Below, in pieces: positions 1-64,000 of a stretch of 64,000 nt of DNA (position 1 is the first letter of the stretch; every line of letters begins with the position of its first letter). The translations under genes and the position numbers were made by a program. Origin of the DNA: Citrus sinensis (taxonomy: Eukaryota; Streptophyta; Magnoliopsida; Sapindales; Rutaceae); the NCBI RefSeq assembly GCF_022201045.2, contig NC_068558.1, forward strand, positions 42,861,501 to 42,925,500, written 5' to 3'. The notes beneath the pieces were generated by a model. The model was given only the letters and a program-made list of their open reading frames with translations, was not told the origin of the DNA and made no database searches.

Positions 1-737
1 AGGTATAACAATTCCTAATATGCTTGGTTTAATTTTGGCTAATAACTATTATGAATAACTGCAACACAACTACAACACACTTCCCATAATCTCCCCAAAC
101 TAAAGAAATCAATTTGGTGCTGTGCTTTGCCCACGGAGCATACAACCAAGGGGAAAGGATAGAGATCCCTTGTACGTAGTTTAGTACAGTGACCACTATA
201 ACCTCCTAATTTTTAGAAATAGTTACACATACCTCTTTGAAAATAATTATGCCCTTCGACTACAGTAATCAAATTATTGTTCTTCTTGACATAATTATTC
301 AGGGAAGGATTTATGTGATAATTTTTTAAGACAATAGAATATTTGTAATTATTTTACCGCGCGCCATGAGGTGTCGTAACAAGCAATTTCAATTAATGTG
401 ATTGGCTTCATATGAGTGAAGTCTAAGAAGATGGGCTAAAGTATTTGTTAAGGTAGTAGTGTTGTGAAACAGACAATTGATGCAATGAACTGGGTTTAGA
501 ACTTCGAAAGTTGTGATCTGTCCCGCATCAGTGCCTGCTCATTGCTCAAAAGAACATCGGACGCTTTATACCCCCATGACCATGAGGCAGAATTTTCAAG
601 TGGGCGGCTGGGCTTCTTAGGTTCTTTTTGTTGGTCAGATTACGAGACGCAGATTATAACATGCTCACGGTTTCATGGTTGCCCTATTATTAGCGCCTGA
701 TATTTTTGTCCGCAGAAAATGCCCACTGAGTTTTGAC
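1..737. other. Non-coding stretch upstream of hAT-type element
   Basis: No gene is supported here. The sequence is moderately AT-rich, open frames are short and show no recognisable domain. It ends with the left target-site copy (GTTTTGAC, 730-737) of the transposon that follows. Confidence 0.5.
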
Positions 738-1744
738 TAGGGATGGCAAAAATTTCTACGAAGACGGATATTCTCAGGGATTTTTTTCATTCGGAGAGGG
801 TATGCGGATAATTTCATATCTAATTTTTTATTCGGGGAAGGAACGGAGAAATTTTTTTACCCAATTTCATATTCAGGGAGGGGACGGGGATGAGGTGGAA
901 TCCCCATCCCCTACCCATTTCCCCATTTTACTTTTTAATTTAATTTTTATTTTTTAAAATTACTAGTAAATAAATTATAAAATTTGAATTATAAAATTAT
1001 AAGTATTGGTAAAAATAAAAAATATCAAAATATTTATATTATTAAACTTTTAGGCTTAATTAACTAATTAAAGTCCTAAATTTTTATTTAGGATATTAAA
1101 AACACCGGACAGATTCTATTAGCCCAAAACTTTTGTTTTAATTTTAATATTCATTAAATATTTTAAACTTAAATCTATTTTTTATTTATCTTAAATCTAT
1201 TTTTTATTTATTTTTAGATGTTATAATTGCCCACAGCAAATCACAATTTTAATATCTAATCTAATCTAATATTTGCTCTTGATTTGCTTTGACTTAACTA
1301 TTGTGTTGTAAAGGGAATAGTCCACATTTATAAAGTGTCCACGCCACCATTGAAAAGTTAATTTTGAATCTAAATTTGATTTTATTTGTAACAATTTTGT
1401 ATTAGGCTATTAATTTATTCATGATAGTTTGTATCATTTGCATGTTGTGTTACTTACTAATTTAATGTATGTGACTTTTGTAATGAATATTAATGTAAAA
1501 TATATTTCGAACTTTACTTTTATTTGAATTTTTTAGTTTAATATGATTAACTCAAAATTGAAAACAAAAAAATTGTATTAGTTATTCGGAGATCGGAGAC
1601 CCTTGGGGATCCCCTGTTATTATTCGGGGAGGGGATGAAGATTCTCTTAAATAATTTTAACGGAGATAAAAAGGGGACAGAGACATACGCAAAATATTGA
1701 GGATGGGTACGGAGAGATTGGTCCCCTCCCCATTGCCATCCCTA
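738..1744 (+). mobile_element. hAT-type non-autonomous DNA transposon, copy 1 (1,007 bp)
   Basis: The element begins TAGGGATGGCAA and ends with the inverse TTGCCATCCCTA. It is flanked by a perfect 8-bp direct repeat GTTTTGAC (730-737 and 1745-1752), the target-site duplication size of the hAT superfamily. No transposase frame is visible, so it is non-autonomous. A second copy of the same length lies in reverse orientation at 19387-20393; long internal stretches are reverse complements of this one. Orientation is arbitrary. Confidence 0.9.
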
Positions 1745-2169
1745 GTTTTGACGTGCCACGAACATGAACTTGTTCATGTAGTTGCATTGTTGTTGTTGGA
1801 AATCGAGTGCCCACTTGACACGTTCCCAACACTGTATATTAGCTCGACTGAAGAGATATTTTATTCGCGACATGTGGCAGCTTTCACGGGCAATTGAGAT
1901 TGAGATTCATATTGATTTTTGATGAGTTTCGAAAGTGAAGCTTGCGTTTCCTTTTTGTTGAAGGTCTATGATATTTTTCTTTGACCACAATTATATATAT
2001 ATTAATAAATCAAAGTTCTCATTGCACCCGACACTTTCTTTAAAATTTGTTATTTCCCTCTAAATATCCCTCAGTCCCTCACCCTCTATTTACGAAAGTG
2101 CTTAAAGATTTCGTCGCTGGTTGTTTCAGAGTTTACTTATATCGACGTTTTTCATTTCATACAGGAAAC

Positions 2170-3718
2170 TGTTGGGGAAAAATTAGGTTTTTAAAATTTT
2201 TATAAAACCTTTTGAAGATCGCTCTCATATAATATATAAGAATTCGTATTCTAGAAATCGTACCTTGAAAATCCGAGTTGGCTTTTTCCGCTGAAGTGAT
2301 TTAGGCTCCTAGATCACGATCTGCCACCACCACTCCTGTTAGATCACGATCCGTCGCCACCACGCTTGCTAGATCACGAACTGTCACCAATGATCTTCCA
2401 GGTTATGACTCAGGTTCGATCTGCACTTGACGTGTGGGCGCCTTTATCACTACCAAAGCAACTAGCACGAGAAAATTTTTCTCTCAATAATGGAGAGAAA
2501 AATCTTATTCTCTGATCTGTATAAAGTGGCTGCTTGTTTTTTTTCTGTTGAGAAAAATAAGCCTTATATATCTCCCTTTAGTGAAAACCCTAGGCTCCAA
2601 ATAATGCCCAAAATAAAACTCACGTTACTTTTCATTTAATAGGGGACCCACCATGTAAAATAACATAAGGCCCCTTATACATAAGCTTATTAAATGGAGC
2701 CTCCCACTAAATGATATATTTAGGCTTTTGACCCAAATGGCTAGTTATCTTGCTTATTAGTCCAGTAGTGGTGCAGTCAATTAAATGAGCTAACCCAGGG
2801 ATCATTTGGGAACATACAATAGTGGCTACAATAATTAGGCATGTAATTAAACTAGCCCAATTATTTAATTCCAAATCTACTCCACTAAAAGATTGGAACT
2901 GACTTCCATAATTGTATGCTCGAATAATAATTCGTCCCAAGCCACATTGATTTCTTTACTGCACAATCCTTTGTACCACATCGTTAATTAAATTGATATC
3001 TCAACTGTCCAATCAATTTAATAACATCTTATTCCTTGATCCTTACTGGTTTTCTCTAATGATCATTTTCAACATACTAAATATGTTGACACACTCTGGC
3101 CAGAGAATTCTATGATCAAGTACCGAAAACCTATCAAGAGATGTGTTGTACAAATTCTATATTGTTAATCCATAACTCCAATACTCATAATTGCTCCCAC
3201 CAAGATACCGGGTAATCTTGACCACAAGGATGTGTCGTGCCCATTGGTAACTCAAATGAAATAACAATCGCAATCATGAAATCATAATTAACTCAAGATT
3301 AAGATTACAGTAAAATCAACGCCTATGAGATTTAATAAGTCTGACAGTTATTACAAAGTTAATTAAATCTCATATGTGATCCTGTTCAATGTAGTCGTAC
3401 TACATCAATAAATTCATACATGATTAAGACAAATCATTCAATGAATTTATTACAGTCTATACCTAAATAAAGTGCCCAACTTTATTTATCAACTGCGAAC
3501 TAAATTTATTTAATCATAAGATAACTTGTATTTATGTCTTCTGTGAATCCACATGGTGATCACATAAATACATATAATATGATTAAATGGACTTTAATAC
3601 AAATATTAATGCAATTAAGATATTTGAATAAAATACCTCATTTATTTTATTAATCAGAAAAATTATTTATTACAATTAAATAAACACATATGCTTTTAAA
3701 GAGCATATTTTCCCAACA
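2170..3718. mobile_element. Solo LTR of an LTR retrotransposon (fossil)
   Basis: The block starts TGTTGGGG and ends CCCAACA, the TG...CA ends of a plant LTR, and is flanked by the 5-bp duplication GAAAC (2165-2169 and 3719-3723). No internal coding region or second LTR is present, so this is the product of LTR-LTR recombination. At about 1.55 kb it is long for a solo LTR. Family is probably Ty1/copia, but gypsy is not excluded. Intact ends and an exact target duplication suggest moderate age. Confidence 0.85.
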
Positions 3719-3723
3719 GAAAC

Positions 3724-4299
3724 ATCAAAATTATAATCTTCTCATTAACATTATTTGATTCACTGTTGTCTTACATTCCTTGGATCTTTGTAAACGGAGA
3801 TTTGTTAAAAAAATAACAATAATGATAAATAAAATAATGATGATGATGAAAAGAACATACAAAACTAAGGTCCAGATGAAAAGAGAGTAGGGTTTAGTTC
3901 TAAGACTATTTTTGTAGGTACAACCCCAAATATTTTTTTTAAAATATTGTTATACAAGATTGTTACTAATATTATATCGGATATTACAATTAATATTTAC
4001 AAACATGTTATATAACTGCGACCTTCTTCTTAGTATGTGTTCCTCTGAAGCGCTGTTCAGATTCTTTAAACCCTCTTTAATGTTTTTATGGAGGCTCGAA
4101 CCCTTACTCTCAACATTATAAGTGCAAGAGTTTTTCCACTTATCCCAAACATTTGTTTTTAATGCAACTTTTTCATACATAAATATATATCGGAACTAAT
4201 CTTCTGCATCATTTTTATGATGGTGCAATGCAAATATATAAAGTAAAAATGGTCAAATTTACTTCTAAATGCATCTTATATTAGGTTTTAAAAAACAAT
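3724..4299. other. Non-coding AT-rich stretch
   Basis: No gene or recognisable element is seen between the solo LTR and the following MITE-like repeat. The small frames here have no domain similarity that I recognise. Confidence 0.4.
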
Positions 4300-4740
4300 G
4301 AAGCAATAGTTTTTTAAAATGTGATTTTGGTAATTAATTTTATACATAATACAATTCTATATATATTCTTACATCTATTATAAAGATATACAATTATCTT
4401 TATTTTTTCTGAAAATAAAATTACTAAATTTAGAGATTATTATTATTGCCAATTAAATTGAGATAACAAAATACAAAAAAAAAAATTAGTTAATAAATTA
4501 TTAATACACAATAAAAAATATATAAATGTATAAATAAAATTTATTCAATATTATATTTATTATAGTCATTTACACTATTATGACAATTCAATAATAAGAT
4601 TACTAAATGCATATGATTGCTTTTAAAATTTACATTATTTTTAAAGAGAAATTTTACAAAACGTTTAACTGATTCTTTCCATACCTGATTATTTTTATAA
4701 CACAACTAAAATTAATTATTTTAAAAATTAAAATACTACA
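4300..4740 (+). repeat. MITE-like dispersed repeat, copy A
   Basis: This segment aligns by eye with 17053-17508 in the same orientation; shared landmarks are GATTTTGG/GATTTTGAG near the start, the CCATACCT motif and a closing TTATTTTAAAA. In the other copy the ends are inverted (GTAACTTTAAAA and TTTTAAAAGTTAC). It has no coding capacity. Superfamily is undetermined and boundaries are approximate. Confidence 0.55.
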
Positions 4741-5602
4741 AAAATGGTTCAAAGGTTAACTTTTTTTTATTTTTAATATTTTGGAACAAAATAAAAGAGA
4801 GGTAATCATAGAGACCCAACCGCCCTTTTCGGACTTATACCAGGCTTAGATAAGGGCCAAATACCAATAAGAAGCCCTTCATAAAGGCTGATGATAATTA
4901 TGCCCCACTTAGCTATCGTCTCATCTTCAATGAAGTGAGGGGCAGTTAGCACAAACAGTGGGGTGTATTTAATACAACTCCTTCAAAAGTGTAGATTTAC
5001 GTAACATGATTTTTGGTCAACTTTGGAAATCGGTATTGGATGTTAGTTTGCATACACACATGATAGGTATTTGAAGTTTAGGCTAATGAGCTTAGTTTGG
5101 GCCAATTGATGTTGGCGTAAAGACTAGGCTTTGACATCCCCCAAAACTCTTTATAAAATTCATTTCTAATTGAAATTACCTAATTAATTAAATGCAATTT
5201 AAATCATTTTTTTAATAAAAATTCAATTAAGCACTCAAAAAAAAATTATTTCTAATAAACGCTTACACTTACTACATTTCATAATTTATAACTATATTGT
5301 AATAAAAAAAAAATTCTTTGAGAAAATTATGAAAATTTAGAGTTAGTTGAACTAAGTAATATACCCCGCAACTGATTATTCACAAGCTAATTATGTTTAT
5401 ATATGAATTACTTTGAGACTTAGTGATCAACGTGGTATTTGCACCTTAGAGAATAAAGACCCATTGATAATTTTTCTTCCAAGGATATTAAAAACATAAA
5501 GCGAATGAACTTTTACTCCTTGTAAAAATTCACGCGACATACAAATTTTTTAATAATTAATAAAAAAAAGTCGAAATATTTTGGGAGTCCTCTTCATTAA
5601 AG
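4741..5602. other. Non-coding stretch
   Basis: No coding region or known element is supported. The sequence is AT-rich with homopolymer runs. Confidence 0.4.
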
Positions 5603-5705
5603 GGGTCCAGTTATGGTGCAAAGAGATTCAATGGTTAGGTAATTAGATCTAATGGTTAGGTGCCGCTGTGGTACGTTACCATAGTTGCACCATAACTAAG
5701 TCCTA
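5603..5705. mobile_element. Tiny MITE (about 103 bp)
   Basis: The ends form an inverted repeat: GTCCAGTTATGGTGCAA at the left and TTGCACCATAACTAAGTCC at the right. The flanks carry ATTAAAG (5596-5602 and 5706-5712), a probable 7- to 8-bp target duplication. The centre holds two copies of AATGGTTAGG. There is no coding capacity. The duplication length suggests hAT but does not prove it. Confidence 0.75.
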
Positions 5706-6530
5706 ATTAAAGAGATAGACATAGATATATCTGCGGAAGCATAAGCAAAAATAAGAAGCATAACAGTACAAGTCTGCAGACAACTAATTAATATTTTACC
5801 CCAATAACGACAAGAAGCTACTATAAATTGATTGATACATGAAATTTAAAAATCACAATGCAAATATTTATTTATAATTATTGTCGGGTGAAGATGCCTT
5901 TATTTATTTATTTATTTATTTTTTCAATGTGAACATGTTGCTAGACTGTTCAGTTTAATATTATATTTATATTGACCCTATTAAACCGTACGCTTTGACA
6001 ACATATCTGTATAGAAAAAATAAGGATGTCTGAGATTTGAAATTTGATTAAGTGTGATTTATAGCTGGGAAGAAGCATCATCATTAGTTGATTGCAGATG
6101 CATGTAAAGAAAGTAGTTAGTCTTACGTTTTAGGCCACTTGTGATAGCTATTTAGATCAAATTTAAAACAATATGTTGTTTGTTTTTTCATTAATCCCAA
6201 CTCATTAAAAATGTTTAGCGGGGCAAGAAGACAGATACATAATTGTGGCTAGATCCTAGGTCCTCAGTATTTAAGCTGCAATAATTGATGCAGTAGTGCA
6301 GGAGACGGTGCAAATTTTATACACTTAAGCTAGCTTTTTCCAACTTTACAAAGATGAAAAACTTAATACACATGATGAACGAAAACAAGAAATTTTGTAT
6401 TAAAAGGAGAAAAAAAAAAACAAATCACCTAAACCCCACTACTAGCGCACTATGATAATTGACACCCTAAAAAAAAAAAATTAATAACAATAAAGGAATC
6501 AGGTGGTTGATAATGAACGATGATGTTTGA
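5706..6530. other. ERF1 3' flank, non-coding
   Basis: This lies downstream of the minus-strand ERF1 gene and would include its 3'UTR and polyadenylation region. No other gene is visible. Confidence 0.4.
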
Positions 6531-7346
6531 TCACCAAATAGTAGCAGTAGCAGCTCCACATGAGCTCATCAAAAGTTGCTCTAGATAATCAGCTCCCAAA
6601 TCTTCAAACACCACCACATTTTGCGATAATTGTGACCCTACAGCTACAGCTAGTTGATGGTGATCGCGATCTTGATTATTCATTTTAATTTTCTTGTTAC
6701 TCACCGAAGATGATGATGAAGATTTGGACTTCTTTCTGATAGAGTGTCGTTTCTTGAGAGCCACAACCGGCGAGCACCCATCTTCGCACTTGTACTTCAT
6801 TTCTTGAAGAGATTCTCTGACCATATCTGCAGGAAAATTGAGGGTAGCCAGGGAACCCCGCATTGAGAATGCAGCTTGATCGTAGGCTAAAGCAGCTGCC
6901 TCAGCGCTGTCGAATGTGCCTAGCCAAACTCTAACCCCGTTTCTCGTGGAGTCCCTTATCTCCGCCGCAAATTTCCCCCACGGCCGCCTCCTCACGCCTC
7001 TGTATGACTTGTCTGATGATGTCTTGCCCGGTGATCCCTCCTCCTCCGCCGCTTTGCCGCCACCATAATTACTTGAAGTTGAAGAAGTCACTTCGTGATC
7101 TTCTTTGTTGTTGCTGTTGTTATGATTATTACTAGAGTTGGAGTCTGCTGAAGATTCTTTAGTCGTTCCAGTTGTTGTCCCTTCGGCTAATACATCAAGA
7201 AGCAGCGTTTCCTCTGAGTCGTTGATGTTAAAAGGCAGCGAACTATTGTGGCTGAACAGAAGCTCATCCCACGAGAATGATTGATCGTCAAACGCTGATG
7301 AATTGAATGGAGACTCCGCCGAGATTTGAAGACAAGATGATTCCAT
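6531..7346 (-). CDS. ERF1: Ethylene response factor 1 (AP2/ERF group IX), ERF1/ERF1B orthologue
   Basis: Single-exon gene of 271 aa encoding a nuclear transcription factor. ERF1 is known to integrate ethylene and jasmonate signals and to bind GCC-box promoters of defence genes. The AP2 domain spans about residues 114-171 ([18 protein letters not shown], then WLGTF, ending LNFP). ERF-type residues are present (A and D in [11 protein letters not shown]). Blocks specific to the ERF1 subgroup are the N-terminal [11 protein letters not shown] (37-47), the post-domain [15 protein letters not shown] followed by a basic run (188-207, likely nuclear targeting), and the C-terminal [17 protein letters not shown] (243-259), the group IX activation motif. 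A Ser/Asn-rich spacer precedes the AP2 domain. A TATA box lies about 100 bp upstream. The family and subgroup are seen directly; the one-to-one orthology is inferred. Confidence 0.93.
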
Positions 7347-7446
7347 TTGTAATAATTGGTAATAATATGTTGCTTTGCCCAGTTAATTAAGGATGCGGCA
7401 ACAGAATTGCGTTTTGGTCTTACAAGTATCCGCTTACACACCCCAG

Positions 7447-7456
7447 CCTTTATATG
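7447..7456 (-). promoter_or_regulatory. TATA box of the ERF1 gene
   Basis: The minus strand reads CATATAAAGG about 100 bp before the ERF1 ATG (7346), which would place the transcription start near 7420 with a leader of roughly 75 nt. Just upstream, at 7643-7672, is a GA-rich tract (CT on the coding strand). Not experimentally supported. Confidence 0.6.
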
Positions 7457-7459
7457 GAA

Positions 7460-8927
7460 GAGAAGAAATTAAAAGATTAATTTCAAGAAACCAAACAAAC
7501 AAAAATATGGGGCAGGGTGATAATAAAATCATAAACTATTGGTCAAGGACGATGTTTCAAAACATTGGCATATAAATTAATTTTATATTTGCCAGTTGCT
7601 TAGAGGACCACAAGAACAAAAGGGCTTGTAGATAGGGTGAAGAGAGAGAGAGCAAGAAGAAGAGGTGCATTTAAGCATGTGACTGAATGACGTACGGCGG
7701 CGTATTGGGACCCAATATTGCATCATCAAAACTAGATAATGTTAATGAATGATGTTAGATTTCATTTTGCCTTGTCAGCTTACTTAGTTTATTTGTTCGC
7801 CATGTCCACTGGCCAAATCTGTGGCCTGCGCACCAAGTGCCACTTTTGTTACTTTTGAGATGAAAATGCCCACTTTGTCGCTATTTGATACCGTAATATG
7901 CAACGTGGCTGGCTATCTAGGGCAATTGCACGGTTCCCATGTTTTCATTGGACATGGTTTTTGCTAATGGACGGTCCTGGTCCATGATGAATTTACAAAA
8001 GTTCACGGAAATCACAAGCACCAGACAGTGCACAAATTTGATGAAATTTTGGCCACACTCGGCGTTAAATTAACAGCATGATTTTGGAGGACTAACATGT
8101 GAATAAAATGATGAAAGTGATGCATAGTTGCATATGAATTATGTGATTTTAAATAAATGTGTTTGAAAAGGGACATAAGATATCAAAAGTTAACCAAGGC
8201 AATGCTGAAATTAATGGACCAGATACATGCCCTAATCAGCTTCTGTTCTTTCTAAAAGAGTTCCAGGGGCTTCCAGAATCTTTGGTCTTATCGTTTGGTG
8301 GAAGCTTTGAAAGTTGAAACTTTGAATACTCTTTCTAAATTGAACGATGGCTGAAGGCTGCCGGGTTAATTAAATGATAAAAGTGAATTATTTAAGAGTT
8401 TTTTCCATGCTAGCTACCAACCAACTTTTTCTCATAATTGAAATTCGAAGTCTGGGATGAATTACTTATCGGATTAGGATTTTCTACCATTTCTCCTGAA
8501 ATGTTAAAATTTAAATATTCAATATCGTGTATTCGTTAATGACTGTGTATTATTAAGATTTAATATTATTTATTTATTATTTATTTATATTTTTATTTAT
8601 TAAAACCATAAATTGCCACTTGGATTTTTACTTAGTACAATATTAAATCATAAATACGAATTCAATTAATGAAGGAGAGAAATTTCAGATCATGAGATGG
8701 TTTTCATCAACTATAATGTCAAGTTTTAAATGTGTGATAAGCACACGTCTAATTAAGATAAAGTCTTATTAATTGGACAAAGTCTTATATAATAGGTTGA
8801 TGAAATTTTATTAAATTATACACTCATTTAAAAATACGTACATAATTTATTTGGGGTCATTAAATTTGTTAGAATAATTTCATCTAAGACTTTCTCATAA
8901 TTCAATAATTGGACGACGATGTGGTAG
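7460..8927. other. ERF1 upstream region, non-coding
   Basis: Probable distal promoter of ERF1. No gene or clear transposon is visible. The region is AT-rich with scattered homopolymers. Confidence 0.4.
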
Positions 8928-8935
8928 GCAACGAT

Positions 8936-9339
8936 TAGGGATGGTAATTTTTCCCGATGGGATGGGATCCTGCGGGATCCCATCTCATTTGAGACGGGAT
9001 TGGGATATATTTTTGTCCCATAAAAAAATTTAGGGACGGGATTGAGACCTTTTTTTATCCCTATTACATATGCGGGACGGGAGTGAGATTGACAAACTCA
9101 TCTGGTCTCATTACCGATTAAGAATGAAAATTTTTCCAATTGGGATGAGATCCCGCAGGATCCCATCTCTTTTGGAACGAGATGCGGGATCTCATCTCTT
9201 TTGGAACGAGATTGTGACATATTTTTATCCTAAAAAAAATATAAGAACGGGATTGAAATATTTTTTCATCCAATTTGCATATACGGGATGGGATTGGGAT
9301 TGTTAAATATCATCCCATCCCGTCCCATTGACAACCCTA
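8936..9339. mobile_element. hAT-type MITE (404 bp)
   Basis: It starts TAGGGATGGTAA and ends TTGACAACCCTA, close to the ends of the two 1,007-bp elements in this window. The flanks are GCAACGAT (8928-8935) and GCAACAAT (9340-9347), an 8-bp target duplication with one difference. The interior consists of repeated GGGATGGGATCC-like and GGGATC...TTTTTATCC-like stretches and is unrelated to the interior of the longer elements. Non-autonomous; it shares end type only. Confidence 0.8.
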
Positions 9340-9347
9340 GCAACAAT

Positions 9348-12300
9348 TTAACATAAAAAAAAAAAATGTAATTGGGCAAGACATTTATATAAGTGTGGTA
9401 AACAATAAAAATTATAAAAAAATGTGTGTTTTTATATCCAAAATTGATGATATCGAGATCCACTTTCGTCATTGATGATAACACTATAAAATTAGTGAAA
9501 GTATTTGTACGTAACACAATAGTCATCAATGAAGTTAACAAACACCGACAGAATTTGGGAGCTATTTATAGTATTAGTCAACTTCACAACCTCTTTTACT
9601 TTCATAACCAAAAACACTTATTTTGAACCCATAAAAAAATTCCATAATTATATTTCTCTCCATATATTATTCAAAATCAAACATACGAAATGGTCAAAAC
9701 TTGGGATCACAATTTATAGTCATAAAGAAAATTTTCATTTCTCTTGTTTTTTTATAGTAAAAAACCTTACTATTTTTTTTGACAAAAATGACTATACATA
9801 ATTATATTTTTTTTATAATACCCTATATAAATCTTACATCGACAAAGTAGGAGAGAGATACTGAATTTATAAGGAATGATTCACTTCTTAATTGAAAAAA
9901 ACGTATTTTAGGGTGTATGAGTGTCCTAAAAATAAAATCGTGTGGGCCTTAAACGGACAATATCTTATCAAATTTAGGTTGCATCTTGACATATCTGCAT
10001 TACCCATCAAGAAAAATACATATATAGAAAGTGAAAATGTGTAGAAGTTATAACAGAGAGCGAAGTTAACTAAAACTATAAAATGATTTTTGATTATCCT
10101 TTGCAAATTTCACAAATCACTAAAATTTAGTGCGTGGTCACGTGACAACAACATTGGGTTTCTCCTAATCCCATACCGCCACACGTACGCAGACGTGGAC
10201 TCAGAATATTCGAATCGAAGAATCGACCGTTTCATCGCAGATTTGACTTCTTTTTACACCATCCCATTCATGTAACTAAATTCTCTCACTTTCGCAATCT
10301 TAAATGAAATGTTAAAGATAAAGATTCGTTGAACGTGGTCTCTTCCTTCTTTCCTAATTTCATTGCATTTCATCTGTTCATTGTTATTTATTGTTTTATT
10401 GTAAGCAAAGCCTCCACAAAGGACTGGGTCCACTCTCAAGACCAAACCATATCCAAATCAAAATCTCACCGCTGGCCGGCCGCCCGGCGCCGCCACTATC
10501 TTCGCCGGAATCGACAGTTACTTAGTCTACATAGCATTGATTACAGAACCAATCGCTTTTCATTAGAATTAAATAATATAAAGTTGTTAAAAATTTATGC
10601 TTACACTAAAATCATAGGTAACCTATCTCGTAGGCTTCTTGAATTCAAAGATCTTGAGTGATCTCTTTCTAATTCAACACCATCAGCCGAACAACTTGTG
10701 AATAAAAATAATATAACTTATTTACCAATTGGTTGCAAATAACAATGAATAATAAGAATAAAGTAAAATAGAAATCCCATTAGTTTATATTCTTGTGTTA
10801 TATATATCATCATCACTTATCTAGTCTCTCCTCGTAAAAATAAAAAAAAAATTATTATTATTTTTTCTTCTCTAAATCTTGTTTAGTATTGAGATGCTAT
10901 ATAGTTGCAAAAAAAAAAAAGTAATTATAAAATAAAAATTAATAATATGTAGTAAATATAATCTTTAAATTATTATTTGATAAAATTAATAAAGATATAA
11001 TAGATTTTTAATCATACTAATATAATACTAAATCAACTTAACTTTCAAATTACATCAGTCAGTAATTACCGATCATTTTAACGTTATAACTTAAAAATTA
11101 CAATTAGTCATCCTCAATTCCGAACAGAACCTAAGTAATTTTTAACCCAAGTAAAACTAATTAATTAGGGTAAATTGATAAGCACCCTGATATATAAAAA
11201 TCAGGAAGTGAATTAGGTGAGGAAAGTGCTGAAGCATTTGTTTTGCTTCTATTTTTTTTCAGAGTCCAATGAAATTTTAGTGGCTGGCCAACTTGCAAGC
11301 TGCAAGTGCTTTTGAGTAAATGACAAATTAAATATTGGACAAAATGGGGCCATAGAATATCAACTAATTTGGGCATGGTGCATGAACCCGTATTCCTTAA
11401 TTGAACAATTGTCTTTTCTTCATTTTGTTTTTTTTTTTTTTCGTTTTAAAACAATCTTCTCGAATCTTTGCTCGATCACGACCATTTCTATTCTTACTGT
11501 TGTATTCAAGAATTAAGAGAAAGAAAATAAAAAATAAAATCGCTGCGGAATTGAATCTTACAATTCTTAGAGTATGATTATAATTGTTATTATTATTATT
11601 TTTTTTGAGAAGAGAGTATGATTATTTAATAATTGAAGATGAAGACGAGTTGTGCCACACCGTGATGGTGTGTTTGTGTTAATCTTTATGAGCCTATTAC
11701 TATTTATTAATCATACACTTGTGTAGAGTTAGGCTCACGAAGCTGCTGGGAATTTAGCTGAAAAATAAGATAATATTTTTAATCCTTTGCTTTCTTCCTC
11801 GTGCCATTTAACTTTTAGGGCGAGTAAATGCATGCATACACGTACATATATTTGAATAATTTCAAGTGACGCTGCCCAATTTGCATTAAACATATTTGTT
11901 TTGCACCTTTAAAAACCCCTTGAAAATCAATTATATATTTGAACACCGCTTTAAGATGTTGGAAAAAAAGAAGAAGAGTTGATTCCAGATTTCCAGTGAA
12001 ATTCCTTGGACACTTCTACACATGAAAATTCCACACTAAAGCCAAAAAAAAAAAAAAACAATGTGTCAGACTTGAACTCTCTTTATTCATTTGTTTTTGG
12101 CACAATTTGGTTTTTTTTTTTTTTTTCAATGTGTATACAAATATCTGTAATTAAAAATCTGCCAAATATTTCACCATTGTTTGAATATTTGACTTTAAAA
12201 CAATTTGTTATATTAAAATGGTCAATTCATATATGATAGCGCATAAAGTTAAAATATAAAAAGAATAAATAAAAAAGTGTAATTAAATTAATATATAAAT

Positions 12301-15300
12301 TGATTAGTGAGATCCAGCCTTTTCATTTTTCATTTTCCTTCCTGGGCTCTTTCCTCGTTGTTCCAAGTACATATTTTATTTATTATTCTTTATGGAGCCT
12401 CTAGATTCTTTAATTTAATTTTTAATTAATTATGATAAAAAAATTATTAATTAAATGAATAAAGATATTCGTATTATCAATATCAAATAACCATCAAGGA
12501 TAAAATGATAAGATATTTGCCAAATGATAATTAGGGGAATTTGGATGAGTTCTAAAACATAATTTAGTCAAAGAACACAGAGTTTCACTCATTTTTTTCT
12601 TAGAAAATCATAAGAGATTTAATTAAGATTTAAGAAATAAGTTAGATGAAAAATACTCCCAAAACAATCATATTATTAGATTAATTATTAATCATATACG
12701 TTTTGACTATAGTAAATAATAACTCATCATCGACCAATCAAAGAATGACATTTAATCCTTCCAACATCACTCCCCGGCTAATGTCATGAATATGATAAAG
12801 CTACGGCCAAATGCATGAACGCCCTCACAGTTACAATTGAAAATGTCTTGTTTAATTATTTCGAGCTTTCATTTTATGCATTTGTGTATGCAGATGTCAT
12901 ATGGGAACTTGCCAAAACAGATCATTATTTTGTTTCATTCTTTAGGTACATCTTAATAATCTTTGTTTTTTTTTTGTCTTTTTCTGTTGCTGTTTTTTAA
13001 TCTTATTTGTAGTTAAGTAAGGATGACTATTTACTGATTAAGAAATGTGGATTCCACATCCCTGAGTTACACGCACATATTTATATCAATAAAATAGACA
13101 AAGGCTCTTTTGGACATAATTAAGTGCATCGAGCAATCAAAAATGACCAAGAAAGAAAGAAACCCGACACTTTTAATTTCTCTGGTTTCGAACGGTGTCC
13201 GTGTTATGGCATGCAACGATTATACTGCAGCTTTCTGGTTTAAGGCCATGATCCTTTTAGGTAGCAAATTTGAACAAAAGAAAAATGAATAAAATTTTTT
13301 TGAGAGTAAATAAAATATTTATTTTGCAAAGCATTTACAGCATATCTCGCACTAATAGTAGAGTGGGTCTTTAATAAAGAATGATTAATTCCGAGTGTTT
13401 ACAACATTACGGTATATCTTTGACCATTAAAGTTACTTTATGGAGTTCCATGAAATCTCACCCCAAATAGAGTAAGTTTTGAAGAATTTTGTTGACTGGA
13501 GTGAGGAATGTAGGAAAAATAATCATCAAATTCATAATGGAGTGGTTTGTACTCTTCATCCCACTCTTCATCCTCATATACATATAAATATGTATTTTTA
13601 TTATTATTATCCAAATATTTCATATTTTATTTGATTCGATATATTCTTCTAATATATTATATATATTTTTAATAATTTAAATACTTTACAATATGTTAAT
13701 GATGATCTTATTTGAGTTATTTTAATTTTTTAGTTCATTAAAATTATATATGATTTTTTTTTTATATAATAGGCCAATGAAAAATGAGTTAGGATGGATA
13801 AACTAGTCTTTATGTGAGGATTCTCCATTTCATCCTACTAAATTTATTTAGAAATAAGGTAAGAAACAATGTCAAATTTTAAATGGGGTGGAGAATGATC
13901 CCAACCCCATTAACACAATTATTTAGCTAAATAAAATCTTGATAAATTTCTGATCGTAGATATCATTAAGTTATGTTGTTATATATATATATATTTTTTT
14001 TTTTTTAAAAAAAAAAAAGCAAGTACTCCACATGGATGTATTGAAGCGTTAGCCCAACCATAAATAAAAAGCATCGGTACAAAAAGTTGCACTCCAACCA
14101 AGAAAGCTAAAAGAATTAGGCAGGCAAAGGGAGTTTTTCTTTGTTTATTTTGAATACGGCAAAGTTAAATTTAATGGTGGTAAACTTTGGTGTCGTTGAA
14201 TTGCAACTACGAAGTACAGAGATTGATGAAAGCTCACATAGGATTGCAGGAATAGCAAGACATTGCCAAATAGCCCGGGCTTCTATTGAACCGATTGCAT
14301 CAATTGGGATGGGCTTCTATTGAACCGATTGCATTGGTGTAATACTTTTTACGTCCTTTTAAAATCCTTCCAAAACTCGTCTTTGTGATGATAGTTCCAT
14401 TCCTATTAGAAATTACATTAAAAAGATAGTTATTAATTTATCTAAATTAAAATCTTACACCTGTAAATTATGAACCCTCTCATCTTTACATCTTAATTTA
14501 TGATATAAATTTTTTTTTTTTTGTAATCAATTCAAAATAATTTTGAGACAATGAAAAAAAAAAACGCAATAATAATTTTTTTTATTATAAAAAGTATGTT
14601 TAAAATTTGATTAACTCTTTATTGTTTTGTCTTTCTTCATAGTTTTTTTTAAAATAAAATTAAGCGCTAGAAATATAACAATAAAATTTCATAAAAAATT
14701 TTAAAGAGGTGTTAGGAGCTCATGAACTCATTGCATTAGGTTATATGGGAGGAAAAAGCTCCGAATGGTAAATACAAACACCTTGTCCCCTTCTCCCACC
14801 AGTTAAAGGGAAAAGAAAATTATTGAAGGCTATAAAGAATTAAAGATGTTGAAGTCAATCTTATGTGGCGTTGATATTGAAGTCAATCAACATTTTATAC
14901 AAGGCTGTAAAGATGTTGAAGTCAATGATAAAAATTTGAAACATACCACCACGTCATCACACTTGTGTTCGATTATATCCGCTACGTACGTTGATGATAA
15001 TATTAAATTTGATAACTCGAGTATGTATGTGGTGAGATACAAATGAACGATTGTGATTTGTGACGGTGTGATGATGTTTGCTCCATACGTAGTCCTCTTG
15101 TTTGGGTCGTTGGATGGATGGAGGTTTGGCTGAATTATACATGTGAATCAACATAGTTTACGCTTCGTTTAAAGTTAATTGGGTATGTTTGGGTCGGATG
15201 CATTGCATTGTCATAAGATGATTGGCAAAATTTAGATGTTGAGATATTTCACAAGATGTTTGGGAAATTTAGACGATGAGCAACCAATTATTAAGTAATG

Positions 15301-16167
15301 TAATGACTCATCCAAGATATTGGTACGGATTTAAGCTCACTCAATATACTTCTTTCTAATTTTAAGGTAGTCATCCCTAATAAGCTCGTTAGTTATTATC
15401 AATATCCTTCTTAAATGAAGGAAGACGTCACACATAATTATTGTGATTTCCATTCCCCATTCCGATTTCAGTCCATTTTAATGCAAACCTATTCCGATTG
15501 CTGATTAGTAAACACATCATGAAAGTAAATAGAAATGCATGAATTACCTAAAAGATCTAACTTGTTAGTGATTCTGGTGTTACAAGCAGAGCAGAACAAC
15601 ACATTTGATATCATGTGACTGATTGCAGAGGAACAGTACACCGAGCACCTGGCAAATTAGTTACACAATTCAAGCTTATATGAAGCAAATCTCAAGTGTG
15701 TATAACAAACTGATGTGAATCGTTTAGCTAGCTATATAGATGTAATGTAAATTCATTTTCGGTTTGTTAATAAGAGAAGTTTCCACAATCTTCTATTTAG
15801 AATTTTCTCTCAACTTTCTTATGCTTTCTTGCTTGCCAAGCACGTACAGCTCTTTAAGATTCTTTAATAAACCAAACAAAAATCATATAAACCTGTAAAC
15901 ACATATATTGGCACGAGGATAAAATGACGTTATGTGACATCTCGAGTGTTCCAAAAAATATACACGACGATATTAAAATAATATTTATCCAAAGAATTGA
16001 ATTTTTGTTTGGTCTCCGTGAAGTTTCAAAGCTAGCTAGAAGAAATTCTAACCGTCATAAATGACCCGCGCGCCAATATGATCATGTTTAATTTATTTCA
16101 CGTACATGCTTGCATTAATCATGTTTATTTAATTTATTTATTATTCATGTACATGCATGCACGGACC
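9348..16167. other. Long gene-poor AT-rich intergenic region
   Basis: No intact gene is supported over nearly 7 kb. Landmarks are a promoter-like island at about 10130-10515 (listed separately), a 24-bp direct repeat near 14276 and 14312 (GGGCTTCTATTGAACCGATT core), and three copies of AAAGATGTTGAAGTCAAT-like sequence at 14843-14926. The remaining open frames are short, AT-biased and without recognisable domains. Confidence 0.45.
10130..10515 (+). promoter_or_regulatory. Orphan promoter-like island with G-box and GC-rich end
   Basis: Within very AT-rich DNA this segment carries a G-box (CACGTGAC near 10139), further ACGT cores (CACGTACG and GACGTGG near 10182-10200), a CT-rich leader-like stretch and an abrupt GC-rich block (GGCCGGCCGCCCGGCGCCGCC near 10474-10494). 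It resembles a promoter plus the start of a gene, but no intact coding frame follows. It could be a gene-capture scar or a truncated gene. The function is an inference. Confidence 0.3.
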
Positions 16168-16177
16168 TATATATATA
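16168..16177 (+). promoter_or_regulatory. TATA box of the first small plus-strand ERF
   Basis: TATATATATA about 90 bp before the ATG at 16264. The leader between them contains CACCAAATTTGAAAT and TTGGCTGCTAGG, both also present ahead of the duplicate gene at 25032. Confidence 0.55.
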
Positions 16178-16263
16178 CCGTACATATGTGTTTGAATCAC
16201 CAAATTTGAAATCAAATTACAAGTCATTAGAAGAAATTGGCTGCTAGGCATTCGCGCACAAAC

Positions 16264-16746
16264 ATGAAAGCATCTCAAGGAGGAGGCAAGAACAATGAGA
16301 AGCAAAGATCAGTCTCAGTTTCAGAGGTTCGATATCGGGGAATCCGACGGAGGGCGTGGGGTAAATTTGCAGCTGAAATACGTGACCCAACGAGGAACGG
16401 TACACGCTTGTGGCTAGGGACTTTTAGCACGGCTGAAGAGGCTGCTCGGGCTTATGACAGAGCTGCTTTTGCCTTCCGGGGTCATTCAGCCATTCTTAAT
16501 TTCCCAAATGAGGGCCAATATCGTAGCCAAAGCAGCAGCGGCAGCAGCTCTTTGCCATATCTTGTTTCTCCATCACCAACTTCATTTTCTGACGCCGCTG
16601 GTGGCAATGGTTCTGCTGGCAGAGGAGTACTTTCTTCTTCAAGTGGGAAAGAAGCTGAAGTTATAGAGTTTGAATATTTCGACAATAATTTGTTGGAAGA
16701 ACTTCTTGAAGCTAGGGACAATCAGTATTGGCCTGGTAAAGAGTAA
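16264..16746 (+). CDS. Small group IX ERF transcription factor (ERF095-098 type), copy 1
   Basis: Single-exon gene of 160 aa. The AP2 domain covers about residues 23-81; the protein ends with the group IX acidic motif [18 protein letters not shown] (132-149). This domain plan and size match the Arabidopsis ERF095/ESE1, ERF096 and ERF098/TDR1 proteins. The frame is open further 5', but the only earlier start-like codon is a TTG at 16237; ATG at 16264 aligns with the start of the duplicate at 25032 and is preferred. An oddity: residue 31 is Ala where almost all AP2 domains, including the duplicate, have Pro ([14 protein letters not shown]). It is convergent with the minus-strand ERF at 18110-18615. 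Expected role: nuclear GCC-box activator in ethylene/stress responses, inferred from family. Confidence 0.9.
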
Positions 16747-17052
16747 AACTAGAATGAGATCAATGGATCATCTGTAAAGGTACATCACGGATTTGTGTGT
16801 GTTTCTTTAATTTGTATGTGACCGACTATATGTATTTTTTTTTTCATTTAGCGTGACGAAAATCCAATGTTCTTCTCTAAACTTGTTATTTTCACCACAA
16901 AAAATTTATCGACTTAATTAGTTTGCACATAATTTATCTGAATATTTTATTTTTTTTGTAAATGTACTCTTGAGTCGCATTGTAGTGATGAATCTTTGGA
17001 ACTACACTTGGTCTTTATGTGTTCCACTCATTTTTTATAAAAATGAAAAGCA
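16747..17052. other. 3' flank of small ERF copy 1
   Basis: Likely 3'UTR and terminator region. No other feature is seen. Confidence 0.4.
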
Positions 17053-17508
17053 AGGAGTAACTTTAAAAATCTGATTTTGAGCATCACTTTTATGCTTAAT
17101 ACAATTTCATTTATATCCTCATATATATTTTAAAAAATTCAAAATTATCTTTATTAATTAGGGAATAAAAATATGAACTTTAAATAGATTATTATTATCA
17201 TCACTACCAATTATATTGAGATGACAAAATAAAAAATTAATTAATTATATAAAACATTTATTTTGTTTTCAATTAACAATTAAAAATATTTATAAACATA
17301 TTTATAAATTTGTAAATAAATGTTATTCAACATTATGTTTATTTCAGTCATAATAAACTTTTAAAATAAACATATTTGGAGACACATGACTGTTTTTAAA
17401 ATTCATAACATTTTTAAAAATAAAATTTATCAAATGTTTAATTGATTCTCTCCATACCTAATTATTTCTATAGCATAACTAACAACAATTATTTTAAAAG
17501 TTACAACA
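17053..17508 (+). repeat. MITE-like dispersed repeat, copy B
   Basis: Same family and orientation as 4300-4740. The ends form an imperfect inverted repeat (GTAACTTTAAAA near the left, TTTTAAAAGTTAC at the right). It lies between the convergent ERF genes and is absent from the equivalent place in the second module, as far as I can see by eye, so it probably inserted after or independently of the duplication. Confidence 0.55.
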
Positions 17509-18109
17509 TTATTAAACTAGCTCCCAAACTCATTTTCATACGGACTGGTAATTAACATATATACATTTTCCTTTATAGGTTTATATAGCTATGGGGCTAA
17601 TATTAGCAAGGCTCATTCTGTATTAGTTTTTCTGAACTTAATCGTTGCAACATGGCTTTGGCAGTACATTTACTCAAGAAAATAAGTTTTAAAACAATAA
17701 TATATAACATTTACTCAAGAAAATAAGTTTTAAAACAATAATATATAATAACTTTTACTTGATGAACACACTTCAACGTTTTCTTGTTAGTTAAGAGTTC
17801 TTATCCACAATTAAGTATTGGCTTAAAAGTGATGGTGCGCATCATGGTATATACCAGATGGAACAAAATTTAATAAAGTAAATAAACAAAGAAACCATAC
17901 TTGGTAAAAGTTTGGATAGATTGTTAATATGATTTTTGTGTTAATCTTTTTAAAGGTTGTGGATTAGTTTTTATTAAATAAGGATGTATACGTAACTGCA
18001 TTTTATTAGTAAAAGACTAACACAGTTCAGATGAATACTTGACCCAAATTGCACAAAATTAAAGGGCTCTCCACAGACCATTTCATGCAATGGCAACCAA
18101 ATTATGTTT

Positions 18110-18615
18110 TCAATCATTCTTGGTCTTGTCGTCATCAAAATTAAGAAGATCCTCCAACAACTGGTCATCCAAGTACTCAATTTCAAAAACTTCTTTCTCG
18201 CCTTCATTAGTACCACCACCTCTTTCAACTTTCTGAAACATAAGGACAGAAGATGAAGACTTTGAACAAGGAGACAAATGAAGATGAAGAATATAAGTTC
18301 CTTTCCAAAAATAAATAAATAAGAAAAGTTGAAGAATAAGTAAGGAATCGCAGCACTGACCCCAGATAAAAAATGTTCATTAGGGAAGTTAAGAACGGCC
18401 GTGGGACCTCTCATTGCAAAGGCAGCTCGGTCGTAAGCTCTTGCCGCTTCTTCAGCTGTGGTGAAAGTTCCAAGCCACAATCGAGGAGCTCCATGCCTTG
18501 TTGAGTCACGAATTTCTGCAGCAAATTTTCCCCATGGCCGCCTCCTTACTCCTCTATAACGAACGCTTGTTGCTTCCTCTTCTTTCTCTTTGGACCTTCT
18601 TCCGACTTTTTCCAT
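18110..18615 (-). CDS. Small group IX ERF transcription factor with one intron, copy 1
   Basis: Model: exon 1 18615-18361, intron 18360-18233, exon 2 18232-18110, giving 125 aa. Exon 1 encodes [14 protein letters not shown] and an AP2 domain (about residues 18-78). The 128-nt intron starts GTCAGT and ends TTTCAG, phase 0. Without splicing the frame runs into unrelated residues; with it the protein regains the group IX motif [19 protein letters not shown] (99-117). A longer 5' frame from 18681 exists, but a TATA box at 18661-18670 puts transcription start near 18635, so the ATG at 18615 is right and matches the paralogue at 27040. Most group IX ERFs lack introns, which makes this one notable. 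Role inferred from family: nuclear GCC-box regulator. Confidence 0.85.
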
Positions 18616-18660
18616 AATGATCACAATATACGAGATATTCACCCTACGCCCTATCGCACT

Positions 18661-18670
18661 ATTTTTATAC
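18661..18670 (-). promoter_or_regulatory. TATA box of the intron-bearing small ERF
   Basis: The minus strand reads GTATAAAAAT about 50 bp before the ATG at 18615. This rules out the in-frame ATG at 18681, which lies upstream of the expected start of transcription. The paralogue has the same arrangement. Confidence 0.65.
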
Positions 18671-19020
18671 GGGGTGGACAATGGGCGCTTTCATTTTATA
18701 AATGAAAATTGACAACTAAGTTACAACGGCCAATTATTGGCTGCGTTCATTTTTAAATGGAAGATTGACACTGTAGTTCTTGTTAAGAAACTACTTTTAT
18801 TATTTGGGTTCTCAACAAAATTTTTAATACCCCTTTTTATCTTTGATGGTTAAACAGTCGTGTGTATATATATACACTTTAAAAAAGTAAATATGATATT
18901 TTAACAAACAAATTAATTAACTTATTTTGTAGGAGTCTCAGATAACTAAATTGTATGTAAAACTACAACATTTATCTTACAATACGAGTTATGAAATGAG
19001 ATATTAAAATTTTATGAGGA

Positions 19021-19056
<36 letters not shown>

Positions 19057-19378
19057 CTAAGAAAAAGATAAAATGTCACTTTCGCTCGTTAAATTGTGGA
19101 AGAGGAAGTACAGAAAGTTTGGGCTGGCAATCCTATGATAGCATGAATGATGATACTGGGGGCCAGTTTTCATGTTTATGTTTCGGCTCTTTTATTTTTT
19201 ATTTTTTGGTTTTGATTGTGTTCCAATTTATTATTTGTTGTTTATGCGTCAATCAAATCTAATAGTCTGCACGTTATGTCATGTGGGTCGTGTGGAATCA
19301 AATAAGTGTAAGCAATAAGTGTGGGTCAAAGGACTCGTGTGATAAAAGGGGTTCGCGTTCAAGGTCCTCAAGGTCAAG
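18671..19378. other. Upstream region of the small minus-strand ERF
   Basis: Probable promoter sequence. It contains a TA dinucleotide run (about 19023-19053). No gene is seen. Confidence 0.4.
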
Positions 19379-19386
19379 GTCAAGAA

Positions 19387-20393
19387 TGGGGATGGCAATG
19401 GGGAAGGGAGGGGAATGGATCAATTTCTCTGTATTCATCCTGATATTTTATGTATGTCCCCGTCTCCTCTCTGTCCCCGTCAGAATTATTTGAGAGAATT
19501 CTCATCTCTTTCTCGAATAATAACAGGAGATCCCCGAATGTCCCTAATCTCTGAATAATTAATATATATATTTTTCGATTTTGAGTTAATCATATTAAAA
19601 TAAAAAAATTCAAATAAAAGTAAAGTTCGAAATATATCTTACATTAATATCCATTACAAAAGTCACATACATTAAATTAGTAAGTAACGCAGCATGCAAG
19701 GGATACAAACTTCTTTTACAAACTATCATGAACAAATTAATAGTCTAATGTAAAATTGTTACAAATAAAATTGAATTTAGATTCAAAATTAACTTTTTCA
19801 ATCGTGGCGTGGGCACTTTATAAATGTGGACTATTCCCTTTACAACACAATAGTTAAATCGGAGCAAATCAAGAGCAAATATTATATTATATTAGATTAT
19901 ATATTAAAATTGTGATTCACTGTGGGCAATTATAACATCTAAAAATAAATAAAAAATAGATTTAAGTTTAAAATATTTAAAGAATATTAAAATTAAAAAA
20001 ATTTTGGGCTAATAGAATCTACTCGGTCTTTTTAATGTCCTAAATAAAAATTTAGGACTTTAATTAGTTAATTAGGCCCAAAAGTTTAATACTATAAATA
20101 GTTTGATATTTTTTATTTTTACCAATACTTATAATTTTATAATTTAAATTTTATTATTTATTTACTAGTAATTTTAAAAAATTAAAATAAAATTAAAAAT
20201 CAAACTGGGGAAATGAGTAGGGGATGGGGATTCCACCTCATCCCCGTCCCCTCCCCAAATAAGAAATTGAGTAAAACAATTTTCCTGTCCCTTCCCTGAA
20301 TAAGAAATTGCGTATGAAATTATCCCCATACCCTACTCGAATAGAGAAAATCTCCGAAAGTACCTGTCTCCATGGGGATTTTTGTCATCCCTA
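19387..20393 (-). mobile_element. hAT-type non-autonomous DNA transposon, copy 2 (1,007 bp)
   Basis: It begins TGGGGATGGCAA and ends GTCATCCCTA. The flanks GTCAAGAA (19379-19386) and GTCAAGGA (20394-20401) form an 8-bp target duplication with one difference. The interior is the reverse complement of the 738-1744 element over long stretches, and both are 1,007 bp by these boundaries. The slightly degraded duplication suggests it is older than copy 1. Confidence 0.88.
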
Positions 20394-20401
20394 GTCAAGG
20401 A

Positions 20402-20770
20402 TGGCTTATATGATAAATTTTGAAAACTATAGAATTATAAGATTTGTTACTAAATAACAAGGATTGTAGTGTAAACTACCGTTAATCTCTAATTTCATTT
20501 TATTATTGTTTCTTTATGTGGGAATCAAATGGTTCGCCGTCGTTCGCGTGTTATGTCGTGTGGGCCACGCGACATGGCTTGTTTTGAAATAATAAATAAT
20601 CACGTACTTAACGCGATAGATCCGATCGATTGTTTTTTAAATGATAAATAATTATTTTAGAATTCTCTTTGCCTGCTTTTGCCTTTTAGGAAGCATTTAT
20701 TTTTCTAATCGAAATTTTAAATCGGTCGAATTTTTTTAAAGTTTAAATTGGTTTAGATATAAATGTCTAA
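20402..20770. other. Non-coding spacer
   Basis: No gene or clear element lies between the hAT element and the next MITE. Confidence 0.35.
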
Positions 20771-21700
20771 GGTCTTTTTTGAGATTGAGGTGTCGTACAT
20801 TTTAAGTTACCGTTGCTGTGGAAAAAAAAACTACAACTCTAAAATAAAAGTTAATAATTTATAGTAAATATAAATTTTAAATAATAATTTTGATAAAATT
20901 ATTAAAAATATAATAGATTTTCCGTAATATAAGTGAAAAATCATATCAACATAACTGTAGTGATTAATTGCTTTGTTCTCTGATTAGCAATAAACCAGTG
21001 TCCAAGAACCTTTGTCAAGATCTGTTCAAGTTGCAAATAAACCAACACCAATCTGAAGCTTCAATGCCAATTCACACCTTAGCTTTATGTTAATGGAGAT
21101 TGAAAACAGAAGATTAACTTGAACTAGAAGCAAAACACACTCACACAAAGAATATGATTTAACGTGGTTCGATTATGCATAAATGCACAATCTACATCCA
21201 TGAGAGAAGCCACAGAAAAAGTTTAATTGATGATTCAAGACGCTTCCTCTCTTTCTAAGATCTCTCTGGAAAGCTCTCAAAATCCCATGCCATTTGCTTC
21301 AACGATCAGCCTCTTTATACCCTTGATATTGAAGCCCAGATTGCAGAGACTTTTGACGCATGTATAACGACTTCATAACAGATTTGATTCCCTTCTCACA
21401 TGCGGTCTCACGTGCTTCACTTAAGCTTGCTCAAAACGGTTGAAGGCATTGTCGTTTTTCCTTAAGCTTAATGAAGGGAGTAACACACGTGTAGCACGTG
21501 GCTCGTAAGTGAATTCACTTACTCAAAACACAGCCGTTTTAAAGCTTCAAGTTTTGGATTCATTGTACTCTAGTCCACAATAACTTCAAAGCTACAACAG
21601 TTAGTATTTACCAAACATTAATAATTTTAGTAAAGATATAATAATTTTAGTGCTGTAGTTTTTAAGTTACAGCTGCCCAATCTCAATCTCAAACACACCC
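20771..21700. mobile_element. Tourist/PIF-Harbinger-like MITE carrying a nested insertion
   Basis: Left end GGTCTTTTTTGAGATTGAGG and the inverse of the right end GGGTGTGTTTGAGATTGAGA form a terminal inverted repeat; TAA sits on both flanks (20768-20770, 21701-21703), the target size of PIF/Harbinger. Subterminal CTTAAAA/AAGTTAC-like sequence is also mirrored. The roughly 600-bp centre (about 20960-21600) has a different, less AT-rich composition and is listed separately. Confidence 0.65.
20960..21600. mobile_element. Probable solo-LTR fossil nested in the MITE
   Basis: This insert has a composition unlike the surrounding MITE and contains AACGTGGTTCGATTATGC followed by CATCCATGAGAG. That resembles a block common in plant copia-type LTRs. 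No coding region or second LTR is present. Exact ends and a target duplication could not be fixed by eye. It is younger than the host MITE. Confidence 0.4.
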
Positions 21701-21703
21701 TAA

Positions 21704-22480
21704 ATGACATATTTTTTTTAATATATGAATATAAGTGATATTTTATTTTTTTATAAATAAAAATCATTTTAAATATGATTATTTGACATTTATCTCCTTT
21801 TAAATCAAAACAAAAAAAAGAGATTAGATTTTATAGTTTAGGAAATAAACATATTTTATACAAATATTTTTTAAATATAATTAATATTTACTTCACATTC
21901 AGACCTTTTTCCATTCAAATAGAAAAAAGTCACAAAAATTTACTTTTTTTATTCAGATATAAATGTCTGAAAATCAGATGCAAGTTAAAAAATAAAGAAT
22001 CAAATTTTAGGAAAGGTCTAAAATTCATAAAATTTCAGATTTCATATGTTAAACAAACAAGCCCTTAGTCTTTTAAATTTAGTAAAAAAAATTAATTTAA
22101 TTGTAAATAAAATGAAAAAAAAAAGTTAACTTGATTTTCAAAATGTAAATTCAAAATTTAACCTTGATCACTAATTTCATCACGAGATTAGGAGAAAACA
22201 AATACTGGGAGAAGATACTTATTCTAAATAATTAGCATAATTTATATAGTTAACTCTATCTAATTTTTTTTAAAAATCTTTTAAAATTTTTAGTTTGGCA
22301 CCTTTTTAATCATACCTTTTTATTCCAAATGTGAGGAAAATTCACTTGTTTAAATACACTTGCATACCATCTGATGTAAATGAGAATGAGCTTTGTATAA
22401 AATAGTGGCTTTTCTTTTTAATTAATGATATTCTGTTGAATTTCAAAGGAAAAAAAAAAAAGTCTAATGAGCATGGCACA
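21704..22480. other. AT-rich non-coding stretch
   Basis: No coding region is supported; the sequence is very AT-rich with long A and T runs. Confidence 0.35.
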
Positions 22481-22680
22481 AGGCAGAACACATGCTCGTA
22501 CAACATGGCAATGTATCACACGTTTCGTCGAGCACGACTGCACGACACGATCCATATGTGGGTTGGACTGAACTTAAAATTTTAGGCAATCGAACCATAG
22601 AAAGCACGAAACGAGCAAAGGGACACCAACAAACATCGTGTCAAAAACTATGCTCAAGGCACGTAATCTCTTTTATTATT
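22481..22680. repeat. Probable transposon remnant (CACGAC-rich)
   Basis: Unlike its surroundings, this block is rich in GCACGA/CACGAC words and contains CCATATGTGGGTTGGACTGA and ACTTAAAATTTTAGGC. Such blocks are familiar from dispersed plant repeats. There are no clear ends and no coding capacity. Assignment rests on pattern recall. Confidence 0.3.
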
Positions 22681-22764
22681 TTTATAGTATAGTTTATAAT
22701 TATAGTTTATAATTATAGTTTATAATTATCTCTATCTTTAATTAATGATAGAGCTACAAACATT

Positions 22765-23730
22765 TAGTATAATGGCGTGAACTTACCACTAATTAAACAG
22801 ATGATAGTTAGTCAAATAAATTTTAGTTAATTAAGTGATAAAATTTATGATTTTTAATCACGAAATCAATATTGTATTAAACATAAATTATGTAAATGAA
22901 ATATAAGATTTATAAATTTAACATAAAACTTATAAATCAATATTAATTCTAAAATAAAACATAAGGCTTGTAAATGGAAAGTAAAATAAGTAAATTAATA
23001 TAAAACTATTAAAATGATATGTTATTAGTAAACAAAATAAAAACTTACAAATATAATATAAAATTAGTAAATCAACATTTAACTATAAAATAAAACATAA
23101 GTTTTGAAAGTGGAATACAAGATTTTGTAAATGAAAAGTGAAACAAGTAAATTAATATAAAATCGATAAATTGATGTATTATTAGTAAACAAAATAAAAT
23201 TTGTAAATAAAACATAAAACTGGTAAATCAACGTTAAATGCAAAATAAAACATAAATTTTGGAAATGGAAAGTAAAACTGGAAAATTAATATTAAACTAA
23301 TAAATTGATGTACTATTGGTAAAATAAAATAAAAATTTACAAATATAACATAAAATTAGTGAATCAATATTAACTATAAAATAAAATATAAATTTTGAAA
23401 ATAAAACATAAGAATTATAAATAGAAGCAAATTAGTAAATCAACATTAAGTATAAAAGAAAACATAAATTTTGAAAATGAAACACAAAACTTGTAAATGG
23501 AAAATAAAATAAATAAATTAATGTAAGAGTAGTAAATTATTATTTTACTTACTACTAGACAAAATAAAAACTTATAAGTAAAATATAAAATTTATAAATC
23601 AACATTAATTGCAACAAGTAATGTATCGTGGCATCAATTTTAGTCGCAAATTTTCCTATAATTTGAAGTTTAAATTAATAGCGGCGTGATTACCACTAAA
23701 TAAATAGATGACAATTACTCAAAAGGCCTT
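22765..23730. repeat. Degenerate AT-rich tandem repeat block
   Basis: About 0.8 kb is built from a recurring unit containing GTAAATCAACATTAA, TAAAATAAAACATAA, AAACTTGTAAATGGAAAGTAAAA and TGATGTATTATTAGTAAAC. The first motif recurs near 22935, 23070, 23226, 23362, 23438 and 23598, so spacing is mostly 135-160 bp with one short unit. The block is bounded on both sides by related copies of a 'GCGTGA..TTACCACTAA..AAA.AGATGA' segment (22772-22815 and 23684-23720), as if a satellite expanded inside a duplicated site. Confidence 0.65.
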
Positions 23731-23744
23731 CAGTAGTTATCCGA

Positions 23745-23890
23745 AGAGACCGGAGACATGCATTAATGGTGAAGTGTCAAGTGTATAGCCAACCATTTCA
23801 TGCAACCGGGGACATGCATTAATGGCGAGATGCATTGCCAGCCATTTCATGCATTAATGGCGAGGTGTATAGCCAACCATTTCATGAATA
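23745..23890. repeat. Short tandem repeat, GCATTAATGG / CCATTTCATG units
   Basis: Three imperfect units share GACATGCATTAATGG, GTATAGCCAACCATTTCATG and close variants, with spacing of about 35-70 bp. It directly follows the AT-rich block. No coding role is seen. Confidence 0.55.
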
Positions 23891-24918
23891 TTTCAAGCTC
23901 CACAGTTCATTATTGTTGACATATATTTACAAATAATAATTGTAAAACAACGACGACATGTTCAATGCAATTAAAAAAACACATCCGATCAATAATAGTC
24001 TTGACTTTTGTTTGTTTCATACCAATTTAGGGGTCCTACTCTTATAATCTAATTAGGGCATTGCTAAATTTCACTGCAACAAGGATATATTCATGTAACT
24101 TACAGCCATGTAAAAATGAAATGGACCCTATTTTCATGTTACTTTTTTTTTGAAAATGTTTTGAGAGCAATGTAAGTTATGTGAATTATAATTTAATAAA
24201 AATTATTTAATTATAGAGATATTGAAAATTTAATAACCTGTACCACTTCTTTAAAAGTACAATTATCGGATCAGCATCAACAACATATCCCATGTATCGT
24301 CACTTGCAAATGATTCGATTATTATGCAGTTTACTTTTCCCATAACCATAAGAATTAAGGCTACTCTAGGGTAGGTGACTTTGGACAAATCAACGTTACA
24401 TAGGGCCAAGGTCATATGCAATGTACATCACATCCAGAAATTGCACTCAGTAACTCGAAATAATTGTACAATTAAACAATATTTGAATTTGTTGAGTAAA
24501 ATACCTTTTTTTATTTTTTATTTTAATGTATGTTACATTATATGGTCATTCTTGGCTCCTCACATTCGTAATCTTTCAGCCTAAAGTGATTGGTAAAGGG
24601 CCCAATTATTATCGAAACTATCGTCAGCATCCCATCATCATGCATGCACCTGATCTATTATATCCGACTTTAATTACTTTTACCGCCAAGGTGCTCTGAA
24701 TAATTTTAGAAGGAAAAAAAAAAAAAGAAAAAGAAAAAAGAGTTAAAATAATATGGTACGTCCCGGTGCCACAATGTTATATGTATATATATAATTGGAT
24801 AAATGGCTTAAAAATATTGTGGAGGAATCGAACTTTTATTTTGACAAGGAGAAAGTTTCCTTGCTTGAGAAGAAATTATTCAAACCGTCAGATATGACCT
24901 CATTCTACTCATACCGCC
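23891..24918. other. Intergenic region ahead of small ERF copy 2
   Basis: No gene is supported. The last few hundred bases are the likely promoter of the ERF at 25032. Confidence 0.4.
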
Positions 24919-24925
24919 TATATAT
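24919..24925 (+). promoter_or_regulatory. TATA box of small plus-strand ERF copy 2
   Basis: TATATAT about 110 bp before the ATG at 25032. The leader shares CCACCAAATTTGAAAT and TTGGCTGCTAGG with the leader of copy 1, showing that the duplication includes the promoter-proximal region. Confidence 0.55.
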
Positions 24926-25031
24926 GTTAATTCTGCGGGGTGGCATTTGTTTTACCACCAAATTTGAAATTTAATTTTTAAGCCGTCACAAATAATTGGC
25001 TGCTAGGTATTGACAAAACAGGTACACAAGC

Positions 25032-25478
25032 ATGGAAGCATCTGAAGGAGGAGGCAAGAACAATGAGAAGGGAAGATCAGTCTCAGAGGTTCGATATCGG
25101 GGAATCCGGCGGAGGCCATGGGGTAAATTTGCAGCTGAAATACGTGACCCAACGAGGAACGGTGCACGCCTGTGGCTAGGGACTTTTAGCACGGCCGAAG
25201 AGGCTGCTCGGGCTTATGACAGAGCTGCTTTTGCCTTCCGCGGCCGTTCAGCCATTCTTAATTTTCCAAATGAGAGTCAATATCGTTGCGACAGCAGCAG
25301 CAGCTCTTTACCATCTTCATCTTCATCTCCATTAATCTGTTATGATGCTGGGGGCGACGGCTCTACCGAAAGCAGAGAGAAAGAAGCTGAAGTTATTGAG
25401 TTTGAATATTTTGATAACAAGTTGTTGGAGAAGCTGCTTGAGCCAAACGATCAAGATTGGCAAGGTAAAAGCAAATGA
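25032..25478 (+). CDS. Small group IX ERF transcription factor (ERF095-098 type), copy 2
   Basis: Single-exon gene of 148 aa, a clear duplicate of the gene at 16264-16746. The N-terminus (GGGKNNEK) is shared; the AP2 domain is at about residues 21-79 with the canonical [14 protein letters not shown]; a Ser-rich linker follows; the group IX motif [18 protein letters not shown] is at 120-137. The linker is shorter than in copy 1. It is convergent with the minus-strand ERF at 26510-27040, repeating the layout of the first module. Expected to be a nuclear ethylene/stress-responsive activator, from family knowledge. Its AP2 domain looks fully canonical, so it is the more likely functional member of the pair. 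Confidence 0.92.
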
Positions 25479-25729
25479 TTACATTGTAAAAGGGAAACCA
25501 AATCACCGCGGACTTGTTTTTTTCTTAATTAACTTGTATGTGACTGGATATTTTATTCTTTTGCAAATTCCACTCAAAAGAATTTGCAAATTCTTTTGCA
25601 AATTCTGGCTTTGTGTGTTTCACTCAAATTCATAATGGAGAAAGAAATAATAACAGAATTGAGGTCTGACAGAAATTTCCAGACTATAGGTTGTATTTAC
25701 ATAATAACATATAATAACCAATATTTTTT

Positions 25730-26149
25730 ATGCTTTTAAACTTGCCAAACAGTTGGATTTATTTGTTGAATTATGTGTTAGGGAGTCCTGTCCTGTCCTG
25801 TGTTGTTGGAGGAGTAATCTCAATTCAATACCTCTTCTTTCTCGTGGGTTTTGTGTTTAGGGGAGAAGGAAAGTTGAACTCGATTCAAGACTCTTTGTCA
25901 GTTATCCTCTTGGGCCAAAATACATTGTTGGATTCGGGTTTTCTGGGAGCTGACTCATCTTCCGATCGGGTCAAGAGAAAACCCCCGGGTACAAGTAATT
26001 GGGTTAGGCAAAATAGAACACTCTTTCTTGGTCTAGGATTAGAAAAGAACTTTCTTATCCAGAAAGGTAAACAGAATTTTAAGCAGCAACCCGCAAGTAA
26101 TAATGATTTTGATGTTACTGCTACGTGTTACCATAAGAATGACTTCTGA
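25730..26149 (+). CDS. Unassigned 139-codon open frame
   Basis: The frame starts with ATG and runs 139 codons between the convergent ERFs. The predicted N-terminal half is hydrophobic (Leu/Val/Phe-rich, about residues 1-50); the rest is polar. I recognise no domain. Composition is a little less AT-rich than its surroundings. It may be a chance frame, an organellar DNA insertion or the 3' region of the ERF transcript. Coding status is doubtful. Confidence 0.15.
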   Translation: MLLNLPNSWIYLLNYVLGSPVLSCVVGGVISIQYLFFLVGFVFRGEGKLNSIQDSLSVILLGQNTLLDSGFLGADSSSDRVKRKPPGTSNWVRQNRTLFLGLGLEKNFLIQKGKQNFKQQPASNNDFDVTATCYHKNDF

Positions 26150-26452
26150 TAATTCTATTCCAAAATTCCAACGTAGAAGTCAAACTCACCCGCTGCAAGT
26201 TAACTACGTAGTAAGTAAGACATTGTTTCCTTGACAGCTATTATAAAGTTTCCAGAACAAATTTAAATGAAGTAAAATGTAAATATAGATCACATAAACC
26301 ATAATCGACAAAATATTTCTAGGACTCCAGCTGACTCAGCAAGAAACTTACATTCACATGCATACATGTCGGATACAGCTTAAAAGATTCAAGGAACTAC
26401 CAGAATCAAAACAATGTTACACAGGAAACCGAACCCATGAAAATGGTTTGAA

Positions 26453-26568
26453 TCATTCTTGGTCTTGTTGTTACTCTCCTCAAAATTAAGAAGATCCTCT
26501 AACAACTTGTCATTTCTTGGTCTTGTTGTTACTCTCCTCAAAATTTAGAAGATCCTCCAACAACTTGT
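26453..26568 (-). repeat. 58-bp tandem duplication spanning the ERF stop codon
   Basis: The block GGTCTTGTTGTTACTCTCCT...AACAACTTGTCAT occurs twice with period 58 (about 26453-26510 and 26511-26568), differing at a few bases. The distal copy lies beyond the stop codon. The duplication replaced the last residues of the ERF: the frame now ends KTKK with a TGA created at the junction, whereas the paralogue ends KTKND. Confidence 0.85.
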
Positions 26569-27040
26569 CATCAAAATACTCAATTTCAAAAACTTCTTTC
26601 CCACCACCTTCATGATCAGTACCACCTGTTTCAACGTTCTGAAACACAGAAGAAGAAGAAGAAGAAGAAGAAGAAGAAGAAGATGATGATGAAGATAATG
26701 ATGACGACGTCGAAGAAGAAGATGATGATGAAGATAATGATGACGACGTCGAAGAAGAAGAAGAAGAAGAAGAAGAAGAACCGACCCCAGATGAAAAATG
26801 TTCATCAGGGAAGTTTAAAATGGCTAAAGGACCTCTCATTGCAAAGGCAGCTCTGTCATAAGCTCTTGCTGCCTCCTCAGCCGTGCTGAAAGTTCCAAGC
26901 CACAACCGAGGACCTCCATGCCTTGTAGAGTCACGAATCTCTGCTGCAAATTTTCCCCATGGCCGCTTTCTTACTCCTCTGTAATGCACGCTTGTTTCTT
27001 CTTCTTCTTCTTTCTTCTTCCCTCTATTGGTTCCTTCCAT
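26510..27040 (-). CDS. Small group IX ERF transcription factor with poly-Ser exitron-like segment, copy 2
   Basis: Uninterrupted 176-codon frame, paralogue of the gene at 18110-18615. N-terminus [17 protein letters not shown]2 domain about residues 18-78 ([14 protein letters not shown]); then a run of Ser residues with a twice-repeated 13-residue unit (about 88-130); then the group IX motif [19 protein letters not shown]. The Ser-rich segment occupies exactly the place of the intron in the paralogue and keeps its borders: GT at 26785-26784 and TTTCAG ending at 26639, 147 nt, phase 0, no stops. Both the retained (176 aa) and spliced (127 aa) forms would be in frame. A TATA box lies at 27080-27086 with a very short leader. 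The stop lies in a 58-bp tandem duplication. Role inferred from family. Confidence 0.88.
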
Positions 27041-27079
27041 TAATGAGGATATGAGAGAGGTTTATTCCACTCTTTGGCA

Positions 27080-27086
27080 TTTTATA
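27080..27086 (-). promoter_or_regulatory. TATA box of small minus-strand ERF copy 2
   Basis: The minus strand reads TATAAAA about 40 bp before the ATG at 27040, predicting a leader of only 10-15 nt. The paralogue at 18615 has a similarly close TATA box. Confidence 0.6.
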
Positions 27087-27329
27087 CAGAGTGGAAAAAG
27101 TGTTCTTTGTTCTGTAACAAAGGACAGAGGAGAAATTTTCAACGTGCTAATAGAAGTCCCTATTGAGATTTTGGTTCCTAGTACTAGGTACTAGGTGATG
27201 ATAGTGGGGGGCCTTCAAAATATTATTATTTATTATGTGGGAAACCAAAATTGGTTTCTTCATCATGTTAACGAACTAGATTCGATGGATTGTTATAAAA
27301 TGGTGACTAATCAAGACAAAATAAAGGAA

Positions 27330-27660
27330 AATGACACTCACACAACATTAAGCACAACGCGTAACACCGAACAGTGCGTTTTGAGTCAAATATAAAAGGT
27401 TACAGTAAATCGACGGTTGCAACACACACTCTCAACTACAGCACACGCTCTCTCCCTCACTCTGTTCTTCGTCACAACACACGGCTCTCCCTCCCCCCTC
27501 CAAATCCAGCAGCCGCGGGTCACTCTCGCTCTCCAGTCTCCCCCCTCCAAATCCAGCAGCCGCGGGTCACTCTCGCTCTCCAGTCTCCCCCCTCCAAATC
27601 CAGCAGCCGTGGGTCACTCTCGCTCTCCAGTCTCCCCCCTCCAAATCCAAGATCTATGGA
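27330..27660 (+). promoter_or_regulatory. Promoter-like CT-rich repeat module A
   Basis: The sequence has ATATAAAAGGTTACAG (near 27392) followed by a leader rich in CACACAC/CTCTCCC words. Similar modules occur at about 32930-33360 (plus) and 34070-34450 (minus). Each has a TATA-like motif after a GTGCG/GTGCT-TTTTG block, then ACACACGC/CTCTCCC-rich DNA. It may be a dispersed element carrying a promoter, or leftovers of duplicated gene 5' ends. No intact coding region follows. Confidence 0.35.
27485..27652 (+). repeat. 47-bp minisatellite, about 3.5 copies
   Basis: The CAAATCCAGCAGCCG core recurs at 27501, 27548 and 27595, with a partial copy at 27642, so the period is 47 bp. Units are nearly identical, which indicates recent expansion. 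Because 47 is not a multiple of three, the same unit is read in all three frames, so overlapping open frames here are repeat artefacts. Confidence 0.9.
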
Positions 27661-27916
27661 TCCATGATAGAGTAAATAGCAATCCCCATCCACTCTAATA
27701 ACAGAAAATGGCAGCTTCTATGATTGTGGTGAGAAGTTTCCCCTAGTAATGTTAAGTACAGTAAAGAAACCATCAATTCTCTACACATATAGATGCCAAA
27801 AACAATCGTAAACTCAGCTCCTTCAGTTGCTAGTGTGTACCAATAGAGCAATAGATTGTGTTTGGGGCTGTCAGGTGCCGAAATAATTGAGGCAAAATTC
27901 TTTTATGCAATTGTTG

Positions 27917-28045
27917 GTGTAATACCCGTTGTTTTTATTATTTATTTATTTATTAAATATCCTGTTTTAAAAAGGTTTCTTTAACGGGTAAGAGTTTAAA
28001 AAAGGTCAATAAATAATTTTAAAAAAAACAACGGATATTATACTT
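27917..28045. mobile_element. Short MITE (about 130 bp)
   Basis: The ends mirror each other: GTAATACCCGTTGTTTTTAT...TTATTTATT on the left and, inverted, GTATAATATCCGTTGTTTTTTT...TTATTTATT on the right. No clear target duplication was fixed. Superfamily unknown. Confidence 0.5.
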
Positions 28046-28189
28046 TTCATTTCAACAACTCCGTATTTTACCTATCTTGAATTACTATAATCCGAAAAAT
28101 GGGCAATACTTCCATGAAACTTCAATCCCAAGCTATTGATCATTAACCTTAAATGTCTATGGAATCTTATAACTTTTGCTCTAGTACCA

Positions 28190-29330
28190 CAAATGTAACA
28201 CCCTCAATTCACTCAAGAAAAACTCAAGAGGAATTTGTAATGAAACTTTATAACACTAATCTTATAATTAATTCCAAATAAAGTCAATGTTGTCCATAAA
28301 CAAAGCAAATTCTCCAAAATAATAAATCAATCAATAATCCTCCAAAACAAAATCTAACTCTAAGCAATACTGAAAGTAGCCACAATTAATTCATCTAGAA
28401 AATGCCAAAGTTTTTCAGCTAACAAATCCTCTCCGCTAGACCAAAAGCCCACATCTATAAAATCAATATGCAAAATGTTGGAGAGGAGGGGTGAGCCATC
28501 AACTTGGTAAACAAACTCATGCATAAGGTTATTAATACGAAAAAGTATATAATTATTATCATGAAGTACTATGAGTTTGGAAAACAGTAATCATTTAATA
28601 ATCATATGTAACTCATAATCAGTTAAGTCATAACATAAAAATCATTTTCAATAAATAATTGCGTAAGAAATCTTTTATCAATAAAACATTTCTTTTGTTC
28701 AATTTGCTCATGCCACATAGTATCACATGTATCCCCGGTGACCTGGTCAATAATTCAATATGTCACAAGTACTCCCGGTGACCCGACCAATAGTTCCATC
28801 AGGGTGCTTTACCCCTCAATAATTGTCAATAGGTGCGCACGATACAGTTAGCTATTCAATAATATCAATAATGGTAACTACGGACAATGAGGCAAAATAT
28901 TTAAAACATATTCCAATTTCTCAATATCAATTATTCAATAATATTTCGATAAAACATTTATAAGACATTGAATTGGCAAAGCTTTACAAATAGTTTTAAG
29001 GAAAACATTTTATAGAAAAACAAGTATTTTAAAGTTATTTTTAAAACTAATTTAAGAAGAGAAATTATCAGCCATATACCCTTAAATGACACCCATATCA
29101 AACGTGTGTGAACACTTTTCAAGTGTATCACTCGTATACCCTAAGTTGACAAAATACTTCTATCATCCACTAATCCGTTACTGTGACCTTTTATACTTGG
29201 CTCAAAATTCATCGTTCGGTGTTATATGTTGTGTTAAGTGGTGTGTGCGTATCACTATTGTGCCAAATTTATTCTTTTGTGGTCAACGGTCATTGAATAG
29301 TTTTTAGTTGTGGCGAGTTGAGCTCTCGTC
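28190..29330. repeat. Possible LTR-retroelement debris
   Basis: The stretch beginning TGTAACACCCTCAATTCACT resembles the start of some plant LTRs. It includes two related blocks, ATGTATCCCCGGTGACCTGG and AGTACTCCCGGTGACCCGAC, of repetitive appearance. The right end and a target duplication were not found, and no coding region is seen. Tentative fossil. Confidence 0.25.
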
Positions 29331-31427
29331 ATATGGCTTACGCTTTTGACTTGAATCATCAAAAGTAGTACACGCAATTGATCATCTCAGTTGATGATGA
29401 CGTCATCGGAATCTTAAAGTTTGATTCTCAGGCCCTTCTCATGATCAATGGTTACAGCCTAAGTCTACAGCCCCTGGAAAGCAGTTATGAGGGCTTCAAG
29501 CAGCAGCCTAGTGAAATATTGCAAATCCGAGCCACAAGTTCTTGATTCATCAAACAAGGACTATTAGATGGTAATTGACAAGTCGAATGTGTAATAGTAG
29601 ACCTACCATCGGCAGGCATCACAAGACTGTTATGCCAATCATAGGGACCTATGGCAGCTTGTTTGTGATATCCAGTGGGAACAATTAGTGAAAAGAAAAA
29701 TCAACGAATCGGTGGTGTTTTAATTGCCTGAAGAAAAGAATGCTATAATGCCGATAGCAAATCATATGGGTCCTAATCCGATGTCTACTCGGTCCCATAT
29801 AGGCCGCAACTTGACATTTGATTATGGTCTCATTGGTGATGCTCCTGCCAAGCTGTTTTTGTTCTGGGCATCATGGTTTTATCGTGAGGCCCGATCACTC
29901 GCCACAACTTCTCACTCCATTTAACTCAAGAGTCAATATCTTCTATTGAGAGGCATCATGAGAGAGGAAAAGTTTAACCTACCATGTAATTGTCAAGAAA
30001 TCAACAAGTCTAATTCCATCTCGAAAAGCATGTTTAGTAGGAGTCCCATCAGAATCAATCACATGAAGGCCTCGCCCTAAAGCTACTGACAATTTTTAAT
30101 TGACAATGAGAATCAGTAATCTTGAGTGGAATATTTCAAAGCTATTCTTTCATAAGGAAAAGTTGAGAGGACAAAGGTAAACGACAAATTCTATACAGGG
30201 GTATAAAGCCAAAATAGTCATAAACTCAATTGAATCAGTTCATACTTCATAATGCAGGAAAACTGGAAAAGAATTCTTCAACAAGAAAGAACAGGAAAAC
30301 TGGAAAAAAATTCTTCAACAAGAAAGAGGCTCAAATGATTTAAAAATTTATGCATCCTTCTGGGTTTCTGAAACCTCTCCGACAAACTCAAAAACCATGA
30401 AGGAAAATCAGACGAATTCAAATAAAAATCTGCTGAAGAACTTCACAAAATTCACGGGTTCTGCTTTGACCACTGTGACTGTTCTTGCTTATGAGAATAG
30501 TGATACTACATTTTGATTATGGTTGTTGTACCATGCTTCCAAGAATTTATTTGTCCATAAGTTTCACCTATGATCTACTTGGGGATTTCAGATGGTTCTC
30601 TTAGCCCAAGCTCTTTTTGCATAGAGTGAGAAAAACCCAGATAAAATGCACATGTAATGCTGACATCACATTAAACTGCTAACTAGGTCTTCATGCAAGT
30701 ACCATTTACTAATGACAAATTCGTTTCTTTGCACTTATTACATTTGAAATAAATAAATAATCTCACAATGCAATATCAAAGAAACATGTTTCCTATCAGA
30801 CAAAAATAAAAAGACCAATATCAAAGAAAACTCATGGGAATCTACATAAAAAAGAGACATGATTGACAATAAGCATAATATGTACTTAATTGAAAAAAGA
30901 GTAACAAAGAAAAATAGAATGACCAATTTACGAGACTGCATTAAGTCATCCCAGCCTCTCATTATTTAGTCTTGGATGTAAACCATACGTATGAATATAT
31001 ATCAACCAGGAAGGAGCTTTGAGCACTAAGCCAGAAAAGAGCAAACCAGATTTCAGGAATACAAGTTTGGCTGCCATCGTAGTTTTGGTCTTTCATTTAA
31101 CAATCTTTTCTGTTCTGTGAAGATATCTAGAAGCAGAGGCAAAATTATGAATGACAGTTCTATCAAAAACATGAGGCACTCCATGTAAAGTATTCCCGAA
31201 AATATAAACAATTGGTCTATAATCATCAATGTATAACCAAACATGTTTTGTCTGAACCAAAGTAAATTCTACTGTTTAAAAGACTATTTTCTTCTGTAAT
31301 TATCAATGGATGTGTACATCCTAAGTTATATACCAACTCTGTGGATGCTAAAACAAGTCCCAGCAAACGTTGGAGTCTATTTTCAATATCGTCAATTCGA
31401 AAGTCAGAAACTACCCTTGAAAAAATG
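29331..31427. other. Unresolved region downstream of the cis-prenyltransferase
   Basis: The part near the gene (about 30700-31427) is plausible 3'UTR. Around 29990-30090 the minus strand has a short open run reading VALGRGLHVIDSDGTPTKHA, protein-like but not recognised, which may be a decayed exon. Nothing else is supported. Confidence 0.3.
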
Positions 31428-32282
31428 CTATTGCTGTTTCCACTTTTTGTACAAATATGAGTGGTTTCGCTGAAAGTTCAAAATTTCCCAAAGAAAATGG
31501 TGGAAACCAACCTCTGGCCAGAGTACAGACGGTGAATATAGATAACAGACAGCACTCTGCCACAGAAGAAAATTGCTCAAGTGGATCTCACCAGAAGTAC
31601 GAATTATGATATCAGGTTCAGGTGCAACAGCCATATACATATGCTTTTCTATATCTATGAGTTTTATAAGTTGCTCCCTTTCATCACCTTCACTCCCTCC
31701 AAGTTTAATCAGACCATAACCTGCTCCACTTGCATTCAACACAGAGAGTTCATCCCATTTTTCTTCTATTGATTCTTTGACAGCATTGACAATCTCATTG
31801 GTGGAGGTGTATGCAACACAGATACACAGTACAGATTTAGAATTTTTTGCTGTGGCCAGCATAGCCCTCTCAGCTGCTAACCTAACAGGTTTGCTTAAGA
31901 GCTTTAGATTCCCAATAAAGTAAATCCTCAATCCAAAACGGTTGACAATACTCTCTTCCTTAATCAGGTCATCTATCTTTTCTTGCATCAGCTCCATCAG
32001 CGATTGAACTTCTTTAGGACTGCGTTTGAAGTTATCGATGCTGAAGGCATAAACTGTTACATATCTCACCCCCAACTCATGGCAACACCTAAGCATGGAC
32101 ATGAGGGCCAAGAACCCAACCTTATGACCAACACCTTCCATCAAGCCCCGCTTCTTGGCATATCTCCGATTTCCATCCATTATAAAAGCAATGTGATTAG
32201 GTATGCAAAAAATGAATTTCCGTATCAAACAAACCAAGTTCTCAAAGATCTGGCTTACCATACTACCAACAGCTTTCTCCAT
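31428..32282 (-). CDS. cis-Prenyltransferase (dehydrodolichyl diphosphate synthase family)
   Basis: Intronless coding region of 284 aa. Enzymes of this family add isopentenyl units to farnesyl diphosphate in the cis configuration to make dolichol precursors at the endoplasmic reticulum. Family marks: HIAFIMDGNRRYAKK (30-44, catalytic Asp36), YVTVYAFSIDNFKRSP (74-89), RIYFIGNLKLL (119-129), CVAYTSTNEI (155-164) and RTSGE (228-232) followed by LSNFLLWQ. The N-terminal region (1-28) is hydrophobic, as in ER-associated plant members. An oddity: residue 234 is His where the family normally has the second Arg of RTSGExR, equivalent to the IPP-binding Arg200 of E. coli UPPS. The ATG immediately follows a likely 5'UTR splice acceptor (TTTTTTAG at 32283), with a donor AAG|GTAACT at 32819. 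Exact subclass uncertain. Confidence 0.9.
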   Translation of the reverse strand: MEKAVGSMVSQIFENLVCLIRKFIFCIPNHIAFIMDGNRRYAKKRGLMEGVGHKVGFLALMSMLRCCHELGVRYVTVYAFSIDNFKRSPKEVQSLMELMQEKIDDLIKEESIVNRFGLRIYFIGNLKLLSKPVRLAAERAMLATAKNSKSVLCICVAYTSTNEIVNAVKESIEEKWDELSVLNASGAGYGLIKLGGSEGDEREQLIKLIDIEKHMYMAVAPEPDIIIRTSGEIHLSNFLLWQSAVCYLYSPSVLWPEVGFHHFLWEILNFQRNHSYLYKKWKQQ

Positions 32283-32819
32283 CTAAAAAATCAAGAGAAC
32301 GTGTCAATTCAACATTAATCATTAATTTCACTTTACAATTCTTAATAGCATAAAACAAATAGCGCACTCATCGAAATCTGATAAGTTGATCGGTTAAATA
32401 TGCCTATGCTGAGGCCTGATAACTAACAAGGGTACAAATTACAGCTCTGAATAATCTCACAGTATAGAAAGGACTAAGTTACTAGGCTTGATCAATTAAT
32501 CAGAGTCTTCTTGCATGTTATTACGATGCTTTAAGAAGCGCTTCCCGAGGAAGTGCTTCTGTTTGCAACTGTTTAGTAGAGAAGCACCTGGTTTGTATTG
32601 ATTCCATTTCCACCACGAAAGGAAGAATCGAAAGCATTAACTCACTCGTATAAACAAGCGACATTGCACATTATCATGAATAATAATAATAATAATAAGT
32701 ACATTCAATCTATTTAATGTAAAAAAAAAATGAAAACCAATGAAATCCGAGAAAAGAAAGGGTTGAATGGGAAAAAGATTCGTAGCTTGGACACGAGATT
32801 GGGACAGTAAATGAGTTAC
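32283..32819 (-). other. Probable 5'UTR intron of the cis-prenyltransferase gene
   Basis: On the minus strand a donor AAG|GTAACTCATT (32819) and an acceptor TTGATTTTTTAG (32283) bracket 537 nt. The acceptor abuts the ATG exactly. No other gene lies in it. Inferred from splice signals only. Confidence 0.55.
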
Positions 32820-32929
32820 CTTAATATACTCGATCGATTTAAAACGTCTGATTCGTTTCTCTGTCGATACAACAGTTTATGCATAAAAGCTACACACACA
32901 CACACGTTGGATCCGGTTTACTTATTTAT

Positions 32930-33360
32930 TGATTCAGTACCGATATTCTTACAACAGTTTTGTGCTCATTATAAACGGTGGTGAGCATCCCACACAACAC
33001 ACACGCATCTCCCACAACACACGCTCTGTAAGCCCACATTCCAAATCTCACCTCACTCACAGCACCACAAATCTCACCACCAGCTGATTCTCCCTCACCA
33101 CGCTCTATTCTCACCGTCGGGTCTCTCTCTCTCTCTTTCTTCATTGACTTGCGACTTCACTCTCTCTTCCCCAAAATCCACAGCCGCCGTGGGTCTCTCC
33201 ATAGCTGCCTTTGTAGAGTCGTCGTGTTGGCTCTCTCTCTCTTCCTCGTCGAATGCGTCTCACTCCTTTACGACACCTTACTCTCTAGTCTCTCTTAGAA
33301 ATTGACTTGTGGCTTGACTCTCTCTCTACCCCCCAAATCCTACCAGACAAGAGCCAATCT
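32930..33360 (+). promoter_or_regulatory. Promoter-like CT-rich repeat module B
   Basis: It contains TTCTTACAACAGTTTTGTGC, ATTATAAACGG and then CACACAACACACACGC and CTCTCTCTCT-rich DNA, with TCCACAGCCGCCGTGGGTC near 33176, close to the 47-bp repeat core of module A. It lies head-to-head with the cis-prenyltransferase and may double as its promoter region. Identity as a transposon or a gene 5' end is unresolved. Confidence 0.35.
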
Positions 33361-34069
33361 GCGTGACTTTTTTTTTTCATAAGTTTTATAAGCAGAAATG
33401 CCAAACTTGGAAATTGTTCAGTGGAGTTCTTTAGTGATGTAATCTCTACTTGGGAAAAACCTAATAAAATCAATATTAAAGACTTTCAGGAACAAAGAAT
33501 TACAGATTTGTTCTTCCGATCCTTCTTCTGTAATGCCATACTCGTCTCCTGGAGTTATTTTGTTATTGTGATTTTGGCTGAGATGAACACTTTTTTATAT
33601 AAAAATATTAATGGTCATACTTTCATCAGTACTTTGTTGTAGTTCAGGCATTACTTTGCTCAAAGAAGATTAAGGGTTCGTAAACATTTCATCAATAACC
33701 TAAAGCTATTACTAATTACAATGGTGGTTGATAAGATAATTGCACAGAGCAATAGGTCAAGAATCATACTGTAACAAAAAAAATATAAGGAAAAGCTTTG
33801 TTTTCAAGAGTGAAGATGATGGCTTTTATTTGCCTCAAGAAACCAAATGATTTAGTAGTAAATATTGTGAAATTTTGTGTGTATCAATCAACACAATAAT
33901 AAGAACCAAAAGCTTAGAGATCAAAATCCATCATGAATATCAGGCAGAATGCTCTGCAAAAGCAAGGACACCAAACTAAGATTTCGTCTTCAGCTCATGT
34001 GGGACTGGCCCAAATATTCATTTTCCATGTGGGATTGGCCCAAATATTCATTTTCCTTTTGGTCAGGCT
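33361..34069. other. Non-coding stretch between modules B and C
   Basis: No gene is supported. A direct repeat of CATGTGGGA.TGGCCCAAATATTCATTTTCC is present near 33999 and 34026. Confidence 0.35.
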
Positions 34070-34450
34070 GCAACTGCAATCGACGAGATGAAGCCGTGAT
34101 GGATGCAATCAATGGGTAGAGACAGAGAGACAGATCCAACGAGCAGGTGTGAAGACACCCAAGGCGAGAGAGAGGGAGAAAGTTGACAGAGAGAGCAAAG
34201 AGCAGAGTGAGGATGCGTGAGAAACGGCTGCGTTTTGGTGTGACTGTCGTGTGAGTTTTTCTCGTTTGCTGTGGGGAAGAGATGCCAAGAATCAGGGAGA
34301 GTGTGGGAGCTGTGTGTGCGCGTGCAAGCCACAGTAACTTTTTTTATAGTTAGCACAAAGCGCACCGTTTTGTGCCAACTGTGGTACTAACGGTTGTAAG
34401 AATCTCATTTTCCTTATTTATTTGCCGATGTCGTGAATTCTCGACAAAAG
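34070..34450 (-). promoter_or_regulatory. Promoter-like CT-rich repeat module C
   Basis: On the minus strand: GATTCTTACAACCGTTAG, GGCACAAAACGGTGCGCTTT, CTATAAAAAAAGTTACTGTG, then a leader rich in CACACACAGCTCCC and CTCTCTCTGTC words. The order TTCTTACAAC...TTTTGTGC...TATAAA matches module B, and TATAAAA.GGTTACAGT-like sequence matches module A. No coding region follows. Confidence 0.35.
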
Positions 34451-34758
34451 CCGTGCATTCAGTGCGAATGCATGACGGTCGAGGTTTGACTCCAATTGCA
34501 CCAACGCAACTAGGCTCAGTTACGTCAAGATGACATGTAATTTGAGAAGCAAGGTCTTGACGGTGTCGTTTTACTTTTAAATTAAGACTCACCCGTGTGA
34601 ACTCTACTGTATCTAAATAAAACGGAGGATGTTAGTTACAGACGCTGCAGCAACATATGAAGCTCATAGCCCAGCAAAATGGAAAAAAAAAAAGTTCATC
34701 TCAAATTTTATGACAACTTGACAAATAAGTAATTAAACAAAACCATAGCGTTAAGCTG

Positions 34759-35968
34759 GCATCTTATTACTGATGCCCTCTGGGATAAGTAATTCATAAA
34801 GAACCCTTGGTACTGAAAGCCTCTGTAGATTGGGGGATTCTAAGCATGGGTCACTGCTTTTGCTGGCTCTATGATACAATCATTCGTCGGCTATACGGAG
34901 AAAGCAGCAGATGTCCCGGCTTCCTTCGAATTCCTCACAGCTCTGTGCTCCTCACTTTTCACCTTATTATTACTGATAATCTGTATTCATATTTACATAT
35001 ATTCATAGCCCAAAATAAAATACATTTTGGCTGCCAACAACATTCAATGTGTACCAAAGTCATAATTATTACTTAAAAATGTAGTTACCTACCTGCAATG
35101 CATAGCCTATTGTTAATCACAAATGCATTAGGAAGAGGGTCAACGCCTATCCGTTCTCCATCCTTTGAAAACCTGAAGTCCACTGACGTCCCCTTGAAAA
35201 TGAATGGTTATGAGATTGGGGTCGCACTGTTTAGGGAGTCCCAGGGTGAAGCTTGGACCCGGGCACGGCGGATAATGATTAATTGACGACAATAATCTTT
35301 CACCTAGTTGATTCTTAAAATAACCAGATTCAGGCCCTAGTCCATCAGCTATCAGCTTCAGGATAATTGAACCCAACTTCTTTGCTTCAGTTGAATATGC
35401 CCCAACAACTTCCCTGTTATATTTCTATTGACATTAACGAATAACACACAAAATGTTAAGATCAATAATAGTATGGAACAAATCATGCTTACCGGTATCT
35501 GTTTGGCTTTTCAGGCCAATGTTTAAGACAATCCTCTAAGGGATGACAAGTATGTCTCAAGTTGTCACGCCACAAGTGAATCGCTTCTCGATGATAATTT
35601 AAGTTACTTTTATGGAGCTTGCAACTTCTACTAGGGTCCTCGGGGTGGAGACTTAGCTTGTCCTCTGCAGGCATATCAAAGAACTCCTCGAAGACTTTCT
35701 TGGTGTCATTTACTAGTTTCTTTGGAACTCCATGATTAATAACCTTTAGTGGACAGTACTTGCTTCAGCAATTTGATACATAAATGCATGTGTAACTGGA
35801 AGAATCCGAACTCTTTAGCAGCTTCGAGTATTTTCTGGACAGTATCAGATCGATTTAAACAGTGGTGGATGCAGGAATTATGGACTTTCCCGGTCTTGTT
35901 TCTAGTGGGAATACATAATTCTCGGGCAAGGATTGATCTTTGTACCACATTGAAACAAGCTTCTCCAT
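34759..35968 (-). pseudogene. Hyoscyamine-6-dioxygenase-like pseudogene (2-oxoglutarate/Fe(II) oxygenase)
   Basis: Third, decayed member of the tandem array, with the same four-exon plan as its neighbour at 36649-38011: exon 1 35968 to about 35795, exon 2 35743-35493 (intact, 251 nt), exon 3 35413-35093 (321 nt against 319), exon 4 from 34980. Exon 1 has lost roughly 30 bp and shifts frame after IIPASTT; its splice donor has lost the G of GT. Exon 3 carries two single-base insertions, and its iron-binding His is Gln (KQCDP). Exon 4 has in-frame stops and GTS in place of the 2-oxoglutarate-binding RTS. The multiple independent lesions make restored function very unlikely. Good match to the neighbour indicates local duplication followed by decay. 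Confidence 0.88.
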
Positions 35969-36648
35969 TGCTACAATTTGGATGAGTGAATCCTCCAGGG
36001 AAAGTAATGGCGTCGTGGTGGGAAGAGAGTGTGAACTTATGTAATTACAGAAAACGGAATATTCCAATACCATTTGCTTTGGAATTGCTTGTAAACTTGG
36101 ACAATTGCAATCAGCTGACCATTAAATCCAAATCATATAATTTATTAAAGATGAATAAAATATTGTATAGTTCTTTTCAAATGCATTATTTTAATTAATC
36201 ATCAGCATTCGGCGCCTAGCTCAAGAATTAGTAATGTCTAATAGAGTTTACTTTGTTAATACTTAATAGCTACACTGACAATCACTAATTGCTCTTGTAC
36301 AATCCTAACCAAGCCATGATTATGATTGGTGAACAGCACCGATTACTCCAATTGCAGTTGCTCTAAATATTCAAAACCAATTTGTGTAAGCCATGAAGTT
36401 CTGCAGGCTGCAGCTTATATTTTGAAATTTTAGGGTGTCATGAGACTGTATGATCAATAACAGAATGTATAAAGAAGTTCACTTCCACAGAATCATCTCT
36501 AATTTGACCAGTGTGAAAATACATAACCAAGTTTCCTCCTAATGGACAACAGTGTCCCTGGCTTCATTATTTATACAAAACCAAATATGCCAGTTTTTGC
36601 TCTCTTTTGGCAAAGCACTGTCTTAAGCTTGTCTCTTGTAAAGTTCCA
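35969..36648. other. Spacer between dioxygenase copies
   Basis: Former promoter region of the pseudogene and 3' flank of the next gene. No other gene is seen. Confidence 0.4.
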
Positions 36649-38011
36649 TCACTGGTTTCTTCTTGTCGGATTGGATATGTAATCCATTAAGAACTCCTGG
36701 TACTGAAAGGCTCTGTAGATTGGAGGATTCGATGCCTCGGTCAAAGTTTTTGCAGGCTCTATCACACAATCATTGGCAGGATTTATGAATAAAGCAGCAG
36801 ACGTCCTAGCTTCCTTTGAATTCGTCACAGCTCTATGTTCCACGCTTTTCAGCTTGTTGTTACTGATAACCTTTAATTATATATATATATGATCCAAAAT
36901 GAAATATAATTAGACAAGAACGTCCAATGTAAAAAAGTCACAACTATTACTTAAAATGCGATTACCTGTAATATATAGCCTATGTTAATCACAAATGCAT
37001 TGGGAAGTGGCTCAACACCAATCCATTCTCCATCCTTGAGAACCTGAAGTCCACAGACATCCCCTTGAAGTAGAATGGTTATGAGGTTGGGATCACAGTG
37101 TTTAACAAGTCCTAGGGTTAAGCTTGGATTCGGGCACGGCGGGTAATGATTAATTGATAGCACTGAGCTTTCACTTAGTTGATTCCTAAAATAACCAGAT
37201 TCAAGTCCCAGTCCTTCAGCAATCAACTCCAGGATGATTGAGCCCAACTTCTTTGCTTCATTTGAATATGCCCCGACAACCTCACTGTTTCATCTACTTA
37301 GATGTCATCTTAATGAACTACGAAAAACATATCGAATATTGAGATAAAATGACTTATGAAGCAAGTTATGTTTACCGGTATCTAGTTGGCTTTTCAGGCC
37401 AGAATTTCATACATTCCTCCAACGGATGACAAGGATGTCTCAAGTTGTCACGCCATAAGTGAATCTCTTCGCGATCATAACTTAAGCTGCTTGTGTATAG
37501 CTTGCAAGTTTTACTTGGATTCTCAGAGTAGAAACTTACCTTGTCCTCTGCGGGCATGTCAAAGAACTCCTTGAAGACATCCATGGTGTCATTTATTAGT
37601 TTCGGTGGAACTTCATGCTTAATAACCTGTTTGTCAGCGATTGCAGTAGCAATTTGTTTCATAAATCAGAGTTGTGACTGGCTAATGACACCAAACCTTG
37701 CGTGGAATTATCTATTTGAGAAAACCTACCTAATAAAGAAACACACACAAACGATTATAGAAGACTGAGAAGGGGTAACAAAAAAAAATAAGGTACTTGT
37801 GAACCTGGAAGAATCCAAACTCTTTGCTAGCCTGCAGTATTTGCTGAATGGTATTTGATCGATTTTGATCAGATGCTTTGCTTAGATCGATCACGGGAAT
37901 GGTGGTGCATAGAGGAATTATGGACTTTCCAGGCCTTGTTTCTGGTGGGAATATGTAATTTTCTGGCAAGTATTGTTGATCTTTAGACCAGATAGAAACA
38001 AGTTTCTCCAT
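36649..38011 (-). CDS. Hyoscyamine-6-dioxygenase-like 2-oxoglutarate/Fe(II)-dependent oxygenase, copy 2
   Basis: Four exons: 38011-37805, 37626-37376, 37284-36966, 36870-36649; all introns GT-AG; 332 aa. The enzyme would hydroxylate or otherwise oxidise a small metabolite in the cytosol using 2-oxoglutarate and O2; the substrate cannot be read from sequence, and the H6H name is by resemblance (PAEDK, CKLYTSS, GVEPxPxAFVxNIG). The DIOX_N-like region is about residues 35-150. The Fe(II) triad is His215, Asp217 (KHCDPNLITI) and His271 (EHRAV), with the 2-oxoglutarate site RTS 281-283. An oddity: the usual NHGV at the exon 2 start is KHEV (residues 72-75). Exon sizes 251 and 319 nt are identical to the neighbour at 38639, showing tandem origin. 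Confidence 0.9.
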
Positions 38012-38638
38012 TTCTGCAATGTAGATGAGTGAATCTTGAGAGGAAATTAATGTGCTGGTTTTAAGGTGTGAAATTGGTCCGGAATTTTTTATACAATTCC
38101 TTGAAATAGAACTTGCCCCAAAGTCATACTAATATTAAATTTGAGTTTGGTTGGTCTGTTTTTATTTCGTGTACTTTACCTAGGATGAAAATATATTGTT
38201 TATTTCATTTCAGAGATCATTATTTGATTTCTTTCTCAATTAAGCATCGGCAACTAGCCCATTAATTAGTAATATTTAATAAAGTTTACTTTGATATTAG
38301 CAATACATTGACAACCGCTATCTGATTACACACTAGCATAAACTAAACCATGATTATGACTGGTGAACGGCATCAGACACCAATATAAATTGCTCTACCA
38401 ATCTGAGTAAGCAAAGTAGCATTTGCTTTTTCAATAAATCTGAATTATTGTAGAAGCTGTTGTCTTCTGAAACAAATCAAGTTAAGTAACTACAGGCATT
38501 TGCATCCAAGGACATGAGTCATGCCAATATTTTCTAAAAAATATTTAAGTTGATTGTCCAATACAATACAATTGTGCCTCTGTGTGTGTGTGTGTGTTTA
38601 TATATATATATTTATTTATATCTTCTCTGGCACTATTA

Positions 38639-39984
38639 TTAATATATACTTCTGGAGCTTATAAACTTCTGTACAGCTTCAGCATCAGCAGACTTGGATA
38701 GAAAGTCAACATGAAAGTCTTTAAATTTGAGTGCTCTGTAGATTGGGGGATCACAAGCATTAACCAGAGCTTTTTCAGGCTCTATAAGGCTGTCATTGGA
38801 CGGATACACAAAGAAAGAAACAGTTGTCCTGGCATCCGTGGAATTTGTCACCACACGATGCTCTGCCCCTTTAAGCTTGCCGTTGCTAATTATCTACAAT
38901 TGATCGGATATTTAAAACTTGTAAAATTTGTCATTAACTTAAACCAAAAACATCAAATGACTGCATACATACCTGTAACACGTAGCCTATGTTAACAACA
39001 AATGCATGAGGAATAGGCTCAACACCAATCCATTCCTCATCTTTGAAGACTTGGAGGCCATGAACATCCCCTTGAAGAACAATGGAGACGACACCAGGAT
39101 CACGGTGCCTAGCTAATCCCAGAGTTAAACTTGGGTCAGGGCAAGGGGGATAGTGATTGATCAAAAGCATTGGACTTTCACTAAGATCACTGCTGAAATA
39201 CCCAGAGCTGAGTTTTAGTCCTTCAGAAAGCAGTTCCAGGATCTTGGAACTCAGCTTCCTTACTTCAATTGAATATTTCCCAATAACCTCTCTGAAAAAA
39301 ATGACACAAAAGAGACATCATTTATTTTCTTAGCCTGATCAACGTAAATGTGAGAATTTTCTGCACAAAGATAAGTAATTTGGAGTAATACCGATATCTG
39401 ACTGGCTTTGCAGGCCAGAATTGCATGTATTTCTCAAAAGAATGAGAGGGGTGAATTAAGCAATCTCTCCAGTAATGTTTTTCTTCAGTTGCATATTTTC
39501 CACTGCTTGTGTAAAGCTTGCAGCTTCTGTCTGGGTCCTTGGAGCATTCACTAATCTTGTCCTCAGCTGGCATTGCATGAAACTCTTTTGCAAGAGCAAG
39601 TGTGTCAGCGATTAAATCTTTAGAAACTCCATGGTTGGTCACCTGTTTATGTAATATTTTACACGAAAACATATGTGTTTCACATATTCATATCACCATA
39701 TTTTAAACAGAACATTTCAGGGAATATAATATGTTACCTGATGTGAGGAGAGGCTGATTATGATAAATTGATGATATATAATATGTTACCTGGAAAAATC
39801 CAAACTCTTTGCTAGCTTTCATAATCAGTTGAATGGTCTCCTTTCGATCTTGACCGCCAAGATCAAGTACTGGAATAGACTTACCTTGGGGGAAAAATAG
39901 CTTTCCAGGCCTTTGTTCTGGTGGGAAAACGTAAGCTTCTGGTAGCGGTCGAACATTAAACCAGCTTGAAACAAGTTTCTCCAT
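38639..39984 (-). CDS. Hyoscyamine-6-dioxygenase-like 2-oxoglutarate/Fe(II)-dependent oxygenase, copy 1
   Basis: Four exons: 39984-39790, 39642-39392, 39291-38973, 38893-38639; GT-AG introns; 339 aa. N-terminus MEKLVSSW is shared with the neighbour. The oxygenase core has NHGV (68-71), the metal triad His211, Asp213 (RHRDPGVVSI) and His267 (EHRVV), and the 2-oxoglutarate Arg277 in RTT, where the family normally has RxS. The C-terminus is slightly longer than in copy 2. It is the first gene of the array in transcription order and faces away from the ATL gene, leaving a 1.5-kb divergent promoter interval. An intact frame and splice sites suggest a working gene. The substrate is unknown; secondary metabolism is inferred from the family. 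Confidence 0.9.
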
Positions 39985-41459
39985 GATTTCAATGATGATC
40001 TGTATGACAGAACTGGAATTAATTCAGTGGTGTTAAATAGAGGAGGCATTAACATGCTTGCAGCAGATTGTTGACTAAGGAATAAAAATGTAATAAATCT
40101 TTTGAAAGCTTGCCCTTAATGGTGAGCCACATGCACATGCATCAGCAAATTGCTAATAATAGTAACAGAAGATAAGGATAAAAATTCATTTGGGTTTTGA
40201 TAATGAACAAGTTGCTATCAGCCTGATACACAATTAATTTTCACTAGCATGATTGTTTCTCCTTCCTGTAGGTGAAGATGCAGATTCTTCATTCTATTTT
40301 TGGGCAGAAACGTGTTTAAGCTACAGGGGTACAACTTTTTTTAGTCAGATACACTGCACCCATTATTTTGGTAGGAGAACAACCTGGATGGATGAGTATC
40401 TGCATCACTTTTCCATTCTGGAAAATTAAGGTTTTTTTTTTTGAATAAAAATTAATTTATAGGAAAAAAAAACCAGTTAATTACATAAGAAAATTAGAAA
40501 ACCAGTCTGGCTTCTTAGTTTTTCATGTAATATTTGATAATCCCACGTGTGCTGATGTGGTTCAAGTTTACTACTAATTAATTCGCCTCGAGAAAATCGT
40601 TTAAGTATAGTTTTTGCATGCACATCTGTGAATCTCGAAGGTCTTGAATAGATTATAATTTAAATTAGAGAAATCAAAGTGGGAGTTGCTCACTTGCATC
40701 CAGAAAACGTGAATATTAAAAGGCTAAAGTTTAGCTAAAAAATTCCTTCATAGCGATTATTAATTGCACGTACAATTTTTTTCCTTTGCCTGATCAGTGT
40801 TTACAAAAATCAAGAAATTTATGAATAAAATATTTTGGAGGTAACCCCGATAAATAAAACCGTTCCATTATTTCTCTCTCACATTTCAATTTGTAGGGGT
40901 CTTCTAATTTCATTTTTCCGATACATATACACCGCGAAAAGAGGAGTTAAAAATGTATAATGCTTGCTACATTCTGATTTGTATCATAACAGGAAATCTT
41001 GGGACCTACCAGCGTGCACAAGGTGACTGGATGATCATTCCATTTGAATACCAAGAAGTTAATTTGGGTTTTGCTTTCTCTACTTAAAAAATAAAAAATA
41101 ATAAAAATAAATAAATAGTTCAAAGGCTCTCAATTTTCTTGCTTAACATGAAAGTCTCGCCAGCAGCACTTCAGGGCACGTTTAGTTTAAGTGATCTCTT
41201 CTTTCATGTACATGTGCTTCTCAAGATTTTTCATGTATTTTATTTGGGTGCCCATTTCCAAATCAATAAAATCTCTGACTTTAGCTATTTTATTCCGCTT
41301 GGGCTATGTTAGCAACATTGCCTCTTAGTTTCTCTTTGAAGATAGTCTTTATCTGATTCACATGTACGAGTCTGTTTATTTTAACATTTCACTGAATTCA
41401 TAAGTCAACCTCACATCATCTGCATCTACTCCAAAAGACTCCTTTGGGATTGTCTGCTT
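39985..41459. other. Divergent promoter interval (dioxygenase minus / ATL plus)
   Basis: About 1.5 kb of AT-rich DNA separates two divergently transcribed genes and should contain both promoters. No coding region is seen; short frames lack similarity. Confidence 0.45.
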
Positions 41460-42503
41460 ATGGCCCCTGACCACAACCACTTCTATAACCTGGGAGATCA
41501 GGCTCTAGCACCCATCAAAAGCCAGGAAATGTTAACAAATCAAGCTTCATTGTCGAATTCGGAATCTGCCTTTCCTATACTAGCCATTGCTATCCTAAGT
41601 ATCACGGGCACCGCGTTCTTGCTTCTTAGCTACTATGTTTTTGTGAGTAAATGTTGCAATAACTGGCACCTAATTGATCTGCTGAGAAGATTTTCTGTGT
41701 TGCGAGCTAGACAGATTGAAGAACCATTTATAGCCCTCTCTCCAACAATGTGGAACCGCGGGCTTGATGATTCTGTCATTCGCGATATCCCAACTTTTCA
41801 ATTCAAAAGAGAAGGTGAGGAGATGAGTATATACGGTTGTGTGGTTTGTTTGAATGAGTTTCAAGAAAAAGATATGCTAAGAGTTCTTCCCAACTGTAGT
41901 CACGCATTCCACTTAGATTGTATTGATATATGGTTTCAGAGCAATGCAAATTGCCCTCTTTGCCGCACAAGCATTTCAGGGACAACTCGATATCCAATTG
42001 ATCAAATTATTGCACCGAGACCTTCACCTCAGGGCTCACAGCAATTTAGTGAAAGCCTCATGGGTGGTGATGATGATTTTGTGGTAATTGAATTGGGAGG
42101 AGAAGATGAAGTTTTGTTCTCACATAGGCAAGAAGAAAGAGACAATTCGTCTGAAGTTTTTGATCAGCCCCGAAGTCAATCACCGAAGACGCTAGAGCAG
42201 AAGCTTGGGAACTCAAAACGAAAGAAACGACACCATGTCTCAATCATGGGGGATGAGTGCATTGATGTAAGACAGAAAGATGATCACTTCTCTATTCAAC
42301 CCATTAGGAGATCCTTCTCACTGGATTCTGCAGCTGATCGACAGCTTTACATAACTGTCCAAGCAATTGTCCAACAAAATGGGCATAATGGAGAGGTTAG
42401 TACTAATGAAGAATGTAGTGCCAGAGTCCGCAAATCTTTCTTCCCGTTTGGACGAGTCAGGGGATCAAGAAATGCTGTTCTTCCTGTTGAATTTGAGTTA
42501 TAG
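41460..42503 (+). CDS. ATL-family RING-H2 E3 ubiquitin ligase
   Basis: Intronless, 347 aa, typical of the ATL family. ATLs are membrane-bound E3 ligases that transfer ubiquitin from E2 enzymes. One transmembrane helix lies at about residues 37-63; the GLD signature is at 101-103 (NRGLDDSVIRDIP); the RING-H2 runs from C127 to C168 with ligands C127, C130, C146, H148, H151, C154, C165 and C168, and the E2-contact Trp158. The C-terminal half is acidic then basic, with a serine-rich RRSFSLDS motif (309-316) seen in ATL16/ATL1-like members and a closing VLPVEFEL. It is divergent from the dioxygenase array. Which substrate it targets cannot be inferred; defence or hormone responses are common for ATLs. 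Confidence 0.93.
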   Translation: MAPDHNHFYNLGDQALAPIKSQEMLTNQASLSNSESAFPILAIAILSITGTAFLLLSYYVFVSKCCNNWHLIDLLRRFSVLRARQIEEPFIALSPTMWNRGLDDSVIRDIPTFQFKREGEEMSIYGCVVCLNEFQEKDMLRVLPNCSHAFHLDCIDIWFQSNANCPLCRTSISGTTRYPIDQIIAPRPSPQGSQQFSESLMGGDDDFVVIELGGEDEVLFSHRQEERDNSSEVFDQPRSQSPKTLEQKLGNSKRKKRHHVSIMGDECIDVRQKDDHFSIQPIRRSFSLDSAADRQLYITVQAIVQQNGHNGEVSTNEECSARVRKSFFPFGRVRGSRNAVLPVEFEL

Positions 42504-44517
42504 TGTGAGACTGTTCAATTTGAACACTGCTTGTTTAGTTTCTTTTCATTTTTTTTTTTTGAGATGTTAGGTTTTTGAAGATGACATTGAACTGTTGCTT
42601 GGCAACAATCTGATGAGTGTAGGGTGACTTTGGATTGATTTTCACATTGGGTGAAAAGTTGAAACAATTGCGATTCTTACTGAAATGTAGGAATGGGTGT
42701 GGAATTATTGCTTACGCCACTATGGTTGGATAAGACTTCTTATTCTATAATAAGTATCTTCTTCTTCATGAATGAGAATGATTGCTCATCAGAGCCGGGA
42801 AAAGAAGGCCGGCCTGATATAGTGGGAGCCAGAGAAGAGGGACCAAACAATGAGTTATCATAAGTGAAACATATAAAGTCTCCTTTAGGAATGGTCACCA
42901 TTCTCTTTTGTCTTGTAGTTATTATTCTGATGTTGGTGAAAGAGCAGAAGCCATGATTCTGCTCAAGTTTAAGATTAATTATCTGAAAATTATGTAAAGA
43001 TTAATTATGGATGGAATTTTTTTTTTCAGTATTTTTCAGGCAGAAAGAGCACGTTTGTCTATTCGACTGAAAGCTGTTTTACACAAACGAGTCGGGGAGG
43101 GGCCAATCCATTTTGCACGTACCAATCATGACTATTTGCCAAGGGCAGTATACGAGGATTGACGTACTCTTAGCAGTATCAACTGTTTAATCTTTACTGA
43201 TGTGCTTAAACAACAAAGTGGTCTCTCAATAAGCTTTAAGTTCTCACTTGGGTATTTTTGATCAAATCATAACAAGAAGCGATCTATCAAACAAGATACT
43301 GAAGATGAAGGAAAACATATTTTGGCCCATCCGGCAACAGATCTGTGAATCTGAGCAATAGTATATCAGCTGAAGTGTACACGGTGCTTCAATTTTGTTT
43401 AGCATTTCAATACCATGAATAAAGGATCCAACAGGAATTTTTTTATTTTATTTTAAATTGTTTCAAAAGAAAGAGCAATTATATATGCATGCAATATGAA
43501 CATAGAACATCATCAAGATATTAATATCCAGAGTTTCATCATTATCATTAAAATTATTCCTCCCTATCAATTGCTTGTGGATAGCCACTGCCTTATAAGC
43601 ATTATAATTTAACTGGGGAGAGTCACTAAATACACTAATTCTTGCTTGAAAAAAGTGAGAAACAAAGTGAAAAATGCAGCACAAACATGAAAAAGAAGCT
43701 TTTGTGAGTGAGTGATCAAGTACCATGTGAAAACCTGTGACGTAGGTCAGATTATTTGCACTAGCTTCTTAATAATGAGCTTTATCAAATGCTCTCTTCT
43801 TAATACAGGAAACAATCGAAGCCCATCAAGCCCTATCAACAAGCAATTGATAGGTCTCATGAGAATTGCATGCATAGCATTATGTTATGCAATTATGCAG
43901 GCAATAGAAACGGCATTGCACAATAACACGTGTATTAATCAAATTTTGAGCAAATCATAATGCATTTGGGAATGAGAAAGATACAAGCATCATTTTATTG
44001 GCCATCTAAATTTCTCAGAGGAATCCCAAGTTCTTAACAGAATACATATAGTATATACATGTAAAATATAATTACAATTATGACCTTTAAAAATCCTTGA
44101 ATCCTGACTGTTTATTCAAGGCATAAAATAAAACAAACTTAAGGGTCCAAATACCCTTTTGAAGCCTATGAATGTATCATGAATAGCAACTCGAATACAG
44201 TACAAAAACAGTACTCATGCAGTAAGACAAACAAACAGGACTACTTAGACCTCATAGAAGATACAGCCTACTAGAAACAAAATAATGTAATCTCATATTA
44301 TAATGCTCAAGATGCTATCAATACTAAACAATGAAGTAACACTTTGGCATCCCCAAGACAATTCAAAAATACATCAATTTGAGTTGCTTAAGTGACTAGT
44401 TGCATCAGTATGATAAATTTTAGAAGAGGAACAGTGACCCTGACCACTTCTATAATAACACTGACCATAAACAAAGAGTATGGTGATATGCCAAACCATG
44501 CCACATGGGGAAGTGTA
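42504..44517. other. Intergenic region between convergent ATL and TPR genes
   Basis: It holds the 3'UTRs of both genes. No further gene, RNA or clear transposon is seen in 2 kb. Confidence 0.45.
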
Positions 44518-47152
44518 CTACATTGCGCCTGTCAGCTTCTGGTTGATAGAAACATCAGGTTGTGAGCTTTGGCCAGAGACACTAGTTGGGGGCAGGGGCA
44601 AAGCCTTTGTGGGAAGCTGATTTATGGATGCACCACTGGCTTTAATCTTTAATTGTTCAAGAAGCCGGCGAGCTTCTCTGAGTTCATCTTGTGCACTTGG
44701 TCCATGACTTTCCCAGGCGTCAATTGCTCGTTGCTGGAACTCAATTGCAAGGGTATAGCTGCAACATCCAAGAAAAACTCTAAACTATATTTCTTACCAT
44801 GGCAGCCCCAAAACTATGACAAAGCAATCTAATTTATCAGTTCATTTCATGTCACATTACTGAGTATTTGCTTGTCTTCATTGTAATACCCAGGGTCTAA
44901 ACAGGCTGCAGAACAAAATCATGTTTGGATATAATACACACTACCCATGGGATGGCAAAGACAGTTTGACAAAACTGGATGACACATAAACCAAGAGAGA
45001 GTAGAGGGATTAAGAAACCTTGTAGCAACTAAAGCAGCCCCAATCTCCCACTCAATTATGGAAGGATTTTGTTTCTTTTAGCTTCAAACCAATTCATGGA
45101 ATAGTTGGCCATATGTTCTTGTTGAAAATATTTAATTCAACAACAGGAGAAGATCTGGTTTTTAGGTAGGGCACAAAATGGAAACACAAGTTTTAAATTA
45201 GTAAAACTTTTCTATTACCAAACCAATTGCTCAAGAAAAACCAAATATTGATGCAGGAAATATAGATTAATAGGAAATTATATTCTTAATTAATATGGCT
45301 TCCAACTTGATAACAGCCTTGGAAGAGGATGCAATTAAATTAGGCATCACCGTTTTTATCAATAACCTAACAGATCCAGAGTGCATCTATTTTATCTTTT
45401 GACCAATAGTTACAACAATTTCAGTTAACAATAATTTACACAAACACAAGCTATGATGTGAATGAAACCAAAAGTCAGAGTCTGAGCAAATTGATCTTAC
45501 CTTCCCATGCTACTGTAAGCTTTTGAAAGGTTTTGACATGCCTCAATAGAATCAGCATGGTGAGGTCCAAGTGAGACATCCATTATGTCCTTTGCAAACG
45601 CAAACACCTGTGCAGCAGATTGAGGTCTATCTAGTTCCAAGTATGCAGCCCCCAAATTGTTGTAAATATATCCTACTCCAAAATGCTTTGGACCAAAGCT
45701 CTCTTTCAACCTCTCCGCAGCACTCTCTAAGTAGGGAATTGCCTGGGGCACCTTGCCCGTCAACAGAAGTAACCACCCTATTCTAGCAGAAACACTTCCT
45801 TCGGAGTGCTGTGCTTGTGGGAGCTTCTCGAGCAAAGCCAGCGTTCTCTTCAACAATGAAATTGCAGTCTCAAACTCATTCATAGACTCATATTGCATAG
45901 ATATCTCTGAGTATGCATCAGCGACTTCCTCTGGGGATATTGTCTCTTTCTTATCTAGAATCCCACAAGCAATCTCCAAACACCGCTTTGCATCTGCAAA
46001 TTTTTCCTGATTGCACAATGCTTTCCCCATTGAAATAAAAACTAATGCTCTAGTCTCACTCTCTTTTTCAGTCTGTCGAACAACATCTTTCAATGTATTA
46101 ATAGCCTCCTCAAACTTCCCCAGTGCAATCTGCATATTTGCAGCATCAATCTCTGCACGAAGCAACTCGGAGCTCAGACCCCAAGTCTTCAAAACCTTCT
46201 GCGAAAGCTCATTTTGCTCTAATGCCTTCTGATGCTCCTCCAACCCACTATATATCACCCCAAGCAGCCTCCTGTCATGTGCAACCTCTACAGAATTATG
46301 CCCCAAACCCTTTTTATGAATCTCCAAAGCCTTCAAACCAAAAGGCAATGCCTCCTTAAAATTCAAAACTGCAACAAAAGCTTCAGCCAAATCCCTATTC
46401 GCCACTCCTAATTCCCTACTGTCTTCCTCTAATATCAGCTCTTTAATCTCCAAACACTTCTGAAGATGCTCCAAAGCCTCCTCTCTCCTCCCCATTGCTG
46501 TCTTTACATTTGCTAACTCAAGGTGCACGGCATGCATAATTGGCTTAATATCTTCCACACTTCCACCTAAACCCTCCTCCTCTAACCTGCCTAACATCCT
46601 ATTAGCTTTACTAAGATACCCCAAACTATCACTAAATCTTTTCAAACTGTAATTAGCAGAACCCATAACTTGTAAACACATAGCAACAAGTAAAGAGGGT
46701 CTATTATTCCTCTCATCTTTGTCAAGTACATTCAAAGCTCTATTAGCAAAGGAGAGAGTCATTTCAGGATCACCACCTTCTTGGTCAAGTTTGAGAGCAA
46801 TTTTCAAACCAACCAACCCAAGCTCTGTTTCGTCAAAAGAAGACTCCATTTGTTTAAAAATCTGGAGCATTTCTTCAGATGTCTTAGCAGACTCAAAAGC
46901 CTCTTCAAGGTCGGATTTTTCTTTGATTTTCCTCTGCCTAGTGGACGTTTGAGGAGGATTTCCGACAAGGGTATTGATTGTGTGAGATGGTTGGTGGGTT
47001 CTGAATTCCAAGCCATGGGCTTTTGTGCAGGATTTGAGTGGTGAAGAAGAGGAGGTGAGGTCGTGAATGTAATTTTTGGAAAGAAAAGGGGCTAACTTTT
47101 GGGGTCGGCAGCGAGTGAGCTGCGAGAGGATTGAAAATGAAGCCCTTTTCAT
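44518..47152 (-). CDS. Kinesin-light-chain-related TPR protein
   Basis: Two exons: 47152-45501 and 44758-44518, joined at AAG|GTAAGA ... GTTGCAG; 630 aa, stop TAG. Successive tetratricopeptide repeats fill about residues 95-565, with the KLC-like hallmark repeats at the end (GVGYIYNNLGAAYLELDRPQ and the following unit). The C-terminal tail from exon 2 is charged then Ser/Pro-rich. The protein resembles plant TPR proteins annotated as kinesin-light-chain-related. The first 30 residues are rich in Arg, Lys, Ser and hydrophobics with no acidic residue, compatible with a mitochondrial or plastid presequence, so this may be a different branch from the microtubule-associated KLCR/CMU proteins. Partners are unknown. 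Family assignment is firm, role is not. Confidence 0.88.
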
Positions 47153-47357
47153 GGCGAAATCTTGTGGATTCTTTCAGAATGCCAATTTCGGTGGTCTTGT
47201 TAAACCCTAATTAAACCCCGTTTTCTTTGGTGTTTTTGGTTTCAGTAGTTCTGGGCATTTGGTCAAAAGAAATTTTGGGAAGGGTATTATTCTAACAATA
47301 TTTTGGATTTGCTTATCTCTTTGAATTCCATTCTTATGTGGTTTTTTTTTTTTTTTA
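47153..47357. other. 5' flank of the TPR gene
   Basis: Likely promoter and leader of the TPR gene. No other feature. Confidence 0.35.
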
Positions 47358-48208
47358 TTGGAGTGGAAGTGTAAGCGCACGTTTCTACCACTATAATTTT
47401 TATGTACTTATTTAAGGAGGAGTGGGAATCCCACTCTTTCCCACTCCCACTTTTTTTTTAATTCTTTTTTTATTAAATATAACATAATTAAATTTATTAA
47501 AGTAAAATTATGTTATAATTACTTAAAAATAATTATAATATATTTATTTAAATAATATTACATTTATTAAGAATAATTATATTAAACTTATTTAAATATA
47601 ATATAATTATATTTAATTAGAATAATAATTTATTTGATCTGAGTTAAAATTATTTAAAATTAATATTATTATATTCATAGAGAATTAATAATATTCCAAC
47701 ACGTTTATTCAATTTTAATTATATTATATTTATTTAATGTTAATGATTATTATTATTAATAAAATAGTTTATTTTGAGAAAATATTAATTTTGTGCTTAT
47801 TATTAATAATAATATTTCACGTGTTGTTCTTATAAAAAAATTTAATTTACATAATTAAAATTAAAATTAATAAAAAATATGATTTACATAATTAAGAATA
47901 TTAATAATTATTATTAACTTATATAATTAAAATTAATAATAAAATAAATAGCTTATTTTACAAATATATTTTTTTATTCACTTTGTAATTAAAAACTATA
48001 ATTCTTTAATTAAGGATAAAACTGTAATTTGAAACAATTCACTCCCAACCCAAGATAAAGTAAACACATAAATGAAATTCTAATTCTTATTTCACACTCT
48101 CATTTCAATATAAGTAAAAAACTTACTCCAACAACCTACTTCACACTCTCAATCTCAATATTCTCATTCTTCATAATTCCCAATCCAATCCGGAAAGTAA
48201 AAGCTACC
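47358..48208 (+). mobile_element. Tourist-like AT-rich element, diverged copy
   Basis: From about 47410 it matches the element at 54054-54914 in the same orientation: GGAGTGGGAATCCCACTC near the left, a shared AT-rich core (GATTTACATAATTAAGAATATTA), ACTCCCAA.CCAAGA.AAAG, and a right end AATCC..AAAGTAAA.GC. Boundaries, especially the left, are approximate. Non-coding. Confidence 0.5.
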
Positions 48209-49424
48209 TCCATCCTGATCTCTCTTTCTTATATTAATCTTACACAACAAATTCAACTAAATATAAAAGATAAGCCTTAACTTTATTAAAACAATTTAAG
48301 CATTTTTAAGGTTATTTAAATCCATCATAATATTCAATAACTCATATGCTTAATAAACCCACCATTAGTCCATTATAATTTTAGTTTTTTTTTTTCCTTC
48401 AACAAATACTTTGGTGCTTTAGTTTCAAAATTTGGCTGAAGTATAGAGATTTCTCATGCTTGTGTATACACTGTTTCATTGGAGTTAGAAAAACAAATTC
48501 ATCCTGCTGACATGCTGAAAATTGAAGCATGTACTTTTCAGTTTGGAATTTTATGATTCGGTTGGTCATAGTTAAGCTTGACGATTGGCTGGGAATATAT
48601 ACAGTGAAGCAGCTAACTAGTTGCTTATGTACCTTAGGAGTTAAGATAACCTATTCACCATGTCTTATTTTTTTGCCATTTGGAACTAAACTCAATATCC
48701 TTTTTTAAAAAAAAAATTTACTTTTTGTCTCACTTAGGTAAACGAACAATGTTAGTTGGTTTTACTAATGGAACCACTTGCTGTACTTCAGGCAGACCTT
48801 CGAATCACAATCTCTTTTTTTTAACTTCATTTTTTATGCAACAGAACATGAACAAGCTATAGTTCTTATCTGTTTTTTACTTCATTTTTATTTTAATCTT
48901 AATTTTATGGTTTTTCGTTTTACATATAGAATTTAATCTATTTTGTGGATTAGGAAGCTGGTGAAAGTGTGAAAGAACCCAAAGTTAGTTATATACAAGG
49001 ATGAGGAGTTTGTTGCGGTAGTTAGTTACAGTACTTCTACTGAGAGTGATACTGAACAATCTCAAAATGCTGGAGACACTAATCTCCTTGAAAATAACGG
49101 TTGGTATATTTCACTTTGTTTTTAATGCTAACCTTCTTTGTTGAATTAAAGCTAACTTTAGTATGCATCCAGTTCAACTTCCAGTAGCAAACGATTAAAG
49201 AAAAGAATAAATTAATGAGAAAATAAAGCAGAAAACACTATCCTTGGCATCTCCTAAGGTAATGCATATGTATGAAAGTTCTATGATTAACTTAATGGAA
49301 GTCTTGATTCAAATTCTGTCTGGGCAGTCATGGTAGTGTCTAGTATGAGGAGTAACAGGATAGGTAGATATTTGTTTGCCTTCAGAAGATACCACCTTAA
49401 ACCAGTGCTATTTAAAAGTATACT
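48209..49424. other. Non-coding stretch
   Basis: No intact gene. A short protein-like run on the plus strand near 49010-49100 (SYSTSTESDTEQSQNAGD) may belong to the decayed glycosyltransferase further right, but I cannot confirm it. Confidence 0.3.
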
Positions 49425-49495
49425 TACATTTTGGTCTAATGGTGTGATTCTTGCTAAGGGTGCCAGAGGTCTCGAGTTCAATTGGTCCGAGCCCA
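49425..49495 (+). pseudogene. tRNA-Pro-like relic
   Basis: The sequence follows a plant tRNA-Pro: TTTGGTCTAATGGTGTGATTC (D arm), TTGC-TAAGGGT-GCCA (anticodon arm, anticodon AGG) and GAGTTCAATT (T loop). The acceptor stem does not pair (left TACA, right GCCCA offset) and the T stem is disturbed, so it is a decayed tRNA gene or tRNA-derived repeat, not a working gene. Confidence 0.55.
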
Positions 49496-49504
49496 AGCAT
49501 GATT

Positions 49505-50215
49505 GAATTTTGCACCATCAGATGGTCATTCTCACTTTGCGAAAGAATTGAATCCGAGAATTAAAGAGGTGGAACAAGCAATGATCAAGGATTCTGATTT
49601 TATCGAAGGAGTATAACGATTACTTAGTCCCTTTTTGTATAGTAATTAAGTCATGGAAATGGTGGATATTTAGAAAAATAATGAAAGAATATTCCTTTTA
49701 CTGCCCAGTGAATGAGAGATTGCTTGTACGTCATCCAAAATTTAAATTGCAGAGTGACAAATTTCTTTGAAATTCTAAATAGACATCAGCGGGAAAACAA
49801 AAATGAGATCTGAAGACCATTGACCTTGTTGGGCTTCATGAAGAATGAAAGCAATGGAGGCTATCCTAGACAAAGCCAGTCTTGCATACCCAGACTGCTC
49901 AGCCATAGTGACGAAGCTCCGTTCTATGGCTTATAATACTGAAGATCGACGTGTAGCTGCTGAAAAATCAAGCTTCATACCTGGCTTAGCTCGCTACTAG
50001 AACCACCCCAAAAGGCCTTCTTATGTATGCAGCTCACAGCTGAGTACTTTGCCCTGCAGCCTGAAGAAAGTTAACGCAACTCCCTAACCAACAAAAGTTG
50101 CACTATCTATATCGCTTCTACAATGCTGTTTTTGCTGACAATATTCTGGTTTGTGCTGTAGCTTCTAACGCCACATTCTCTTTTGCAATGATACGATGCC
50201 GCTTCTATTCTGGTA
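49505..50215 (+). pseudogene. Galacturonosyltransferase (GAUT) gene fragment, decayed
   Basis: Three protein-like pieces lie in order on the plus strand. LNPRIKEVEQAMIKDSDF (near 49550) and AYPDCSAIVTKLRSMAYNTE (near 49880) resemble the stalk of plant GAUTs. QLTAEYFALQPEE (near 50035), followed after frame changes by YNAVFADNIL and CAVASNATFSFA, resembles the start of the GT8 domain. GAUTs make homogalacturonan in the Golgi; GAUT7-like members come closest from memory. Stops and frame shifts interrupt it, the catalytic domain beyond this point is absent, and no start is seen. It is a truncated pseudogene; clade is an inference. Confidence 0.6.
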
Positions 50216-53200
50216 ATATTTACCTTTTTTTTTTAATTTAATCCCAATTTATCATTAATTTTCTTGTTTATTTTTCCTATTATGATGATGATATTTCAGT
50301 TTCCTAATTAATAATGACAGAAGGGAAATTTTAAACATTAGAAGAATATGAGGGAAATTTGAAACATTACAAAAATATGAATATCTCATACCACTCAAAA
50401 ATTTGTGTTAAATGAAAAAATAAAAAAGAAAGACTGCCGAGTGTTTGAGGGTAAATTTGAAAAGATATTTTTGAATCAATAAACGAATGACACGTGGATA
50501 GTTACAAGGACAATACGGGCACAATACTTGAAGCAACATAAAGATGTCATTTGGAAAAATTTACTAAATTAGATGAGCTTGGAAATTAATGGTCAAGGTT
50601 ATACACTTCAAGACATTTGTGATAAAGAATAAACTTATTACAAAAGGAATATTCTTGTCTTTTTCCCCTATATGTAATATATAACCACAAAATTGTTCTC
50701 TCTTTTTAACCAAATGATGATATTTAACTCTAACTTTTATGTACTTCTCTTACCACTGATCTCTACTATATAGATATTTTATTCACCCATATTTGGAGCA
50801 ATATTTTTAAAAAGCCATTTTCTATTTTCCACCTTCATCATTTTCTCTACCATATTATCACTCTTCATAATTTTATTCACCATCTCATCTTCATCTTTAT
50901 CAACACCAAATATCTCTATATAGCTATTTGACTTATGTTATTCATTTTATATCATGTAAAATCTTATCTAACCTCTCATTTATATAGTTGATTGGTGATG
51001 ACTTGCTCCAACAGACGTAAGCCAAAGGTTGGACTGCGTAAATGTTGTGTGTTCTTTGTATTTATGTTTATTTTGCTATGTTATGAATTTCAGATTGGGA
51101 CTGAGTTTCGTGTATGAGCTTATTTGGCTACCTCGGTTATACTAACTATTCTGTGAGGCTATCTGAGTTATTCCTCGAGTACATCTGAGCTACTCTTAAG
51201 CACATATTAACTCTCTAAATTAATTCTTACAAGGTTTCACTGAACACTCTTTATTATTCCTTATATGACCACCTCAACTTACTATGCATATTACTTTAAC
51301 CCACCACTAAATTACCTTAGCTAAACCACCTACTCCCAAAAAATCAGAAAAATACACCTAAACCAAACGTAGCACAAGCTCCCCTTAAATATAAATTTAT
51401 TTGTTTGAATCAGATTTGAGTTGGATCTAATGAGAACCACCCAATTGGTTCGAACTGGATCTTAACAAAAATTTGGTGAAAAACATTGAGTATTATTATA
51501 TAATTATTTGTTTATAACTACAGAAATTGCATTTTATGTCGTTACTAATTTTCTAAACCTCTGAGCAATCTCTTTGCAGTCCAGAGCATGACAAGTTCAA
51601 ATAAATGTCCACCATTGAATACAAAAAACTCCCATGACCCAATGTATACTTCTGCCATGAACCACCTCTAGTTTTACCCGCCAGATGTCATTCTGATTTG
51701 CTGACTAAGAAGGATGGAAAAAAATATGTCGCTTCAGACCTCTAGTTGAAATCTAAACGAATTGACATTTGTCAAGCAATTACATGTTCGCTATGGTAAT
51801 TTCTCCAACTCCATCGCAAGAATCAAAGTCGTCCATGAAGTGTATTGAGTTATTACCTAAGGAATCAAAACTAAATTTAGGCTATATTTTGCTTTCATTT
51901 ACTCCAACAAAGTAGGTATCATCAGTATTGATTAACTCTTTCTCTATCCAAGCATCTTTAAAATAGTCGAAAACTTCCAAGTCCAAAGGTTTTGTTGGTT
52001 TTATTTACCAGTCGAAACTATCAAATTCAAATCCAATTTCTTTGCCATTGACTCTAGCAATTAGAGTAAAATGATTGTCTTCTAAATAGATTACATGGGT
52101 ACTTCACAGAACTTGTCTGAGCTTCGTTAACATTCCATAGCAAAGGTGTAGACAGCTCAAGAGGAATAGTATACGTAGATTTAACACTATCTTAAGAAAA
52201 CAATTTTTTGGACTAGTCTTGTTTTATTAGCTTAAAAAGAATCTGAAACAAACATATTCTGAAGGCCACGCATTCTAGTAATACAAGTAAATTAAAATTC
52301 TTTTGCGTCAAGAGATTGAAAAAATGAATTTTTAAAAAAGAAAAAATGAACTTTTAAAAAAGAATAAAAAAAAAAGATAACTTGGCCCTTGCTATTTCCC
52401 TCACATCTTTTCCTTAAGAAATTGAATTGAGATTTTCTTGATACCAGACTTCCATCAACAAGACATAATTGATTCCCGTTGTTTGTGTTATCTTGTCCTC
52501 GATCGTTAAGATGGAGATGTTCTCTTATATAAACTTCTACTTAAGAATTTATTAATTCACTTGCTTAAATGAACTTATTGTACATGTAAACACATTCTTG
52601 TGCATCGACAATGTGTATCATCAAGCTTGCATTCCACCAAATATGTATATACCATTTCTCCTAAATTACTTAATAGATTTTATTTAGGAAGAAATGGAAG
52701 ACTAAATAATAGAACACCATGTGTCGATACAGAGTTTTATAACAACAAAAAGGTCTCCAGGAGGATACCAGTCTATGTTGGGTACACGGGTAATAAAAAT
52801 AATATGCGAGATTCACCATGTCAAAGGAAAAAAAGTTTAGAGAAAATATACAAAGTATCAACCATGTGAGGTGTCACTGTTGCCCAAAAAGAATAATTGA
52901 TTCTTTAGCTAAGAATGAGGAATCAAGTAAGGAATATGGTCCCAATTGTCTAGGTGATTTATTTTTTGACCTTTTTGTAAGTGTAATAGCCGATTATCTC
53001 TTCTTCCTCCACTTCCATGCCGACACTGGCTCAACAACCTCTATAAAGGCACGCAAGACCACCCATCTACATCTAAAACGTTTATATATGGACAAACCAT
53101 GAAAATGATCTCAAACTTATTCTCCAAGCATACTCTAAAAGACCCAAACAGTCATATGAGCAAAAAGTCAAAAATTTCCTTGCTACAACAACAAAGAAGA

Positions 53201-54053
53201 CCAACGAAAATGCACTAAGTGGCAGCGAAGGACCAAAGGTTCTCCATATAAGGATGCTCATCTTCTATTTTTCTAACTTATAAAAAAAAAATACATACAC
53301 AATAAGGGCTGGGATTTTCTTCAACCTCTTGCCAATATTATAGAGAGCTTACAAGTTCTCTACCATAATATAGTCTCACTCTAACTTGAGCGTTGGAATG
53401 TGTTTGCCATCAACTCTAACTTTTTTTTCCTTATTTTACAAGTTAAACTCAAACCTTCAAGCCAACTCTCTTTAGTTCTAAACCTCTCATTGCATCCTCA
53501 CCTCTTCTATTCTCTCTCAAGCTTCACCTAAGGCTATCTCAAGAAACACACTTCAGCTACACGAGGCACCTTGTCACCTTAACACAAGTTTTATTATTTT
53601 AGCTAGGTTTTTGTTTCTTTTTTTTTTTAATCCCAAAATCTAGTTAAAACAAATTCAAAAACTAAAAGAATATATTATCATTATAATGAGGAGCTTGACT
53701 TATGTCACGAATCTCCTAGAAACCTAGGAAATCTCTAAAAAGACTCGAATCTTGTTGTGTTTCTTAGGGTGAGCTGCTCTTAGTACTTTCCATTAAAGCA
53801 TTATTCAATAGTATATTATCATTGGACTGAGACGCTTGAGTCATTTCATTAATTCCCTTAAGACTAGTCGTGTCACGGTCACCAATCCTCTTAAGACCTC
53901 GTAGATATCTTGGAAGACTCGAATCTTGCAGTGTTTCTTGGGGTGGGGAGCTCTCTCCTTCTATATTTCCATCAAAGCTTTATGCAATAGTCTGTTAGCA
54001 CCGTATGGAGTAGCTTTCGTCATCTGAGCAATCCCCTTAAATATATGCATTAA
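50216..54053. other. Gene-free repeat-like region
   Basis: No intact gene over 3.8 kb. Short frames at 52600-53100 have no recognised domain. The stretch 53640-54020 holds imperfectly repeated blocks (TAGTATATTATCATTGGAC/TATCATTATAATGAG-like with AAGACTCGAATCTTG twice, near 53740 and 53914), suggesting an old tandem duplication or retroelement debris. Confidence 0.35.
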
Positions 54054-54914
54054 GGTAGTGTTTACTTTCTGGAGTGGGAGTGTGGAGTATGGATTCCTCC
54101 CACTTCAGTATTTACTTACCTTAAAAAAGGGGGGAGTGGGAGTGGGAACCCATGGGTCCCACCTAATTTTGGAGTGGGGAGTGGGATTCTCACTCCCATG
54201 GGGGGAGGTGGGAGTGGGAATCCACTCCCCCCTCTTCCCATTTTATCCCTATAATAAAATAAATAAATAATATTTAATAAAATAAATAAATAATATTTAA
54301 TAAAATAAATAAATAATATTTAATAAAATAAATAATATCATATTTATTAAAAATAATAATTATATCATATTTATTTTATTAAATTTAATAAAATAAAAAT
54401 AAATAAATATTATATTTAAATTAATAATATTAAACATTAATTTTAATAAATATTAATTAATTATTTAATTAATAATAATAAATATTTTATTCTAAAAAAT
54501 ATTAATTTTGTACTATATTATCAATAATAATATTTCATTTGTGTTGCTATTATTAATAATTTTTATTCACATAATTTAAATTAAAATTAATAAAAAATTA
54601 TGATTTACATAATTAAGAATATTAGTAATTATTATTAATTTAGAAATATAATAAAATATTTATTTTATTTTCCAAATATTTTTTATTAATTTTTTAATTA
54701 CAAATTATAATTCTGTACATAAGGATAAAATTGTAATTTAAAACAATTTACTCCCAATCCAAGACAAAGAAACAAATAATTAGGATTCTGATTGACAATC
54801 CATACTTTCATTTAGTCTAAGTAAACACCCTACTCCCACTCCCACTCCACACTCCTAATCCAAGGATTCCCACTCCTCAGGATTCCCACTCCAATCCAAA
54901 AAGTAAACGCAGCA
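54054..54914 (+). mobile_element. Tourist/PIF-Harbinger-like AT-rich element (861 bp)
   Basis: Left end GGTAGTGTTTACTTTCTGGA and the inverse of the right end TGCTGCGTTTACTTTTTGGA form an inverted repeat, with TAA on both flanks (54051-54053, 54915-54917), matching the PIF/Harbinger target. Both sub-ends are rich in GGGAGTGGGA-like words, and the core is almost pure A/T with a tandem ATAAAATAAATAAATAATATTTA array. No transposase. A relative lies at about 47358-48208. Confidence 0.7.
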
Positions 54915-54917
54915 TAA

Positions 54918-56599
54918 GTGTAGAGCCTGAAGAGAAACTCGCAAATCTCTATAAAAACTCAAATTCAAAGGTTCTTGTTGTCTTTCTTGGGTGGAGAATT
55001 CTTATGAATCTTAAACAATGAATGACTATGGATTTTGTTGTTTTTTAAGGTTTTATATAGGTAATGAATGCTGCGAAAATGAAAATTTTAAAAAGGCAAT
55101 AATACAAGAAAATCAGTTAAATTACGAGTGTAATTGGGGGACCATAATGAAGAATTCATACACTTATTTAGGTTATAATGGAAAACATTAAAATATAGGG
55201 CGCTAACTTAAAATATTCTTAAACTTATTAGCATTTCGATTTAGTTCTTATATATACATTTTTTAATTTATTGAATTATTTTTTTCAAAGATTTATTGAA
55301 TTAATTTGAAAACAAGCGAATAGTACTATCTCATTGCTATTTGTTGACAAGAAATAAACAAATATAGCTATATCTCTTGTTAATGGGTAATTGTTCTTTT
55401 TTTTTAAAAAAAAAGGGGGGGGGGGGGGGGGTGGGGGAAGAAGAAGAAATTGTATTGCTCATGTTTCATTTGTAAATTGTGTCGGGCCGGATTTGACTGA
55501 AAAATGAAAGATTTGTTCATGCCATCATCCATTTCTATATCTATGTTCATCTTGGAATTTCTTTTATTTTCTAATTATTTAAAATTAGCAAAAAAAAATA
55601 TTAGGTTATATTTTAGTCTTCTTTTTGCCTAAATAATTATATGAGTTGACCAAAACGAAAGACTGGGTGTACTCTTCAATCCTTGTACTGGAGGAGATTT
55701 TGGTTCAGTCAGTAGCACCCGCAACAGTCACACCATGAGCTCCCCCATCCTGCGCAAAACATTTTGGATTGCGTATGACTGCATGGAGGTAAAAGCGATG
55801 CAGAAAATTCCCAATCTCCCCTTCCTAATTTACTTATAGTGGAAGCCAATTCTACTTTTCTACGTTCGTTAAGCATTTGCCTAGTTACAATACTTCATGG
55901 CTCATGCATGGTGATTATATATATTGCAAGCTTTTCTCACTAGAAATTTTTTTTTCCCCTTTTCTTTCTTTCGCCCAGACTGGCAAGCATAGTTGTAAAA
56001 TATATATTTTAGTTTTCTCTTCTAATATTCGTTTACTATCATGGTTAAAATCGTCATTCTGATATTATTCACATAATTATGAAACTTTTGAGCTATTCCT
56101 TCATGATTCTTCCATTTTTTTGCTACATTTCAAGTGATCATAAAAATGAAATTTTACGAATTAATACAATAATAGAATTGATATAATTATAATTGATAAT
56201 TGATAATCGGTCGGTGCACTTATTCTACCTTCACTCATTAAAAAGTAGAAAGTTAAATAAGTGAGGCTACAAGTAAATTATGAAATTATTGCTGACCATC
56301 CAATATATTAATTATTTATCATAAGAGATGAAGAAATATACCTTGAGAGAGATGTACAATTATAAATAAACTAATTACTAATACCACACTTGATCCAGCA
56401 TTTAAAAAGGTTTATATAAGTCATTAAAGAAAAAAAAAAGAAGAAAAAGAAAATTTTATTAAGCTATGCGAAACTGATTTTGCAGCCTTTGATTCTTCTT
56501 TTTTCTTTCAAAAGGATGCTAATGGTTTCCTCTCCCTTCCGCTCAATTAGCTACTGCTTATGGTTTTGTCTTTCAGCTTGTAGTCTCTTGTAAAGCCCT
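54918..56599. other. Non-coding stretch with poly-G tract
   Basis: No gene is supported. It contains A9 followed by G17 (55406-55431), see separate entry. The remainder is AT-rich. Confidence 0.35.
55406..55437. repeat. A-run joined to 17-G tract
   Basis: Nine A are followed by seventeen G, then T and five G. The G tract could form a G-quadruplex on the plus strand. Its length should be treated with care because such homopolymers are prone to sequencing error. Confidence 0.8.
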
Positions 56600-57847
56600 T
56601 TCAGCTTTCTACCACGGATTGGGGACAACCCAAAACGGAGGTGGTTCAATCCTCAATACGTAGTGACCATCATAAAAATTTTGTGACCAATCAAAGTCGC
56701 CGGGGAAATTACCTCCACCATGACCACCGAGAGAGTGATTGTTATAAATCCTCTCCCAAGAATCGTCCGCACAATAGAATAAACTCTTTCGTAGTTTCGA
56801 ATAATCGTTGGCAGAGACTGATAGCGAGTGATTTCCACCCCAAAAAATAAACATTATCTCGCCGAATGGCGTCAGTTATAGATAAAATTCTCCATTGCTT
56901 TGAGTTTAAAATCGATATTGAAAGTCCAAAATTGACTGTCCTGTGCGGAGATCCCACGAACGGCTGCGTTAGGTTTCACGATTCTCCCAAAGATTCCACT
57001 GACTATGACTTCAAAGCTTTAGGAGGTTGCACAACACCTAGATCCCGCTTTTTCTGGGAGAGGAGGTTTATTTTGCATCAGTTTTACCGGTACATGTTGA
57101 TCAAAATCCCATGCTCCAAACAGACCTGAGGTACTGGGACTAAATGAATAAGGCATAAACACGACCATTCTTATTTGCATTTGAGTAAATAGCATCACAG
57201 TAATACCCTTGGCCGCGAACATCATCGAGGCTGTTCCATGCAGTTTCTCCTTGCTTCCAGAAAAAGCAATTTTAGACTTATTGTTGTATATTAAAATAAC
57301 GTTACTGCTTTTGTAGTAAAGCGGACTCGACGACAAAATCGCTTTGCGAAAGAAACACTCGTCTCTGAGTTGCTTTGTAGACATGAAAGTACGTACTCGA
57401 CTATGATCAGCTGATGACGATGAGTCAAGGACGACATCGCATCCCGATCCGGATGAAGCCGCCTCAACATCCGGAAAAGTTCCTGGAGGAGAAAGGAGAA
57501 TCCGGGTACAAGAGGAATGGGTTCAAAAGATAAGGATTGAGTCTTTCGTCTAAGAGTACGAGCCATCCGTGAGATGATCCAATACAATGCCGCCTCCCAA
57601 AGTCCCTGAAGACGCTCTTTCTCTGTAGCTGTAGGTAAAACTTTCCCTCGTCAACGCTATAGAAGCAGCAGCCATCTTCTTCTGGTTTTAAAGGGAACAT
57701 GAGCCAAGGGATTGCTTCCGATAATGGAATGTATTCCTTCACAATCCTACGCCATGAACAACAAACTATGCCTAAACGGATCTGCTCAATCCTGCTCCTC
57801 GATGATGCATTCGACTGCTTTTCGTTTTCCTCCATTCTGAACATCAT
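56600..57847 (-). pseudogene. F-box/DUF295-type protein pseudogene
   Basis: On the minus strand, overlapping frames carry pieces of a plant F-box protein with a C-terminal DUF295 (KIB-like) domain. In order: RIEQIRLGIVCCSWRRIVKEY (the end of an F-box), then WLMFPLKP, GSSHGWLVLLDERLNPYLLNPF, DECFFRKAILSSSPLY with VILIYNNKSKIAFS, WDFDQHVPVKLMQ, and GNHSLSVSANDYSKLRKSLFY. The pieces switch frame several times and no single reading covers more than about 125 residues, so I call it a pseudogene. The start of the F-box is missing. These proteins normally join SCF ubiquitin ligases. A recent pseudogene or an assembly with indel errors would look alike. Confidence 0.7.
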
Positions 57848-58464
57848 CGGAAGATGATTTGGAATTCTTATTTTATTTTATTTAATTTTTTTCTTCCTTT
57901 TTGGGAAAGGACTCTTGCTGCTTGGTGCCAACGTGGGATTATTAACTTTTAAATATTTATTTTTATTTTAATATTAATTAAACTAAATTTTCTAAGAATA
58001 AAACTTCGGAATATTTATCTTACAGTAGACCTTTACAACTAATTAACAATGTATATCATTTGAGGATCTTATTATTGAAGCCTGAAATGGAACGTATATG
58101 ATGATGAATTTTTTAATTGATAAAATTATTAAATCTCTCTGGACTCAAATAGTTAGCACTAATCTAAATATTGTACTATACTCAAGTTCAATATAAAACG
58201 GGCAAAGCACTTGATTCTCAAGTTCAGAATTATGCTGTGGAGTTGGTGATTAAATATGGAATTTTTAAATGCAGCTAATTAAACATAAACTAACTAATTT
58301 CAAAGTTTACCATTACCTAAATGTATGATGCCTCAAAAGCAAAACCAGATAAATAATACAGGCATACTTGCTAAACTAGAATGAAATTATAATATTATAT
58401 CAAATGCCTGTAATTTGCTTTTACGGTTTTACAAGGCATACAAGGACTCTTTTGTCTCCCCAAC

Positions 58465-58466
<2 letters not shown>
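57848..58466. other. Non-coding stretch between the F-box pseudogene and ATG9
   Basis: AT-rich DNA without a recognisable gene or element. It will include part of the ATG9 3' flank. Confidence 0.4.

Positions 58467-58500
<34 letters not shown>
58467..58500. repeat. 34-bp poly-C tract in the ATG9 3' flank
   Basis: An unbroken run of 34 C, followed by TCCTCCC, about 150 bp beyond the ATG9 stop. On the ATG9 sense strand this is poly-G, which could fold into G-quadruplexes in the 3'UTR if transcribed. Length is uncertain because of sequencing limits on homopolymers. Confidence 0.8.
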
Positions 58501-58503
<3 letters not shown>

Positions 58504-58652
58504 TCCCAAAGAGTAGGCCTACGCAGGCTCTAACCTCACAATGAATTTATGTACAACAAAGAATTAAGAGTTTCCCCCTTATAGAGATATCAGAGTCCGC
58601 CCAAGGAAACCCATTTACATTTTATCAATCTGAAAAACAACTGATTGTTCTA

Positions 58653-61600
58653 CTAAAGCCTTGGGGGCTCCAAATTCACACGGGGAGTTTCTGGAGGTTT
58701 GCCATTATAAATATCATCAAAATGAAGATTAACATCTCCACTTCCAGCTTCAAGGTCATCTATATATGAAGTACGAGATAATTTATGGGAATTCCTCCAG
58801 TATAAGAATTGTTCTTGCTCCTCTAAGCTTCTTTCTGACAGATTATCGTGAACATTAGTTTGTGCAGTGTAGTGGTTAAAATCAGGAGGTTCAAGAAAAC
58901 TTGACTGGGGCTGTGCATCATGTGGGCTAGTTCTAGCCCACCAATGGCTTCTGGTAGGCTGTGCTAAGTTATTGGAATCGTGATGCTGAAGTACACTCTC
59001 CCGGAAGAACGGAGCAGATGTTGAAGCCTCCAGATGAGTCTCTGATCGATCCCCATAGTCGTGGTCCCAGAATTGATCGTATCTAGCTTCGTTTTGTGTT
59101 GGCATCCAAAAATCACCCTGCTGCTGCTCAGTCACATCAAACGGTCCAGGTGGTATGTCTAGTGTATGGGTATGAGTGCGAGTATGACCAGCTGTCTGTT
59201 GATGTTGTGAGGTATAATACCAATCAAGAAGGTATGGGTGATTCCTTGGTTCTTCATCAATTAGCCACAACGAACCCAACTGATAACCAGTTCCATGGGC
59301 ATTGTAGGGCCATTCCCTAGATAAACTGCTGTTTCTCTCTCCATGGACTCTCAAACTGGGGCTCCCCCGCCACAGTCTAGGAGAAGAATATGCATGTCTA
59401 TTTCCTTGTCCCCGCACCTTCCGTTCCCTGAAACTTCTAAGGTTTAACAGGAACTGCTTTCCCTGAGCATTGGGTTCCCAAGAAGGATAACTACTCTGGA
59501 AGCTGCATGCAACAAAAATGGAATTTTTAGACAAGAGAAGCAAATACATAAGTCTCATCCATCCTATTTTCAGCATTGCTGCATTCACACCTCAAGAATG
59601 ATTTCTCCATTTTCCCTTGAGAGCTCCTCTGGGTACGAGGGGTATGATATGGAGAACCATAATTGCTGTTGCCGTGGTTCTGGAAATCAAAGGTGCTAAA
59701 ACTGCCCAATTTAATAGCAAAAAATCAAATCTCTTTGACGTGAAGCACAAAACAGCATTTATAATATGTTGTATGCCACAGAAATTCAATGCCTAAAATA
59801 AATAATTTCAAAATTGTGAATTAAAACGAGCTGAACACACCAACCTGCAAACATGACCAACACCTTCAACATCCACTGTGTAATCTGCAATGAACTGTAA
59901 AATGTCATCCACCCGCTGCAGCAAGGTAAGATAGAAAGACTTCGTTAAAACTATAATTTAGAATGTAAAGATAATTAACTAAACCAACAGTGTATTAAAA
60001 GAAAGTTTGAATAATAACCTTTGGAACGACAAATAACAGCAACAGTGGAGTAAGGAAAATTGAGGCCATCTCCTCAAGCAACATCATTCCAGTGTACTGC
60101 ATCACCCCCAAAAAAAAAATAAAAAATCACAATACCATGAACAAAAAAGCTCTAAACTCTTGTGTAAACAGTAAGAAATTATGGTCTTGGTGTCATCACA
60201 GTAATCTTCAAATGTCTGATAATTAACACTCCTAAATACAACAAAATGCCCAAGAGAACAAAAAATTAGCACACTATCTTGACTTTTGTTAACAGTACAC
60301 CAGCAAATTGAGCACATGGGTAAGGCTGTGGTAGGCATGGGATGATACGATCAAAGCACCTCAGCAAGATAAAATATCAACAACTTGCACATTTTATGAT
60401 CCTGTCTGTGACAATGAGATTTGAATCAATTTCAGCAAAGATATTCCTTTGACATCAGAATTCTATACCCCATATACCATTTTGCAAATATTAAATCAAA
60501 TTAGTCAATATTTTAAATCAAATAATTCATATTCTAAGATGCATTAGCAAATTTTCTACATCAGTTCTAGAAAGAAGGGCTCAACAACCACCAATTAATT
60601 TAAACTAGACAACAAAAATGGAAAAGGCTCAGATGTACAGGAGGAAAGACCAACTACCATTCCCAACAAAAATGAACCACTGACACTTCAATTTTATCAT
60701 CCTTTTTTATTTTGACAAGTGATAAATTCATTTAAAAAAATGACAGAGAACTCCTATGTAAATGTAATATAAACTAGCCACACATCCAAAACCTTAAATT
60801 CAAAGAACTGGGACAACTTGACAATATCAGGAGTGCTGTATTCACTTTAAAAAAAGATGACAACCATGCATTTTAATTGTACAAAAAAGGGGGGAGAAAT
60901 AAAAGTTCAAAAGTTTACCTGAAAGATTGTTTCAAACTCTATCCGGACCATCTCAGTATTTTCCTTACCACGCCATCTCTTTGGCATATAATGTGTATGT
61001 TGGACCACTATAGACATTGCTCCTTCTGGATCGAGAACCAAGAGCTCGTCTGTGACTGCAGCCCGGCTAATAGCTGTTATGGTTCCAAATACAGCAGCAT
61101 ACCATAACAAATTGCGACCAAATATCTACAAGATTTTAACAAAATGCATTAAATATTGCAATTTGCAAAGTAGCAATGATCAGCATTGTCAAACACATGA
61201 TCTGACTCAGAGGGTAAAGGTAAAAATATATTTACATGGCCTTCAAGCAGAGATTCCTCCAGGAATGCAATGATGATGAGCACAGCAGCAAAGCCACCAG
61301 AGACAAAAGAAATAAACTTAGCTAAGATGGAAATAATTGGCGATGGAAATTGCTTAAGGTAATCAGAAGCGTGGACTACACTACTATTGATGCGGTGCTT
61401 GAATAGATGGTCAACCTGTAGGAAAAATATGAAAACATTAACAAAAGGTTAATCTCTGTAGGGATAGTTATGAAAAGAGCATTTATTGTTCATGCTATTA
61501 TGAAAGAGTCGGGACATTAACCAAATCCTTCACTGACAACAAATTTACCCAATCACTTGAAGTCTCACTTGTTCACCACCACAAAATAAAAGAAAAACCC

Positions 61601-63407
61601 AGAGTCAACGTGCATCACTAAAAGTGAGGGAAATATGGTAATACCTCATTGAATTCCCTAAACATCCACTTTGATAAATTCGACCATCTTCGGGACGACG
61701 CAGTACTTGGATGGTTATAAAATTGTTCAGCATGCCTTAAGAAGAGATATACTACCATAAATATGACGAGAAATGGCGAAAGGAGAAGTATTGCAAGCCC
61801 AACAACCATAAGTCTTTTTCTTAATGTTTTAGGATTAGAAACGAAGTCCCTCCTGACACAAAAATTTCTGCAAAATGAACTAATTCTGGTCAGAAAATGA
61901 TTATGTAGAATAATTAAGAATCTTCCATGCCTCTCCAGAAGTGAAAAACAACATAGGTTCAGATCATGTTCAAATCACCCCTCCCAACATAGGCTAGCAT
62001 GGTGGCTACCCTTATGAACTTCAAATCCTAAGAAACCGGCACACAGTCAAGCTTTTAGGTATCACCATTAATGTTTATCACATCCTACGGCAAAAATTGA
62101 TATCATATTAACTCAATTTATTCATAGTGCAGAGCACATCAAGCTTATGCCATTCTTGTTTATGGTTGTCCAAGTAAATTAATTGCTTCGATACGAGAGC
62201 CATACGAAGAGATATGGCCTGAAACATTCTCGTAGACATAGTGAAAATATTTAGAGTTGGCATAATGAATGAAACTTAAGAGCTCAACTATCATCTATCC
62301 CAAAACAAAAGACTCATGACACATTCTAATGCATTTTCTAATACTAATTACAGTTAAAGTTTAAAGAAGAAGAAAAAGTATCCGACAGAGCAACATAATT
62401 GCAAGCCAACTTACCTATCAAACATGCTCTGCAGTATGCACCAATTCAAGGTCCATTCCAAGGTCTTGGTAAGTATTAGGCGATGTTGAACTCCATCTGA
62501 TCCGAATCTGACAGTTGGACCAGCCCCTGGGACCCACGAATAGATTGGAAAAGCAAGTACCCCTTTGTTGAGCATTCCAATCAAGTAGTTCTCCTTCCGC
62601 ATCAATCGCATCACGACGTCGTGAGCAGAAAGGTCCTTAACCACACAAAGTTGCTGTGAACTTTGTAATTGAACAACCTTCTCCAGAATGGTTGCCCAAG
62701 GCATGGTTTGAATTTCACTGTCCGTAACATGGAGACTGCAAAATGCCATCAAACTAAAAGATTTTACATCAAAGCAAAAGCAACGCTTTAAAACACTTTT
62801 GCACAGTTTGGATTCAGACTAACCTGTTATAGTAGAAGTGACGGATTCCAAGCGTATCCTTTAATTGAGTGAAAAATCTGAAAAAACAAAAGATCCAATA
62901 TATGGAAAATAACGCTAAATATCCAACAATAACAGCTTTGGAAAGCGTAAGAGGGGTTAATGGGTGCTCATGAAGAGCTTCCTTAGCAAGATCACAGGGC
63001 TTAATTCCAGATTCAACAGCATCCATACCACACTTTGCATTTCGGAGGCCATCCCAGTCAACAAACAGTAAGAAAAATGCTGAGAAACATATGGTGAAAC
63101 CCAGGCTCAAAAGCTCAACTATCCATTTAATAATAATGCACCGCAGACCTTTTTCACAATAGTAGCTATAAAGCCTTTCAAAGAAAAGATCCAAATCAGC
63201 AATTGGTGCAACGTTTAAACTTTCACCATTAAGTAGCCCTGCTGGGCTTTCACTACCAGGACTTGGAACCCTTCCATGTGCATAGTCAGACAACTCAATC
63301 TCAGGAGGTACATCATTAAGCAAGCCTGTTGTCAATGATGAATCACCACGCCATTTCCACCTGAATACACTGAGCGGATTTGCACCCCTTTGCCCACTGA
63401 ACATCAT
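58653..63407 (-). CDS. ATG9: Autophagy-related protein 9
   Basis: Nine coding exons on the minus strand: 63407-62824, 62735-62415, 61867-61645, 61415-61236, 61125-60919, 60096-60019, 59915-59845, 59701-59591, 59502-58653. All introns are GT-AG and phases agree, giving 874 aa, close to the Arabidopsis protein. ATG9 is the multispanning lipid scramblase of Golgi-derived vesicles that seeds the autophagosome membrane. The start (MMFSGQRGA) leads into a soluble N-terminus. Membrane segments include IIKWIVELLSLGFTICFSAF (exon 1), AVIVGYLALFSIYWIFCFF, LLLSPFLVIFMVVYLFL (exon 3) and FVSGGFAAVLIIIAFLEES (exon 4). The conserved core has MPWATILEKVVQLQ, ENYLIGMLNKGVLAFPI, LTKTLEWTLNWCILQSMFDR and HTHYMPKRWRGKENTE. 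The last exon encodes a long polar, low-complexity C-terminal tail. A likely 5'UTR acceptor (GCTTTTAG, 63417) precedes the ATG. Confidence 0.95.
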
Positions 63408-64000
63408 TTACAAACACTAAAAGCAGGGAAATGCAACCAGTCCATTCCCCGAATGGTGTAAATAATTGAGATTAGTCTCTTCTGTAAGCATGTATGAACA
63501 ACAACAACCCAAAAAAAAAAAAGGCATTAATATGTGCAAAGTGAAAGGCAGACTAAAATACACACAAATGTGAACCTTAACCAGAATATGAACATAACAG
63601 AAAACAATTTCCCCAAAAAAATTTTATATCACACTGACAACTTTTTCACTCGGTCAACAACTAATATTCAGAACCCTGAGATCTAATTAGTAACACTGCT
63701 GCATGCCTCTGTGTATAACTTTTCCTCAATATGATACACAGGAAAAGAATATTTGAAATACTTTTTAGAAAGTTAAAGCAGGAATCAATAAAGACAGGAG
63801 AATTTTGATTGCTCCAATGGTTCAGTCTCTAAACAGTGCATCCCAAGCAAACGATAACACATCTAAAACAAAAATTGCCATTTCCAATAGTCAATCAAGA
63901 TCAACATACATCATGGTTTATCTGTAATGTACATAAACCATACCAATGTATAACACAACCAAAATAGAAATTACAAAAAACATCTATAATCTGTAGCTGC
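63408..64000 (-). other. ATG9 5'UTR intron and upstream region
   Basis: The minus strand has a splice acceptor CCCTGCTTTTAG ending at 63417, ten bases before the ATG, so a 5'UTR intron probably starts here and extends past or near the window edge. No other gene is visible. Confidence 0.4.

Follow-up and report, generated by a model that had tools for sequence, protein, structure and literature searches.

A serine-rich linker that is translated in one of two tandem ERF genes has probably become an intron in the other

Two neighbouring ERF genes in the stretch of DNA analyzed here (the window, 64,000 nucleotides, G000:C3:42861501-42925500) carry, at the same place, a segment that reads as a serine-rich protein linker in one gene and looks like a short GT-AG intron in the other. 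An important question is which of these states is the older one, and whether the intron-like copy is in fact likely to be spliced. Translated frames and a Pfam profile search of the window identified five AP2/ERF genes:

6531-7346, minus strand: AP2/ERF gene
16237-16746, plus strand: AP2/ERF gene
18110-18615, minus strand: AP2/ERF gene A
25032-25478, plus strand: AP2/ERF gene
26510-27040, minus strand: AP2/ERF gene B

The last four are arranged as two tail-to-tail pairs, and the repeats found between these pairs coincide with the ERF genes themselves. The host is a Citrus, probably sweet orange or a close relative, given that an open frame on contig C4 matches the CsPYL1 chain 6zuc, a name belonging to Citrus sinensis, with full identity over 209 residues. 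Genes A and B are each other's closest relatives in the whole genome (299.7 Mb in 11 contigs; DNA search with 11 matching places, including A), and a tree with 14 rows pairs them with support of 88/91. The same tree pairs E16 with E25 (96/98) and C1m with ERF096 (93/95), but 6 of its 11 inner branches are unresolved, so the outgroups cannot be ordered with it. Genes A and B represent a tandem duplication of a small group IX ERF that consists of an AP2 domain, a Ser-rich linker, and a C-terminal EDLL motif. The AP2 domain (PF00847) scores 57.1 bits in gene B and 56.5 bits in the unspliced frame of gene A, with a cut-off of 33.3, and the comparison of the AP2 parts gives a Ka of 0.068 for a Ks of 0.43, which indicates that this part of A is constrained. 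The EDLL motif is in frame in gene B, and in gene A only when the gene is spliced.

The other two genes of these pairs, at 16237-16746 and 25032-25478, are much more similar in their AP2 parts (Ks 0.17) than in the 20-codon C-terminal core, where they present 9 synonymous and 3 non-synonymous differences, and this suggests that their AP2 part has been gene-converted. The window also contains a C homopolymer of 34 nt at 58467-58500. Further along G000:C3, at about 48.2-49.3 and 49.5-50.6 Mb, we observed pairs of AP2 and PF10604 matches with equal scores, 1.32-1.35 Mb apart; they represent either direct duplication on a large scale or a region duplicated in the assembly.

In gene B, the segment forms part of the open reading frame, and the gene can be divided as follows:

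26786..27040, minus strand: N-terminal part with the AP2 domain
26639..26785, minus strand: segment B, in-frame Ser-rich linker of 147 nt, with a latent GT donor at 26785 and a latent TTTCAG acceptor at 26639
26648..26780, minus strand: TTC/TCT microsatellite (AGA on the plus strand), accounting for the greater part of segment B (TRF)
26673-26773: 39-nt higher-order repeat inside this microsatellite (TRF)
26510..26638, minus strand: C-terminal part with the EDLL-type motif (comparison with ERF096 and published papers)

The layout is thus 255 + 147 + 129 nt, with a segment that reads GTCGGT...TGTTTCAG and in which 40 of the 49 codons encode Ser. The preliminary description of this locus had reported a stop-free, in-frame segment of 147 nt running from GT to TTTCAG, and this was confirmed on the minus strand; the product lengths that it gave, 176 aa for the whole gene and 127 aa without the segment, also hold. 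Most simply, the poly-Ser of gene B would be an ancestral linker that has grown through its (TTC)n repeat. Two other repeats were observed in the vicinity. The EDLL-coding end of gene B is tandemly duplicated (26456-26571, a 58-nt unit with 96% matches), with the second copy located mostly beyond the stop codon; the end of gene A resembles the end of this second copy, and the duplication seems to have given gene B a new, earlier stop. Just upstream of the gene, at 27491-27649, a 47-nt unit is repeated 3.4 times with 99% matches.

The corresponding parts of gene A are the following:

18361..18615, minus strand: candidate exon 1 with the AP2 domain
18233..18360, minus strand: segment A, candidate intron of 128 nt, phase 0 and 49% T, apparently descended from the same Ser linker
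18253..18257, minus strand: candidate branch site TTCAT, a consensus match with the branch A at the 22nd base counted from the segment end
18110..18232, minus strand: candidate exon 2 with the EDLL-type motif

Here, the layout is 255 + 128 + 123 nt, and the segment (GTCAGT...TGTTTCAG) has a length that leaves a remainder of 2 when divided by 3. As had been claimed, the gene regains its C-terminal EDLL only when the segment is removed: the product without the 128 nt has 125 aa and carries the EDLL-type motif at its end, while the unspliced frame stays open for 213 aa (to 17974) and loses the motif. Segment A contains 49% T and 68% A+T, compared with 21% and 28.5% T in the flanking candidate exons, and its branch site was assigned by consensus only, this being one of 10 such matches within the segment. 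Following AP2, the unspliced gene would encode some 40 residues that are strongly hydrophobic (19-residue Kyte-Doolittle means of up to 2.47), perhaps merely as a by-product of the T-rich sequence.

The two segments had been described as homologous, with borders that align, and the alignment bears this out. Its score is 23, a value that was not attained in 1000 mononucleotide shuffles, in 1000 dinucleotide shuffles (mean -2.4, sd 5.1, best 17), or in the 461 other T-rich 128-mers from the window. When the border codons are left out, the score is 12, which was again reached by 0 of 1000 shuffles and 0 of 461 T-rich 128-mers; thus, the homology spans the length of the segment and is not limited to its borders. 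Linker identity between A and B is 0.71 over 126 aligned bases, close to the 0.67 that neutral drift would give with the AP2 Ks, and this counts in favor of an intron in A. Pyrimidine triplet repeats are inherently open in all frames, and segment A is stop-free in three frames, something that only 1 of 5000 dinucleotide shuffles equalled. Among all the 128-mers of the window, on both strands, only segments A and B combine at least 45% T with the absence of stops in three frames, and it is this openness that ties segment A to the Ser tract. A search of the genome with segment A (E <= 10, simple repeats skipped) returned only the segment itself, which, together with its alignment to the linker, gives no sign of an inserted element; within the reach of this search, a foreign origin of the intron seems unlikely. 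The Ser runs of segment A were also considered, but their excess was dropped as proof because it is too weak: the run measures are attained by 253 and 234 of 5000 dinucleotide shuffles, and the total Ser by 4265 of 5000.

With regard to the older state, AP2 matches were found at 132 places genome-wide, and 14 ERF genes were examined, including A and B. Four of the other 12 are small EDLL-type ERFs; in all four, the linker is uninterrupted and exonic, with 33-38% Ser, and an intron at the linker position is absent. The situation is similar in Arabidopsis ERF096, whose chain reads SGVSSSTAMAGSSSASASASSSS and then continues into the EDLL part: a Ser-rich linker is encoded at the same place (SGVSSS...), and SGV falls on the same letters as the donor of B and A. 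Given that the linker is exonic in the four paralogues and in ERF096, we take this to be the older state and place the change in gene A. Therefore, the suggestion that the poly-Ser of B had replaced or arisen from an intron was not supported, as the exonic linkers of the outgroup ERFs and of ERF096 speak against segment B as a former intron. The opposite suggestion, that an exon segment had become spliceable, fits gene A, but not segment B, for which it had been made. A related scenario, in which the intron was already present in the ancestor of A and B and the latter turned it into coding sequence (de-intronization), would explain why the GT and CAG borders are identical in both genes, although common borders are also expected from descent as codons. 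The near-pure pyrimidine repeat of segment B could have expanded inside an intron, but two events would be needed instead of one, given the exonic linkers in 4 of 4 small EDLL-type paralogues examined and in ERF096, and we consider this scenario very improbable.

We thus believe that the linker probably became an intron in gene A (intronization) and that gene B retained the translated linker. Judged from the DNA sequence, the evidence weighed for the splicing of gene A favors it, without being overwhelming. Within the EDLL core of 20 codons, A and B present 2 synonymous and 2 non-synonymous differences, with 18 of 20 residues in common, while about 9.4-9.7 non-synonymous differences would be expected on the A branch without constraint (the probability of 2 or fewer is 0.004-0.005). 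Since the core has been kept even though it is out of frame unless segment A is removed, this argues for splicing. Over the whole of exon 2 (40 codons), Ka/Ks is 0.82, with the constraint confined to the 20-codon core, and we did not use this weak value as proof. The likeness of the core could instead have been kept by gene conversion from B, and the three-frame openness of segment A is harder to reconcile with an intron that has drifted freely for a long time.

The possibility also has to be weighed that gene A is simply broken, that is, that the linker acquired an indel that shifted EDLL to another frame, leaving an unspliced gene for an EDLL-less AP2 protein of 213 aa or a pseudogene. Such a gene would agree with the open unspliced frame of 213 aa and its hydrophobic tail, with the openness of segment A in three frames, and with splice sites whose strength is ordinary among ERF genes. 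Nevertheless, the drift of the linker far exceeds one indel: when segment A is read with a single frameshift, the least hydrophobic option still contains 52% FILMVWYC, compared with 9-19% for the linkers found in B and the four paralogues, so that one recent indel in a linker does not account for segment A. Furthermore, the AP2 part is constrained, and the EDLL core, which would then be untranslated, still matches that of B at nearly all of its residues, as described above. For these reasons, we regard a broken gene A as unlikely.

The splice sites were scored using a scoring matrix. Within the window, the donor of segment A is in the top 2.2% of 6054 GT, and the acceptor is in the top 5.4% of 6972 AG. 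The donor scores 7.18 in A (GTCAGT) and 5.95 in B (GTCGGT); a C at donor position +3, as in A, is uncommon. In each gene, the segment corresponds to the best GT-AG pair (rank 1 of 259 in A and 1 of 246 in B), and GT-AG pairs with at least 40% T were present in only 2 of 11 control ERF genes (20 and 3 pairs). However, 7 of the 11 controls hold a pair that scores above that of A, and 9 hold one above that of B; splice scores alone therefore prove nothing, and they were discarded as evidence in their own right.

These scores also bear on whether segment B could be a functional exitron, whose regulated splicing would yield forms of 176 and 127 aa that differ by the Ser linker. Its length is a multiple of three, it is stop-free, and it has a long pyrimidine tract between the borders of the best pair in the gene, but that donor is weaker than the one in A, the pair is surpassed in most of the controls, and the nearest branch-like site is the 52nd base from the segment end. 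Similarly, the G+C content of the segment (38%) is lower than that of the preceding exon part (47%), but not than that of the following part (36%). Published exitrons, according to excerpts of PMC4484396, occur in genes that lack introns as well, have weak sites, and show a surplus of lengths divisible by three, a description that segment B fits; the same excerpts give a base rate of only 3.3% of Arabidopsis genes. The direct repeat across the junction is one base only, in A as in B, unlike the reverse-transcription artefacts flagged in the available part of PMC8240250, although the internal repeats of segment B would still slip in RT-PCR. Altogether, we find a functional exitron in gene B quite unlikely.

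Returning to intronization in gene A, the course of events could have been the following. In the ancestor of A and B, the linker would have been an exon. In B, it is still translated and has been lengthened by TTC/TCT slippage, as shown by its open frame and its repeat. In A, the linker has lost its frame and drifted to a T-rich sequence that is no longer linker-like, and it would most likely be removed as a 128-nt phase-0 GT-AG intron, joining AP2 to EDLL. Little change may have been needed for this, with the Ser codons TCT and TCA acting as a polypyrimidine tract on the RNA, the following Gln codon CAG as the acceptor, and the GT of the preceding Val codon as the donor. Once spliced, the linker frame and its Ser codons would escape selection, and a disordered linker would be cheap to splice out, given that AP2 and EDLL remain joined in frame. 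The corresponding GT and CAG of B are latent sites, with the unspliced 176-aa form expected as the main product.

A more general proposal would be that Ser-coding TTC/TCT repeats seed introns, with A representing a fixed intron, B an exitron that depends on repeat length, and retention in A a switch, but this is speculative and we would be surprised if it were correct. If it were true, the linker repeat would serve both as a flexible protein linker and as a polypyrimidine tract; spliced A would be an EDLL activator, and the retained form would be a 213-aa AP2 protein without EDLL, possibly a competitor or a membrane-held protein. According to the accessible text of PMC4659910, activation by ERF96 is carried by the EDLL part, and ERF96 without EDLL fails to activate. 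Thus, the intron of A would decide function, while AP2 and EDLL would be present in both forms of B.

It is rare to observe a newly born intron while the exon that gave rise to it can still be read nearby. Here, a tandem pair within 9 kb contains the same stretch both as an exon and, probably, as an intron, and it suggests a route in which the pyrimidine tract is supplied by Ser-codon repeats. The splicing of A would determine whether a stress transcription factor retains its activation motif; if A is unspliced, the pair amounts to an ordinary frameshift plus a microsatellite. In the open-licence literature, we found neither an exitron nor a case of intronization described for a group IX ERF, and no account of introns seeded by Ser repeats; within those papers, this is consistent with the preliminary description, where no earlier account of an ERF IX locus of this kind was known.

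Several known systems resemble this pair. Like A and B, the small group IX ERFs (ERF95-ERF98 in Arabidopsis) combine AP2, a Ser-rich linker, and a C-terminal EDLL, and the best PDB match is the ERF096 structure 5wx9 (E 4.8e-35), with EDLL as a second, weak stretch (i-Evalue 0.15). In contrast to these ERFs, the linker of B is longer, with its very high Ser content, and A appears to splice the linker out. As stated in an excerpt of PMC10218916, the majority of the genes in the citrus AP2/ERF family lack introns. De-intronization would also yield an intron in one copy and an exon in the other, but the other paralogues contradict that direction.

In intronization, as in A and B, an intron-like segment in one paralogue aligns to a translated exon of the other. 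The portion consulted of PMC3565874 describes human retrogenes that were intronized through cryptic sites, comparable to the borders that already exist in the translated copy B, and counts 29 intronized retrogenes in Arabidopsis and Populus, while that of PMC4443532 gives two cases of intronization in tomato and potato. A and B differ from the retrogenes in that they are tandem DNA duplicates, the source is a Ser-repeat linker, and the splicing of A is a prediction from its sequence. Segment B, in turn, is internal to a coding exon, divisible by three, stop-free, and bounded by GT-AG, like the exitrons of Marquez et al. 2015 (PMC4484396, in part), but it is only a candidate, known from its sequence. 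In the excerpts of that study, 45.8% of exitrons have lengths that are multiples of three, most come from coding exons, and 22 of the 252 with paralogues showed introns in the paralogue, so that a pair with an exon in one copy and an intron in the other is not unprecedented. Thus, both intronization, in plants as well, and exitrons have already been documented, and the A/B pair is a candidate for a further case.
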